Assembly (NCBI RefSeq): GCF_019059575.1
Contig: NW_024881707.1
Coordinates: 124,001 to 188,000 of the forward strand
Reading direction: 5' to 3'
From: Amphibalanus amphitrite
Taxonomy: Eukaryota > Arthropoda > Thecostraca > Balanomorpha > Balanidae
DNA: 64,000 bases
Below, piece by piece: positions 1 to 64,000 of this stretch. The notes under the pieces were generated by a model. That model was not told where the DNA came from. It ran no database searches and saw nothing but the letters and a program-made list of their open reading frames with translations. The first letter of the stretch is position 1. Each line of letters starts with the position of its first letter. The position numbers were made by a program, and so were the translations under genes.

Positions 1-2063
1 GAACCTGAAGCGAATCAGAAAAAAATCACCTTAATGGCTACGTTTCCATGGCACAAGCTAAGCCGATTTTGAAAAATGGACTTGCTCCATCATAGCATTT
101 AGGCATAATTTAAAAATGTAAATATAGGATTAGGTGCTAGCTAAAACCATATATACGCTCATTTTTTGCATAAGATAAATAGTTTCCGAGAAAAACGCAC
201 GTGAAATTTCGCTAAATCGATTTAGACGTGTCATGGAAACGTAGTGTATAATTAATTTCGAGTTTCGACCTAACCAGAGTGCCTAGCCATTTCCGATGCC
301 ACATGCACTCAACTACGTATTTTTTCGCAAACAAAAGTGAACAAAATCCGAACCAACAATACAAACGATACCTATAAAAAGTTAAACGTGCGATCAAGCT
401 TGACGTGACTGATCGAATATGTTCACAACCAATGATCAGTAAAATAGCGGAGTGGCCTCATCCTCCACGGCTCAACAATCCGACGTTCTTACTGAACTAC
501 CGATACGGATACTCAACCGTTCGAAACCCATATCAACATTCCGACGAGCCCCGAATATCGAAAGTTAGAGTTTCGTTGGCAGGCAGCACCAGTGCACATC
601 CGGCAGCCGAGCCGGTCCGGCGGAGCCGGTCCGACTGGACGGTGTCACCCGGTCCGGCGGGAGGGGAGCAACAGTAGACGAGAAACGCTGAATGACGCAG
701 AGCCCGGTAGACGGGACATCATGCGCGAGGGAGCCACTCCCTCCCACTTCCTCGGGTCCAGCGAGCGGGAGAGCATGGAAACGCGAGAGACAAATGCTTT
801 TAAATACATATTTATGATTCCTGTTACATTGTCCATCACGTATTACTGTTGTTTTCTTGAGCTGGTTACCTTCCAGAAAGCAATCGGCTAAAAGTTTGAA
901 ATTCTGAAGGAGTATTACACCTCCATTCTGGCCAGTCATGACTGTATACAGCTGACTGGCAAACGCTATGTTCGTGTCAGATGTTCGGTACAAACCTATG
1001 CCAATCATTCGCTATACTGTTCCAGAAATAAGGCTATCGGAGGTATTAACAACAACGCAATACTTTTCCACGGACAAATCCTGCCAGTTCTCTGAAAGCA
1101 ATGGCGTTGCTCGTCGCTAGTGACATGCATTAGGACCGTGCTTAATGGAATAAACACAGTCTAAGCTTCTCAGTATTAAGAATGCGTCGTCTTCTGGTAG
1201 ATAGGTCATAGATGTGAAGGTCGGGAAACCCCTAGTTCCAGAATAGGAAGGTCAGTTGCGGCAGGTCTAAGAAGACACCCGAATGTGGAAACATAGACAT
1301 CATGGGCGTGTGGTATAAATAAACCCCGGATAAAATTTATAAGACGAGAATACTGAGATGATACGACTGCTCGTATTGTATCGAACATGCCAAAAATCGT
1401 TTTTAAAAGGCTGATATATTTTAATATGCATATGTAGCTTATAAATATGTTCCAATTAGCATTTCATAACACTGCCACACAATCACTGTGTACGATCACC
1501 GGGTAAAATAAGCATCATATTAGTTAGCCGCGACCATAAGGCTCCCTTCAATCGGTCCTGGTGTTATCTCTGCAGCTTCCCGTGGCTACTGGGTGTATAC
1601 GGACCACACATATTGAGACCACACGACGGCCGGTAAAACCGAGCCGGAACACAACACAGACATCCATCTGACACCAGCGACCGTCCCAACATCATTATCC
1701 GTTCGATAGCAGGCACACACGATCCTCTAAATCACTGGTATGCACTGATGGCTTATAAATAGGTCCCCGACCTCCATACCATCCCGATTCTCCACACATC
1801 ACACAGTCATGGTAAAACTTTGATCACGGAGAGCACCCACCGCCATGATCCGAGGCCGTTTGTTGTTATGGACGCCAAGACACGCCAGGTCTCGGCTGAG
1901 GTTAGCTCCATTTGAATGGGGACAGCGCGGAGAGCGTGGAACCGACCGAGTCCATTGTGGAGTTGACCGCCGGCGGTAGCAGCTGAAACGGGACATGTAA
2001 GGTTAGTTCAAATACAGACCAGCCAAGCAAGGTAGTGCGCACAGATGTCTTGAATTGAACGTA
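1..2063. other. No gene recognised (5' edge of window)
   Basis: Open frames in this stretch are short and overlap on both strands, and none resembles a known family. A GC-rich patch with repeated CCGGTCCG blocks lies near 605-662. A TATAAATA motif at about 1755 is followed some 50 bases later by an ATG with a GT directly behind it (1809). That could be a promoter with a very short first coding exon, but no downstream exon could be linked to it. Confidence 0.5.
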
Positions 2064-2159
2064 CAGTCTGTCTTAAAAGTACGGCGTGCAAAGTAACGGT
2101 GGATCCATCAAGCCTGACCGAGGAAGGAGTGCTAAATTTGAGTCACCGAAGCAATGGAC

Positions 2160-3789
2160 ATCCTGTTGTTGTTGTTGTTGTTGTTGTTGATTCCCCTCGG
2201 CGGCAGGATCACTGCCGCGAAGCCTCCCGGCTTTGAAGTCGTCTGGTCGCGGCCGCCAGGGCCGCGACGACGTCCGCGCTCCGAATCTCCTCGTGTGACG
2301 GGTGGATGGTGCCCAGCAGGCGGAACCTCAGGTTCATCAGGGCAGGGCATCGCAGCAGAACATGCCCGGGCGTGTCTGCCTCCTCCCGACACACCGGACA
2401 CCGTCCCGCTCGGCATCCATGGTCACTGCAGCCAGGGCACTCCACCGTTGGGTTACGGCCGATCCTGTGCATATACTGGGCGGAGCCCGACCAGTGGCCC
2501 GCCCGCAGCTGGTGCACCTCTACAGCCGCGTGGCGGTCCAGATCAGCCGCAGGTGGAGGCAGGCGTTCGCCCCACAGGTCCCGGTACCACCCACTGGGGC
2601 GTTGTCTGCCGATTCTTGTCCTCGCTGCTCTGGCGGACGCCCTCAGCACGGTCCTCACATCGAGGGGGACCTCTTCCTGCGGGAGCGCCGACGCCTCCTT
2701 GGCCAGGACGTCGGCCCGCTCGTTCCCTTCTAAACCGCAGTGGGAAGGGACCCATTGAAGGTGGAGCCGGCGAGCACCCTCTCTTGTCAGGAGGGTGAGG
2801 GCATCCCAGACTTCACTGTTGAGCTGGGTCCGTTGCTCAGAAGGGCCGCTTCTGAGGGCCGCCAGGGCAGCTTGGGAGTCTGTACATATCGACACCTTTT
2901 TTTTAAACCCCACATTTGTTCTCCCGTGAAGTTCAGACAAGTTGTTTAGAAACCTTCAAAAAAGGTACAGTCACTCGATTTTTCTCAAGTTTGTCTGTCT
3001 TGGCAGATCAAGCTATGCCATAGCAAGCTTACGAACACACAAATTTGATCAGGATCGGACGATTGGACACTTCTAAAAAGAGATCTTTCGTGCTTCCCGG
3101 AAATTCACCGGAGAACAGATGTGGGGTTTAAAAAAAAGTGTCGATATAACGATGGGGTCATCTTCGTGAGCCGGGTGATCCAAGAGGTGTCTCAAGGCCG
3201 TGCGGAGGGCTACCATCTTGGCCCGGTAGCTGCTACACAAACTACCGGCCGGGGCACGGAGCTCTTTTGTTGCGTCGTCCGGCCACACGATGAGTGCTCC
3301 AGCGCCGCCGTCCCTGAAGCCCTCCTCCGCTGAACCGTCCGTCCACACCCAGGTGGCACACTGGGGGAGGGAGGCCAGACAGAGGGCAGCCTCTTGTCTT
3401 CGGCGATCAGCGGGCGATCCAGGTGGTGGGCGCGTCCCGGCCTCCAGGTCAAAGGTGACCGGCGCGGGTCGCAGCCACGGTGGGGTACGGGGCTGAAGGA
3501 TGGGCTCCATCCTCGCCGCCACTCCAGCCTCCGTCCACGCCACCTGTCCCACTTCTCTCCAGCCTGCCACCGTCGTCAGCCGCTTCACTGCCGTGCTGTC
3601 CGCAACTCGCCGGAGGGGGTCCTCTTCTGGGAGGGCTCGCGCCTTCGCCAGCAGTCGAGCAGCTAGCGTGGTCCTTCTTGAGGCCACCGGGGCGAGGCCC
3701 GCTTCCGCCATCAGCGCATGTGTCGGGGTCGACGCGACGCAGCCCGTGATGATCCGGGCTGCAGCCCTCATTCTCGTCCCTTCCCCAGG
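2160..3789 (-). pseudogene. 5'-truncated non-LTR retrotransposon (end of RT ORF, RNase H, zinc knuckle-like tail)
   Basis: Read on the minus strand, 3771-3145 and 2888-2209 form one frame that encodes the distal part of a LINE ORF2. The upstream part starts with residues typical of the region after the reverse transcriptase (AARIITGC, EAGLAP). It runs into an RNase H domain whose catalytic blocks are WTDGSAEEG, then the acidic residue in the CTDSQAALAAL block, then WVPSHCGLEGNERADVLAK. A cysteine-rich C-terminal stretch (CPGCSDHGCRAGRCPVC...HVLLRCP) follows, as in Jockey/R1-type elements. The 3' end is a (CAA)n tail at 2163-2190, typical of LINE 3' ends. The reverse transcriptase is missing and a MITE splits the RNase H, so the copy is dead. 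The exact clade is not certain. Confidence 0.85.
2889..3144. mobile_element. 256-bp TA-site MITE inside the LINE RNase H domain
   Basis: The element starts TCGACACC followed by a T run, then AAACCCCACAT, and ends with the reverse complement ending GTGTCGA. The inverted repeats are about 45 bp with a few mismatches. It is flanked by TA on both sides (2887-2888 and 3145-3146), the target duplication of Tc1/mariner-type transposition. Leaving out the insert and one TA restores the LINE frame exactly between the residues before and after the RNase H CTD motif. No transposase is encoded. Confidence 0.88.
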
Positions 3790-4026
3790 TCAATTGGTTC
3801 GGTGACTTTCAAATTATAGTACGCCCTTCCTCGGTCAGGCTTGATGGATCCACCGTCACTTTGCGCGGTACTTTTAAGACAGACTGTGCATATTGATAAA
3901 CAGGAAACGGCGCTCAACTATTATTCAGTCTTATTCGAGAAATACAGCATGCGAGCAAGTCGACATTAACTGATTCACCAAGTCGAATACAAGGATCACT
4001 TGACACGTTACTGGAGGCATTATGTA

Positions 4027-4338
4027 TTAAGAAAGCGACGTCGAACGTTCAAATGAAAATTGCAAATGTTTTCCTAAGTTACTGCACGGACAGTATCGCT
4101 CCAAGGCACCATACTTAATCCACTGGCCCCCTTGTCGGCTTACCCACATCGTTTTCCACACCCATCCGGACTGTGTGACTGACATCATACCGCGCATGAT
4201 ACTGTGACTGACACTACGCGTCTCTCTCAGAGCGTTATTTTCACTCACCGCCGACTGCCGCTGCTCCTCCTTCTCCAGCACTTTGGCCGTCTGCTCCGAG
4301 CTGAACTTGAGTACCGCCGTGATCACCTTGGCGAGCGT
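4027..4338 (-). CDS. GOLGA4: GOLGA4 last exon (second half of GRIP domain)
   Basis: The exon opens TLAKVITAVLKFSSEQTAKV, which joins exon 17 to reproduce the golgin-245 GRIP pattern (GRE-x-x-T-x-AKVIT-x-VLKF). An acidic LEKEEQRQ stretch comes after it. The frame stays open for another 65 codons to a stop at 4027, longer than the usual short tail after GRIP. A donor-like GTATGA near 4190 or GTAAGC near 4150 could end the exon earlier, so the 3' boundary is provisional. Confidence 0.75.
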   Translation of the reverse strand, partial: TLAKVITAVLKFSSEQTAKVLEKEEQRQSAVSENNALRETRSVSHSIMRGMMSVTQSGWVWKTMWVSRQGGQWIKYGALERYCPCSNLGKHLQFSFERSTSLS

Positions 4339-7300
4339 CTGCCGCACAGAGAGAACATGAGGTCACATCGGGTCAGAATAGAGGGTTACAGACAGGGTAT
4401 CACAAGACACGATAGCACACATGACGAGAAGGTAAAACGGAATAGAGCAAACAGATTTTTATGTATGCATGCATGGTCAAACCTTCCCGGCACACTAATG
4501 CGGATCCGTGTGGCTTAAAAAAGTAATGGTATATATTATAAGCAAGGTCATATATTATAAGCAATGGCATATATTATTTCAAGTTCCAAATGACTACTCA
4601 GCAGAAACTCTGACATATTCACAGCTGTCATGGCACCGTCTATGACCTCACCAGTGGCTCTCGGCCCATCATATACTGGTACAGTATATTCCTCAGGTAC
4701 TCTATCTCTGTGAGGGCATCCAGTCCCGAGGTCAGGTCGGCTGCGGCGGCGCCCGACGGCGGCGAGGCGTGCCGCAGCTCCAGCAACCGGCGCAGCTCCG
4801 CCAGCTCCCGTCTGGGGGGGGGGGGGGAGGGGGTCAGATTGGCAGGTGAATGGGCAGGCCAAAGACGGAGGGAGTTTAGAACAATCACGCAGGCTAGCCA
4901 TATACGCATGATAAACGTATGATAAACCAAGGCATAGTTGCGCAGAGAATATTGTGAATGATTGGCGAGCAAAGGAATATGCTGTTAAGTAACTGAATAT
5001 GCTGTAAGTAAGTTATTCACGTCATTCCGTCACCACATCCAGTGGGGGGGGGGGGTGACGGACCCCCCCCCCCCCCACTGGACGTTCCGTCCAACCCCGT
5101 CCATCTAATTCCTTTCATTAATGGCACACTACCGCCACTCACTGGTGTTTTTCGTTGGTCTCCTTCATCTGCTGTCGGTAGGAGAGCAGCTCACGCTGCA
5201 GGGACGCCGTCGCCGCCTCCACGGCCGCCTGTCCGTCCGCCGGCGGCGCCGGGCTCCCCACGGAGCCCGCAGAGGAGGAGTCCAATCCGTTCCGAATCTG
5301 CTGGGAGCGGGCGAATGGAGTGAGGCGGGCATGGTAAAGTGAGAGAGGGGAAATCAGAGTAGGAGACGACTGGTGATAGAGGAACGGGGTTGAGATGCCA
5401 GGAAGAGGGTAAAATAGAAATTTTATGGCAACTGTTATCATGAACGGACACCATTAAAGCGGAAGAGGCTGAGCAAGAAAACAGCATAGATAAACGAGGT
5501 GCAAGTTATGATTGGAAGCAAACATAAAAATGGGAAGGAATGGTTTGAGACTAAAAACATTGCCCATCATTGATCCCACGGCACCACGTCCAGCAGATGT
5601 CGCGCATATCATATCACAGCTGTTGAAGCCCCCTGAGAAAATACGTCCGCTGTTCACACCTCCAGCACCCTCAGTTAAAAACGAGCCCCGGCCGTCGGCT
5701 GTGCCGCCAACAGTTCCACTCCCGATCTACATCAACCACAGACGCCTGCATTACTGACTCACTGACGCTCTGAGCTAATAAACAAAACCCCCGGGTGCAT
5801 GCCAAAGATAAACACATCAACCTACACTACCGGTTTGAATGCCTCATAAAATCAGCGCGTTAGCCGGACCACCAGCGTTGAATATTTCCCTGAATATCCC
5901 GAGGCTAATCCCCACCGCAACCAACAGAAACCAAAACATCGCAACCCAACAAAACCATTAATCATTTCACATCTCCCCGACATGAGTAACCCCGTCCCAT
6001 CCGTTCACAGTCGAGTCTTACCGCTCCCTGCAGACCGAGCATCTGCACGGTCTCCATCTGAGTCTCCAGAACCGCCGGCGGCCCGGCCGGCTCGGTGGGA
6101 AGCCGCCCCTCGGCCGCCGACGCCGCCACCTGTCACAACAGAGCGCGAGTTATGAGCGGCTACTGATGTCAGTGGATGAGGACGCCACATGATGGCACCG
6201 CAGGCACGATGATTGACGGTGAAGCTGAGAGCTACACAGCAACAGTTAGTTATATTTCTATTTCACAAAGTAAGTGACTAATGGTGCAAAAATATCACCA
6301 CAAAAAGACAGTAGGGTCATACAGAGTAATGTAGTTATCTAAGACGGTCACCCAGTCAATTAGTCCCTCTCACCGGCTCGCTCGTTGTCGCTGAGGCGGC
6401 GGCCGCCCTGGCCTCCAGGCGCCGGCGGCGGGCCCGCTCCGTTTTCAGTGCGGCCGTGAGGCTGGTCAGGCGGCCGGCGCAGCGGCGCAGCAGGGGACCG
6501 GCCCGCTCCGCCGGCTCTCCCGCCGTCTCCGTCTCCGGACCGCCCGGCTCGGCGTCCCGCAGACTGGCCTCGACTGCTGACACGGCAGCAGCCAGGTCCT
6601 CTGAGCGCAGAAGCGACTCCTCCCGATCGGTGCGGTCCGCGTCCTGCCGAGCCTGGGCGGCCGCTAGTTCGGACTCCAGGGACTCCACGCGACGGGAGAG
6701 GTTCTCCCGCTCGGCAGCTGAGCTGCTCTGAGTAGAGTCAAGCTCAGACTGGAGAGACTCAACACGACGGGACAGTTCGTCGCGCTCGGCGAGACTGGTC
6801 TGATTCTGGGTTTGTTCAGTCTGGAGCTGGGATTCTAGCTGTTGAGTTCGACGCAGCAGCTCTTCGTGCTCCACACGGCCAGATTCGTTCGAAGCCTGTT
6901 CTATCTTCAGTTTGGCCTCTAGGTCCTCAGCTCGCCTAGCTAGTTCCTCTTGCTTTTCTTGGCTAGAATCTTTACCAGTTTGTTCGATCTTGAGTTTGGC
7001 CTCTAGCTCTTCCGCTCGCCTTGCTAATTCGGCAAGCTTTTCTCGGCTGGATTCATTCTCAGATTGCTCACTCTGAAGTTTTGCTTCTAGCTCTTCGGCT
7101 CTCCTTGTCAGCTCCTCCTGCTGTTCCCGGCCGACTTGGTTCTCAGCTTGCTCGGCGTTCAGCCTGGCCTCTAGTTCCTCAGCTCGCCTTCTCAACTCCT
7201 CCTCCTTCTCTCGAGCTGTTTCGTTCTGAGCTCGCTCAGTGCGCAGTTCAGCTTCCAACTCCTTCGCGCGACGAGCTAGCTCATCACTGCTCGATTGACT

Positions 7301-10300
7301 TAAGCTTCGCTCCGTTATCAACTCAGCTTCAAGCTGTTCCTTCTGTCTTGCAAGCTCCGTCTGTTTCTCGCGTTCGGCCTGACTCTGATCCCGTTCAGTT
7401 TGCAGAGCTTCCTCCAGCTGTTTGGCACGTTGCTGCCACTCCTCTCTACTAGTTTCACTCTGCGTTTTCTCAGCCTGTAACTGCGCCTCTATCTCCTCCG
7501 TCCGTTTCAGCAGCTCCTCCTGCTTCTCTCTACTCTCCTGTTTCTCTCCTCTTTCCGCCTGTAGTTCAGTCTCCAACTGCTGCACCTTCTGGGTCAGATC
7601 GTCACACTCCCTCCGACTGCTCTGACGCTCTACCCGCTCAGTTTCCAGTTCCGTTTCCAGTTGACCCACTCTCTGCACCAGTTCGTCCCGCTCTTCCCTA
7701 GCCTTCTCAGCCTCTCCCCGCTCCGTCAGCAGCTGGGCCTCCAGCTGTTCCGCGCGGATGGACAGTTGGTCTCCCCGCCCACGGCTGGTCTCTGACCGAC
7801 TCCGCTCGGACTCCAGCTCAGTCTCCAGCTCCGTCACCTTCCCGTCCAGCCGCTGCAGCTCGGTTCGACCGGTCTCGGCCTCTGAGCGCTCCGTCTGAAG
7901 CTGCTGTTGGAGGTCCTGCATCTCAGTCTGGTGCTGTGAGTTCTGCTTCTCCAGTTCAGCTTGGTGTTGCGAACCCAGCTCCTGTATTTCAGCTTGGTGC
8001 TGAGAATTCTGCTCTTCCAGCTTTGCCTGGTGCTGAGAGTTCAGCTCCTGTAGCTCCGTCTGGTGCTGGGAATTCAGCTCCTGCAGCCGGTGCTGGTGCT
8101 GGCTGGACAGCTCCGTCAGACGGGCATCCACCGAGCGGGCCTGCTCGTCGCTAACAGCGGCCAGCTGCCGACTGGAGGGATGAGAGAAATAATGTGTTAG
8201 AACGGTCATACTCAGAAAACAAAAATAACGAATCTCAATGGCGGCAACATACAGAAAAACGGTGCATTAAAATGGAAGCATTTCTGGACATACCATTAAG
8301 TGCTACCCATACCATCAGACATAACATTTACCAGCGCCTCATCACCCTTCGCCATATCGACAGTCGATAAACTGATATGGGAGTCAGTCAACGAGACTAT
8401 AAATTTTCTTGGTTCCAAGCTTCCATCACACATACCTATGCTCCTCGCTGAGCCGGGTGGCGGTCTCCTTGACCTCCGCGGCCGCCTTCTCGGCTCGCTG
8501 CTGAGCCGTCTTCAGTTCAGCCTCCAAACGGGAGACAGTGGCTCGCAGCTCGTCAGTGTCTCCCTGCCTCTGTCTCACCTCCTGCCTCGCCGCAGCCAAG
8601 TCTCCCTCCAGACGGGAGACAATGCCTCTCAGTGCTTCGTTGTCTCCCTGTTTCTGCTGCACCTGAAATAACACAATTTATCTCAATAAAAAAATATCAA
8701 AGTGTTAAGAATCAGGCGATAAACTGGATTCCGCTGTCCGTTAAATTGTGTACATCTTCTCTGAATGAATGAATGAATGAATGAATGAATGAATGAATGA
8801 ATGAATGAATGAATGAACGAACGAATGAATGAATGAATGAGTAAATGAATGAATGAAATCGCTCAATAAGATGCCTACCAACCAACCCGATGAAGCCTCA
8901 CACAAAACAAGCTGATACATAGACCACTATATACCTATATGCCTAGGGCTTACTAGAGCATCAACACACAATTCCGCGTGCTACGTCAAATTTTCCAGCA
9001 GGGCCCTAATGGCAGTCGGCAATATCAGTGCACAGTCCAGGTATATAGTGGTCTATGGCTGATACCTGATTGACTCAACACCAAAGAAGTAAAGTAGATA
9101 AACAAAAGAAGCACTTCCCCGCTGCGCTCCCCGGTACCGAGCGCGATCACCCGCGTGTCCTCTCACCTCCTCGTCTGTGCGCTGCATGCTGGCTCTGGCC
9201 ACCTCCAGGTCCCGCTCCCGCTGCTCCAGCTCCTCCGTCCTCCTCACCAGCCGACTCTCCTGCTCCTGAACAGTGCGCGCGCTCTGCTCCAGGCGAGTCT
9301 CACGCTCCTGCGCCGCCTCCTCTCTGCGCTGGCAGACCGACTCCTGCTCTCTCGCCGCCTCCTCCCGTTGGCACAGCGAGGATTCTCTCTCCTGCAGGGA
9401 TTCCTCCTTCTGACGATAGTCGGAGTCTCGCACTTGGGCCAACACTTCCTGTTGGTGTAGGCGAGTCTCCAGATCGTTGAGCGACATCTCCTTTTCTTTG
9501 AGCCCATTTTCTACCTTCTCTAACAATGTCTGTTTGTCTAATAATCCAGCCTCCTGCTCTTTGACCGCAGTCTCTCTATCCTCCACCTGTTTCTTCTCAC
9601 CATCCAGTGCCACCCCCTCCTCCTGGAGCCGACTAAGCTGCTCCTCCAGCCTCTTCCTCTTCTCTCCCAAGCTAGTCTCCAGCTCCTTCAGTTCCGTCTC
9701 TCTCTGTCTCGCAATTTCCTCCTTCTGGGTTAGCGTAGCGTCCAGCTCCGTCAGCCGCGTCTTCTCCTGATCCACAGTCTCCTGCTCCTGTCGTATCCTG
9801 TCCTCCTCCCTGGAGACGCCCTCCAGCCGTTCCTGCAGGAGTCGCTCCTGCTCCTGCAGCCCCTGCTCCTTCTGGGAGAGTACGGCAGCTCTCTCGGTCA
9901 TCTCCCGGTCCCTCTCCCCGGCCTCCGATTGACGGGAGCTCAGCTGGACACTCTGCTCCTCGACAGGGGACCGACTCGCCTCCAGGTCCAGCTGGCATTG
10001 AGTGAGCTCCTGCGACAGAAATGACCGGCGTTAGATGACATAAGGCAATATCTATCGGGAAAATGCTCGATATCGAACAAAGCAACTACTTTATGCGTAC
10101 TTCTATGATTTTAACGCACAAAAAAAGAAGAAGAAAAGGTTATACCTTTTTGAGGTTCTCCATTTCATCATCAAACTTCTGCTGCAGCTGTTTTGTCTGC
10201 TGCTCCTGTTCACTCTTGCTCGCCGCCGCAGAGTTTCGCTCAGCAGAAACTGTTGAAAAAAGAATATGCACACGGTAAGTTCCCCTTATCAACTCGTACT

Positions 10301-13300
10301 ACACACAGGGTCAGTACTCAGGCCGAAAGCCAACGAACCATTTTCAATAGGGTCTATTACAGGAAGACCCTGAACGTAGCTGAAACCAACGTCAGCTCGC
10401 GAAATGGAATAGTAGCGTGCTGCTATCACCGTTGAAACAGGGCCCTTATAGCTGGTCAAAATGACAGAATGGTCAGGTGGATCCAGAAATGTAATAATTC
10501 ATTGCAGCTGTAATGCTTATGACTAAATTCTGCAAAAATTGTGCAAAACTTAATGCAACTTTTTTACTACAAACCAAATAATCTTTCTAAACTGCCTGCG
10601 CCCATCCTACCCAACTTACCTTGCTTTTGCGAGTCTTCAAACTCTTGCTGCAACTGCTGAACCTGTGAACGACACAAGGTTCGTCAAATACAGCAAGAAG
10701 AGATTATGCTATCAGGCAGCAGCACGTTTCGTACCTGGATGATACAAACGAACATTGATGATGATTTTACGATCGGAAACTGACTGTATAGTTATTCAAG
10801 ACTCACCCCAGTCCCCCATCTAGTATCTACCCTACCTGGGCATCCTTTTGCAGCAGTGACTCTCGCAGTTCAGAAACCGTCTCCTCCAAACGAGCAGACT
10901 CCGCCTTTGCGCTCTCCTGGCAAAAAAAAAACGTCAGAAACATGAGTAAACTAACATTGGCTCAGGCTGGGAACGACCGTTAGACGGTATAATGGCAAAG
11001 GAAAAGTAGGTAAAATTATTTCGGTCGTCCCGTCTTTGTTAACAACGGAATTGGCCGGTTACTTCAAAACAAAACGCGCACCACGCATAGCAACATCTCA
11101 TTTTACAGTTAAACGTAACGGCAAAAGAAAAATCGTTCACTTCTGGCAGCATTTTTGAGTAAACCACAAGCATCTTCCTTTTACATCATAAATGGCAGCA
11201 TTAAACTGATCCCCTCCGCCCCTTTCACTGCCCTGCCTACCTCCCTCTCCCGTGGATCGTTACCTGCAGGGTGGCGAGCTCCGCCTGCCGCTGCTCACTG
11301 GAATCCCTCAGCTGATCCCTCTCAGCCGTGGCGGCCGACAGACGCGCCTTGTGCTGCCGGATACTCTCCTTACACTTGAGCAGCAGCGCCTCCTGCTGGG
11401 ACACCTTGTCTGCGGAGATAGACGTGGAACGGAATGTCAGTGGAATCCAAACACAGCTGGTGAGCTGCTTCTGCGCTACACGGGTTAACAACGAAAACAT
11501 GGTCAATTACCCATCGTCTGAACAAGAGCCGAGAGAAAAATGGATAAGCTGATGGTACGACCATTCAGATTTCTAACACAGATTTGAACACAGATAACAC
11601 ACATTCAGATTTGAACACGAACAAGCGCCACGAAATGCTACCTGCTGGAGGCATACTCTTAGACCTACCTTTGAGCCGGTCCAGCTCCGCGGTGACCTCT
11701 GCCGACTGCTCTGCCGTGACCTTGTCGTCTGTCGGGCCATCCTCGGCGGATTTGGGCCCAGGAGAGGCGGTGGTACCGTTGACAGCGGCGGCAGCTGGCG
11801 AGGACTCCGTGTCGCCATCTCCAGTCGCGTCTGCGGCCTGGGAAGGGTGGGATGTGATGGTTCAGTGAAAGAATGAATGAATGAATGAATGAATGAATGA
11901 ATGAATGAATGAATGAATCAATGAATGAATGAATGAATGGATGAATGGATAAAAAACGAATGAATGAATGAAGATCACGAAATCAGCAACATACATTCAT
12001 TCCGTGTATCGCTCACTTACCTTATCGCTGGAACTGAGCTGGGTAATGCGCTCATCTCGTTGTTTGAGCTCGGCTTTCAGCTTTTCCTCTCTAGACTCAC
12101 TCTGTTTTAGAGACACCTGCGGACACCAGACGCGACACATTTATGGAAAAGGCCAATACACACTGCAAAAAATGGCTTGAATCGCCATTGTATATTGCAA
12201 CAAATTAAACGACATTGAACATAACATAGTTCATGCACTGAACCAAATACCAAACATCTTCTACTGATTGCCCCAGTTGCCTACTTCATTTCCAACCGTT
12301 CATCTTAGCTAAACTCTCAGCAATCAGCAAGTCTTCATAAGTTGCTACACGGCGATATTCATCAACACCCCACTCGATCCCCAATCGCAGCCGGTCACCA
12401 CATCCCGCCAGTGACCATCCAGTTAGTCCCCCACCTGCGCCCGGGGGACGCCTGGGGAACACAGTCGCCCACCTGCGCCTGTCTGCAGTCCGTCTCCAGC
12501 TGGTGGCACGAGCGGGCCAGCTCAGCCTGCCGCGTCCTCTGCTGGTTGTACTTGGCCCGGATACGTTGGTAGCTGTGCAGCAGCTGCTCCTTGGAGACGG
12601 TGCCCAGACTGGCCATGGAGCTGATCTCACTGAACGCGTCCAGGTCCGCCTGGCGGGAGGTAGCGGGTGAGGTTAGTTAGCCAGATCGAACGGAGGTGGT
12701 GGTATTCGGTAATTAATAAATATCCACCTCGATTTATGACTATGGAGACGACAAACTACGATAGACACAGCCATCACAATCATTTTGCGGTAGGATCCGT
12801 GCACACGATAGGTGAACCATGATGAGGATATCCATATTAAATCCGTGCTTATGGGTTGCTGAGGCCTCCCAATGTTTAACGGTCGGCAGTAAAACGGTCT
12901 CCTTTTACGGTGCAACACTTTCGGGCCTCAGTTGGCAGCGAGCATAAAATACGGCTGACGTCGGAGGCAAGAAATTTCCGATGCCTTAGCTCCGTATGCC
13001 ATCAAAGTAAACATCTGAGTTGAATATTTCAACAGACGCGGCTTTTCAAAGAGGAGTGTTCGGCGAGGACAAATCAATGACCAGATCAATGACACAACTA
13101 GCTCCATTCACGTCTCACCTCGCCCCCACAATCACACCGCACTGGCCCGAACCAGACTCCCCTCCCCTACATTCCCCGGACCAGTGACTCACGTGCTGGC
13201 AGTGAACGTGGCCGTCCGGGTGCCGCAGACAGGCTCCCACAGTCTTGGCCTGGTGTCGGGGCCGGGCGCCGCCGCCGGCGCGCGACTCACACCCTGGCAG

Positions 13301-14538
13301 AGCACGAGGGGTGACAGGTTAGAATAGAGCAGTGTGACCATGGCTTGGAATTTGGAATTTACCAATGTTTAAATAGAATCAAACCCAAAGATAATAACTG
13401 TATGCACAACAAAGTCACAACAGAATGACAGGGTTGGCTAACATGAAAGGGGACAGGCCAGGGCCCAAGCCACTCAAGACAAACATAGTCAGCCCGATTC
13501 AAAAGTACCAGGAATGTCAAGCGTATATGTAAGAAAGCACCAGGCTTACCATCTCCATCAATGCTGATCCTACTGCTGTCAAGAACCTCACTGGTCACAG
13601 AAACATCAGCAATTGACTGAAAACAGAACGAGACAGGGAATAAGAACAGAGGGAATCAGACCTTGAGCCGACAGGATGCTGCCTTATGACAATCATCAAA
13701 ACAGATATCAGATCTTGCATCATTACAATTAAGTGATGGTGGTAATCCATTCAATGATGAAATGTTTTCTCTTGGCCCTCGAGATCACAAAATATTGTAA
13801 GAGTGGTACAAGGTCCTTCACAAGATGCAATAAAAAGAACTTATGCCTCTTGTCATTACACTTCATTTCATCTTCCTAAATCCTAGGGGAGGTGGCAAGG
13901 TGGCACAGTGGCAAGATGTATAGCTCTACCAGAACACTATTGACATTTGACAACACATAGGTAATGCAGACCCTCTTAAAAAAAAATAATAATAAGATGG
14001 TGAACAAACAACATTGATTCAGCCATTACGTTAGCATTCCATACCTCTGCAGCACGGGGCTTGGGGGCAGCCGCCGAGCTGGCAAGACTAAGGTCACTCC
14101 GCCCAATGCGAGAGCCCTCAGACACATAGGAAGCGAGCTGGAAAGCAAGGCACAAAATAAATCAGTATAACAAAGCAAAACTAAATGACAGCAAAAGAAC
14201 AGAAGATGCATGCAAAACCCAGATTTGAGCAGGATATTTCTATGAAATGTTTACTTAAGCACAACTAAGAGGATTATGCATTTGCAATTTAGATAACACA
14301 ATACACTATTACTAAGAATACCAAGTGGAGTCAACAACTGATGTACCTACAATGTAACTTGCAAGTTAAGCACCTTCAGCCTTACATCATTTAAACAAAT
14401 CAAAATGTTTAATAAGGTATTGAATCTGTCAAACAAACAATTATCACGACCCACCTGTGACGAGAGTTGCTGAATAGGAAGGCGAATGGACGACTGCCCA
14501 ACCTCTTCAGAAATTTTGTCTTTAAGTTTCTTGAACAT
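4027..14538 (-). CDS. GOLGA4: Golgin-245/GOLGA4 orthologue (GRIP-domain Golgi tether), 18 exons
   Basis: This is a long coiled-coil tether of the trans-Golgi. In the family it is recruited by Arl1 through a C-terminal GRIP domain and captures vesicles. The exons, all joined in phase with GT-AG sites, are 14538-14455, 14137-14045, 13616-13550, 13293-13193, 12649-12473, 12116-12021, 11837-11669, 11409-11264, 10916-10836, 10662-10620, 10249-10146, 10009-9167, 8662-8436, 8171-6374, 6129-6022, 5297-5143, 4811-4652 and 4338-about 4027, giving about 1,587 codons. The start MFKKLKDKISEE matches vertebrate GOLGA4, and the end has both halves of a GRIP domain. The vertebrate protein is longer (about 2,200 residues), so the coiled coil is shorter here. 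The very C-terminus is uncertain, because possible donors near 4190 and 4150 precede the stop at 4027. Least certain is exon 4 (13293-13193), whose phase fits but whose sequence is unlike the family. Confidence 0.9.
4652..4811 (-). CDS. GOLGA4: GOLGA4 exon 17 (first half of GRIP domain)
   Basis: The exon ends with IEYLRNILYQYMMGREPL followed by the donor GTGAGG. The EYLRN(I/V)L core carries the invariant tyrosine that contacts Arl1 in known GRIP structures, and YMMGRE is specific to the golgin-245 branch. The acceptor follows a run of about 13 C residues (the poly-G at 4814-4826 on the plus strand) that serves as the pyrimidine tract. Confidence 0.9.
6374..8171 (-). CDS. GOLGA4: GOLGA4 exon 14 (large coiled-coil exon with internal repeats)
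   Basis: The largest exon holds 599 codons, entered in phase 2 from exon 13 and left in phase 0 at GAGCCG|GTGAGA. It begins with about six copies of an 11-12-residue repeat around SQHQ-x-ELQELN. It continues with a 28-residue periodic repeat (RRAEELEAKLKIEQ...SSQEKQEELA-like), four heptads per unit. These look like tandem expansions of coiled coil within one exon. The distal 80 residues become alanine/arginine-rich. Confidence 0.9.
8763..8858. repeat. (GAAT)n microsatellite in GOLGA4 intron 12
   Basis: About 24 tandem tetranucleotides of GAAT with a few substitutions near the 3' end, in the intron between exons 12 and 13. Confidence 0.95.
9167..10009 (-). CDS. GOLGA4: GOLGA4 exon 12 (coiled coil)
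   Basis: This exon has 281 codons of uninterrupted glutamate/glutamine/arginine-rich heptads (e.g. LSQKEQGLQEQERLLQERLE), with no proline or glycine breaks over most of its length. The acceptor is GCAG|GAGCTC and the donor GAGGAG|GTGAGA, phase 0 at both ends. It is followed by exon 13 (8662-8436), which repeats a VSRLE(G/A)(D/E)L block twice. Confidence 0.88.
11871..11972. repeat. (GAAT)n microsatellite in GOLGA4 intron 6
   Basis: A second GAAT array in the same gene, between exons 6 and 7, interrupted by GGAT and AAAAAC variants. Confidence 0.95.
12473..12649 (-). CDS. GOLGA4: GOLGA4 exon 5 (start of coiled coil)
   Basis: The exon has 59 codons in phase 0 on both sides. It contains TVSKEQLLHSYQRIRAKYNQ, which corresponds to the conserved SKE-(D/E)-L...YR-x-KY segment that opens the coiled coil of vertebrate golgin-245. 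Exons 6-11 continue as short coiled-coil exons. Exon 8 (11409-11264) carries the conserved KCKESIRQHK...L...E+D segment. Confidence 0.85.
14455..14538 (-). CDS. GOLGA4: GOLGA4 exon 1 (start codon)
   Basis: This exon holds 28 codons beginning MFKKLKDKISEE and ends in phase 0 at CAG|GTGGGT. The MFKKLK-x-KISEE opening is characteristic of golgin-245 N-termini and fixes the start. Exon 2 (14137-14045) follows in phase, with a serine- and alanine-rich stretch (SEGSRIGRSDLSLASSAAA) resembling the low-complexity N-terminus of the family. Confidence 0.85.
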
Positions 14539-14647
14539 TATGCCAAAGCTTGTGATTCCTTTTATGCATTAATATGAATAAGAGCAGCATAGGAAGTTAA
14601 GGAACTTGTTCTTGTTGCTGTTGTTTTTGGAATAAGACAAGTTGAGG

Positions 14648-15613
14648 CCCGACTGGAAAAAATGCACGCTTTCGTCGAGAACTCGAGCGTAGTTGGGCGT
14701 TTGCGCCGAAATTTTTCGGCGTACTTCGGCGTAAATCGACGGCTTGCGCCGAAATTTTCGGCGTACTTCGGCGTAAATCGACGGTTTTCTCTATCTCTCT
14801 ATCGCAAACGGCTCCGGAGCAGTCGCGAAAAACCCGTCAGGGGGTGGCACCAACCCCCCTCGGCCGGCGAGGGTTAAATGTCTTCGGGAGTTAAACATCT
14901 TAAATATCACTTATCTTGTCTCGTGTTCGTCTCAGGGTATTTAAGTCATGTTCAGTGAACCTGATTGTGACTCTCCCACGGCGGGAACAGTTCACCGATC
15001 GAGAGTGAGGTTATGGATTGTCGGATCCCCTAGTTCAGATAACGTATGCTATCGTTTGCGTATTGACCGTTGTGATTCCTGTATTTCCGGCGTGTGGTTT
15101 GCGAGCGGACGCTGGCAATCGGTCCCGCGTGGCCTGGTATCTGCCCGATCCCATCGGCCGTGCTTGCACCACGCCTGTTGAAGGCCCCGTCAGGCGTCAG
15201 TCACCGGCTGGGCACATACTGCTGATCAGAGCCGGGCAACAAAATAAAGGTTACGTTATGGAACATGCCAGTGAGTTTGTGAGTCAGGAGATTTTGTGAT
15301 AGCGAACGCTGGTGCTCGGTCCCGCATGGCCTGCTGATGTCTATTGTCTGCCCGATCCCGTCGACCGTGCCAACAACCGTCTGTAGACAGTAGTCACTGG
15401 AAGACAGCCACACACACACACGCCAGCCCCCCCCCCCCCCTCGACGAAAAGTGCGTGGCTACAGCCTGCAGCCATCAGTAAGCCTTGAAAATTTTCGGCG
15501 CATGAAGCACGGCTTGGTAAAATAATTTCGGCGCATAAACCCTTGCGCCGAAATTTCGGCGCATCACCTCCGCCGAGAACTTCAGCGTAGTGGAGGCATT
15601 TTTTCCAGTCGGG
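14648..15613. mobile_element. 966-bp non-autonomous element with 8-bp target duplication (hAT-like), upstream of GOLGA4
   Basis: The ends are CCCGACTGGAAAAAATGC and its reverse complement (GCATTTTTTCCAGTCGGG), flanked by a perfect 8-bp duplication AGTTGAGG (14640-14647 and 15614-15621). An 8-bp duplication fits hAT or P-type transposition. No transposase frame is present. The interior holds repeated GCGCCGAAATTTTTCGGCG palindromes (14703-14784 and 15490-15570). The left end is 109 bp upstream of the GOLGA4 start codon, so the element lies in the promoter, 5' UTR or first intron of that gene. Confidence 0.85.
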
Positions 15614-15708
15614 AGTTGAGGAACACATATGGACAGATTGTCATATGTTTCAAAATGTCGAAACGCCTTCCAGACAATTTACAATTGGGTGAATTGTACC
15701 CTTGATTG

Positions 15709-15748
15709 TACCATTGACAATTTACCATTCGGTAAATTGTTAATGGTA
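15709..15748. repeat. Short hairpin-forming inverted repeat
   Basis: TACCATT-g-ACAATTTACC is followed by a 4-base loop and the reverse complement, with one mismatch, giving an 18-bp stem. The flanks repeat other ACAATTTAC and GAATTGTACC fragments. The function is unknown; it may be the core of a small foldback element. Confidence 0.6.
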
Positions 15749-17260
15749 TCATATAACTTGTGTAAACTTTATTACCTTTTCGGAATGCCCCTAGCGGGTA
15801 ATAAATATCCAATGACTAAGATCCAAATTTACAGCTTTCGTTGTCTAAATCTATCTTGTCATTGTGCACTTTAATTTATTAAATATTTCGCATTGGATGT
15901 AAAGAAGGATATATACATCAAAATAAATGAAGTAAAATAAGACCGGTTTACATAGGGTTTGTTGCAAGCTTATATCTCCGTCCGTGATGTTGCAAAAGAT
16001 GCCAATGGTGCTTAACAATTTACAAAATGATCCCCTCTAAATATTTGAAGACCACTGCATCGAAATCATCGCCAAATTAACGAGCTAGAGCCTCGTCAAA
16101 AATGCTATGTAAACCGGGTTATAGTTACTAGCGGCAAGTATTGAAACCAGAGCTCTGTTCGCCCGCTGCTGTCAAAACAGCTTCCCCAACAGCCCACTAG
16201 GTGGCTACTGTGTTGAAGAGATAGGAATGTGCTGTTGACCAATGGGAGGCCGAGAAACGCACGCAGGCTGCTGACGTAGGCTACCGTGCGCTTACTATGG
16301 GTGTGTGACGTAGGCTGCTGTTATAACCGCAGAGTTCGTGCGGTCGCTGTGGGCCAACCGCAGCGAAGGCGCGGCCGATTTGGGCGCGCCCCGCGCCGCT
16401 GTCACACGTGCGCCAAACAAGCTGAGCAATGTCCCTTTTGATTGTCGCTTAGCAGCGGAGACCACGGTCACGACGTACTTTTGGCGTACTTTTGTCTGCA
16501 GCCCCATCCGTTAGCTGCGTAGGTTTCATGAAAGTAATCTTGGGTTTCATGGCTCGACGCTAGTGACCTCTATATTGAACTTCATCAACGCGCTAGCGAC
16601 ATCTCGCAGGAGCCAAAAGGACTTGGCATTATGCAGTGAATCATTCAAACTTTGCATATCATTGGCAACTTTGCCGAGAACATAGGCGGCGGAATGAGGA
16701 GGGCACCGGGGCACCGTGCCCCCTTTGATTTTGACATTTTTACATTAGCCCTATGGGCGTTGCATGGAAAGAATTTAGAATGGGACCAAAAGTCGGCAGT
16801 GCCCCCCCCCCCTTAATTGAAGGTGTTCCACCGCTACTGGCCGAGAACGCCGATGTTCCTTTCGCACCGGTCGTCGGTTCATCACAGGTGTTGGTAGGGC
16901 TCGAATGGCACAGTCAAATAGCGCAGCCATTCTCCCTTAATAAGCACTACCTCCTAGCCCTCGCCACCGAGAAGAGGGGGTTCGGGTGTCGCCCTCGACG
17001 TTTTTTTTTTAATATAATTGCTCGGAAGGCGCTGGTATAGAGATGAAAGCTGGCGCACTTGAACATTAAAGACGGATCTTCACACCGACCACATTATTAG
17101 GTCAGGTCAGGTTACTGACTTGGGACGTCGTAAGTGAACCTCTGCACGGCCCTAAAATGTCGCAATTTAGTCCGAAATGGCGAGGGGCGGGGAGGGCAGA
17201 GTCCATCTACCCTCCCCCTAAACGGCATCTGATGAAGAAAACCGATAGGTTCGGCGAGAA
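15749..17260. other. No gene recognised; CpG-rich patch
   Basis: No frame here resembles a protein. A CpG-rich patch at about 16320-16410 could be the real promoter region of GOLGA4, which is transcribed away from it, but no start site is evident. The part from 16690 to 17040 has paired G and C runs (GGGCACCGTGCCCCC) like the MITEs further on and is probably repeat-derived. Confidence 0.4.
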
Positions 17261-17264
17261 TTAA

Positions 17265-18457
17265 CCTTCCAGGCGGTGGGGGGGCATTTTTTTGCCCCCC
17301 CCCCCCCTTTAGTTTTTTCGATATATCTCAAGAACCGCTGCGCCGATCGTCACCAAACTTTCAGTACCCTCCCGGGAGCAGCTAGCGCACATGGTGACCA
17401 AAAATTTTTCCAAAGGCTATGATAGGTTGGCCGCTAATGACGTCAGAGTGACGTCATTTTTGCCATTTTCGACCCAAAAAAAGGTTTCGCGGGAAGAGCT
17501 GTCAGGCCTACAGCTTTAGAGATACAGAAAAATGTTTCAGACATAAAAGGTGTGGAATTAAGAGGGCTACAAAACTGCTATTTCGGTTTTTCGAATTTTT
17601 TGGATTTTGACCTCCAAAAATCAAAAAATAGATTTTTTGAATATAATAGCCTAAAAATCCAAAAAGTTTATTGAATTTCGAAAAAACCGGAATATATGTG
17701 ATAGCCCTTACCACCTTCTATCTACATACCAAATTTGAGATCGATACCTCTTTTTTTTGGCCAAGTTATAGCGAAAAAACTTCAAAATTGATGACGTCAA
17801 ATTTTCAAACTCAAGTTTTAGCAATTCTAGACCTCGTAGCGCAAAACAAAGACCACCATTAGACTCCCCGTGACGAGCTGCATCGAATCGATACCCATTT
17901 TATGCAAAAATATCAACTTTGAAATTTGACCTCTTTTGACCTGACCTTGACCTGACCTCCACCAGAAAGTGACCTAAACCGTACCTGATGGTCTTATAAC
18001 CAACACCATTGAGTTGGAAATGAAAAACTGGCCATAAAACATGCATCGCATAACCTTAGGAAAGTTGGGCTCATGTGGTGACCCTTGGTGACCTTTGGTG
18101 ACCTTACCTGTGACCTGACCTGGTATGACCAGTGACCTCTAATAGCAACATATGTACTAGACAACTGACGCCTTATCGCTGATTTTCGACAAAATGCGTT
18201 TTACTCGGTGTTATAGCGCTTTCCCTAGAAGCCCCGTGAACGGTGAAACATTTTATCTTTGACCTGACCTGTGACGTCATCGGTGACCCCGAGGTCAATG
18301 AAATTTGGTTTCCCTCGACAAATTTGACAGGGCTATCGAACGCCGTTTGAATTTTCCGGATCCGTTCAGTAGTTTCGGAGATACGGGGGGTGGGGCAAAA
18401 AAGTGCCCCCCCCCCCCACCGCGCGGAAGGTGGCTGGTAGGCCCACCGCCTGCCGGG
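17265..18457. mobile_element. TTAA-site MITE, family 1 copy 1 (about 1.2 kb)
   Basis: It is flanked by TTAA on both sides (17261-17264 and 18458-18461), the target duplication of piggyBac-type transposition. The left end is CCTTCCAGGCGGTGGGG; the right end, reversed, is CCCGGCAGGCGGTGGG. Just inside each end is a G run, a short AT spacer (CATTTTTTTG) and a C run. The interior carries many TGACCT (AGGTCA) half-sites and several TGACGTCA motifs. It has no coding capacity. A copy over 90% identical lies at 24361-25552. Confidence 0.85.
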
Positions 18458-18461
18458 TTAA

Positions 18462-18938
18462 AAATGCCCTAATTATTGCCGAGTCTAGGCAGTACCATGC
18501 CCACGATCACGACACCCATCTGTTCATATGCCCATCGGTGAATAGCGCGTGTCAGCCTGTGTCCGGCTGTTATTGCCTGCGGTTACAGGTGCGTAATCAA
18601 CGTAACATAGAAGTACGACGCTTGTGATATCTATCCTGAAGCACCATGAAATGTGACATCCGTAAAATGTACAGTAGAATAGTTAGTCATTGCCCATGTA
18701 GAACACATTTATGGTGAGTGGTGACATTTATTTCCAGATAACAAATTTAACGAGAAGGATAAGGCTATGGCCACTGGCCAGTAGCCTTATCCACATGGCC
18801 ACATGCGAACAAAACAACGTCACACAACGAATCAATGCCAAAAATTAAAGGCTGTTGACAAATATCTACAAATTAATCACGCCTGACATGTGTTCAATTG
18901 TTATATAACGAGCTGTGCGATGTGCAGTATCAGTGCCA
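18462..18938. other. No gene recognised
   Basis: Short AT-rich intergenic sequence with no long frame, no clear repeat and no recognisable RNA gene. Confidence 0.4.
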
Positions 18939-18980
18939 GCAGTGTGGCCAGTGAAGCATCAGGTTCACTGGCCACACTGC
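18939..18980. repeat. Perfect 17-bp-stem hairpin
   Basis: GCAGTGTGGCCAGTGAA is followed by an 8-base loop and its exact reverse complement. The stem is long enough to form a stable transcript hairpin, but no flanking precursor-like extension was found. Confidence 0.6.
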
Positions 18981-20279
18981 AGCGCTCGTCTGCGACGAGC
19001 GCCAGGCCTCTTGCTGGCAGGCCAGCGAGACGGGTTCCGAACCTCAGGGACCACAGCCCGGGTCGTCGAAACCATCAGGCAGGGCGAGGATGGAAGATGA
19101 GCGAGCATATCGGCGCGATAGGCTTCAGTCAATTGCTGAGTGGGACCGAGGGCGTCCGTCCGTTGAAGACAGGTGGTCGACGGACTGCAAACAGCGTGCG
19201 GCGGTCTTCTCAAGGCTGTCCGATGGGCCGCTGGCCCTAAGCAGCGATAAATCACCTGCCAAGGAAACAAGGGATCAGAAAATTCACTCCCTCCTTTAAA
19301 GTCCAAAATGCTTATTGCTCAAGCACCTCAGAGTCAGAGCCTCAGAGGAAGCAGTAATAGAGGCCTTCAGCAACCTCACTAAGCTATTCAGAGTGATAAC
19401 AAGATGATGCCTCAGGTCTGAAGACTTAACCAGACAGCTGGCGGAAGGCATTTTCCAGCAAATGGTCAAAGACCTGCAGTAAATGTTCTCATGAGCATGT
19501 GCCATATTTTTGTTTGGATTGATGAGAACTGTTTATTTATCATTCCATATGTAAACCAGTCCGTGCAAGGTTCTGTGCAAGGTTCTGAACAACTTTTTTA
19601 TAATTTCATCATTAAAAATCAACTTGAATATTAAAAATTGTGGCATATAAGTAGGCTTTCAAGCTTCACGGTCCGGGATACACATCACCAACAATCACCA
19701 CATGTACGAGTGCTATGAATTCAGTGCCTTCTTGGGAATATTTTCCTATATTTAAGATAAAAATTACATGGATAGGTATGCCAAGATAAAACACAAGGCA
19801 ATAACAATAATTTGAAGGAAGAAACAGCAAAAGTATCACCACACAGTACCTACTTATAATAAATATTTGTGAACATAAATTGGGAAATAAAATGACAATA
19901 TTGAGTGGCCAAGTATTTTAAAAGGTACCTAAATCCTTACAAACTTCAGGGGACAGCAAATCTAATGAAGCAAAATATTGCATTTTAGCACACATATTCT
20001 GACACAATCAAACACTAAATTGAAATGCTCTTCTATGAAGTAGGTACTCCAAAACGCAGGTAAAATCGTTTACAAATAGAAAATGAACGTTCTATGCCTA
20101 TCACCTATGGCTGAACAAATAAACAGCATATAAAATTAAATAACACAAAAAATAAATTTTCAAAACCGAATATAATCACAACATACCTATGTGAAACAAT
20201 AAACACACCAAACAGCTCGGGAGAGCATTTGTTGATGTGCGCCACCAATGTCAGTACAGCATCATATATGTCTCTTTCA
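18981..20279. other. No gene recognised; possible decayed repeat
   Basis: The frames at 18890-19300 are short, overlap on both strands and show no known domain. From 19310 onward the sequence is AT-rich with no open frame of note. Confidence 0.4.
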
Positions 20280-20392
20280 CGTAGCACGTAGCTTGCAGTG
20301 ATGACGTCATGTCCCGTGACGTAAATCGACCGCCGACGTCATAAGTCTGCTGATAAATAAACGGGGTGCGAACAGAGCTCAGTTTTTTACGA
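20280..20392 (+). promoter_or_regulatory. Promoter-like block: two CRE-type sites, TATA-like box and initiator
   Basis: TGACGTCAT (20301-20309) and GACGTCAT (near 20335) are followed by GATAAATA (20352) and, about 28 bases later, by GCTCAGTTTT, which fits the arthropod TCAGT initiator. The spacing is that of a TATA-initiator core promoter on the plus strand. No coding exon follows, so it may belong to a noncoding transcript or an old LTR. Confidence 0.35.
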
Positions 20393-20899
20393 ACTATTGT
20401 GTTGACGAATCAAATACAAATACTGCGCACATTGGACAAAACATGAATCTATTGACAGAAACCTAGTGTACTAAATTAAAGACAGTGCTTATGTGCGTTT
20501 CTTTTCCATCAAATGATTGGTAATTTACTGAACAATTTCAGCTATAAGTGTTTTTAACGGTGTTTCTTAGGTTTGATCTCACGACACTCAACTAGCCAGC
20601 ACCAAACAAGGATCCAATTTGTGATAAAATACACCGAACTAGCCACAACTTTACGGTCAAATTATAGCCTTCGACGTCTTCTTATGCTTCGACGCATCTC
20701 GACGAGAGGAACACACGTGCGGTTAAATTAATGTGTGAGCTTTGGCCTTTGATTATGAAATGTTGCATCAAACTGTTAAACACAAAACGCTTAAGTTAAA
20801 ACTCTTGCTCCTTATTTGACAGGGTTAGTTTTTGACAGGGCTAAACTGTTTATCTTAGGTCAAAATAGCCCGCGCTCTACTGGGTTCTGCGTGTAACGC

Positions 20900-21110
20900 G
20901 CCCTACTAGGGGGGGGGGGGGCTGTTCATAGCCCCCTCCTAACTCCAAAAATACTGGGCTGATCGTCAAAATTCAAACGGCGTCTGATAGCCCCGGAAAA
21001 ACTGTCGAGCGAAACCCAATTTCATTTATCTCGAGGTCACCGACGATGTCACAGGTCAGGTCAAAGCAAAAATTATCGATGTTTGGCTTGTTCACATTTT
21101 GGGCTGTGGC
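20900..21110. mobile_element. Partial inverted copy of TTAA MITE family 1
   Basis: It has a G run, a short spacer and a C run. Next comes AATTCAAACGGCGTCTGATA, then text matching the reverse complement of the right arm of family 1 (conserved core ATTCAAACGGCGTTCGATAG). The TTAA ends are not visible, so this is a fragment. Confidence 0.6.
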
Positions 21111-21361
21111 CTGTGGCCGCCGTCTTACAATTCAGATCAGGCTTCGGTTTGGTTTACACACTCGTGAACAGATGCTTATATACCCTGAGAATGCCAAACT
21201 TGTACTTTGATTTTCAGGTCAGGGTCAGGCAAGGGCGCACACAAGGGGGGGCACACGGGCCCGTGCCCCCCCATTCGAGTTGGGGGGCCCAGCTCGAAGG
21301 AATAGGGGCCCATTTGAGGCGGCCGAAGGCCGCCTCAAATGGGCCTCTTACTAATCCTTAG

Positions 21362-22196
21362 ACCACCGAAGACCGTGTACAAAGGGCCCTCAGATGGTCT
21401 CAAAAGGCCTTCAGATGGCCTCGAAGGGCCCTCAGATGACCTTAAAGGGCCCTCAGTTAGCGTCATAGGGCCATCATCTGGTGTCAAAGGGCCCTTAGAT
21501 GGTGTCAAAGGGCCCTCAGATGGCCTCGAAGGGCCCCAGATGGCCTCAAGGGGCCCTCAGATGACCTCAAAGGGCTCTCAGATGGCCTTAAAGGGCCCTC
21601 AGATGGTCTCAAAAGGCCCTCAGATGACCTCGAAGGGCCCTCAGTTAGCGTCATAGGGCCCTCATCTGGTGCCAAAGGGCCCTTAGATGGTGTCAAAGGG
21701 CCCTCAGAGATGGCCTCGAAGGGTCCCAGATGGCCTTAAGGGGCCCTCAGATGACCTCAAAGGGCTCTCAGATGGCCTTAAAGGGCCCTCAGATGGCCTC
21801 AAAGGGCCCTCAGCTAACGTCAAACGCCAGCTGGTGTCAGATGGCCCTCAGCTGGCGCCAAATGGCCATCAGAAGGCCTCAAACGGTCCTCAGCTGGAGT
21901 CCAGCGGTCCTCAGTTGGCGTCAAGCGGCCCTCAAAAAGCCTCAAGGGGCCCTTAGAAAGCCTCAAGGGGCCCTCAGAAGGCCTTAAAGAGCGTAAAAGG
22001 GTCTTGAGCTAGCGTCAGAGGGCCCCCCAGCTGATGTCAGAGGGCCCTGAGCAAGCGTCAAACTTAAAGGGCCCTTAGCTGGTGTCAGAGGGCCCCAGTT
22101 GGTGTCAGAGGGTCATCCATTGGCGTCTAATGGCCATCAGAAGGCCCAAAAACGGTCCTCAGCTGGCGTCCAACGGTCCTCAGCTGACGTCAAGAG
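21362..22196 (+). repeat. 21-bp minisatellite (about 40 degenerate units)
   Basis: The unit is close to AAAGGGCCCTCAGATGGCCT plus one base, tandemly repeated with substitutions and a few indels. Because the unit is a multiple of three, it keeps an open frame with a heptad such as KGPSDGL, or KGPQMAS in another frame. The open frames listed here are by-products of this periodicity, not a gene. The array resumes at 22675 after a MITE insertion. Confidence 0.85.
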
Positions 22197-22666
22197 TAGA
22201 GCACTTCACGGATAGGCTTTTTAGGATCCGGCCCGGCCCATATCCGGCAAGTCATATCCAGATCCGCCCATTATCCGCCTTTCTTTGAATATCAGAATCC
22301 GGCCCACCCATGGCCCGTATTGCAGCCAAACTTCCAAAAAATATCCGTAATAATCCGTTTCACCAATAACTGGTTTCACCCAAAACTGGACTAACAAATT
22401 CAATCTAAGGGACCAGACAGCCATACATCTCATAGCCCATCATAGACCATCTCATCTACCTCTGCTGCCGCTTAACACATTAGGTTAATTTTTAACTTCA
22501 ATGTTGAATGTTAAAATTTTGATCCGTTTTGATCCGGGTTCAACCTTCAATTCCCAAATCCGGCCCGCCCATATCCGTTCTTTTTTAACAAATTTAGAAT
22601 CCAATCCTATCCGGTCCGCGGATTTATCCGTGGATAACGGATTTATCCGGCCCATGAAGTGCTCTA
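22197..22666. mobile_element. 470-bp hAT-like MITE inserted in the minisatellite
   Basis: The termini are TAGAGCACTTCACGG and the reverse complement of TAGAGCACTTCATGG, of the TAGAG type common in hAT elements. A perfect 8-bp target duplication GTCAAGAG flanks it (22189-22196 and 22667-22674). It contains repeated ATCCGGCCC and TATCCG blocks and no transposase. Confidence 0.9.
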
Positions 22667-22674
22667 GTCAAGAG

Positions 22675-22960
22675 GCCCTCAAAAGGCCTCAAAGACCCCT
22701 CGACTGCTCAAAGGGCGCTTAGAAGGCCTCAATGGAAACTCAAGAGACGTTACACGGCCCTCAAAAGGCTTGAAAGGGCCCTCTGCTGATGACAAAGGGC
22801 TCGCACAGTGAGTCAAGAAGAGCCTTGTCAAAAACGGACCTGAGAAACCTTGCCGCCCCTGGTTATCTGCGGGACTCCTACAGTTACCTGAGTGGCCCCC
22901 GTTTACTGAGGGGCCCCGGTTATTGATGGGGTCCCTGGTTACTTGAGGCCATCTGAGGGC
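22675..22960 (+). repeat. Continuation of the 21-bp minisatellite
   Basis: Degenerate GGCCCTCAAAAGGCCTCAA-type units continue after the inserted MITE, more decayed than the first block. Confidence 0.7.
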
Positions 22961-24036
22961 CCTTTAACACGCGCAGTGGAAGGGTTACGAGTACTACGCC
23001 CAGTGGAAGGGGGGCGGATGTCGCCCCCCCCCCCAGATCTCAGCTCCCACTGGAGCTAGAAAGACGAAATTTTGAGGGTAGGCGAAGGCCCTGGAGAACT
23101 CTATTGTGTGTGAATTTCATGACCCTAGGTCAATATCTTCAAGGTCAAATGAGGTCAAATGTGGTCAAATCTGCCATATGAGCGACTTTTTTGCGTTTAC
23201 ACGCCGATAACTCAAAAAGTCACCGGTCGATTTCCTTTTTTCTTTCACTATACGAAAGAATATACATTTGTGAATATGTATGGTGAATTTCTAGTTAATC
23301 CAACAATAAATATGGCAGCTAGAAGCCTTCTAAGGGTAAGATGTCGCCGGCTGAAGCGGGATCGGCCGACGCGGGGAACGCGGCAATCACAATTTTGTGT
23401 TTACACACTCATAACTCAAGTTGTTACCGGCCGATGTTAAAAATTTATTGACCATGAGATTGCCTGTACATTTCTTAGTCTTCTCATAAAATTTGACGGG
23501 AATCGAATATAATCAGCGGTAAGGAGCGCGATGTAAAGACGGAACCGTCCCGCCCCGGCACAGTCTACAATTCAGGCGGCGCGTAACGGCTAGCGCCGGC
23601 CGCCGCGCCGCCGTGCCGCCGCGGCGGCAGGATGTTTGACTTTACACCGCTATTGCTAGAAAAGTTGTGGCCCGATTTTCTTATATCTTGCACGAGAAGA
23701 TCCGCAGTTCAATTCTGAACAGGTAGCCAAAATTTCACATTAATATTATGTTTGCAGCGTGAGTTATTGGCGAAAAACAGGAGGGGTGGACGGAATCCGC
23801 CCCCCCCCCTTCCACTGCGCCGCTTTTTTTTTGGGGGGGGGGCCCTTCGGCATGGGGGGCCCAGTTCGAAGGTCGTGCCCCCCCCCCATTCAAAAATCCT
23901 GTGTGCGCGCCTGGGGTCAGGTCATCACAGGTCACGGAAATATTATATCATGCATCAGTCACGTGACATGTCCGTGAAGTTAGCGTCAGCAACAGCAACG
24001 AATAAAGCGTCGGATTCAGAATCGCTTCAAAAACTC
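22961..24036. other. No gene; G/C-run-rich repeat-derived sequence
   Basis: Several paired G and C homopolymer runs (23020-23032, 23800-23890) and a GC-rich patch at 23575-23632 are present. The segment 23825-23920 shares GGGGGGCCCAGTTCGAAGG with 21285-21300, so both belong to one dispersed repeat. Confidence 0.5.
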
Positions 24037-24069
24037 GTAGGTCAATTAGCCCGACAGGCGGTGGGCCTC

Positions 24070-24097
24070 CCGGCCACATTCCGCGGAATGTGGCCGG
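24070..24097. repeat. Perfect 28-bp palindrome
   Basis: CCGGCCACATTCCG is followed directly by its reverse complement with no loop. It lies at the tip of the inverted family-1 MITE copy, beside the GGCGGT end motif. Confidence 0.85.
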
Positions 24098-24360
24098 ACC
24101 GCCCGCGGGCGGTGAGGGGGGGGGCATTTTTTTGGCCCCCCGTATCTCCGAAACTATTGGACGGATCCGTAAAATTCAAACGGTGTTCGATAGCCCTGTC
24201 AAATTTGTCGAAGGAAACCAAATTTAATTGACCTCGGGGTCACCGATGACGTCACAGGTCAGGTCAAAGATAAAATGTTTCACCGTTCACGGGTCTTCTA
24301 GGGAATGCGCTATAACAGCCGTTTTCACGACGGGCTATCCGGCGAGTGCACCTAATTTAA

Positions 24361-25552
24361 CCTTCCAGGCGGTGGGGGGGGGGGGGCATTTTTTTGCCCC
24401 CCTTCAGTTTTTTCAATATATCTCGAGAACCGCTGCGCCGATCGTCACCAAACTTTCAGTACCCTCCCGGGAGCAGCTAGCGCACATAGTGACCAAAAAT
24501 TTTTCCAAAGGCTATGATAGGTTGGCCGCTAATGACGTCAGAGTGACGTCATTTTTGCCATTTTCGACCCAAAAAAAGGTTTCGCGGGAAGAGCTGTCAG
24601 GCCTACAGCTTTAGAGATACAGAAAAATGTTTCAGACATAAAAGGTGTGAAATCAAAAGGGCTACAAAACTGCTATTTCGGTTTTTCGAATTTTTGGATT
24701 TTGACCCCCAAAAATCAAAAAATAAATTTTTGATTATAATAGCCAAAAAATCCAAAAAGTTTTTTGAATTTCGAAAAAAACGGAATATATGTGATAGTCC
24801 CTACCGCCTTCTATCTACATACCAAATTTGAAATCGATACCTCTTTTTTTGGCCAAGTTATAGCGAAAAAACTGTTCAAAATTGATGACGTAAAATTTTC
24901 AAACTCAATTTTTAGCAATTCTATACCTCGTAGCGCAAAACAAAGACCACCATTAGACTCCCCGTGACGAGCTGCATCGAATCGATACCCATTTTATGCA
25001 AAAATATCATTTTTGAAATTTGACCTTTTTTGACCTGACCTTGACCTGACCTCCACCAGAAAGTGACCTAAACCGTACCTGATGGTCTTATAACCAACAC
25101 CATTGAGTTGGAAATGAAAAACTGGCCATAAAACATGCATCGCATAACCTTAGTAAAGTTGGGCTCATGTGGTGACCCTTGGTGACCTTTGGTGACCTGA
25201 CCTGTGACCTGACCTGGTATGACCAGTGACCTCTATTAGCAACATATGTACTAGACAAATGACGCCTTATCGCTGATTTTCGACAAAATGCGTTTTACTC
25301 GGTGTTATAGCGCTTTCCCTAGAAGCCCCGTAAACGATGAAACATTTTATCTTTGACCTGACCTGTGACGTCGTCGGTGACCCCGAGGTCAATGAAATTT
25401 GGTTCCCTTCGACAAATTTGACAGGGCTATCGAACGCCGTTTGAATTTTCCGGATCCGTCCAGTAGTTTCGGAGATACGGGGGGGGGGGGCAAAAAAATG
25501 CCCCCCCCCCCCACCGCGCGGAAGGTGGCTGGTAGGCCCACCGCCTGCCGGG
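24361..25552. mobile_element. TTAA-site MITE, family 1 copy 2
   Basis: It is nearly identical to 17265-18457 along its whole length and flanked by TTAA (24357-24360 and 25553-25556). The high identity suggests both copies moved recently. The interior has TGACCTGACCTTGACCTGAC, i.e. AGGTCA half-sites in direct repeat, and poly-G/poly-C hairpins at each end. Confidence 0.88.
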
Positions 25553-25581
25553 TTAACCAAATCTGCACCTAATCTCTTTAA

Positions 25582-26488
25582 CCCTCGCCCGCACATGGGG
25601 GGGGGGTGGTTGCCACCCCCCCCCCCCCAGGTAGTCTTTCTGCTCTGCACTCAACATTTTTAGAGCTAGATGGCTGATTTTTCGTATAGCTGCTCCTCTA
25701 TCCTTTCTTGATGTCCACTGAAAATTTCAAGTTTCTGTGATTTTTGGTTTCGGAGATATGACCTTGTTTTTCAGGTCATGTCATGACCCAAATGGCCAAT
25801 TCTCAACATCTTGCGTTGGCTATGGGCCTTGTGAGCTTTTAACACCTTGATTTCGGCCTTTTATGCCAATCCTACCTCCCACCTATCATGAAACATGTTG
25901 TTCGACGATGTACAGAGGTCAAGGTCAGGGTCAAGGTCAACCTAGGTCATCTAAGATAATTGCGTTTTAGGCAAGCTGAATTTACTTTTTTTGAAATTTT
26001 TTGACTACATTTTTGGTAAAAGCTTCTCAGATCATGATTTCATGTAATATGGACACATAAACAATCGGTGCACACATCAGTATACACACAGACACACACA
26101 GACATACAAACACATATTATTGACCTTGACCTAACTTGACCTGAGATGACCTCAGCAGCAAAAACCTGGTCGGGTAGTGTGACAAAGAGGTTCTAGCTGG
26201 CTTGGCACCAGAAAACGGCATCGTCATCGGTATATGACAAGCAGCGCGCTTGATATCCAACGGTGACCTAAAACAGCAACATTTTTTAGTTTGACCTGAC
26301 CTGGAAGGTCAATGACTGACCTGAGAAGGTAAAACTGGGTATCATTGGATTCGTCTCTTCCCAAAGAATCTTTTTGGTCTTTACTGCTAAGCTCTATCTC
26401 CAACAGGAACGAAATGGCGCGGGGGGGTGGCAACCCCCCCCCCCCCATGTGCGTTCTAGGATGGGAAAATGGCATGTGCGGGCGAGGG
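25582..26488. mobile_element. TTAA-site MITE, family 2 (907 bp)
   Basis: It has perfect 16-bp terminal inverted repeats CCCTCGCCCGCACATG and TTAA flanks (25578-25581 and 26489-26492). G and C runs sit inside both ends (GGGGTGGTTGCCACCCC). The interior is again rich in GGTCA repeats, with no coding capacity. Confidence 0.88.
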
Positions 26489-26894
26489 TTAACAGCAGAT
26501 ATCTTTATTTTACAAAGTTATTTCAGCGTTTTAATCGATGATTCTCTCCGATAATAAGATAAAGCAGGCATATAAGCAATTAGGGCAACCATAGCTGATA
26601 GCTACTAAGAGACACATTGAACCTAATTTGACCAAATCTGCACCTAATCTGCACCAGATGTGCACCAAATGTGTACCAGATGGCCGTCGTGAAAACGGCT
26701 AACATCGAGTAAAACGCATTTTGTCAAAAATCAGAGATAGGGCGTCAGCTGCCTAGTACATATGTTGCTATTAGAGGTCACTGATGATACCAGGTCAGGT
26801 CACAGGTCAGGTCACCAAAGGTTAGCACATGAACTCAACTTTACTAGGGTTGCGCGATGCATGTTTTATGGCCAATTTTTCATTTCCAACTTAA

Positions 26895-27132
26895 CCCTCG
26901 CATGTGTGCGGCGTTTGCCAGCTTCTAATGTGTAGGGGGGGGGGTCGGTTGGACCCCCCCCCTTGCCGTTTGGCCCCTGATCGAGCTAGAGCTTCGCGGA
27001 AAAAACGAGCGTGTTGCCCGTGACGAGAGCGAGGGTACTGAAAGTTTCGTCGCGATCGGCCGCTTTTTACGCGAGTTATTCGCGAAAAACCTTAGGGGGG
27101 TTGCATCAACCCCCCCCCTGTGCCGGCGAGGT
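26895..27132. mobile_element. Small TTAA-site MITE (238 bp)
   Basis: The ends CCCTCGC and the reverse of GCCGGCGAGG are flanked by TTAA (26891-26894 and 27133-27136). It has a G run/C run hairpin at each end. The arms resemble family 2 only over the outer bases. Confidence 0.7.
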
Positions 27133-27157
27133 TTAACAGTCTACATGCCCAAATTAA

Positions 27158-28024
27158 CCCGCGCCCCGCAGGGCTACCGGCGGACGCTACCATCCGTAGG
27201 GGGGGGGGGGGCGTTTCGGCCCCCCCTAAGATCTCTAAAATTTACCGGCCGATTTTCAAAATTCAAACGGCGTTCGATAGCCCCACCCGGGAACTACCTT
27301 GTGACCAAATTTCATTCACCTAGGTCAATTCGCTGACGTCACAGGTCAGGTCAAAGGTCGGATTTTCACCGTTCACAGGCATTTCAAGAAATGTGTTGTG
27401 AAATCGAGTAAATTGGTAAGTTATTGAAAACCATCGATGGTACATTATTCGTCAAACACATACTTCGCTATCTGAGGTCACTGATACCAGGTCAGGTCAC
27501 AGAGGTCAGGTCACTGGGGGGTCACCTGGGGGGTCACAATATGAAAGTGTCGTGTGATACATGTTTTATGGTCCATTTTACATGACAAATGCGATTATGT
27601 GGGTCAGGCAGCCTTTGGGGCCAGCTTAGGTCACGTTTTGGTGAAGGTCAGGTCAAGGTCAGGTCATATTAGGTCAAATTTTAAAGTTAATATTTTTGCA
27701 TTAAATTAGCATCGTTTCGATGCAGCTCGTCACGGGGAGTCCGATGGTGGTCTTTGTTTTGCCCTACGTGGTTGCCCCAAAATTGAGTTTGAAAATTTGA
27801 CGTCATCATTTTTGAAGTTTTTTCGCTATAACTTGGCCAAAAAACGAGATATCGATCTGAAATTTTGTATGTAGATAGAAAATGGTAGGTTAGGTTAGGT
27901 TAGGTTAGGTTAGGTTGAGCGCGGACGTTTTCAGCTGGGTTTCCGCGACCGTTTTGGCGAAATCGCCAAGGTCAGCGACATAAAAAAGGGGGTTGCATCG
28001 ACCCCTCCCCTGCCACGGCGAGGG
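27158..28024. mobile_element. Divergent TTAA-site element related to family 1, with a telomere-like array
   Basis: TTAA lies at both boundaries (27154-27157 and 28025-28028). The interior matches the reverse of family 1 (ATTCAAACGGCGTTCGATAG, GTCACAGGTCAGGTCA, GCAGCTCGTCACGGGGAGTC) with substantial divergence. The two outer ends do not match each other well, so it may be a chimera of two elements. Confidence 0.5.
27886..27916 (+). repeat. Short interstitial TTAGG array
   Basis: Six uninterrupted copies of the five-base arthropod telomere motif lie inside a decayed MITE. A simple-repeat origin is as likely as telomere capture. Confidence 0.8.
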
Positions 28025-28028
28025 TTAA

Positions 28029-31354
<3,326 letters not shown>

Positions 31355-31535
31355 TTAGATGCTGTTGGATCCGTTGTACTTGCTGATGAGGGCCTTGACG
31401 CTGAACTCGCAGTTGGCGTAGAGCTCCTCGCAGCTCTTCTGGCTGGAGCGGCCGCGGTTGGCGGCCTCCAGGTACTGGTCGAGCACCACGCGCAGGTCGG
31501 CGGGCAGGTTCAGCAGCTCCAGGTACTGCAGGTAG
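31355..31535 (-). CDS. Shared last exon (second cysteine pair, stop)
   Basis: 181 bases: one base completes a glycine codon, then 59 codons from YLQYLELLNLPADLRVVLDQ to ...NGSNSI and a TAA stop at 31357-31355. Cysteines in KSCEELYANCEF make the second pair. With exon 3 the four cysteines could form two disulfides in an extracellular helical domain. Confidence 0.83.
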
Positions 31536-34500
31536 CTGTGGACGCAGAGAGGACGCGCCGTCAACGCCTCGGACGGCTAACGGTACCCGCCCCGGGGCCC
31601 GAGGGTGCCGGCGCCCGGCTGACGTAACGCCCCGGCCCGACTCAGAAGTGGACCACTGTCCGCCGCTCGGCCGCCCGCCGCCCGGCCTGGGAAAGCGGCC
31701 GGCGCCATTAGGTCGGGTGGCGGCTCGAGGGCTTATCGTCGCGCTCGGACGCGCCGCGCGCATACTGAACAGCGGCGAAAGGCCGCGCCAGAAGTGGCAC
31801 GCAGAGGGCGCGGCGCGCCGACACGGGACATGACGGGAAATCGAGCCCACCCAGACCGCCGCCCACATGGGGACGGACACCCGGGCGACTGAAGTGGGAC
31901 GGACGGTTCAGCTAGGTCACTGGAGGTCAGGAGAGGTCAGGAGAGATCAAGAGAGGTCATGACAGGTCACTGTGGGTCAGACGGAAGCCCAATAAGGAAG
32001 ACCAGGTGTAACCCAGGTGCACTCTATGTGGGTCAGTCGCAGGAGGCCGGGAGGTCAGGAGTGGGCAGTTGCATTGCGGCCACCAGAAACCGTTGCAAAT
32101 GCAATGAGGGTCAATGGGATGCGTTAGATTGAACTCAGAACGAGGGTAGGTGCTGTTCAAACTGTAGCGGTCACCGGTATGCCGCGGGTCGGTGTGGGAA
32201 AGAGGTCGGGGGTGTGCGGCAGAGTGTGGAGCGTTCACTCACCCGAAAGCGTCGTTCATCTTGCGGGCGGTCGAGCCCCAGGTGTTCTCGTTCTGGTGCA
32301 GCTCGCACACCACGCGCTGCTGGCACTCCATCTTGTTGGCGTCGAACTTGCGGTAGACCTGGCGACACACGAGACAAACCGTTATTGGCGCCAGGTGTAC
32401 GACGGATGGAGGGCTATAATTACGATGATGTGTAAATTTATTATACCAAAAGATGTCATTAAGAACCACTCAGCTAAGGGTAAGTCAAAACTGATGCCGT
32501 GATATTGAGCTAGGATTACGTTACATAAAACCGGACTGACGAAGTAAAGCCACAAACAGGTTGCAGCGGCTCGACACTGGCAGGCCGGTTAAACCGGCTC
32601 AACTCGTCTTCGGTAGCCTTGACAATGACCATATGGTGACCGATCGGGGCGGGGCGGTGACACGGTGACCGGTCGAGGGAGGGGGGGGGCTGACGTACCT
32701 CCTCCATCATGGCGATCCAGTCGAGGACGGACAGGTTGTCCCAGATGGCCGAGTACGGGTCAGAGCCGGACCTACAGTCGAACACGCACGTTAGACCACG
32801 AGCGCAGCCGACTCGACACTGGGAGGGGAAGCTACTCGAACTGTGCGTTACAGATACTTGATAACTAGCAAGATGGTGCAAAGGCGATGAAACTGATGAA
32901 AGCCTGTCCCGTAGCTCAGTTGGTAGAGCATTGGACTCCCGGTAGTGAGAGCCCGGGTTCGAGACGCTCCGGCGCTCGATATTTGAGACTCCTGACGGGG
33001 ATGGTCTGCGGTTGGTGGGAGCATCCGCAGCCAGTTGAAGTCAGTTGAGTGGGACAGGCCGTGTCCGGCTTTGAAGGGCACGTTAAACTTTGGCATCTAA
33101 ATTCTCCCGTTACCCGGAATTGCGCGATCGGACGGTAGGGGTCGGGGTCTACGCAACAAGCTCCGCTTAGCGTGGGCTCCGGCTCTGTCAATCCGTCCAA
33201 TCAAACATTCGAGCTAAATTTATAAAAAAAAAAAAAACTGCATAGAGATGATCAATGACTTGAGCCAATAAAGGACAAATCAAAATGATTGGGAGTAATT
33301 AAAGCCACACAATGAAGAAACAAGAATATGGAGCACCAGTATTAGACAACAATTAACGTTTTTCGTAAAGCGAAAAAGTTATGTTATATACAAGCAGTTC
33401 TAAGTAAAAGCGTTACTGAAGAAAGCAACACATACATTTACGATGCACTTCTATATACAGGCATGCACATCTAAATACGGTTTCAACCCACCACCGACAA
33501 TTAGCTTACCGTACTGCTTTCAGCTGCCTGCTCGTTTCAATGATGGAGTGTTAGAGTTATGTACAACATATATGAAGTAGAGAAGACAGACTTCTTGACA
33601 TAAACGGAACTTTGTAAGGAGTGTCGAAAGAAGGATTATGTCATCGGCGATTGATGAAGCACGACCAATCGTTGCTTTATCAGGTTAGCTGATGTGCTTC
33701 TCCGCTCCGTCTCGATCAAATGTCCTGTCAAAGTTTGTTATCGGCGCACGCATAGCCGGGGGCGTATTTTCAGGGGAAGGGTCGTCAGCTGGGTATCGGT
33801 GGACCTCTGAGACGCTCGTCACATCAGGTCACCTCATGCGAAGCTGCATCGGTCGGCTTGACCTCAGCGGAAGTCTGCGCTCTTGCTCAGCTTTTGATGC
33901 GGTATTTACAGCAGATCCAGCCGGCTGGTGCCGTCTGGACAGCAGTCGCCGACCTTTTCACGTGCTGGTCAAGGTCGAAGGCGGCAGCGAGACACGGATG
34001 CATCATCCAGCCGCGGAGGGTTAGCTCTTCTGTCGCCAGGCTCGTCAGCAGCTCGGGTCTGTACATGTCGTCCCGAAGGGGCGACGTGGAATGCGTGTCT
34101 CTCGGGGCCGGTTAGAAGGCCCGTCGCTGACGCTGAGGTGAGCTGCGGTAGCTCGCTGCGACGCTGATAACGTGCAGCTCCGGGCGGCATATGTACAGCC
34201 GGTTGGTATTTACAGGCCGCGTCTTTACCTGGCCTGGAAGCCGGTGGCTCCAGTGAAGCCGGTGCTAGTGAAACCGGTGCCGAAGTCATCGGCGGGCAGG
34301 ACCAGCGAGACGGCCAGCCAGATCAGCAGACCCAGGAGAACCAGCGCCACCAGACCTCCGATCGCGGTCAGCACGGCAGTGGTCGTAAGGGCAGCTCCGT
34401 CGTTGGTATTGTTGAACAGGAAGCGCGGGTCGAAGTCGACCGCGTCCGTCAACTCATTGGCCGAGGCGTACGCCACGCAAAGGAGCGTCAGGAGGAGCTT

Positions 34501-37500
34501 CTGCATGGTGGCGCCTGTGAAACATTGCCGGGTGCTGAGTGCCGCTCGGTGAAGGACTATGTACAAGGGCCCGGGGCGGCGGGCGTGTTGAGCTGTGTGT
34601 TAGTGGGAGAGAAAGTTGGTCATGTGAGCCGCCGACGATGAAGCGGCGATACTTACCAGTACCCCGTGTACATTGGCGTGTACACATCACGGCGGTGCCG
34701 CCGTCGACTCGCCTCCTCTGCCACGTGGCCGTGAAGGTGACGAAAAGGAACGGGAACGAAGACGAGAAAAGCGGCGAGTAGGAAAACCACGTCTAGCTCG
34801 ACGAGTTGAAGACATCAAAGTCGTTGGAGACGAATCTAGATGTGTGCGTTACTGGGGATTCTAAATGGAGGATTAAAAATGTTTACTGGAAGGATGGGGG
34901 ACAGTCTTGTAGTTCAGGATACTGGACCGGGAAGGCCGGACGATGCCAGAGGAGCCGCCGACTGGCGCGGTTGACGTTCCACTTACCTGTGCCACTCAGC
35001 AGCGGCGGCCCGGGCGCGCCCCTAGTGGGCCCGCTGAGTGCACTCATGGCATGCCCACCCCTGAGGACACTGAACACCCAGGGTACGTACGCAGAACGGG
35101 CGGAGTAGCCGCTCGCGTGGTGGCCGCCAGAGGCGCCATACGCTGGGTAGCCTGAGTAGCCTGTCTCGTCTCCACCGGCGCTCAACAGATAGAGCAGATA
35201 GGCGAGTCCAGCGAGCAGGATAAGACCGGCCAGTCCGGCCACGGCACTGGCTATGATTGTGCCCAGATTGATGGTTAGACCCGTGGTGTTACCAATGAAG
35301 AAAAACCGGGGGTCGGCGGCAGCGCCATCAGCCGGCACCAGGTTCACAGTGTCCTCGAAGGCGGCGGCGCAGGCCACAAGTGCAAACAGCAACACATGAA
35401 CCAACATGCTGTTATCTGCAAAACAGCAACGTGCGACGGGGTGAGAGGCGAGGTACGTACGCGGAGCGGCCGCTCGAGTAGCTCGTGTAGCCGGTGGACG
35501 CGTAGTCCTGACCCGAGTACCCGGAGTAGCCGGTGCCTGAGTCCCCGGACAGCAAGAACAGGAGGTAGGCGAGGCCGGCCAGCAGCGCCAGGCCGCCGAG
35601 CAGCGCCAGCGCGCCGGCCAGCACCGAGTTCAGGCTGATGCTCAGGTCCGAGGTGTTGAAGAGGAAAAAGCGCGGGTCGGGCTCGCCTTCGACGAGCGCG
35701 TTCTCGGCGAGCGCCGAGGCGCAGAGCGCGAAGGCCAGGAGGGCGCGGTACAACATGGCGGCTCCTGCAATCACGGCAGCTCAGTGACGCTAGCCGCCCG
35801 GACAGAGAGTCCGCTCGGAATCCGTCAGGGAGTCCCACCGGGAGTCCACCGGGAAACGACAGGATTCCTCCGGATCGCGCCGTTATGTTGGCCATTTCAT
35901 GTGCGGCTCATCTGCTGCATGTTCGTGTCCATGTATCGCCCGGTTCGACGGAGACCACCGTCGGGCTTGTTTGAGTAGGCGCATGTCTGAGTTTCGTTGT
36001 TGGTTTTGGAATCACAAGGTGCCACCACCAGCTTACCTGTCAATGTACCCGTTTGTAAATGTACCCACCACCGGCGTGCATGTTGTCAATGTCGTGCATG
36101 TATACGTACGCGGCGCGGCCGGAGCCGTAGGAGCTGTACGAGGAGCCGGTGGAGTAACCGTAGCCAGTCTCTTCGCCCGAGTCGGTCAGCAGGAAGGCCA
36201 GGAGGGCGGCCAGCAGGCCGAGCGCCAGCAGCGCGAACAGGCCGAAGATCAGGGTGGAGAAGGACACGGCCAGAGAGGTGGAGTTGTTGAACACAAAGCG
36301 AGGATCGACGTCATCGACGGCGTTCAGGTCATTGGCAAGGGCGGAGGCCGCGAGCAGCAGCACGCCGAGCGCGTAATGGGCACGGTTCATTGTGGGAGCC
36401 TGTGGAGCGAGAGGCGCGCGTGAATCTATGTATGTACAGCGGGAGTTGCTGGCCGCTCGGTGACAGACGCGGCGCGGCGGCGGCAGATGCGGCGGCGCGG
36501 CGGCGTCCGTTAACCAGTCCGCCATTAGCCCGGTCAGTAACGGTGCGGCTCGGCGCCCTACAGCCGCAGGCAGGGTCGCTGGCCGGCCGCCGCCGCCGCG
36601 CCGCCGCCGCCGCCGCCGCTGCCGTCATCGACACCGGCCGGACGCAGCGCTGCAGGATTCTCTGACAGGGACTACCGCCATGGTTCGCTCGTTGTGAAAG
36701 CAAACACGTCACACCCCTGGGTGGCGCACAGAGACGCTCTGCCGCCCTCGGGGCGAGCATTTACGCTTTTTGCGACGCGTCATGATACTTTCTCGTGATT
36801 AGGGCTCACTGGGCGTAAATTTAAACGGGCTAATAAGGCTAAAGTAGCGTTACGACACAAATACTGTAAGATTTGGAACACTTACTGGATGTGTTTAGAG
36901 ATCGGAACGTAATAAAAATGGGCAAACTAGGAGCAGGTTAGCCCGAATTTAGAGAAGTTCAAATCGAAAGAAAGTTATGAACGCTGACGGCCAATAAAAT
37001 AACAAAGACCTATAGCGATCATTATCAAATACATATACTCTATTACGATGATAAAAGAGACAGTTGTATATCACAATAATGCTCTGAGCGCCTTTGTAAG
37101 TGGGTATAGGACGTACAAACGGGTAATGGCAGAAATATAATTAAAAAAAAAAAACAGTTAGTCAGGGGGACTATTTACAACACACACAGTTTGTGGAAAC
37201 TAAAACAGCAAACCACTAATGATCTTTAACAAAATTAAGTGGAACTTTATAAATTACGTTGAAGAGCATGAATACTACTCTAACCACTTGAAACAAAACC
37301 TTAACATGCAAGACAAATTGACAATGCAAGACGATGAAATAAATTTTACGTTAACACGAAACCTATCTTAACGTTACAAAAACGGCCAAACTGAGGGTTT
37401 TCAGGCCGGCGGATGTTGGGGGCTCCGATTTGTGTTCTGACAAGCACTCTCGCAGGAACACGGCGGATCACAGAGCACGGAGCACGGCGAGCACAGAGGC

Positions 37501-38153
37501 GCGAGCACGGTACTGCACGGCAAGTCCACCTCCACGCTGAGAACACACAACTCTTGCCAGTCGACCGACCGGACCGGCCCGAGCACCGGACGGCAAAAAC
37601 CGGACAGACCGCGTCACGGACTCAATGGGATCATATGACCACTACGGTAGAGTACGTTACGGTATCAATAAAAAACCGGAATGCCTTGAAGGCTGACTGA
37701 AATCGAAACATGATCGCTGAAAAACTTGTTTGGAATGTAAATAGAGAACAAAAACTCGAACATAATGTCAATTTTGCGCAAGAATGAATCGCAAATTGAA
37801 GAATCGAAGAAGTTAAATGTTAAAGTTGAAGCAAATTATTATAAACTTGGGATTCTGAGAGCAGTCTGCTCAGCACAGTCCGCCGGGTCTTTCTGCCGTC
37901 CCCCACGGAGGGTGTCGGCAGCTCGGTGCCGGCTCCAGTCGGTTCGATCACGGCCCGGGTCGTGCTCCTCAGCCTGGACGCGTCCTCCGCCGGTGCCTGC
38001 CACGCTGGCGGCGAGCCTCCGCGCCACACCGCGCTCCCACCTCCGATCAGCCGCCGTCTCCTCCACACTCGAGTCACACTGCACCGCGTCGGCACGTACC
38101 TTGGGGAGTACTAGCCTACTGCAAGTGAACTGCTGGGACGCCTGTCCGTCACT
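31355..38153 (-). CDS. Secreted/membrane protein gene with four alternative N-terminal exons and a shared C-terminal domain
   Basis: Proposed gene: a leader exon (about 38153-38100), then one of four coding exons A (36399-36110), B (35764-35461), C (35415-35091) or D (34514-34229), then shared exons 32771-32699, 32358-32243 and 31535-31355. Each of A-D has an acceptor 8-9 nt before its own ATG and carries a signal peptide, a DPRF motif, one hydrophobic segment and a polar Gly/Tyr/Ser tail. Each ends in phase 2, matching the single acceptor at 32772. Predicted proteins are 216, 221, 228 and 215 residues. Only one set of C-terminal exons exists, and B and C lie less than 50 bases apart, so separate genes are unlikely. 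I do not recognise a named family. The C-terminal pattern (four cysteines, CQQRVVCELHQNEN, WIAMMEE) looks like an uncharacterised arthropod family. Function unknown; probably an extracellular or surface protein. Confidence 0.8.
32243..32358 (-). CDS. Shared exon 3 (first cysteine pair)
   Basis: 116 bases, 38 codons plus two bases. It contains KMECQQRVVCELHQNENTWG, with two of the four domain cysteines, and ends GG|GTGAGT. The phases match the exons on both sides. Confidence 0.83.
32699..32771 (-). CDS. Shared exon 2 (start of conserved C-terminal domain)
   Basis: 73 bases: one base completes the codon from exons A-D, then 24 codons SGSDPYSAIWDNLSVLDWIA followed by MMEE. The acceptor is CTGTAG|GTCC, the donor GAG|GTACGT. 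Confidence 0.8.
32902..33237 (+). mobile_element. tRNA-derived SINE in the intron of the tandem-exon gene
   Basis: It begins with a tRNA-like head containing the A box TAGCTCAGTTGG (32912-32923) and the B box GGTTCGAGAC (32956-32965). An unrelated body of about 250 bases and a run of 14 A (33224-33237) follow. The anticodon and T stems do not pair, so it is not a functional tRNA. It lies antisense to the host gene, between exon D and shared exon 2. Confidence 0.8.
33238..34228. other. Intron sequence between exon D and the shared exons
   Basis: AT-rich up to about 33650, then GC-richer. Frames on the plus strand (33692-34167) overlap one another and have no known domain. No further DPRF-type exon was found here. 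Confidence 0.5.
34229..34514 (-). CDS. Alternative exon D (signal peptide, DPRF motif, membrane segment)
   Basis: The acceptor TTTCACAG lies 8 bases before the ATG (34506). It encodes signal peptide MQKLLLTLLCVAYASA, DPRFLFNNTND, a hydrophobic segment, and a tail GTGFTSTGFTGATGFQA that replaces Tyr by Phe/Thr. It is the most divergent of the four. The donor CCAG|GTAAAG gives 278 coding bases, phase 2. Reading through the donor would stop within one codon (AGG TAA), giving a C-terminally short secreted form. Confidence 0.8.
35091..35415 (-). CDS. Alternative exon C (signal peptide, DPRF motif, membrane segment)
   Basis: The acceptor TTTTGCAG lies 8 bases before the ATG (35407). It encodes signal peptide MLVHVLLFALVACAAA, DPRFFFIGNTTG, a 25-residue hydrophobic segment ending LAYLLYLL as in exon B, and a GYSGYPAYGASGGHHASGY tail. 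The donor GC|GTACGT gives 317 coding bases, phase 2. A second strong donor CACAG|GTAAGT near 34985 could give a longer version. Confidence 0.82.
35461..35764 (-). CDS. Alternative exon B (signal peptide, DPRF motif, membrane segment)
   Basis: The acceptor ATTGCAG lies 8 bases before the ATG (35756). It encodes MLYRALLAFALCASALA as signal peptide, DPRFFLFNTSD, a long hydrophobic segment rich in Ala/Leu/Gly, then GYSGYSGQDYASTGYTSY. The donor GC|GTACGT gives 296 coding bases, phase 2. Unspliced, its frame would run into the acceptor of exon C only about 45 bases on, which argues that the donor is used. Confidence 0.82.
36110..36399 (-). CDS. Alternative exon A (signal peptide, DPRF motif, membrane segment)
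   Basis: The acceptor CCACAG precedes the ATG (36390) by 9 bases. The protein starts MNRAHYALGVLLLAASALA, a signal peptide, and reaches DPRFVFNNST at residues 29-38. It then has a hydrophobic stretch at about 43-68 and a tail with GYGYSTGSSYSSYGSG. The donor GC|GTACGT leaves phase 2 after 281 coding bases. Without splicing the frame would continue to a stop at 36040, just before another donor-like CAG|GTAAGC (36036). Confidence 0.8.
36400..38099. other. Intron between leader exon and exon A
   Basis: A (GCC)n-like GC-rich block lies at 36580-36625, AT-rich sequence at 36780-37380 and GC-rich sequence at 37420-38090. No other DPRF-type exon or other gene was seen on either strand. Confidence 0.5.
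38100..38153 (-). other. Untranslated leader exon
   Basis: About 54 bases between the initiator and the donor GTACGT (38099-38094). It has no ATG in a good context. It can splice to any of the four acceptors placed just upstream of the start codons of exons A-D. Confidence 0.55.
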
Positions 38154-38185
38154 GTGCCTCTCCGGGCCGGCGGCTCGGTTTTATA
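38154..38185 (-). promoter_or_regulatory. TATA promoter of the tandem-exon gene
   Basis: TATAAAA lies at 38185-38179 on the minus strand, with GC-rich flanks. A CACAGTG initiator-like motif lies 32 bases downstream, placing the start near 38153. The transcript then runs into a good donor, CAAG|GTACGT, at 38100. Confidence 0.65.
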
Positions 38186-38675
38186 CCCCGGCCGGCTGGC
38201 CTGGTTCGGCGCGGCGGCGGCGGCGGCGCCGGCTGAGCGCGGTCAACGCTACACCGCCCCGGGCGAGTTTCCGACACCATCCGGGACAGGGCCGGCCGCC
38301 GCCAGCCGCGCCGACCGCAGCCGATAACCTACAATGGCGCGGCTTCCTGGAGACGACAGGCAGCGTCGATGGCGACGAACGACGTCCGACGGGGCGCCGA
38401 CGGGGCGCCAGAGGGGCGCCGGTTCCGGGGACAGGGTCCGAGGGGTCAGCGGAGGCGCGGGAGGTGCAGAGGGACGGCAGGCGGCCGAATTAGGACAGAA
38501 GTCTGAACAGGTCAGCCGGGGAGGGCCCCTCAGCTTCACCGGGTCGGTGGCGCCCATCCGACCACGCGCGGAATGTTACTGGTGTCTCATCAATGGAGGA
38601 CATCGCGCCACGCACGACAGGGACGCGAGCCGAGAAAATGAGAGACAAGACATATAGAAAATAATTGTGTGGAAT
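38186..38675. other. GC-rich upstream flank of the tandem-exon gene
   Basis: GC-rich sequence with (CGG)n around 38210-38230 and GGGGCGCC repeats at 38390-38420. The open frames look like composition effects. The large retroelement begins right after this, about 495 bp upstream of the TATA box. Confidence 0.45.
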
Positions 38676-38679
38676 GTAG

Positions 38680-41600
38680 TGTAGCAAGGCTACATCTTGG
38701 GACGTCTTAACATTCTTCAGATCGGGACCCAGCCGCCCGCCATACTCCCCTCCCCATACTCAGCAGCAGCAGTCATCATACCGTGGCACACTGGTCACAA
38801 GCCTTCCATCCCAACACCTCATCCCCACCAGTGTCAGCGCCGGCGGGACAGAGAGCCGGTTGGCCGCCGCCGCCGTAGCGTCAGCAAATTCTCGTCTAGA
38901 ACGGACTACCGTCCTCAGTAACCCCGCAGGATGAGCGACAGAGGCACCTCACAGCCCCGAATGAGCTGCTGTGGCGTAATGACCACAGTCCGCTGTCATC
39001 GCCACATGCCTGCCCTCACTGCGACTCATCCACAACTGAGTCAGCAACGGCCGGCCGCCGTCGCCGCAGATTCAGCAGCTTTATCCGAGCCGAGTGACTG
39101 TCTCCAACGACCCAGGGGCGGAGCCGCGAGGGTACGTCATCAACCCCTCCCCGAAGAGCCCCAAATGGTCACCAGGGGACAGCACAGGATCGAGGTCGCA
39201 AAATCCATCAGCAATGAAGAGGACGTTGAAAACACGCAAGTAAAAGGTTACATCAAACACTGGACGTCAAACCGTAGCTAATATACAAGAGAACTTCAAG
39301 AAACCAGTAAAATTTCAAGACGTAAATTGCATCCCAGACGGTACCCTGGGAGCGGACCAATCAGAGAAGAGTTGGTAATGACGCATCAGAGCGGCAGAGG
39401 AACGCTCGCCGCCGGAGGCGGACAGACAGATCCCTGGGGGACTCCGGCCGAGTGACACACGCCCGATCCCACCATGTAAGTTCCCTGAGATTATCCTGGC
39501 GGCTGGGTGGGGTAAATTAAACGGGGTTTAAGAAATTTATATTATGAATTAACAACGTAACGAATACAGTTAAATTTCAATACCGTACAGGCTGGACGCG
39601 GGTTACCAAAGCTTATTTAGGAATATTGTGTGTAGATTTTACCTGATTGATTATTATTCGGACAATGCGTTGTAACTCGGAAAACGATTTACTCCATGAC
39701 AGAAGCTGCGGAAAAGGTAGAACTTTTCGTAGCGATCAGGACCTTAGTGGGTTGGCGAGAAAACTGGCACATACAGCGTGGGTAATATTTTGTTTCCAAA
39801 TATTGAACCTGGCTTGGTTCCGGAATGTGTAATAAGATAAGATCTGTCTAGCTTTGTTGGCTAGGAAGATTTATGCTGTCAATAGTTAGTTTATCAGTTT
39901 CTGCCATAACCCAAACCGCGGGTCACAGTGCAGAGAAACCTCGAATGAATGTTAGGTAACAATTATCAAACCAGAGTAAGATATCAGTGTAAAGGAAAAT
40001 GCTCACTATTGACTTATCGTCGTTGGCGGAGAAACGTACCATTTCTTTACTGTTATATTGTTAACGTTTGCTCGCTTTGCTTTGCTTCACAAATATATCA
40101 ATCTGTTATTTTCATAAAGAGTCTTGAGGGAAATTTCGGGAAAGGGTAGGAAGTTATCAGTACGAAATGAAGGGACGGAAAGAGAGGGAGAACACGAGGG
40201 TAAATCGGGACGATCGGGACAGGGGAGAATTATGGGCGACAGCAGAGAAAGACGGTAGCTGCGAACACTGACTCATCCGCGCACTGGTCGGAGGCTGAGG
40301 AGCTGGCCCGGAGAAGTTCCAGAAAGGTGAGTGATTTTCTTTCATTGTAATGTTGCGGTGATCCAAAATCAGTAGAATGTTTTCTGTAAATTCTCCGAAG
40401 GTTGTGTAAGTAAGTACATAGATATCAGGATAGGATTCGGGAAGTAGGATTAAAGATATTAGGATGTATATCCGTTCGGTTGTTTATGGGATCAACGACT
40501 AAAATATGCCCTGCATTCCTTTCATACGCCCATCCTAGGCCCCGACGAGTTACTGGTGATCAGTTCTCGTCGTAACCCGTCCAAACACTCATCCTAAGCC
40601 CCGACGAGTTACTGGTGATCAGTTCTCGTCGTAACCCGTCCATTCGCTCATCCTAAGCCCCGACGAGTTACTGGTGATCAGTTCTCGTCGTAACCCGTCC
40701 AAACACTCATCCTAAGCCCCGACGAGTTACTGGTGATCAGTTCTCGTCGTAACCCGTCCATTCGCTCATCCTAAGCCCCGACGAGTTACTGGTGATCAGT
40801 TCTTGTCGTAACCCGTCCAAACACTCATCCTAAGCCCCGACGAGTTACTGGTGATCAGTTCTCGTCGTAACCCGTCCATTCGCTCATCCTAAGCCCCGAC
40901 GAGTTACTGGTGATCAGTTCTCGTCGTAACCCGTCCAAACACTCATCCTAAGCCCCGACGAGTTACTGGTGATCAGTTCTCGTCGTAACCCGTCCATTCG
41001 CTCATCCTAAGCCCCGACGAGTTACTGGTGATCAGTTCTCGTCGTAACCCGTCCATTCGCTCATCCTAAGCCCCGACGAGTTACTGGTGATCAGTTCTTG
41101 TCGTAACCCGTCCAAACACTCATCCTAAGCCCCGACGAGTTACTGGTGATCAGTTCTCGTCGTAACCCGTCCAAACACTCATCCTAGGCCCCGACGAGTT
41201 ACTGGTGATCAGTTCTTGTCGTAACCCGTCCATTCGCTCATCCTAAGCCCCGACGAGTTACTGGTGATCAGTTCTTGTCGTAACCCGTCCAAACGCTCAT
41301 CCTAAAGCCCCGTCGAGTTACTGGTGATCAGTTCTCGCCGTACCCTGTCCGAAGGAGAGCTCCAATCTAGACCCCCGGTACTAAATATATTGTCCATCAG
41401 TCTCCCACGAATAGTCGTTGTTTCCGTTGAGTAAGGAAAGTATGGGTTCAGTAAGATCAAGATAGGAATGATAATGCGCAGCTTAACTTGTGAGTGCTAG
41501 CCGTGACAGAGCCGTATTTTGTGAGCTAAGAACGTTAGTTGTTTAGGGTGAGATAAGAGGATATGATTTTACAAAGGAATTTACGAGAAACGGGTTAAGA

Positions 41601-42998
41601 GACGCCAGGTGTTAATTTGAGCAGGGTCAAGGTAGGATGTTAGACTTGTCAGGAAATGATAATTCAGTTAAACCGTTGCTTTATGCTATTACGATCATAC
41701 AGTGGACGCAAGGAAAGGGATACGAGTGCGAAGTAGGAATAGGGCAGGTAGTCCGAGGCGAGTTGTTATTGACGCGATGGGTAGGAATTCCTCGGGAAAT
41801 ATAAGGAGTCGAGAGTAGGTTGAGATGGGAAGTTCCATGTTTTATGTTATCGTATGGGCAATTGTTTTTTTTTGAGGTTAGACGGCTTGTGTGCCCGGCT
41901 TCTATGTCGATATTTCTACCAACATGGCTTTTGTACAGTTGAGTGCGTACAGCGAGAGGTCTGTATTGTCAGGGCGGTGTCAACAATGTCTGCACGTCTT
42001 ATTTCGACCGAGAGTAGGGGCCGTAGCGTAGTGTCGTGAGGTAGTGACGTCGGTAGGTTTGTCAGTAGGTGGAAAGGTGGATTGAGTTGGAGTTGCAGGG
42101 TAAGCAAACGAAGTATTGAGAGGTATGTAGGTAGTTCCGATAATTTTGGTAGTCAAGGTAGTTGAGCCCCTGTAAAAGTTAGTGAGGCCGGTAAGTCGTA
42201 GCCAGCGGGGTACGCAGCGTTAAGTCCTCGGAGTCGACGGGCTCCCCCGTAAAAGTTAGGCCGAGATGTGGTGACGTCGAGTGACGTGGTACAGGGTATG
42301 TTGTTGTGTTAGTGGTAACTCGGCAGGCCGACGGGCCCTAAATTGAGGAAGGCCCGGGATGGGACAGCATGGTAGCCTCCGGTGAGTTTTTATTTAGCTT
42401 CTTTGTTAGATGTCGGATAGCAGACAGAAGACGACACTTAAGACCCTGTTAGCGTGTATGGATGCATTTCGATGGACATTTATCCCGCCTGGGGGTCAAT
42501 CTTTCACTTGGTCACCGGCACTACTGGAGGGTATTTTGGGGGCGTCACAGCTAAAGTACGGGGAGAATGCAAGTATTGGTATCAGGAGTGAAAGGGTGAG
42601 AGATGATGGATGAATCCTAGGATAAGGTCCAGTGGGAGTTGTGACGAACTCAGCCGGTACGATTATATGAAATGACACTTGAGGGCATCAGGAATTTAAG
42701 CATTAAAATATCATTCAACCTCGCAAAGCCGATTCAATGTACCAGAATGACCAGCCTCAAATAACATAAAGCATCGACTATCACCCGATGCAATATTGTC
42801 TGCAAGGGAGGACTTTCACCACTTTCTATCTTTTCACTTCTTTGTTCTTCCTCTATTATATCTTCTCATTTCCCTCTTTGACCGTCTATCGAAGGAGTAC
42901 GGACGAAAGGTGGCGGTTTTCTTCATTTCTAACTATAATTTCTTACTTCAACTTCATTTTCCACTTTTCCCACTTTTCTATCAGCCTCCCGCGCTACA
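38680..42998 (+). repeat. 5' LTR (4,319 bp)
   Basis: It opens with TGTAGCAAGGCTACA, a small palindrome repeating the LTR end motif. A promoter-like part includes CCAATCAGA (39357) and TGACGCATCA (39378). Donor-like sites follow at 39475|39476 (CCAT|GTAAGT), 40326|40327 (AAAG|GTGAGT) and 42381|42382 (TCCG|GTGAGT), suggesting a spliced leader inside the LTR. It holds a 59-bp minisatellite at 40539-41350. Short frames such as 38931-39281 have no recognised domain. Confidence 0.93.
40539..41350 (+). repeat. 59-bp palindromic minisatellite in the 5' LTR (about 14 units)
   Basis: Each unit contains CGACGAG-TT-ACTG-GTGAT-CAGT-T-CTCGTCG, an interrupted palindrome able to form a two-step hairpin. A variable linker follows, either AAACACT or ATTCGCT, before CATCCTA. 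The two linker types alternate over much of the array. The last unit is the most diverged. Confidence 0.95.
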
Positions 42999-43003
42999 AT
43001 ATT

Positions 43004-43021
43004 TGGCGCCCAACGTGGGGC
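43004..43021 (+). other. Primer binding site (tRNA-Lys type)
   Basis: TGGCGCCCAACGTGGGGC starts five bases after the 5' LTR. It is the 18-base site complementary to the 3' end of tRNA-Lys1,2 used by several vertebrate retroviruses. It confirms the orientation and the LTR boundary. Confidence 0.85.
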
Positions 43022-45416
43022 TTTGGGCTTTCTGGTCATTGTCTTAGTTGGTAGATTGGCGCAGGCCGCACGAACCCGTAAAAAGTAGGATGTCTAGTAA
43101 ACGTTTGTAGGAAGGTAAGTTGGAGGGATTAGGTTGTTCTCTCTCACGTACATGATTTGCTGTGTAAAAGGAGGATGCAACCTTGTCGAGAACTAAATAG
43201 TTAGTAAATTAGCTTCAGCGAATAGAGGATTTGTTGGGAACGTACCCATCAGATAGAACAGGACTTAAGTTTGGGAACGGCGAGGGGAGATACAATGCAT
43301 GTTAGAAATGAATAAGAAACACTATTACACAGGATTAGGAGAACATTTAAGTAAGTAATATACTTTCAGTGCTGTAACCAATGTACTAGTAACCTGACTC
43401 ATTCCGGGATAACTGTGAAGTGAGACACATTTCGGAAGGTCAATGTCATCAGAGGAATGTGGCAGCATTTCCAAATGTACAGAGGCAAGGCCCATCACTC
43501 GCCTAAGCAAGGCCATCGATGTTAGAAGAATTCCGCCCAGCAAGGGTATATCAAGGATACTTCGGTAGCGGTCAAGCCGCTGTAGAGGATCGACACAGGA
43601 AAATGAGAGATTCGGGTGGGGAAGGGTGAGCAGAGCCTGCGGCGCCACTGCCGCAGCCGTCGCCGCCGTCGCTGTCTCCCACAGACGTGGCGACCATGCC
43701 GGCCAAGCCGTGGCCACGCCCGAACGTGATTCCTCCGCCTGCCACCCTCATAATATAGGGGCACGGCAGTAGATTACCCAATAGAATTCATATATTATTG
43801 TATATTCAGGAGTAGGAACTAACCACTCCGGTATCCACACCGAGCAGCGGTAGTTTTTGTACGACTTCTGCCGGACTTTCAGGACCGAAACTTTTCTTGA
43901 GCGGGGTAGGACCGCTGTGACCGCGGCCCTTCCTTCAAATCCCTCTGTACCGCGAATTCTTCGACACCATTCTCTTGTTAACCTGTTCTTGCTTTCAACC
44001 TACTGTCTCGCCAAGCAGGTACCGGGGACTACATTATGTTGTATTTTGTTTCTTGCCTCTATTTCTGGGATTCATTCTACTTCGTCCTGTCGTTGGTTCG
44101 GCCTGGACGGAGTGACCGAACGGTCGCTATTGGGCAGTACCAACAATACCAACGCAGGTACTAGAGGGTTATCTAAAGTTAACATACATTAAGTACACAC
44201 AGACCACCCCTCACTCTCTTTTACAGGGGCTCTTACTTCCACCACGGCTAGCTCACAGACACACACACACACATATATATGTATATATATATACATATAT
44301 ATTGTAACAAGATCTGGCCGGTGGGAAGATGGGATCAGGTCGCACGTCTGTCTGCCTGCTGAGCGCGGGGCGCGGACGCTAGTTTTTCCAAGTCTCGACA
44401 ACCAGTGGCCGGCTGTGGAACGCCATGCCATCCATCTCCATTACGGCTTCGTCAGCCATCATTCGGCATTCTATATGTCATTCAATACGATCCTCGTTGG
44501 GCAGGGTCGGTTTCTTATCGTCTCTCTTTTGCTCTTTCGGAGACATTCACCACAAGCTCTCCCCTTCCACAAGAGTAAGCCAGTCTCTTCGATGAACAGG
44601 AACGAGTTCCTGTCAGCTGTCCCTTGTTCTTTCGGAGACATTCTTCACAGTTCTCCCCTTCCAAGTAAATGCAGGCACCCGGTAGTGAAAGGCGGTTGCG
44701 TTGAACAGGATCGGGTTCCTGGCAGTTTTCTTTGTCCTCTCGGAGACCTAGATCTCCCCTTCAAACGGGTATATGAAGTGAGATACTGGTGCAGCGGGTA
44801 TCAGCGTTGAGTACCTTTCTCTCTCCACGACAGTTGTTATCCCCTTTGAGTGGCGTGATTGGCACAGTACGGGCGGGCATTGATGGTGGACCAAAGTGAT
44901 TGGGTACCTTGCCTCTGTCACTACACACTCACAATACTAGAACTCGATCGACGGTCGTCAGCCACAGACAGGGATAAATACAAAATATAAGTAAAGTTGT
45001 GCTGAATATCTATAGTAAGGAATAAACGAAACGGGGTGGTTTATTATACTAGGAGGGGCGGTTTTACAATGGGCGTAAGTTGGCTAATTGCAACTAAGGT
45101 TTAACGTACGGTTTCCGGGTGAGGTGTTTCGGGTAAAGTCGGGAGGTAGGAAGTAGGATTGTTGGGAACTCAGCCGCCAGGTAATACTATCCCCATCCCT
45201 TCTTTTGCATGTAAGCAACCCTTAGCTGAGCCTAATCAGGTTACTGAAACGGAAGATGTTTAGAATCATGCATTCAACTACTTTCATTATCCACTGTCGT
45301 TTCCACTGATTGCCATCGGCCGGGTTACCTGGGGTTCTCCAGAAGAAAATTGATTAAACTTCAAATTTAGGGTACCGTAGAAATCAAAGAAACCGTGCTC
45401 CAAGTGCGACAACGAG
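43022..45416 (+). other. Untranslated 5' interior of the retroelement
   Basis: Gag and pol would be expected here, but no long sense frame exists; the best ones (43857-44192, 44415-44810) have no retroviral motif. A strong donor GGAAG|GTAAGT lies at 43114|43115, just downstream of the primer site. An AC/AT microsatellite sits at 44258-44310. Confidence 0.6.
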
Positions 45417-46184
45417 ATGGCCGAAGCAGAAGCCACTGATGGACGCCGGCAGCAAGGGTCCAGTGCCCCAAACCCCGAGGAAGTTTCTCGCCCGGATCAC
45501 ACCATCCGCCAGAAACGGGGCCGCGTTCATCTTCTGCTCGGAGATCGTGTGGCTCGACGGTCCAGAATTGCCTCCAGGTTTCCCGGAGACGAGATCCTGA
45601 ACCGTGCCCGGGACACGGAAACCTGGACGTCGGTGTTGAAGCACTTGGACACGCACGTTGCGGCTTGGCAAACGACCGCTGCGGCTCGAGGATTGGCCAC
45701 CGGCAGCATCATTCTATGGCTCAACGGGAATGAATTATACAGTAATCTCTCTGGGCTGGCCGTCCCTTCCGTCAAGGATTTGGAGGCAATCGGCCACACA
45801 GCCCAGGCTGTACTCCCTCGTCTCCGTGACTTTGCAGTTTCTGTCGTCGTCCTCGGCCCCCTGCCACGGCCTGCTGGGGAAGTGTGCGGGATAGACTGGA
45901 CAGCGACGGCAGCCTACAGTTTGGAGCTAACATTAAAGAAACAGGATTTTGGAGGCGGCGTGACGTTTGCTCCCTTGGGACGAGTACTAACCCGGAAGAT
46001 GTGGCGAAATGATCAGGCGTTGGAGCAGTGCCATCAATGGTTTGAGCCAGACGGAATCTGTCTCTCCACTGAGGGCTGTGAAAGGGTGGCAGATGCGATT
46101 CACTTTCCGATCTGGTTGAAGCTGGGAGCCAACTGTCGCCAGTACAGAGGTGCGCGAGGAGCAGCAATGGGCGGAAAGTGGTAA
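45417..46184 (+). CDS. SGNH-hydrolase-like ORF of the retroelement (probable pseudo-enzyme)
   Basis: A 255-residue protein. The order of motifs fits the SGNH/GDSL hydrolase fold: LLLGDR at 39-44 where GDS is expected, WLNGNE at 101-106 for the Asn block, a VVVLGPLPRP strand at 144-152, and PDGICLSTEGCERVADAI at 211-228 where D-x-x-H is usual. The nucleophile serine is Arg44 and the catalytic histidine is Cys215, so esterase activity is unlikely and a binding role is possible. SGNH-like domains are known in ORF1 of some LINEs but are unusual in an LTR element. It starts about 75 bases after an acceptor-like TTCTCCAG (45343). The N-terminal 35 residues are polar and likely disordered. The family call is moderate. 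Confidence 0.65.
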   Translation: MAEAEATDGRRQQGSSAPNPEEVSRPDHTIRQKRGRVHLLLGDRVARRSRIASRFPGDEILNRARDTETWTSVLKHLDTHVAAWQTTAAARGLATGSIILWLNGNELYSNLSGLAVPSVKDLEAIGHTAQAVLPRLRDFAVSVVVLGPLPRPAGEVCGIDWTATAAYSLELTLKKQDFGGGVTFAPLGRVLTRKMWRNDQALEQCHQWFEPDGICLSTEGCERVADAIHFPIWLKLGANCRQYRGARGAAMGGKW

Positions 46185-46404
46185 TTGACCCGGAACAAGG
46201 GATTAGCAGAAGTAAATGTACGAAAGGAGTGAACCCGAAAGTAACAAAATTCAGTAACAGAGTTTATATATCTAGCTGGAACAATTAAGTTGCCGGAAGG
46301 GAGAAAGTTACGTATTACATGAAAGAAGGGTAATTAGCAACAAGACAAGCAAGGGATGTAAGAACATACCCATTTGAAATACCAAAACACCATATCGATA
46401 AATG

Positions 46405-46420
46405 TTTCCTTCCTTCGCAG
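46405..46420 (+). promoter_or_regulatory. Splice acceptor for the envelope mRNA
   Basis: A pyrimidine-rich tract ending in GCAG four bases before the envelope ATG. Together with the donor at 43114 it gives the retrovirus-like subgenomic message. Confidence 0.65.
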
Positions 46421-46424
46421 GCGG

Positions 46425-48545
46425 ATGCTCCTTCTGGGAGTGTGTCTAACATTCATTCAGTCAAAATCACACATAGCACATGCCAGCTCTACGGAGACTG
46501 TTGCTGCTCCGGGGTTGGAAAGCGGGCTGCTTTTCACACCACAAGGACTTCTAATCTTAGCAACGGGAGAATGGAGTGTCATCACTCACCTCCGAAACGG
46601 GGTACAGCATCGACAGGCCAACCAAATTCAGCAATACATAACAAAAATCGACCAGGCAGTGGACGGATTTCCGGCGTTGAGCCTAGAGGAGCACAGTCCG
46701 CAAAGAAATGCTGGCACCAGACAGAGGGAAGCAAGAGGCGGAATGATCTTTCGGAAGCGGGAAGCACGGAGAAGGGAGGCAATCCGCTCCAGTCTCATCC
46801 AAACATGGAAACGCGAAAGGGAGTGGATGCAGAATGAACTGGACATCGCTCGAAACGAAATAATCAGCCTGGAGACTGAAATGAAGCTGACCCGAAAATC
46901 AAGAAGCGTGCTACCTTTCATGGGGGGTGCCCTTAAGTGGGCCTTTGGAACTGCTACAGAGAAGGACATACGGAAACTACACAAGCAAATAAAGGAGGTG
47001 AACGTGGAGGCGGGAAGACTGCACCATCTCGTTGAGCTGCAGACCACCATTTTAGGTTCGCTACGTGAGGGACAAAGGATGAACGAAGACAATATACACA
47101 ATCTAGCCAATGAAACGCAGAGGCTCTTTCGAACGGTGATAAGGACGCAAGCCCTGGCAAACTGGAGACAGCTCACGACGCACCAGTACATGCGCCAGGA
47201 GGCAGACATCTCCCGGCTCATAGCCGCCGCTACCCGTACGGTGGGAGCAGCCGTGCTAGCTCTGAAACAGGAGGTTCGGTGGCTAGCGGAAGCGTTCGCC
47301 CACGCCCAACGAGGAGAGGTTACCCCCACGATCTTGGCTCCAAAAACACTTAAGAATATTCTGGCCGAGTTGGAAAACAAGCTGCCGCAGGGCTGGGCCC
47401 ACGCCGTCCCAGAACCAAAATCACTACAAGATATCTACCAAACGCTGCAGGTCTTTGCCCTTGGTACAACCGCGGGATGGGAGCTGCACATACAAATCCC
47501 GCTGATGTATCGACCCTTTGGTCGGTTCGAGCTGTACAAAATCACAACCGTCCCCACCCACTTCTTGAACTCCTCTACAGCTTTGGTAACGGTCACGGAA
47601 AAGGACTACTTCGCTATCTCCAGCGACCACCGTCTGCACATCGATATCTCGGCGAAAAGTCTCCAAGAATGCTTTCAACAGCGAAGTGGGACATACTGCA
47701 AGCGCTTCACCCCCTTGGTGGATGAGCGACGGAGAGGATGTCTCTATGACGCTTTCCGGGGAAACCTGCGAGAGGCGGACGCCTCTTGTACACGAAGAGT
47801 GACAAGACCAACGCCGCAAGTCCTGACGGTCAAGGAAAACCAGTGGGTTTATGTGCTACCGGACATGGAAACTCTTGCACTAGAATGCCTAGGAAATCAG
47901 CCAACCAAAATTTTCAAGCTACAGGGTACTGGACTTTTCACGCTGCCTCCCGGTTGCACAGCCATTGGTGACCGGTTCGTCATCCCAGCGCATCTGGCAC
48001 GCAGTGACTCGGGGTATTACAATGTGACGATGGACGATCTGCAACATTTTACGATCAATGTGAACGCGGAGCTACTAATGGAGCGGATACCCGAAGCAGA
48101 AAGAATGCCCACAGTGGACCTCTTACAAATGGTTAAAGAGCTACCTGGAAATCAAGAACTGGACGCCAAATTGGGAGAGCTGAAAGGAAAACTGACGAAA
48201 TGGAGGAAAGGCAGAGATCTTCTGAGGTCAACAGAGTCTTGGGAGGAAACGCCTGAGTGGAGTGCGCATCTCACGCTGTCAACGGCTGGATTGTTAGGAG
48301 TGATAGCCATCCTCGGAGGACTGAGTTACGTATGGCGGAGAAAGGGGACCAGAACCTCTGTCGGAGATTGGAAGGGTGATGTGGAGAGCAGGATCGAACG
48401 GTTAACGGAGAAACTTGAGCAGATGAATGAAGCGAAGAAAAATGACCATGACAGGCTGCAAGAGCTGCGAACTACGGAGGAAGCGGTGCGCCGGGATATT
48501 GAAGAGATCAAAAGACAGGTTGAAGAATTGATGGTCACTATGTAA
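46425..48545 (+). CDS. env: F-type envelope glycoprotein of the retroelement
   Basis: The ORF is open from 46374, but the start is placed at 46425: a strong acceptor (TTTCCTTCCTTCGCAG, ending 46420) lies four bases before that ATG, and the following residues form a signal peptide (1-20). The 706-residue product has a furin-like RKSR at 157-160, followed by a hydrophobic fusion-peptide-like segment and helical heptads, the arrangement of errantivirus and baculovirus F proteins. Potential N-glycosylation sites (NET, NSS, NVT), cysteines clustered in the middle, a membrane segment at about 616-637 and a 69-residue cytoplasmic tail follow. The tail is predicted to be coiled coil, which is unusual. 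The frame has no breaks, consistent with a young copy. It would be translated from a spliced mRNA using the donor at 43114. Confidence 0.85.
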   Translation: MLLLGVCLTFIQSKSHIAHASSTETVAAPGLESGLLFTPQGLLILATGEWSVITHLRNGVQHRQANQIQQYITKIDQAVDGFPALSLEEHSPQRNAGTRQREARGGMIFRKREARRREAIRSSLIQTWKREREWMQNELDIARNEIISLETEMKLTRKSRSVLPFMGGALKWAFGTATEKDIRKLHKQIKEVNVEAGRLHHLVELQTTILGSLREGQRMNEDNIHNLANETQRLFRTVIRTQALANWRQLTTHQYMRQEADISRLIAAATRTVGAAVLALKQEVRWLAEAFAHAQRGEVTPTILAPKTLKNILAELENKLPQGWAHAVPEPKSLQDIYQTLQVFALGTTAGWELHIQIPLMYRPFGRFELYKITTVPTHFLNSSTALVTVTEKDYFAISSDHRLHIDISAKSLQECFQQRSGTYCKRFTPLVDERRRGCLYDAFRGNLREADASCTRRVTRPTPQVLTVKENQWVYVLPDMETLALECLGNQPTKIFKLQGTGLFTLPPGCTAIGDRFVIPAHLARSDSGYYNVTMDDLQHFTINVNAELLMERIPEAERMPTVDLLQMVKELPGNQELDAKLGELKGKLTKWRKGRDLLRSTESWEETPEWSAHLTLSTAGLLGVIAILGGLSYVWRRKGTRTSVGDWKGDVESRIERLTEKLEQMNEAKKNDHDRLQELRTTEEAVRRDIEEIKRQVEELMVTM

Positions 48546-50013
48546 AGGGAAGGAAATGTGAAGTAGATGAAGGAAGAAAAAGGAATTTAAATGTTATGGG
48601 CAGTCACGGGAAACCAAGTAAATCGTCTGTTCAAGAACCTTGTTGAGCAAGGAATTGTCTGACGGGGGTTGCGGGCCTTACCCCAAATGGTCCGGTTCCG
48701 TACTCTGGTCCGGAACTGTCAATTGCCACATTCCCCTTTACTCAGTCAAAATTTCCCTCGTGTTAACTACAACTACTGCAAGTATCCTTTCCCTCCGAAC
48801 CCGGACAAAGTCCTTTCCTGTGTCTATGGCCGTCTTCCTTGAAAGCATATATCCCACCTGGCTATAATCCGTCCCAAGTTAGGTAGAGGAGCAGAATGAG
48901 ATAGCAGTACGGATCCTTCACTTGGAAACTCCTACATGTCCTTAAAGCTATTCGTTCCTTCCCAGTCCCCCGGCGAAGGTCGTGTTATTTATCCTAGTCC
49001 TACCTTATGTAAAGTAATTGAAGCGGCTGTCCCCGACCCAACCCCAAGGCCGCAATGCTAACCCACACCCACCACTCATCCCACGTATCTGCACGAGCCA
49101 GCCGCTGCGCTGAACGACTTCTGCTGCATGGCCCGACCCAGTGGCCGTCGGTTCCTGCTGGAGGCTGGCTGCCTCGCCTACATCGTCGGAGCTGACCTCT
49201 GCCGAGCCCGCTGCTGGCCCGTCGCCCTCTGCAGCGCAGTCACACGAGGTAACCGTTAGCTACGGCACGACCGTTCGAGCTGGTGAACGCCTTGCTTCAC
49301 TGCTTCGTCATGCTTCCGACTGTTCTGAGCTGGGTTTCGTGCTGGTAGACAACCCTGCTTCGCTGTTGCTGCTTCTGCTGTTCGAGTTGGTGGACGACCC
49401 TGCTGCGCCGCTACTACATTTACGACATCGTCCCGAGCTGGTGGACGACCCTGCTACGTTTCTGCTTCTTCTGCTAGATCCGGATGGTCGCGCTAACGCC
49501 TCCTTCGCTTTCATTAACGGCTACAACGGCGTAGTCTCTTGGCGGTCGTCACGGGCTGACGCACGACACCGGTTCTTCGCTTTAACAGTATCGGTCTCAA
49601 ATCGTGTGGAGCTGATGAACGACCTCACTTGGCCTACTTCGACGGCATCCACTTCTGTGACGCCATAGGCCAAAGGTTGATGGTCAAACCCAGCTACAAC
49701 TTCAATATCAACAGCACCGACGCCTGCAACCGGTCTTCAGTCGAACCATCTCTCGATCGACTCGGGAACCGAGCCGACACCGATGAGCGCAGATGTCTGG
49801 AAGACGCAGGCGAGTGTATGTTTGCGATGCTGAAGTAAGGAAAATTTTCAACTTGCTTTAAACACTGTTGAACTGTCGTAATGTTGTAACTGTGATAGAA
49901 CTGTTGACAGCCTGGACGGGTTTTGGAAGTTGCTTTAAAAGGGGTTGATTCAGGGGAAGGTTTCTTTGATTGCAAGCTGCGAGGACGCAGCTTAGTCAGG
50001 AAGAGTTTGAAGA
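48546..50013 (+). other. 3' interior of the retroelement, no confident gene
   Basis: One frame (49141-49668, 175 codons) contains imperfect repeats of GAGCTGGTGGACGACCCTGC at 49270-49460 and no known domain. Purine-rich bases AGGAAGAG near 50000 are the only candidate for a polypurine tract before the 3' LTR, and are weak. Confidence 0.5.
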
Positions 50014-53000
50014 TGTAGCAAGGCTACATCTTGGGACGTCTTAACATTCTTCAGATCGGGACCCAGCCGCCCGCCATACTCCCCTCCCCATACTCAGCAG
50101 CAGCAGTCATCATACCGTGGCACACTGGTCACAAGCCTTCCATCCCAACACCTCATCCCCACCAGTGTCAGCGCCGGCGGGACAGAGAGCCGGTTGGCCG
50201 CCGCCGCCGTAGCGTCAGCAAATTCTCGTCTAGAACGGACTACCGTCCTCAGTAACCCCGCAGGATGAGCGACAGAGGCACCTCACAGCCCCGAATGAGC
50301 TGCTGTGGCGTAATGACCACAGTCCGCTGTCATCGCCACATGCCTGCCCTCACTGCGACTCATCCACAACTGAGTCAGCAACGGCCGGCCGCCGTCGCCG
50401 CAGATTCAGCAGCTTTATCCGAGCCGAGTGACTGTCTCCAACGACCCAGGGGCGGAGCCGCGAGGGTACGTCATCAACCCCTCCCCGAAGAGCCCCAAAT
50501 GGTCACCAGGGGACAGCACAGGATCGAGGTCGCAAAATCCATCAGCAATGAAGAGGACGTTGAAAACACGCAAGTAAAAGGTTACATCAAACACTGGACG
50601 TCAAACCGTAGCTAATATACAAGAGAACTTCAAGAAACCAGTAAAATTTCAAGACGTAAATTGCATCCCAGACGGTACCCTGGGAGCGGACCAATCAGAG
50701 AAGAGTTGGTAATGACGCATCAGAGCGGCAGAGGAACGCTCGCCGCCGGAGGCGGACAGACAGATCCCTGGGGGACTCCGGCCGAGTGACACACGCCCGA
50801 TCCCACCATGTAAGTTCCCTGAGATTATCCTGGCGGCTGGGTGGGGTAAATTAAACGGGGTTTAAGAAATTTATATTATGAATTAACAACGTAACGAATA
50901 CAGTTAAATTTCAATACCGTACAGGCTGGACGCGGGTTACCAAAGCTTATTTAGGAATATTGTGTGTAGATTTTACCTGATTGATTATTATTCGGACAAT
51001 GCGTTGTAACTCGGAAAACGATTTACTCCATGACAGAAGCTGCGGAAAAGGTAGAACTTTTCGTAGCGATCAGGACCTTAGTGGGTTGGCGAGAAAACTG
51101 GCACATACAGCGTGGGTAATATTTTGTTTCCAAATATTGAACCTGGCTTGGTTCCGGAATGTGTAATAAGATAAGATCTGTCTAGCTTTGTTGGCTAGGA
51201 AGATTTATGCTGTCAATAGTTAGTTTATCAGTTTCTGCCATAACCCAAACCGCGGGTCACAGTGCAGAGAAACCTCGAATGAATGTTAGGTAACAATTAT
51301 CAAACCAGAGTAAGATATCAGTGTAAAGGAAAATGCTCACTATTGACTTATCGTCGTTGGCGGAGAAACGTACCATTTCTTTACTGTTATATTGTTAACG
51401 TTTGCTCGCTTTGCTTTGCTTCACAAATATATCAATCTGTTATTTTCATAAAGAGTCTTGAGGGAAATTTCGGGAAAGGGTAGGAAGTTATCAGTACGAA
51501 ATGAAGGGACGGAAAGAGAGGGAGAACACGAGGGTAAATCGGGACGATCGGGACAGGGGAGAATTATGGGCGACAGCAGAGAAAGACGGTAGCTGCGAAC
51601 ACTGACTCATCCGCGCACTGGTCGGAGGCTGAGGAGCTGGCCCGGAGAAGTTCCAGAAAGGTGAGTGATTTTCTTTCATTGTAATGTTGCGGTGATCCAA
51701 AATCAGTAGAATGTTTTCTGTAAATTCTCCGAAGGTTGTGTAAGTAAGTACATAGATATCAGGATAGGATTCGGGAAGTAGGATTAAAGATATTAGGATG
51801 TATATCCGTTCGGTTGTTTATGGGATCAACGACTAAAATATGCCCTGCATTCCTTTCATACGCCCATCCTAGGCCCCGACGAGTTACTGGTGATCAGTTC
51901 TCGTCGTAACCCGTCCAAACACTCATCCTAAGCCCCGACGAGTTACTGGTGATCAGTTCTCGTCGTAACCCGTCCATTCGCTCATCCTAAGCCCCGACGA
52001 GTTACTGGTGATCAGTTCTCGTCGTAACCCGTCCAAACACTCATCCTAAGCCCCGACGAGTTACTGGTGATCAGTTCTCGTCGTAACCCGTCCATTCGCT
52101 CATCCTAAGCCCCGACGAGTTACTGGTGATCAGTTCTTGTCGTAACCCGTCCAAACACTCATCCTAAGCCCCGACGAGTTACTGGTGATCAGTTCTCGTC
52201 GTAACCCGTCCATTCGCTCATCCTAAGCCCCGACGAGTTACTGGTGATCAGTTCTCGTCGTAACCCGTCCAAACACTCATCCTAAGCCCCGACGAGTTAC
52301 TGGTGATCAGTTCTCGTCGTAACCCGTCCATTCGCTCATCCTAAGCCCCGACGAGTTACTGGTGATCAGTTCTCGTCGTAACCCGTCCATTCGCTCATCC
52401 TAAGCCCCGACGAGTTACTGGTGATCAGTTCTTGTCGTAACCCGTCCAAACACTCATCCTAAGCCCCGACGAGTTACTGGTGATCAGTTCTCGTCGTAAC
52501 CCGTCCAAACACTCATCCTAGGCCCCGACGAGTTACTGGTGATCAGTTCTTGTCGTAACCCGTCCATTCGCTCATCCTAAGCCCCGACGAGTTACTGGTG
52601 ATCAGTTCTTGTCGTAACCCGTCCAAACGCTCATCCTAAAGCCCCGTCGAGTTACTGGTGATCAGTTCTCGCCGTACCCTGTCCGAAGGAGAGCTCCAAT
52701 CTAGACCCCCGGTACTAAATATATTGTCCATCAGTCTCCCACGAATAGTCGTTGTTTCCGTTGAGTAAGGAAAGTATGGGTTCAGTAAGATCAAGATAGG
52801 AATGATAATGCGCAGCTTAACTTGTGAGTGCTAGCCGTGACAGAGCCGTATTTTGTGAGCTAAGAACGTTAGTTGTTTAGGGTGAGATAAGAGGATATGA
52901 TTTTACAAAGGAATTTACGAGAAACGGGTTAAGAGACGCCAGGTGTTAATTTGAGCAGGGTCAAGGTAGGATGTTAGACTTGTCAGGAAATGATAATTCA

Positions 53001-54332
53001 GTTAAACCGTTGCTTTATGCTATTACGATCATACAGTGGACGCAAGGAAAGGGATACGAGTGCGAAGTAGGAATAGGGCAGGTAGTCCGAGGCGAGTTGT
53101 TATTGACGCGATGGGTAGGAATTCCTCGGGAAATATAAGGAGTCGAGAGTAGGTTGAGATGGGAAGTTCCATGTTTTATGTTATCGTATGGGCAATTGTT
53201 TTTTTTTGAGGTTAGACGGCTTGTGTGCCCGGCTTCTATGTCGATATTTCTACCAACATGGCTTTTGTACAGTTGAGTGCGTACAGCGAGAGGTCTGTAT
53301 TGTCAGGGCGGTGTCAACAATGTCTGCACGTCTTATTTCGACCGAGAGTAGGGGCCGTAGCGTAGTGTCGTGAGGTAGTGACGTCGGTAGGTTTGTCAGT
53401 AGGTGGAAAGGTGGATTGAGTTGGAGTTGCAGGGTAAGCAAACGAAGTATTGAGAGGTATGTAGGTAGTTCCGATAATTTTGGTAGTCAAGGTAGTTGAG
53501 CCCCTGTAAAAGTTAGTGAGGCCGGTAAGTCGTAGCCAGCGGGGTACGCAGCGTTAAGTCCTCGGAGTCGACGGGCTCCCCCGTAAAAGTTAGGCCGAGA
53601 TGTGGTGACGTCGAGTGACGTGGTACAGGGTATGTTGTTGTGTTAGTGGTAACTCGGCAGGCCGACGGGCCCTAAATTGAGGAAGGCCCGGGATGGGACA
53701 GCATGGTAGCCTCCGGTGAGTTTTTATTTAGCTTCTTTGTTAGATGTCGGATAGCAGACAGAAGACGACACTTAAGACCCTGTTAGCGTGTATGGATGCA
53801 TTTCGATGGACATTTATCCCGCCTGGGGGTCAATCTTTCACTTGGTCACCGGCACTACTGGAGGGTATTTTGGGGGCGTCACAGCTAAAGTACGGGGAGA
53901 ATGCAAGTATTGGTATCAGGAGTGAAAGGGTGAGAGATGATGGATGAATCCTAGGATAAGGTCCAGTGGGAGTTGTGACGAACTCAGCCGGTACGATTAT
54001 ATGAAATGACACTTGAGGGCATCAGGAATTTAAGCATTAAAATATCATTCAACCTCGCAAAGCCGATTCAATGTACCAGAATGACCAGCCTCAAATAACA
54101 TAAAGCATCGACTATCACCCGATGCAATATTGTCTGCAAGGGAGGACTTTCACCACTTTCTATCTTTTCACTTCTTTGTTCTTCCTCTATTATATCTTCT
54201 CATTTCCCTCTTTGACCGTCTATCGAAGGAGTACGGACGAAAGGTGGCGGTTTTCTTCATTTCTAACTATAATTTCTTACTTCAACTTCATTTTCCACTT
54301 TTCCCACTTTTCTATCAGCCTCCCGCGCTACA
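50014..54332 (+). repeat. 3' LTR (4,319 bp)
   Basis: A copy of 38680-42998 shifted by exactly 11,334 bases. Both LTRs have the same length, the same minisatellite copy number and identical translated frames. It ends GCGCTACA, followed by the GTAG duplication. Confidence 0.93.
51873..52684 (+). repeat. 59-bp palindromic minisatellite in the 3' LTR
   Basis: The same array as at 40539-41350, with the same order of linker variants. Confidence 0.95.
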
Positions 54333-54904
54333 GTAGCGTTAGTATAGATCAACTAATAATCAGATTTTAATTGAATGATTGGTTTCTTATCCGACGGCTT
54401 AGAACAAAATGAACCAGGAACGCTTTTTATAACCTACATTACTTTTATGCAATGCCGCATTAAAGGAAGACTGCCACCTTCAAAAAGTTTTCTCAGATCG
54501 GCCTATGATCTATTCCCTGGACAAAACAAAATTTTAGAATTCACCTGACAAAGTATCATCACGTGAATCGCGAAAAAATTGTCGATTATCATAGAATTAT
54601 CAATCGGTTAATGTCTAGCGACAATGTTTATGTAGCGGGGTTTCGCGTCGCTGCGGGGCTAACCGGGCAGTGTCTTTCGATACTGAGAAAGCTCCGTCGG
54701 TGCGCTCCTACAAGCCCTTCTCTGTATCCAGCCCCTCGCGAACCCGTTCCGACTCTGATTCTATCCTTCCGGGGCGATCAATCATCGGAAACACATAGGC
54801 CAGGGTCAAGGAGTGGGAGTAGACTGGAGAGATAATAATAACCCATTATCCTTGATCACACTGAAATACAAACCCAACTCTACTTAACAAAAGGGGCCCA
54901 CTCT

Positions 54905-55263
54905 TGTACAGTTTTTCCTCCTTGTGTGGCTGTGTTTAGTAGATATTGGTGCCACTGTTCCTTCCCCGCGGTGTCGTATCGTTCTTTGAGTGTTCTTTTT
55001 AGTTCTTCCCAGTTTGATATTTTACCTTCTTCTCTCAGTTGTTCAGCGAATTCTCCTGCTTCTCCCCTCAGTCTAAACAGTGCTGCTTTAAAGGTTTGCT
55101 CCTGGTTCCAACCGGCGAATTCCGCTGCTCTTTCAATCATGATTTGAATCCATTCGCTCAAGTCTTGTTGTCCGTCAAAATTGTCCACTGATCCGATTAC
55201 TCGGTAGCGCTCCATTTCCTGGAAAAAAGATGTCCGAGTTACAACCTTTAACTTCACTTTCAT
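54905..55263 (-). pseudogene. gag: Truncated gag (capsid N-terminal part)
   Basis: The frame from the ATG at 55263 (or the one 16 codons later) encodes a retrotransposon Gag-type capsid segment: an IGSVDNFDG opening, WIQIMIERAAEFAGW, KAALFRLRGEAGEFAEQL and WEELKRTLKERYD. It is cut at about codon 119, where the inverted LTR copy begins. No protease or reverse transcriptase remains. Confidence 0.8.
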
Positions 55264-55345
55264 ATTTCTTCTGTCGTTACTCTGCTTCTATGGGTTCGGC
55301 AATGCACGTTCCTCCACCGACTTCATGTTTCCTTTGATTGATCCT

Positions 55346-55365
55346 GCCCGACGTTGGGAGCGCCA
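55346..55365 (-). other. Primer binding site of the remnant
   Basis: TGGCGCTCCCAACGTCGGGC on the minus strand, four bases after the LTR end. It is similar to the tRNA-Lys-type site of the larger element but with an extra TC and a G-to-C change. Confidence 0.65.
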
Positions 55366-56330
55366 AATCTGTAGCGGGGTTTCGCGTCGCTGCGGGGCTA
55401 ACCGGGCAGCATCTCTGATCATTTTATAAGGTATGGCTGGGAGTATGACAGAAATGAGAGGGGACGGGCAAATGAACGTATGATTGGCATGTATATCCGG
55501 TGGGAGATAACCCTCAGCTAGGACGGGTGCTGTTGTTTGAGAGTGGGCCCCTTTTGTTAAGTAGAGTTGGGTTTGTATTTCAGTGTGATCAAGGATAATG
55601 GGTTATTATTATCTCTCCAGTCTACTCCCACTCCTTGACCCTGGCCTATGTGTTTCCGATGATTGATCGCCCCGGAAGGATAGAGTCAGAGTCGGAACGG
55701 GTTCGCGAGGGGCTGGATACAGAGAAGGGCTTGTAGGAGCGCACCGACGGAGCTTTCTCAGTATCGAAAGACACTGCCCGGTTAGCCCCGCAGCGACGCG
55801 AAACCCCGCTACATTTACACATCACTAGACTTCAAGGTCATAAGATTATTACATTTTATTTGAAAAAGGAAGGTATTTTATGATTTACTAATATATGATT
55901 TCATAAGAAATTGGCCATGTTTAATTTATTTTGCATTTCAGTTCGTAAAACATTTAAAAATCATGGCTCATTTGGAATGGGTCTGGCCCATGTTAAACCC
56001 CATTTCCCACACTTTTTTGGAAAAAATGAACTACTGAATATATAAGTTTAACTTTTATTTTGACACTCCAAAATTCTTCTCTGATCTCGAAACAATCAAA
56101 GTTTTGACATATATTTACCAAAAGATAAGAAAATTCATGTTTCAAAGTTATCGATAAACAGTAGAGATGTCGGTTTTCTTGGACTAAAAAAATGGCATCA
56201 AACTGAACTTTGGTCTCCGATTTCTCGCAAACGGGTTCGAATTTCGGAAAACCGACTTCAGTCTGGGACATAGGTGGCTCAGCTCTAGTGAAAACCGTTT
56301 TGTGAAAAAATGGTGGCAGTCTACCTTTAA

Positions 56331-59300
56331 GTGCAGAAATACAATACTAAACTTTTGCAACTCAATAGCAATGCCAGAAAATAATAGAAGACAATCATGA
56401 AAAAGATATTTATAATTTACATGACATTTTTTTCGGTCACCCAAGGCTTGGCGTTATTCCGAACTGTATAAGGTACATGACTACGGAATATTTCACATAA
56501 TAGTCCAAATACGCTCGTTTAATAATACATTTTCCAGATTTAATGCCTTATTCATTCCTTGTAAAGTTATGTAGTGTTACTTCTGACAAACAGCTCGCCA
56601 GCATATTTGCTTAGAGTATTAAATGCAAATCAGCTTTGAGATCGGTAATCATGGTTAGGGTGAGGAAAGTGACACATTTGTTTGCAATTCGATAATTGTC
56701 GATATACAAGTAAGTCTTTCAATCAAATACTTTTCATATATCACGATAAAATGATGACAAGGAATCTGAGAAAGAGAATGGGGTGGTAAGATAGAAGGGA
56801 AATATGTTGCAGGAGTGACCGGGGGCCGCGGCAGGGCAGACAGCTCATGAGGCCGCGCTCAGCGCCGACCGCGCGTCCTTGGCCATCGGGTGAGACCCGG
56901 CCATTGACACCGGCCGCGTGCTGCGGTGGTCAGACATGACGACACCACGGCGGCGCCGGGGCGACCAGGTCAACGCTGAAATGTGAACGGCATTGACCGG
57001 AACTTATATGAACCCTAATGGTTTCAGTAAGACAAATCTGTATGTGTCTAAACAGCATTAGTAGAAAGAAACACGGAAATTGCTGCCAACATCATAGATG
57101 TAGGATGAGCCGGGCTTAATAACCTCCATCCTAATGAGATGCGTTTCGATGCTGCGTCGCATCAGTCCCCGTTAAAGGCTCTTCAGGTGAGCAGTCCGGG
57201 CTGTTGCGCGGGTCGGAGTCCCTGAGCAAGACATAATTAGGCATCGCATCGACGCTATTCCATTTATAAATCGATATGTGATTTTCGTGCAACTATTCTT
57301 TGTGTGTGATAAGATAAAACATTTTCAAAGGTTACATGTTGGCAGCAGAACGATAGGTACATAATCTTGCAAGCAGCCACCCTCTTCGTAGTGAATCTAG
57401 GATGGCATTTATCTTGTTTATGCACTACAAATTCACATAAGTCTGGAGGCCTGTCTGCACTCTATGTCACACTGCCACCAATGTCTGCATCTTTTCAGCG
57501 TCACACTGGGGTCGTGACGCGTCACTTTCATCCGCCGTCACCCGCGGCGGCGGTCATGGTGCAGGGCGGCCTATGCGGCGCGGCGGCGCGTGCCCGCATT
57601 AGTGACGCAGGTGGCGACCCTCTCTATGTTACGACCCCCAACGACCTCTCTCCCCTGCCGCCATAGCAGAGCTACTCACGACACACCGTTACTGCAGACT
57701 GTCACTTTCATGATGACGTCATTTGTTTCTACACAATAGTGCTGTATTTTTGCCGGCGTGTGACGTACGTTTGGTCTCGGTGTACCCCTGCAAGCGCGTC
57801 ACTCCAGTGCAACTGAGTGACTGCCGTGTTACGTGATATCACCGCCCTGACCCGTGACCGTGACGCCTCATGGATCTCGGTTTTGGTGGAGTGCATCTGA
57901 TTTAAAAATAGGGTGGCTTAAGATCGGCATGGTGGTGGGGTGCGTTTATTGAATCTTGGTGTGCGTCTTCAGTAGATTGATTTGAGATGAATAGCGCTTC
58001 TCCTACACGTTTTGCAGCTGCTCTTAATTTAGTTTGATTCAAAACATTTAGTTTGAGTCATGCTTATATCGAATACGTGCATAACTTGGGATTTCAGGAG
58101 TCATATCCATAATGTTGAAGTGCTACTCGTACATGCTTCCTAAGTCTCAATCGAATAACGCCAACCATTTACCACATATTCACCGATCACCGACTGAATC
58201 ACGATTACGTTCACTGTGATGCAAATCTCCGGCAGTGTAAACCTAAGAACAATGAATGAATGTGACGTAATTAGCACCAATCCATCTGAGGTTTGCACTG
58301 CAGCAGTGCATATCTCTGTGCACCAGATTTGTATCAACAATAGAACGTGTTCCTCAGACCTAACCTACGCCAAGCTCCCTCAGCCTGTCTGAGTCGGGTT
58401 TGATGCGATTAGCGCACACGCCGTCCGGTCTAACTGGAAAAGCCGGCGTTACCGGTCTGAGCGCGTCAACAGGACGGATCAGGAAACCGTGCAGACCGGG
58501 AACTCACCGGCCGCGTCGGATAAAAGTAAAACTGGGTTGGTCGCTTGGTGCTATATTTGGCGCAGACATGCTATCTTTGTTTGTACTCAACTGTGCTGCA
58601 CGCTTGGATACAAGGACATGTTGCACAGACCATATCCGAGAAAGGAATGTACTGGACACAGATATGTCTCGCTGTGATTGCAAGCAAAATACATCTCAAT
58701 CAGCACAATAATTGGTCTAGTATGAAAGCATTTAAGATTTAACCCTATTACTGGTGGCCGGTGGGCTTTCTGGACTACGTTAAAAACGATCAGTTTGGTA
58801 GGAGAGTGTTGACATTCGAATTTCGTTGGCCTAAGCGCATTAAAAAGCATTCCATTGTCTGTTTTGCACAATGCAAGAACGCAATAATGGTGGTTACACC
58901 ATGTTAACGCCAATTTTAGTTACATGTTTGTGTGTTCATGCACTGAGGCCGTTGCATGTGTTTGATCTTACTCAAACATCCCCAGTATGCTGATTTGCGG
59001 CGAATGGTGTTAGTGTCCTGTGCAGTACTGCAGTCTCCGCTACTGGTGTTATGTTTGTGTGCTATTCTGCAGTCTCCAGCCGCGCCGCGGTCAATGCATC
59101 CGCTTGGCCATGGCGTTATTACAAAGGCTGCTATCCCCTAGCCTTTCGTTGCATCTGACTTCAATGCTGGGAGTGTTCATGAATGCACATTGCACATTGC
59201 ACAGTTGCACTATCACCAGTAATGATGATGACATTCCGTTTCAAACCTCTGTAGTCCCTAGTCAATCATGCTCCCAGTTTTCGTCGAGGCACTTCATTAG

Positions 59301-62171
59301 CCCTATTCACAGACCAGTGATACGTCAGCTGTACGATGGGATCATTACCGGCGCAGCTCAATTAAGCTCGTGTTCTCATAAGGCACTCGTGATACGGTAA
59401 TAAAGAGTTGGTATCGCCATCAACTGCTCGTTAACGACCACTGAAGTTCACTCACTTGAAAGCAGTGGTGGACGCCATAAGGAACGTGTTGGAAACGATA
59501 TCGCATAGTGACGGGTTAGACAGTTTATCGAGTTTCTTCCTGACCAGAAGCTGAAGAGGGAATGAATGTGGCATCGAATGTCAATTTTTGCACCGAGTAA
59601 CGACAACTCAGCGGCGGTATCTACAGGGATTCTGACTGCCTGAGTTATATGCCTATGTCTATTCTATGTCTACCTATCTATGTCTATTTTTCATCGGACA
59701 AAATGCAAGGCTCCCGTCTACAACTTAGGTACATGTTCACTGCACACTTTCAGCTTACATCTTCATGGAACGTTTTCCCACCGAAGCCCATCGAAGCCCA
59801 TTCATTGCCAATTAAGTCCATTCACACTAGTCCACATCCGTCTACATGTGTATATTACTATCCTTTGTGTGCAGGACCCAGATTCCTAATTCAAAGTCTA
59901 GTTGAACGAAAGACGGGCCTCCCATCTATCCCTCCTCAGTGAGCGGTCCCGGGATTTCCTTCAGTGGTGGCCGACCCATTCCGTCCGCCGCTCCTCGCGT
60001 GCCGCCGGCGATCACGTGCGTCACGGAACTCCACCCATCGACTGTGTCACACCGTCCTTTCGTGACGCATGGTCACGCTGTTACAGGCAGAATCCCTGGC
60101 CGAGTCGTGTACAACAGATGCTAACAAATGGAATTGGCTTCTTGTCAGTTTTTTATGTGGGACAAGATAATTGCGTGGCGAATGTTTAAAAGTCTACCAT
60201 AAAAATGGACGGTTTATATCACCTTGTCGTCATTTAGGCACTTGGTAGTCAATTTTCTCATCGTTTTGATTCAGCAGCTAGAGATGAATGGAATATGTCA
60301 CGGACATTGTAGTTAATGATAAGGCAATAAAATGTGACAGGTTTTACACTGTGATGAAAATAGTGTTTGCCATTGGTGTTATTAACTTAAACACATTCAT
60401 CAGTTCTTGCAGATGACAGCCTGCTTACATCCTCATTTTTGTTTCCTAAAAGAAAACGCAGCTTGAAAACTGCAGTGCAATACTCGCATGTTCCACGGCA
60501 TTGGGACGAGCAGCCCCACCTTCAATCAACCAATCAGACCGTTCCTTTGGGCGTGTCCGTTCGCAGTGGGACCGCTTACGGTAATCTGTCTGTCCGGGAA
60601 CCGGTCTATGTAGACGGCGAACAGTTAGGGACGACCGCGGCGCGGCGGGCGAGCCACTGCTCTCGTCCCGGAGACGGCCAGGTAACAGCTGGGTCGGACA
60701 TTCCTCGCGCCGAAATGGGACGCACCGGCGACCGGCCGCGCCGAGATAAAAGTGAAAACCTGACCTCTTTTTCGTCCATCTCGTCGGTGTCCAGCCTATC
60801 GAAAGTCGATCGGACCGAAAGCAGGACGCGGCTTAACGAAAAGCGACGGCGGTGATAACGATTTGGGGACAAGCCCGCTGCTCTGGGTAGATTTGATAAG
60901 GCGCCGTTTTAACGGTTACTCTGTTACCAAATTGGGAGTGACGAATGGTGAGAAAAATTCAAATTGGTTCTGCGCTGATGGCTTGTAAGAACTTGCACCC
61001 ATTTTTATTTTCCCTTTTTCAATCGCCTATAACTCTTGGCAACTAATCGCTTTATCTCAACAACCATTTAAAGTACCTACTTTGAAATTTATTTATTTCG
61101 TTAGGATGATCGTAATTTCTACATAACATAAAAACAGTGATGCGTTTCCACTGCACATAATTAGTATCACCGGCCATCTAATAACCGGATCTGTTCTCAC
61201 TTTATCTCAGTTCGGACATGTGTCTACTCTAAGTATCCTCATCATCATGCATGGAGCGCCACATTAGTCTCACATTTCTGCCCGGGCACGTGTCAAACTG
61301 TACAAATGAGCTGCGGCGGTGGCGCCACTGCTGACCCAGTGGCCTGCATGAGCAGATTACGGCGCACATGATACATATTCGGCCGCCAGGGTGGAGGTGC
61401 ATGCCGAGCGCTGCAAGAAAGTAAGACAGATAGCCTGCGTAAAATAACGTTCAGTCATGGATAAGAGACATCTTTCATCTCTGGTTCGGTGAAGCTATTA
61501 CGTAGTTGCTGCTTCGAGGGCTCGCTATGACACATTTCTGCGGCAGATTATACAGAGCTGTGTACGTAAGAGCTGTAGTTTGTCTGTGACGTAATCCCGG
61601 CCGCGCGGCGGTCAGCGAAACCGTCGAATATTGTCCGGATGTGAGAGCTACCGAGCAGGCAGCGCGGCGGCCGTGTACCCGGATCCTCGCCGCTTTCCAG
61701 CGCGCCGCACCAAGGGCAGACATCTGCCGAAGAAACGACACCGAGCGTATCCATTACAAATGAATTAGAAAGAACCAAACGGGTGCAAATGTACTTTTAG
61801 TGATATTAATAGTGTCATAGATAGTGTCATAGTTTGAATATAACAGCACCGAGATGCATTAGATAATATATTTTTTTTTCACTGATGGTAATTGATGAAG
61901 CCGATGCAATTTCAGCGTTAATCGGCGCACCATTCCCTCACATTTGACCATCCATCAGACTGAGCCCTAGACGCTCATTCAGATTCTCGGCAGATACATG
62001 CGTTCATTGAGCTTGGCAGACGCCCGTGACTTTCTCTGGCTCTGCTCGGACCTCCGTGTCGGCTCCTCTCCCACGGCCGCTGCGCACAGCAGGGGTGGAC
62101 AACGGACGCGCGTGGCCTGCGCGTGCCTCTCCGTGGTCGCTAATCTGTCCGTCATGCACCGTTGGTGAGGC
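56331..62171. other. No gene recognised
   Basis: Mixed AT- and GC-rich sequence. GC-richer stretches at about 56815-56990, 57530-57660 and 60590-60740 contain short frames on both strands without recognisable domains. Low-complexity TATGTCTA repeats occur near 59650-59690. Confidence 0.45.
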
Positions 62172-62271
62172 ATGGCACCATCCAAACTAGAGCCAAGCCG
62201 ACGGATTTACTGCGGTATGGAGCACTTCATTAACGCGTGTCCTGTGGGTGCCATGAGTAAGATTTACGGCG
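62172..62271 (+). CDS. Candidate first coding exon (weak)
   Basis: An ATG in a fair context (TGAGGCATGG), preceded by an in-frame stop, opens 33 codons (MAPSKLEPSRRIYCGMEHFI...). It ends at a strong donor GGCG|GTGAGT. It would be the first exon of a gene continuing past the right edge. No later exon could be matched, and the peptide is not recognised. Confidence 0.2.
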
Positions 62272-63686
62272 GTGAGTGATTTACTACAGAACAGAGTTCT
62301 GTGTGTGCGTGAATCTGACACCGATTCTCGGTGTAACTCGGTTAGTGGCACGCACATTGCTTGTTGGCCTAATAACAGTTATCAGTTACCTGCTATAGTA
62401 GTTAGTAGGCACAACAGTTAGCCGCTCGTCAAAATCCAGTGGAGCGCAGGTGGCCCAGACTGCCCCACGGGCAGGCATGCCGAGACGAGGGGTTGAGTAA
62501 CCAGACCCGCGAGGGGCGCCGGCGCTCAACTATGCGAGTGCCGCCGGCACGTGGCCAGGCAGCGCGAGCCGGCGACGCTTTCGCCGCGCGCCACACGCAG
62601 ACCTCACATCCGCTGGCTGCCCTTTGCATTGCAAAGAGGCGAGAGTCGGCGCCCGTGTCCTGCCGGAGCGGCGGCCCCGAGCGGCGCGGCGATCTTTGGA
62701 TAGTGGGGGCTCACTGGCGCGGCCGCAGACGCCAAGTTTCTGGTCACCTCTGCTGCATTTCAATCTCGCCTTTTGCTGAAGCTGTGGTAATATCCGTTTG
62801 GTTCCTGCTTTCTGCTATACCTTCGCGTCTATGGGAGGAGGTAAGCCTTCTGCGTGTGTCGCGCAGATGTCATAAAAGTGAAACTGTTCCGTGTCCCAAA
62901 ACGTTAGGCATGGTTCACACTCAGTGTGTGTGTGGGGGAGGGGAAGGGAGCTATTCCACGGAACTTAGTACAGGTTACGGGTCGTAAAACAGTGAAACAG
63001 TTTTTAGAGATTAGACGCGTTGTGCATACTCGCGACGTTCACTTACTGTCTCCTGACATGAAGCTTCTCGATTTTTTTTCTTGCGCGATGCAAAACATTG
63101 TGATGTTTGGAAATACACTTTTGAACTATCTGTTATAGTTTAAAGTACTTTTCTTGGACTTCCGAAGTCCTAACCCACTGCTTATCTCGTCTGATAATCC
63201 GAATACACTAGCTTTGATCACATTAAGTAAAAACGGAAGATGACCAATTTGCTTTAAATATAGCTGAAGGCGATTCCCTTTCTAAATCAATATCAAAATA
63301 AACATCAGAAGCTAAAAATGCATTGAACATTTGATCAAAAATTCATAATAATAACCTGGTGCCAAAATGCTTAAGCATTTACGATATTCAGAGTGATCTG
63401 AGTGACCGGGCCACGTATATAATTAGGGGCCATCTACCTATGTAAAGCGCATTCAGGTGCACACAATTAGAATTCGCACTCACTGTCTCAGGCATTGCGC
63501 AATGTGAAAGGATTCTGGTAACAGTTGCGAAACACCAATACATCGAAAAACGAAATTGTCAGGAGGAAGACGTGCCCAGCAGTTGGACGGGAAGTACCTC
63601 CCGATCATTGCGATATTAGTGTGGGAGAATTCACACGAATAACGGTCCCATTGATTCCCATGCCGTCCCAGACATTACGGTTGAAA
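62272..63686. other. No gene recognised; GC-rich then AT-rich
   Basis: GC-rich 62440-62760 with overlapping frames on both strands; a second donor-like GGAG|GTAAGC at 62840; then AT-rich sequence without features. Confidence 0.4.
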
Positions 63687-63776
63687 CTCTCTCCCCCCTC
63701 TCTCCTCTCTCTCTCTCTCTCTTTCTCTCTTCCTCTCTCTTTCTCTCTTTCTTTCTCTCTGTCTTTTATCTCATTC
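63687..63776. repeat. (CT)n low-complexity tract
   Basis: Pyrimidine-only CT/CTTT repeats of about 90 bases, giving Ser/Leu-rich false frames. Confidence 0.9.
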
Positions 63777-64000
63777 CGAATCTGTCTCATTTCCTCTCTT
63801 CAAGATTTCTTTCTCTTTTTGTTTTAAATGCACGCTTGTATTTGTCACAAGAATCAGTCTTTTATTTGACTCTGCCTGTCACAATACTTAACTATAAGTT
63901 GTAAATATTGCATTCAGCAATACCATTTCGCCACATCACTGTTGCATTCTGTTATGCAGAATGCAGTCGAGTCAAATCGTGTGTTACACATTTGCAAGCA

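Follow-up and report, generated by a model that had tools for sequence, protein, structure and literature searches.

A barnacle gene whose tandem exons provide alternative signal peptides and membrane helices, probably from one promoter, for a common DM4/DM12 domain

The window analyzed here, a stretch of 64,000 nucleotides from the acorn barnacle Amphibalanus amphitrite, carries on its minus strand the gene annotated in RefSeq as LOC122385256. Four homologous exons (A–D) are arranged in a compact tandem array within about 2.2 kb. The signal peptide encoded by each is followed by a short stub (about 25 residues) bearing an N-glycosylation sequon, then by one hydrophobic helix and a tail rich in Gly and Tyr (Table 1). 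All four leave phase 2, the acceptor lies 9 nt (A) or 8 nt (B, C, and D) before the ATG, and the constant set downstream opens with a G that completes the phase-2 codon. The initial annotation of this DNA had described the four homologous exons with these same coordinates, acceptors, lengths and phase, together with a constant set beginning with the phase-completing base, and all of this was borne out.

Table 1. Features of the LOC122385256 array (positions in the window)
Feature	Position	Strand	Remarks
TATA box (TATAAA), presumed shared promoter	38180..38185	-	Recurs with the leader in paralog L027
Non-coding leader exon	38100..38155	-	Start inferred; donor AAG/GTACGT after 38100
Variable exon A	36110..36399	-	ATG 36390; encodes signal peptide, stub with sequon, helix and GY tail; 281 coding bases, phase 2
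Stretch from exon A to second strong donor CAG/GTAAGC	36037..36109	-	Frame of A stops before the donor
Variable exon B	35461..35764	-	ATG 35756; 296 coding bases, phase 2
Variable exon C	35091..35415	-	ATG 35407; 317 coding bases, phase 2; begins 45 nt past the end of B
Stretch from exon C to second strong donor CAG/GTAAGT	34987..35090	-	Donor does not match the phase of the constant exons
Variable exon D	34229..34514	-	ATG 34506; 278 coding bases, phase 2
Constant exon 1	32699..32771	-	First base completes the phase-2 codon
Constant exon 2	32243..32358	-	Part of the DM4/DM12 domain, first cysteine pair
Constant exon 3	31355..31535	-	Remainder of the DM4/DM12 domain, second cysteine pair, TAA stop

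When A, B, and D were each spliced conceptually to the constant part, the products were identical to the database proteins P0001, P0005, and P0009, i.e., to the RefSeq isoforms X1, X3, and X4, respectively, and three of the alternatives are thus already on record. RefSeq proteins were identical to six of the ten splices made, namely those of A, B, and D from LOC122385256 and from a paralogous locus, each with a single N-terminal exon, and one A. amphitrite model (P0019) lacked any of A–D. The arrangement of homologous 5′ exons in tandem order, each with its own ATG and joined singly to the constant exons, was seen for A, B, and D by protein identity, and for C by anatomy only. The earlier reading of one gene with alternative N-terminal coding exons, a common C-terminal part and one N-module per protein holds, on the evidence of these identical proteins, for A, B, and D among the four exons it named, and the same was found in relatives. 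Unspliced read-through of A, B, and D yields short membrane proteins, as would be expected if A–D were four distinct genes, or defunct exon copies, whose link to one C-terminal part is only apparent. Such an arrangement is extremely improbable, since RefSeq lists isoforms of a single gene, other barnacles join one constant part to different N-modules, and exons A–D contain no stops in the second haplotype; for A, B, and D it is already contradicted.

The same layout recurs at the paralogous locus (L027) of this genome, where A, B, C, and D, in unchanged order and phase, follow a TATA box and a leader, and two further exons (E and F) are present. In the tree, the N-modules grouped by exon type; the window and paralog copies formed one clade each for B, C, and D, and the clade of A was weakly supported. 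Since the paralog repeats the four exons in order and phase, with copies pairing by type, the layout is far from what chance would produce. In all ten exons of both loci an acceptor, chosen by eye, was located 0–14 nt upstream of the ATG, and dN was lower than dS between window and paralog for each of the exons A–D and for the constant part. No spliced protein corresponding to E or F of the paralog was detected among the database proteins compared. A search of the window array for traces of E and F gave scores inside the shuffled range, so no claim is made that the window has lost these exons. Among the homologs, P0002 (A-type) and P0020 (D-type) are identical at 118 of 119 positions of the constant part and differ in their N-modules. 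In the stalked barnacle Pollicipes, the constant parts of P0011 and P0023 are identical at 119/119 positions, with an A/D swap of the N-module.

Joining two variable exons shifted the frame in all six pairs of the window and in the ten paralog pairs without F. Since every joined pair of A–D shifts the frame and meets a stop, exclusion among these four exons would be enforced at least by frame. This does not apply to F, because the five paralog pairs that include it stay in frame. Splice sites were scored with generic metazoan frequencies, not trained on A. amphitrite. By this generic consensus the acceptor scores were modest (1.1–5.2), four of the ten reaching 4 as against 1.4% of all window ATGs, and the donors of A, B, and C were weak, although RefSeq nonetheless uses those of A and B. 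Further strong donors, not mentioned in the initial annotation, were found 3′ of A (36037), 3′ of C (34987) and between C and D (34657), and in the paralog 3′ of A (L027 5011) and 3′ of C (L027 3902). When the introns of window and paralog were compared by blastn, no convincing match was obtained for a conserved intronic element able to direct exon choice, and for this reason no docking and selector system of the Dscam type is claimed.

The TATA box at 38185 and the non-coding leader, which had been proposed upstream of the array, both recur in the paralog. Local alignment of the leader plus TATA box with the paralog scored 55, whereas the best of 2000 mononucleotide shuffles reached 26. When 495 windows across the paralog locus were scanned blind, the top places surrounded its leader and the next unrelated one scored 20. 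The leader was not reported by blastn of the window against the paralog at E 0.1, but was recovered by the local alignment. The rest of the gene showed no second copy of it, the score there being 19, below the shuffled mean of 20.4 (maximum 29). No TATAWA site lay in the A–D interval of the window or the A–F interval of the paralog; other such sites, which weigh against a single promoter, were located at 37251, between the leader and A, and at 6617 and 5466 in the paralog, upstream of A. A possible trace of the leader was noticed, by eye only, in the 5′ reading of P0015 and was not used as evidence.

Alternative promoters of the UGT1 or protocadherin type would give each variable exon, or pair of exons, its own start site, and the three further donors of the window would then end small non-coding leaders for B (and C) and D. 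Both loci do have strong donors ahead of the next variable exon, those beyond A and C could close leader exons of their own behind TATA-less promoters, and comparable arrays have one promoter per exon according to the available text of two reports (PMC1885805, PMC4835542). This organization is nevertheless considered unlikely, given that no TATAWA lies between A and D or F and that the gene has no further copy of the leader. The gap between B and C, 45 nt in the window and 56 nt in the paralog, is too short to house a promoter and leader for C alone, although TATA-less promoters, or one inside exon B, would still fit. Splicing of the variable exons from one shared leader is likely. Transcription would start at the single TATA promoter for all of the exons, the short non-coding leader would be spliced to one acceptor just before the ATG of A, B, C, or D, and the phase-2 donor of the chosen exon would be spliced to the constant set, the remaining array being skipped. 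The exon would presumably be chosen by cell or stage, and the products would differ in signal peptide, stub with sequon and membrane helix but have the C-terminal domain in common. It is quite probable that LOC122385256 makes several membrane proteins with a common DM4/DM12 domain in this manner, through one promoter and leader and the choice of a single exon.

Exon C would also be used productively under this mechanism. However, no protein identical to the C splice of the window or of the paralog was present among the fetched database proteins, the C-type N-module was found in none of the 25 spliced homologs typed (P0019 left out), and by generic consensus the productive donor of C reaches -3.1 while its second donor, which leads to a stop, reaches 9.7. 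Since this strong second donor breaks the frame, C may be mainly non-productive or give a short form, with only A, B, and D working as alternatives, which would be compatible with either promoter model. This possibility is regarded as doubtful, because C is kept at both loci (dN 0.30, dS 1.08) and the C-type also occurs in two further read-through sequences, P0033 and P0034. Moreover, A has a similar donor pair and yet is in RefSeq, and failure to appear in a protein collection counts for little.

The constant part matches DM4/DM12 (PF07841) with an E value of 6.8e-8 and 33.5 bits, the curated cut-off being 22, and its cysteines C130, C136, C192, and C199, near the C-terminus, were invariant in 24/24 aligned sequences. 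A paper naming PF07841 terms this domain function-unknown, and its available text makes no mention of an array of alternative N-modules. Among the spliced homologs examined, a sequon was present between the signal peptide and the helix in 24 of 24, and inside the DM4/DM12 domain in 20 of 24. A cleavable signal peptide followed by one helix would place the common domain in the cytosol, with which the sequon of the stub agrees. By contrast, the four invariant cysteines and the in-domain sequons point to the non-cytosolic side. On balance, a type I topology with the common domain in the cytosol is preferred, with reservations; the description of a constant extracellular domain given previously is not supported, as it conflicts with the signal peptide and helix, and agrees with the cysteines and in-domain sequons only. 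AlphaFold2, run with 24 aligned homologs, gave a mean pLDDT of 59 and a pTM of 0.41, a confidence too low for a fold search.

The layout is a variant of the known variable-first-exon arrays, set apart by one conserved TATA box and leader and by a variable membrane helix. In the clustered protocadherins the variable exons include the membrane segment and a large ectodomain, whose barnacle counterpart is the stub of about 25 residues, and in sDscam the membrane segment lies outside the cassettes. The initial claim that no described family has this layout was too strong, because UGT1, the clustered protocadherins and chelicerate sDscam all place variable exons at the 5′ end before a constant set at the 3′ end, and three isoforms of the barnacle gene are annotated in RefSeq. 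In the available descriptions, vertebrate UGT1 resembles the barnacle array in the single choice among tandem homologous exons, coding for a signal peptide and N-terminal part, that are spliced to constant 3′ exons, but it has a promoter per variable exon and a constant membrane segment (PMC1885805). The protocadherins alpha and gamma likewise combine variable first exons with a constant set (PMC1885805), but use alternative promoters (PMC4835542), whereas the barnacle array has an acceptor before each ATG. Chelicerate sDscam, also an arthropod gene, joins tandem 5′ cassettes to constant exons, but these cassettes code for Ig domains and are each preceded by a promoter (PMC4835542).

Intronless relatives of the gene were also found, as tandem genes nearly identical except in the same helix segment, which varies. 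For the intronless copies on C19 and C1606, an origin as retrocopies of one of the spliced forms was considered; at one locus (L011) the N-module scored 127, 126, 117, and 109 against A, B, C, and D, which names no parent exon, and retroposition is not claimed. Tentatively, these genes may form a family in which the helix and sequon stub vary and the DM4/DM12 domain is constant, reached by two genomic routes: alternative exons behind one promoter, and tandem intronless genes with homogenised flanks and a distinct helix segment. The helix would then choose a partner or membrane domain for the common, probably cytosolic, domain.

The best-known arrays, UGT1 and sDscam, vary a binding domain, whereas the barnacle array varies the anchor and a short stub and keeps the larger domain constant, and this variation of the anchor is seen at both paralogs and in a stalked as well as an acorn barnacle. 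A variable helix on a constant domain lets the part played by a membrane helix in partner choice be tested directly. Moreover, the compact array, with its frame-breaking double inclusion and its weak productive and strong non-productive donors, is a tractable model of single-exon choice, and it gives a handle on the DM4/DM12 domain.

The acceptors, coding lengths and phase proposed for exons A–D in the initial annotation all agree with the sequence: phase 2 is left at 4/4 donors, and the initial G of the constant set, the three shared C-terminal exons of LOC122385256, completes the codon. The three shared exons code for a DM4/DM12 domain (PF07841; profile match of 33.5 bits against a cut-off of 22, E 6.8e-8). 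A protein search, in which scoring covered the 7997 candidates with the most shared words, returned 30 proteins, the best match being uncharacterized protein LOC122385256 isoform X1 [Amphibalanus amphitrite]. When conceptual splices were compared with all the fetched proteins, those of A, B and D were identical to P0001 (X1), P0005 (X3) and P0009 (X4), respectively; the gene and three isoforms were therefore already annotated. No identical protein was found for the C splice, and no isoform X2 was seen, among those fetched. The proposal of a single N-terminal module (signal peptide, sequon stub, helix and tail) per product was thus borne out by identical proteins for A, B and D, but not for C. 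Another A. amphitrite model, P0019, carries the constant part after a different short start, without any of A–D.

Coordinates of the constant set, paralog exon F, TATAWA sites and strong donors
Feature	Locus	Position	Strand	Basis
Constant set, three exons	Window	32771-32699, 32358-32243, 31535-31355	minus	sequence
Exon F	Paralog (L027)	2493-1945		
TATAWA sites	Window	38185 (leader), 37251, 33457, 33390, 33224	sense	
TATAWA sites	Paralog (L027)	7086 (leader), 6617, 5466	sense	
Strong donors after A and C	Window	36037, 34987		
Strong donors after A and C	Paralog (L027)	5011, 3902		
Further strong donor	Window	34657		

A paralog of the gene is carried by two contigs, C810 and C1236, which are 97.1% identical and were taken as its two haplotypes. 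Contig C198, matching the window in two blocks (97.5 and 98.7% identity), was likewise taken as the window's other haplotype; it has no counterpart of an insert of ~340 bases at 32896-33234. By eye, part of this insert resembles a tRNA, as it would in a SINE, but ARAGORN reported no tRNA in it. The paralog has the TATA box, the non-coding leader exon and A, B, C and D in the same order as the window, followed by a constant set, with two extra exons, E between C and D and F after D, each showing by eye an acceptor, an ATG, hydrophobic segments and a phase-2 donor. No stops were found in exons A–D of C198 or A–F of C1236. For the paralog, the A splice is identical to P0004, the B splice to P0021 and the D splice to P0022; the splices of C, E and F had no identical protein among those fetched. 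F-type proteins ending at the donor (P0035–P0037) lie on three other contigs. The genome search with exon A gave at least 21 matches, all on the window's contig (C210), C198, C810, C1236 or C19/C1606.

Relatives were typed in a sample of 34 proteins (P0001–P0034), with the constant part present in 26, of which 25 were counted after leaving out P0019. The nearest exon type was A in 13, D in 8 and B in 2, the distant P0031 and P0032 being weakly nearest to A; none of the 25 was C-type. The A-type P0002 and the D-type P0020 are alike at 118/119 residues of the constant part versus 27/76 of the N-module, and isoforms X1 (A-type) and X2 (D-type) of Pollicipes pollicipes LOC119102165 have 119/119 in common in the constant part. 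For 11/14 of the jgi and lgn spliced proteins the longest contig is 1.1–1.6 kb, less than the genomic span in the window, ~3.15 kb counted from the start codon of D, so these 11 most likely come from RNA. In a tree of N-modules (36 rows, with P0019, six RefSeq duplicates of window or paralog rows and F left out and read-through rows trimmed), the copies of B from window and paralog share a clade (93/80), as do those of C (97/92) and those of D (100/100); the two copies of A lie inside a 19-row clade with a weak fork (82/93). Paralog exon E sits on an extremely long branch, and whether it is homologous is unsure.

Joining any two of A–D in the window shifts the frame and leads to a stop (6/6 pairs), as do the paralog pairs without F (10/10). 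The frame is kept when F follows any other variable exon (5/5), so F could serve both as a first coding exon and as an added cassette. The gap between B and C is 45 nt in the window and 56 nt in the paralog, which is near the minimum intron size.

An acceptor was picked by eye 0–14 nt upstream of the ATG in every variable exon, where it would be useless if transcription started inside the exon. With generic metazoan frequencies these acceptors score a modest 1.1–5.2, and the window's three constant-exon acceptors score at or below them (1.0–1.4). On the sense strand, no TATAWA lies between A and D in the window or between A and F in the paralog. The TATA box and leader align between the two loci with a score of 55, against a maximum of 26 over 2000 shuffles; when the paralog locus was scanned blind, the leader was the top place, the next unrelated place reaching 20, and it still scored 37 versus 20 once the TATA part was removed. 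No other convincing conserved block was found between window and paralog besides exons and leader. One leader is probably common to the variable exons. Very strong donors (CAG|GTAAG) follow A and C at both loci, 73–124 nt past the productive donors. They may belong to extra leader exons under TATA-less promoters or may give A and C a non-productive 3' end; spliced to the constant set, they give a stop in 4/4 cases. The stretch after A appears by eye to be conserved in read-through proteins of related barnacles.

Between window and paralog, dN and dS were 0.23 and 0.81 for A, 0.38 and 0.78 for B, 0.30 and 1.08 for C, 0.60 and 0.85 for D, and 0.14 and 0.20 for the constant part (31355-32771). 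With dN/dS near 0.7, the sign of constraint is weak for D and the constant part. The dS of the latter is four to five times below that of the variable exons (0.78–1.08), which suggests gene conversion or constraint on its DNA.

The domain had been described as extracellular, and this is neither supported nor refuted, since the evidence is opposed. A sequon lies between signal peptide and helix in 24/24 spliced homologs (P0011 and P0019 left out), and a cleaved signal peptide with one helix would place the DM4/DM12 domain in the cytosol. Its four invariant cysteines and the sequons inside it (20/24 spliced homologs) argue for a predicted outside placement. The AlphaFold2 model was too poor to inform topology.

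Elsewhere in the window, an open 723-aa ORF at 46374-48545 (+) matches Baculo_F (PF12259, E 8e-23), as env-bearing LTR elements do. An RNase H match at 2209-2940 (-) (PF00075, E 2e-8) probably belongs to a retroelement. Two long ORFs of 617 and 282 aa with a coiled-coil look (6356-9901, -) are perhaps exons of one gene; neither had a Pfam match above cut-off.

In the literature searched, from which subscription journals were largely absent, no paper names LOC122385256 and no title on it or on such arrays in barnacles or arthropods was found. Arrays in which variable 5' exons feed a constant 3' set have been described, in the parts of the sources consulted, for UGT1, GCNT2 and protocadherins (PMC1885805) and for chelicerate sDscam (PMC4835542), and the barnacle array has this in common with them. 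As far as those parts go, what sets it apart from them is that it has only one conserved leader, that an acceptor precedes every ATG and that the membrane helix is among the variable parts. The barnacle array is real, conserved and in part already annotated, with a general layout known from other arrays.

Contigs C19 and C1606 hold tandem intronless DM4/DM12-like relatives. Six copies (L011–L016, some of which may be mutual haplotypes; L018 had no match) were compared, and they are identical at 97–99/99 of the first 99 bases and 425–435/435 of the last 435, and fall into groups in the sequon-plus-helix segment of 126–132 bases, where identity drops to 72/132 bases. Since their differences are confined to it, the segment swapped by exon choice in LOC122385256 is the same one that differs among the tandem intronless genes.
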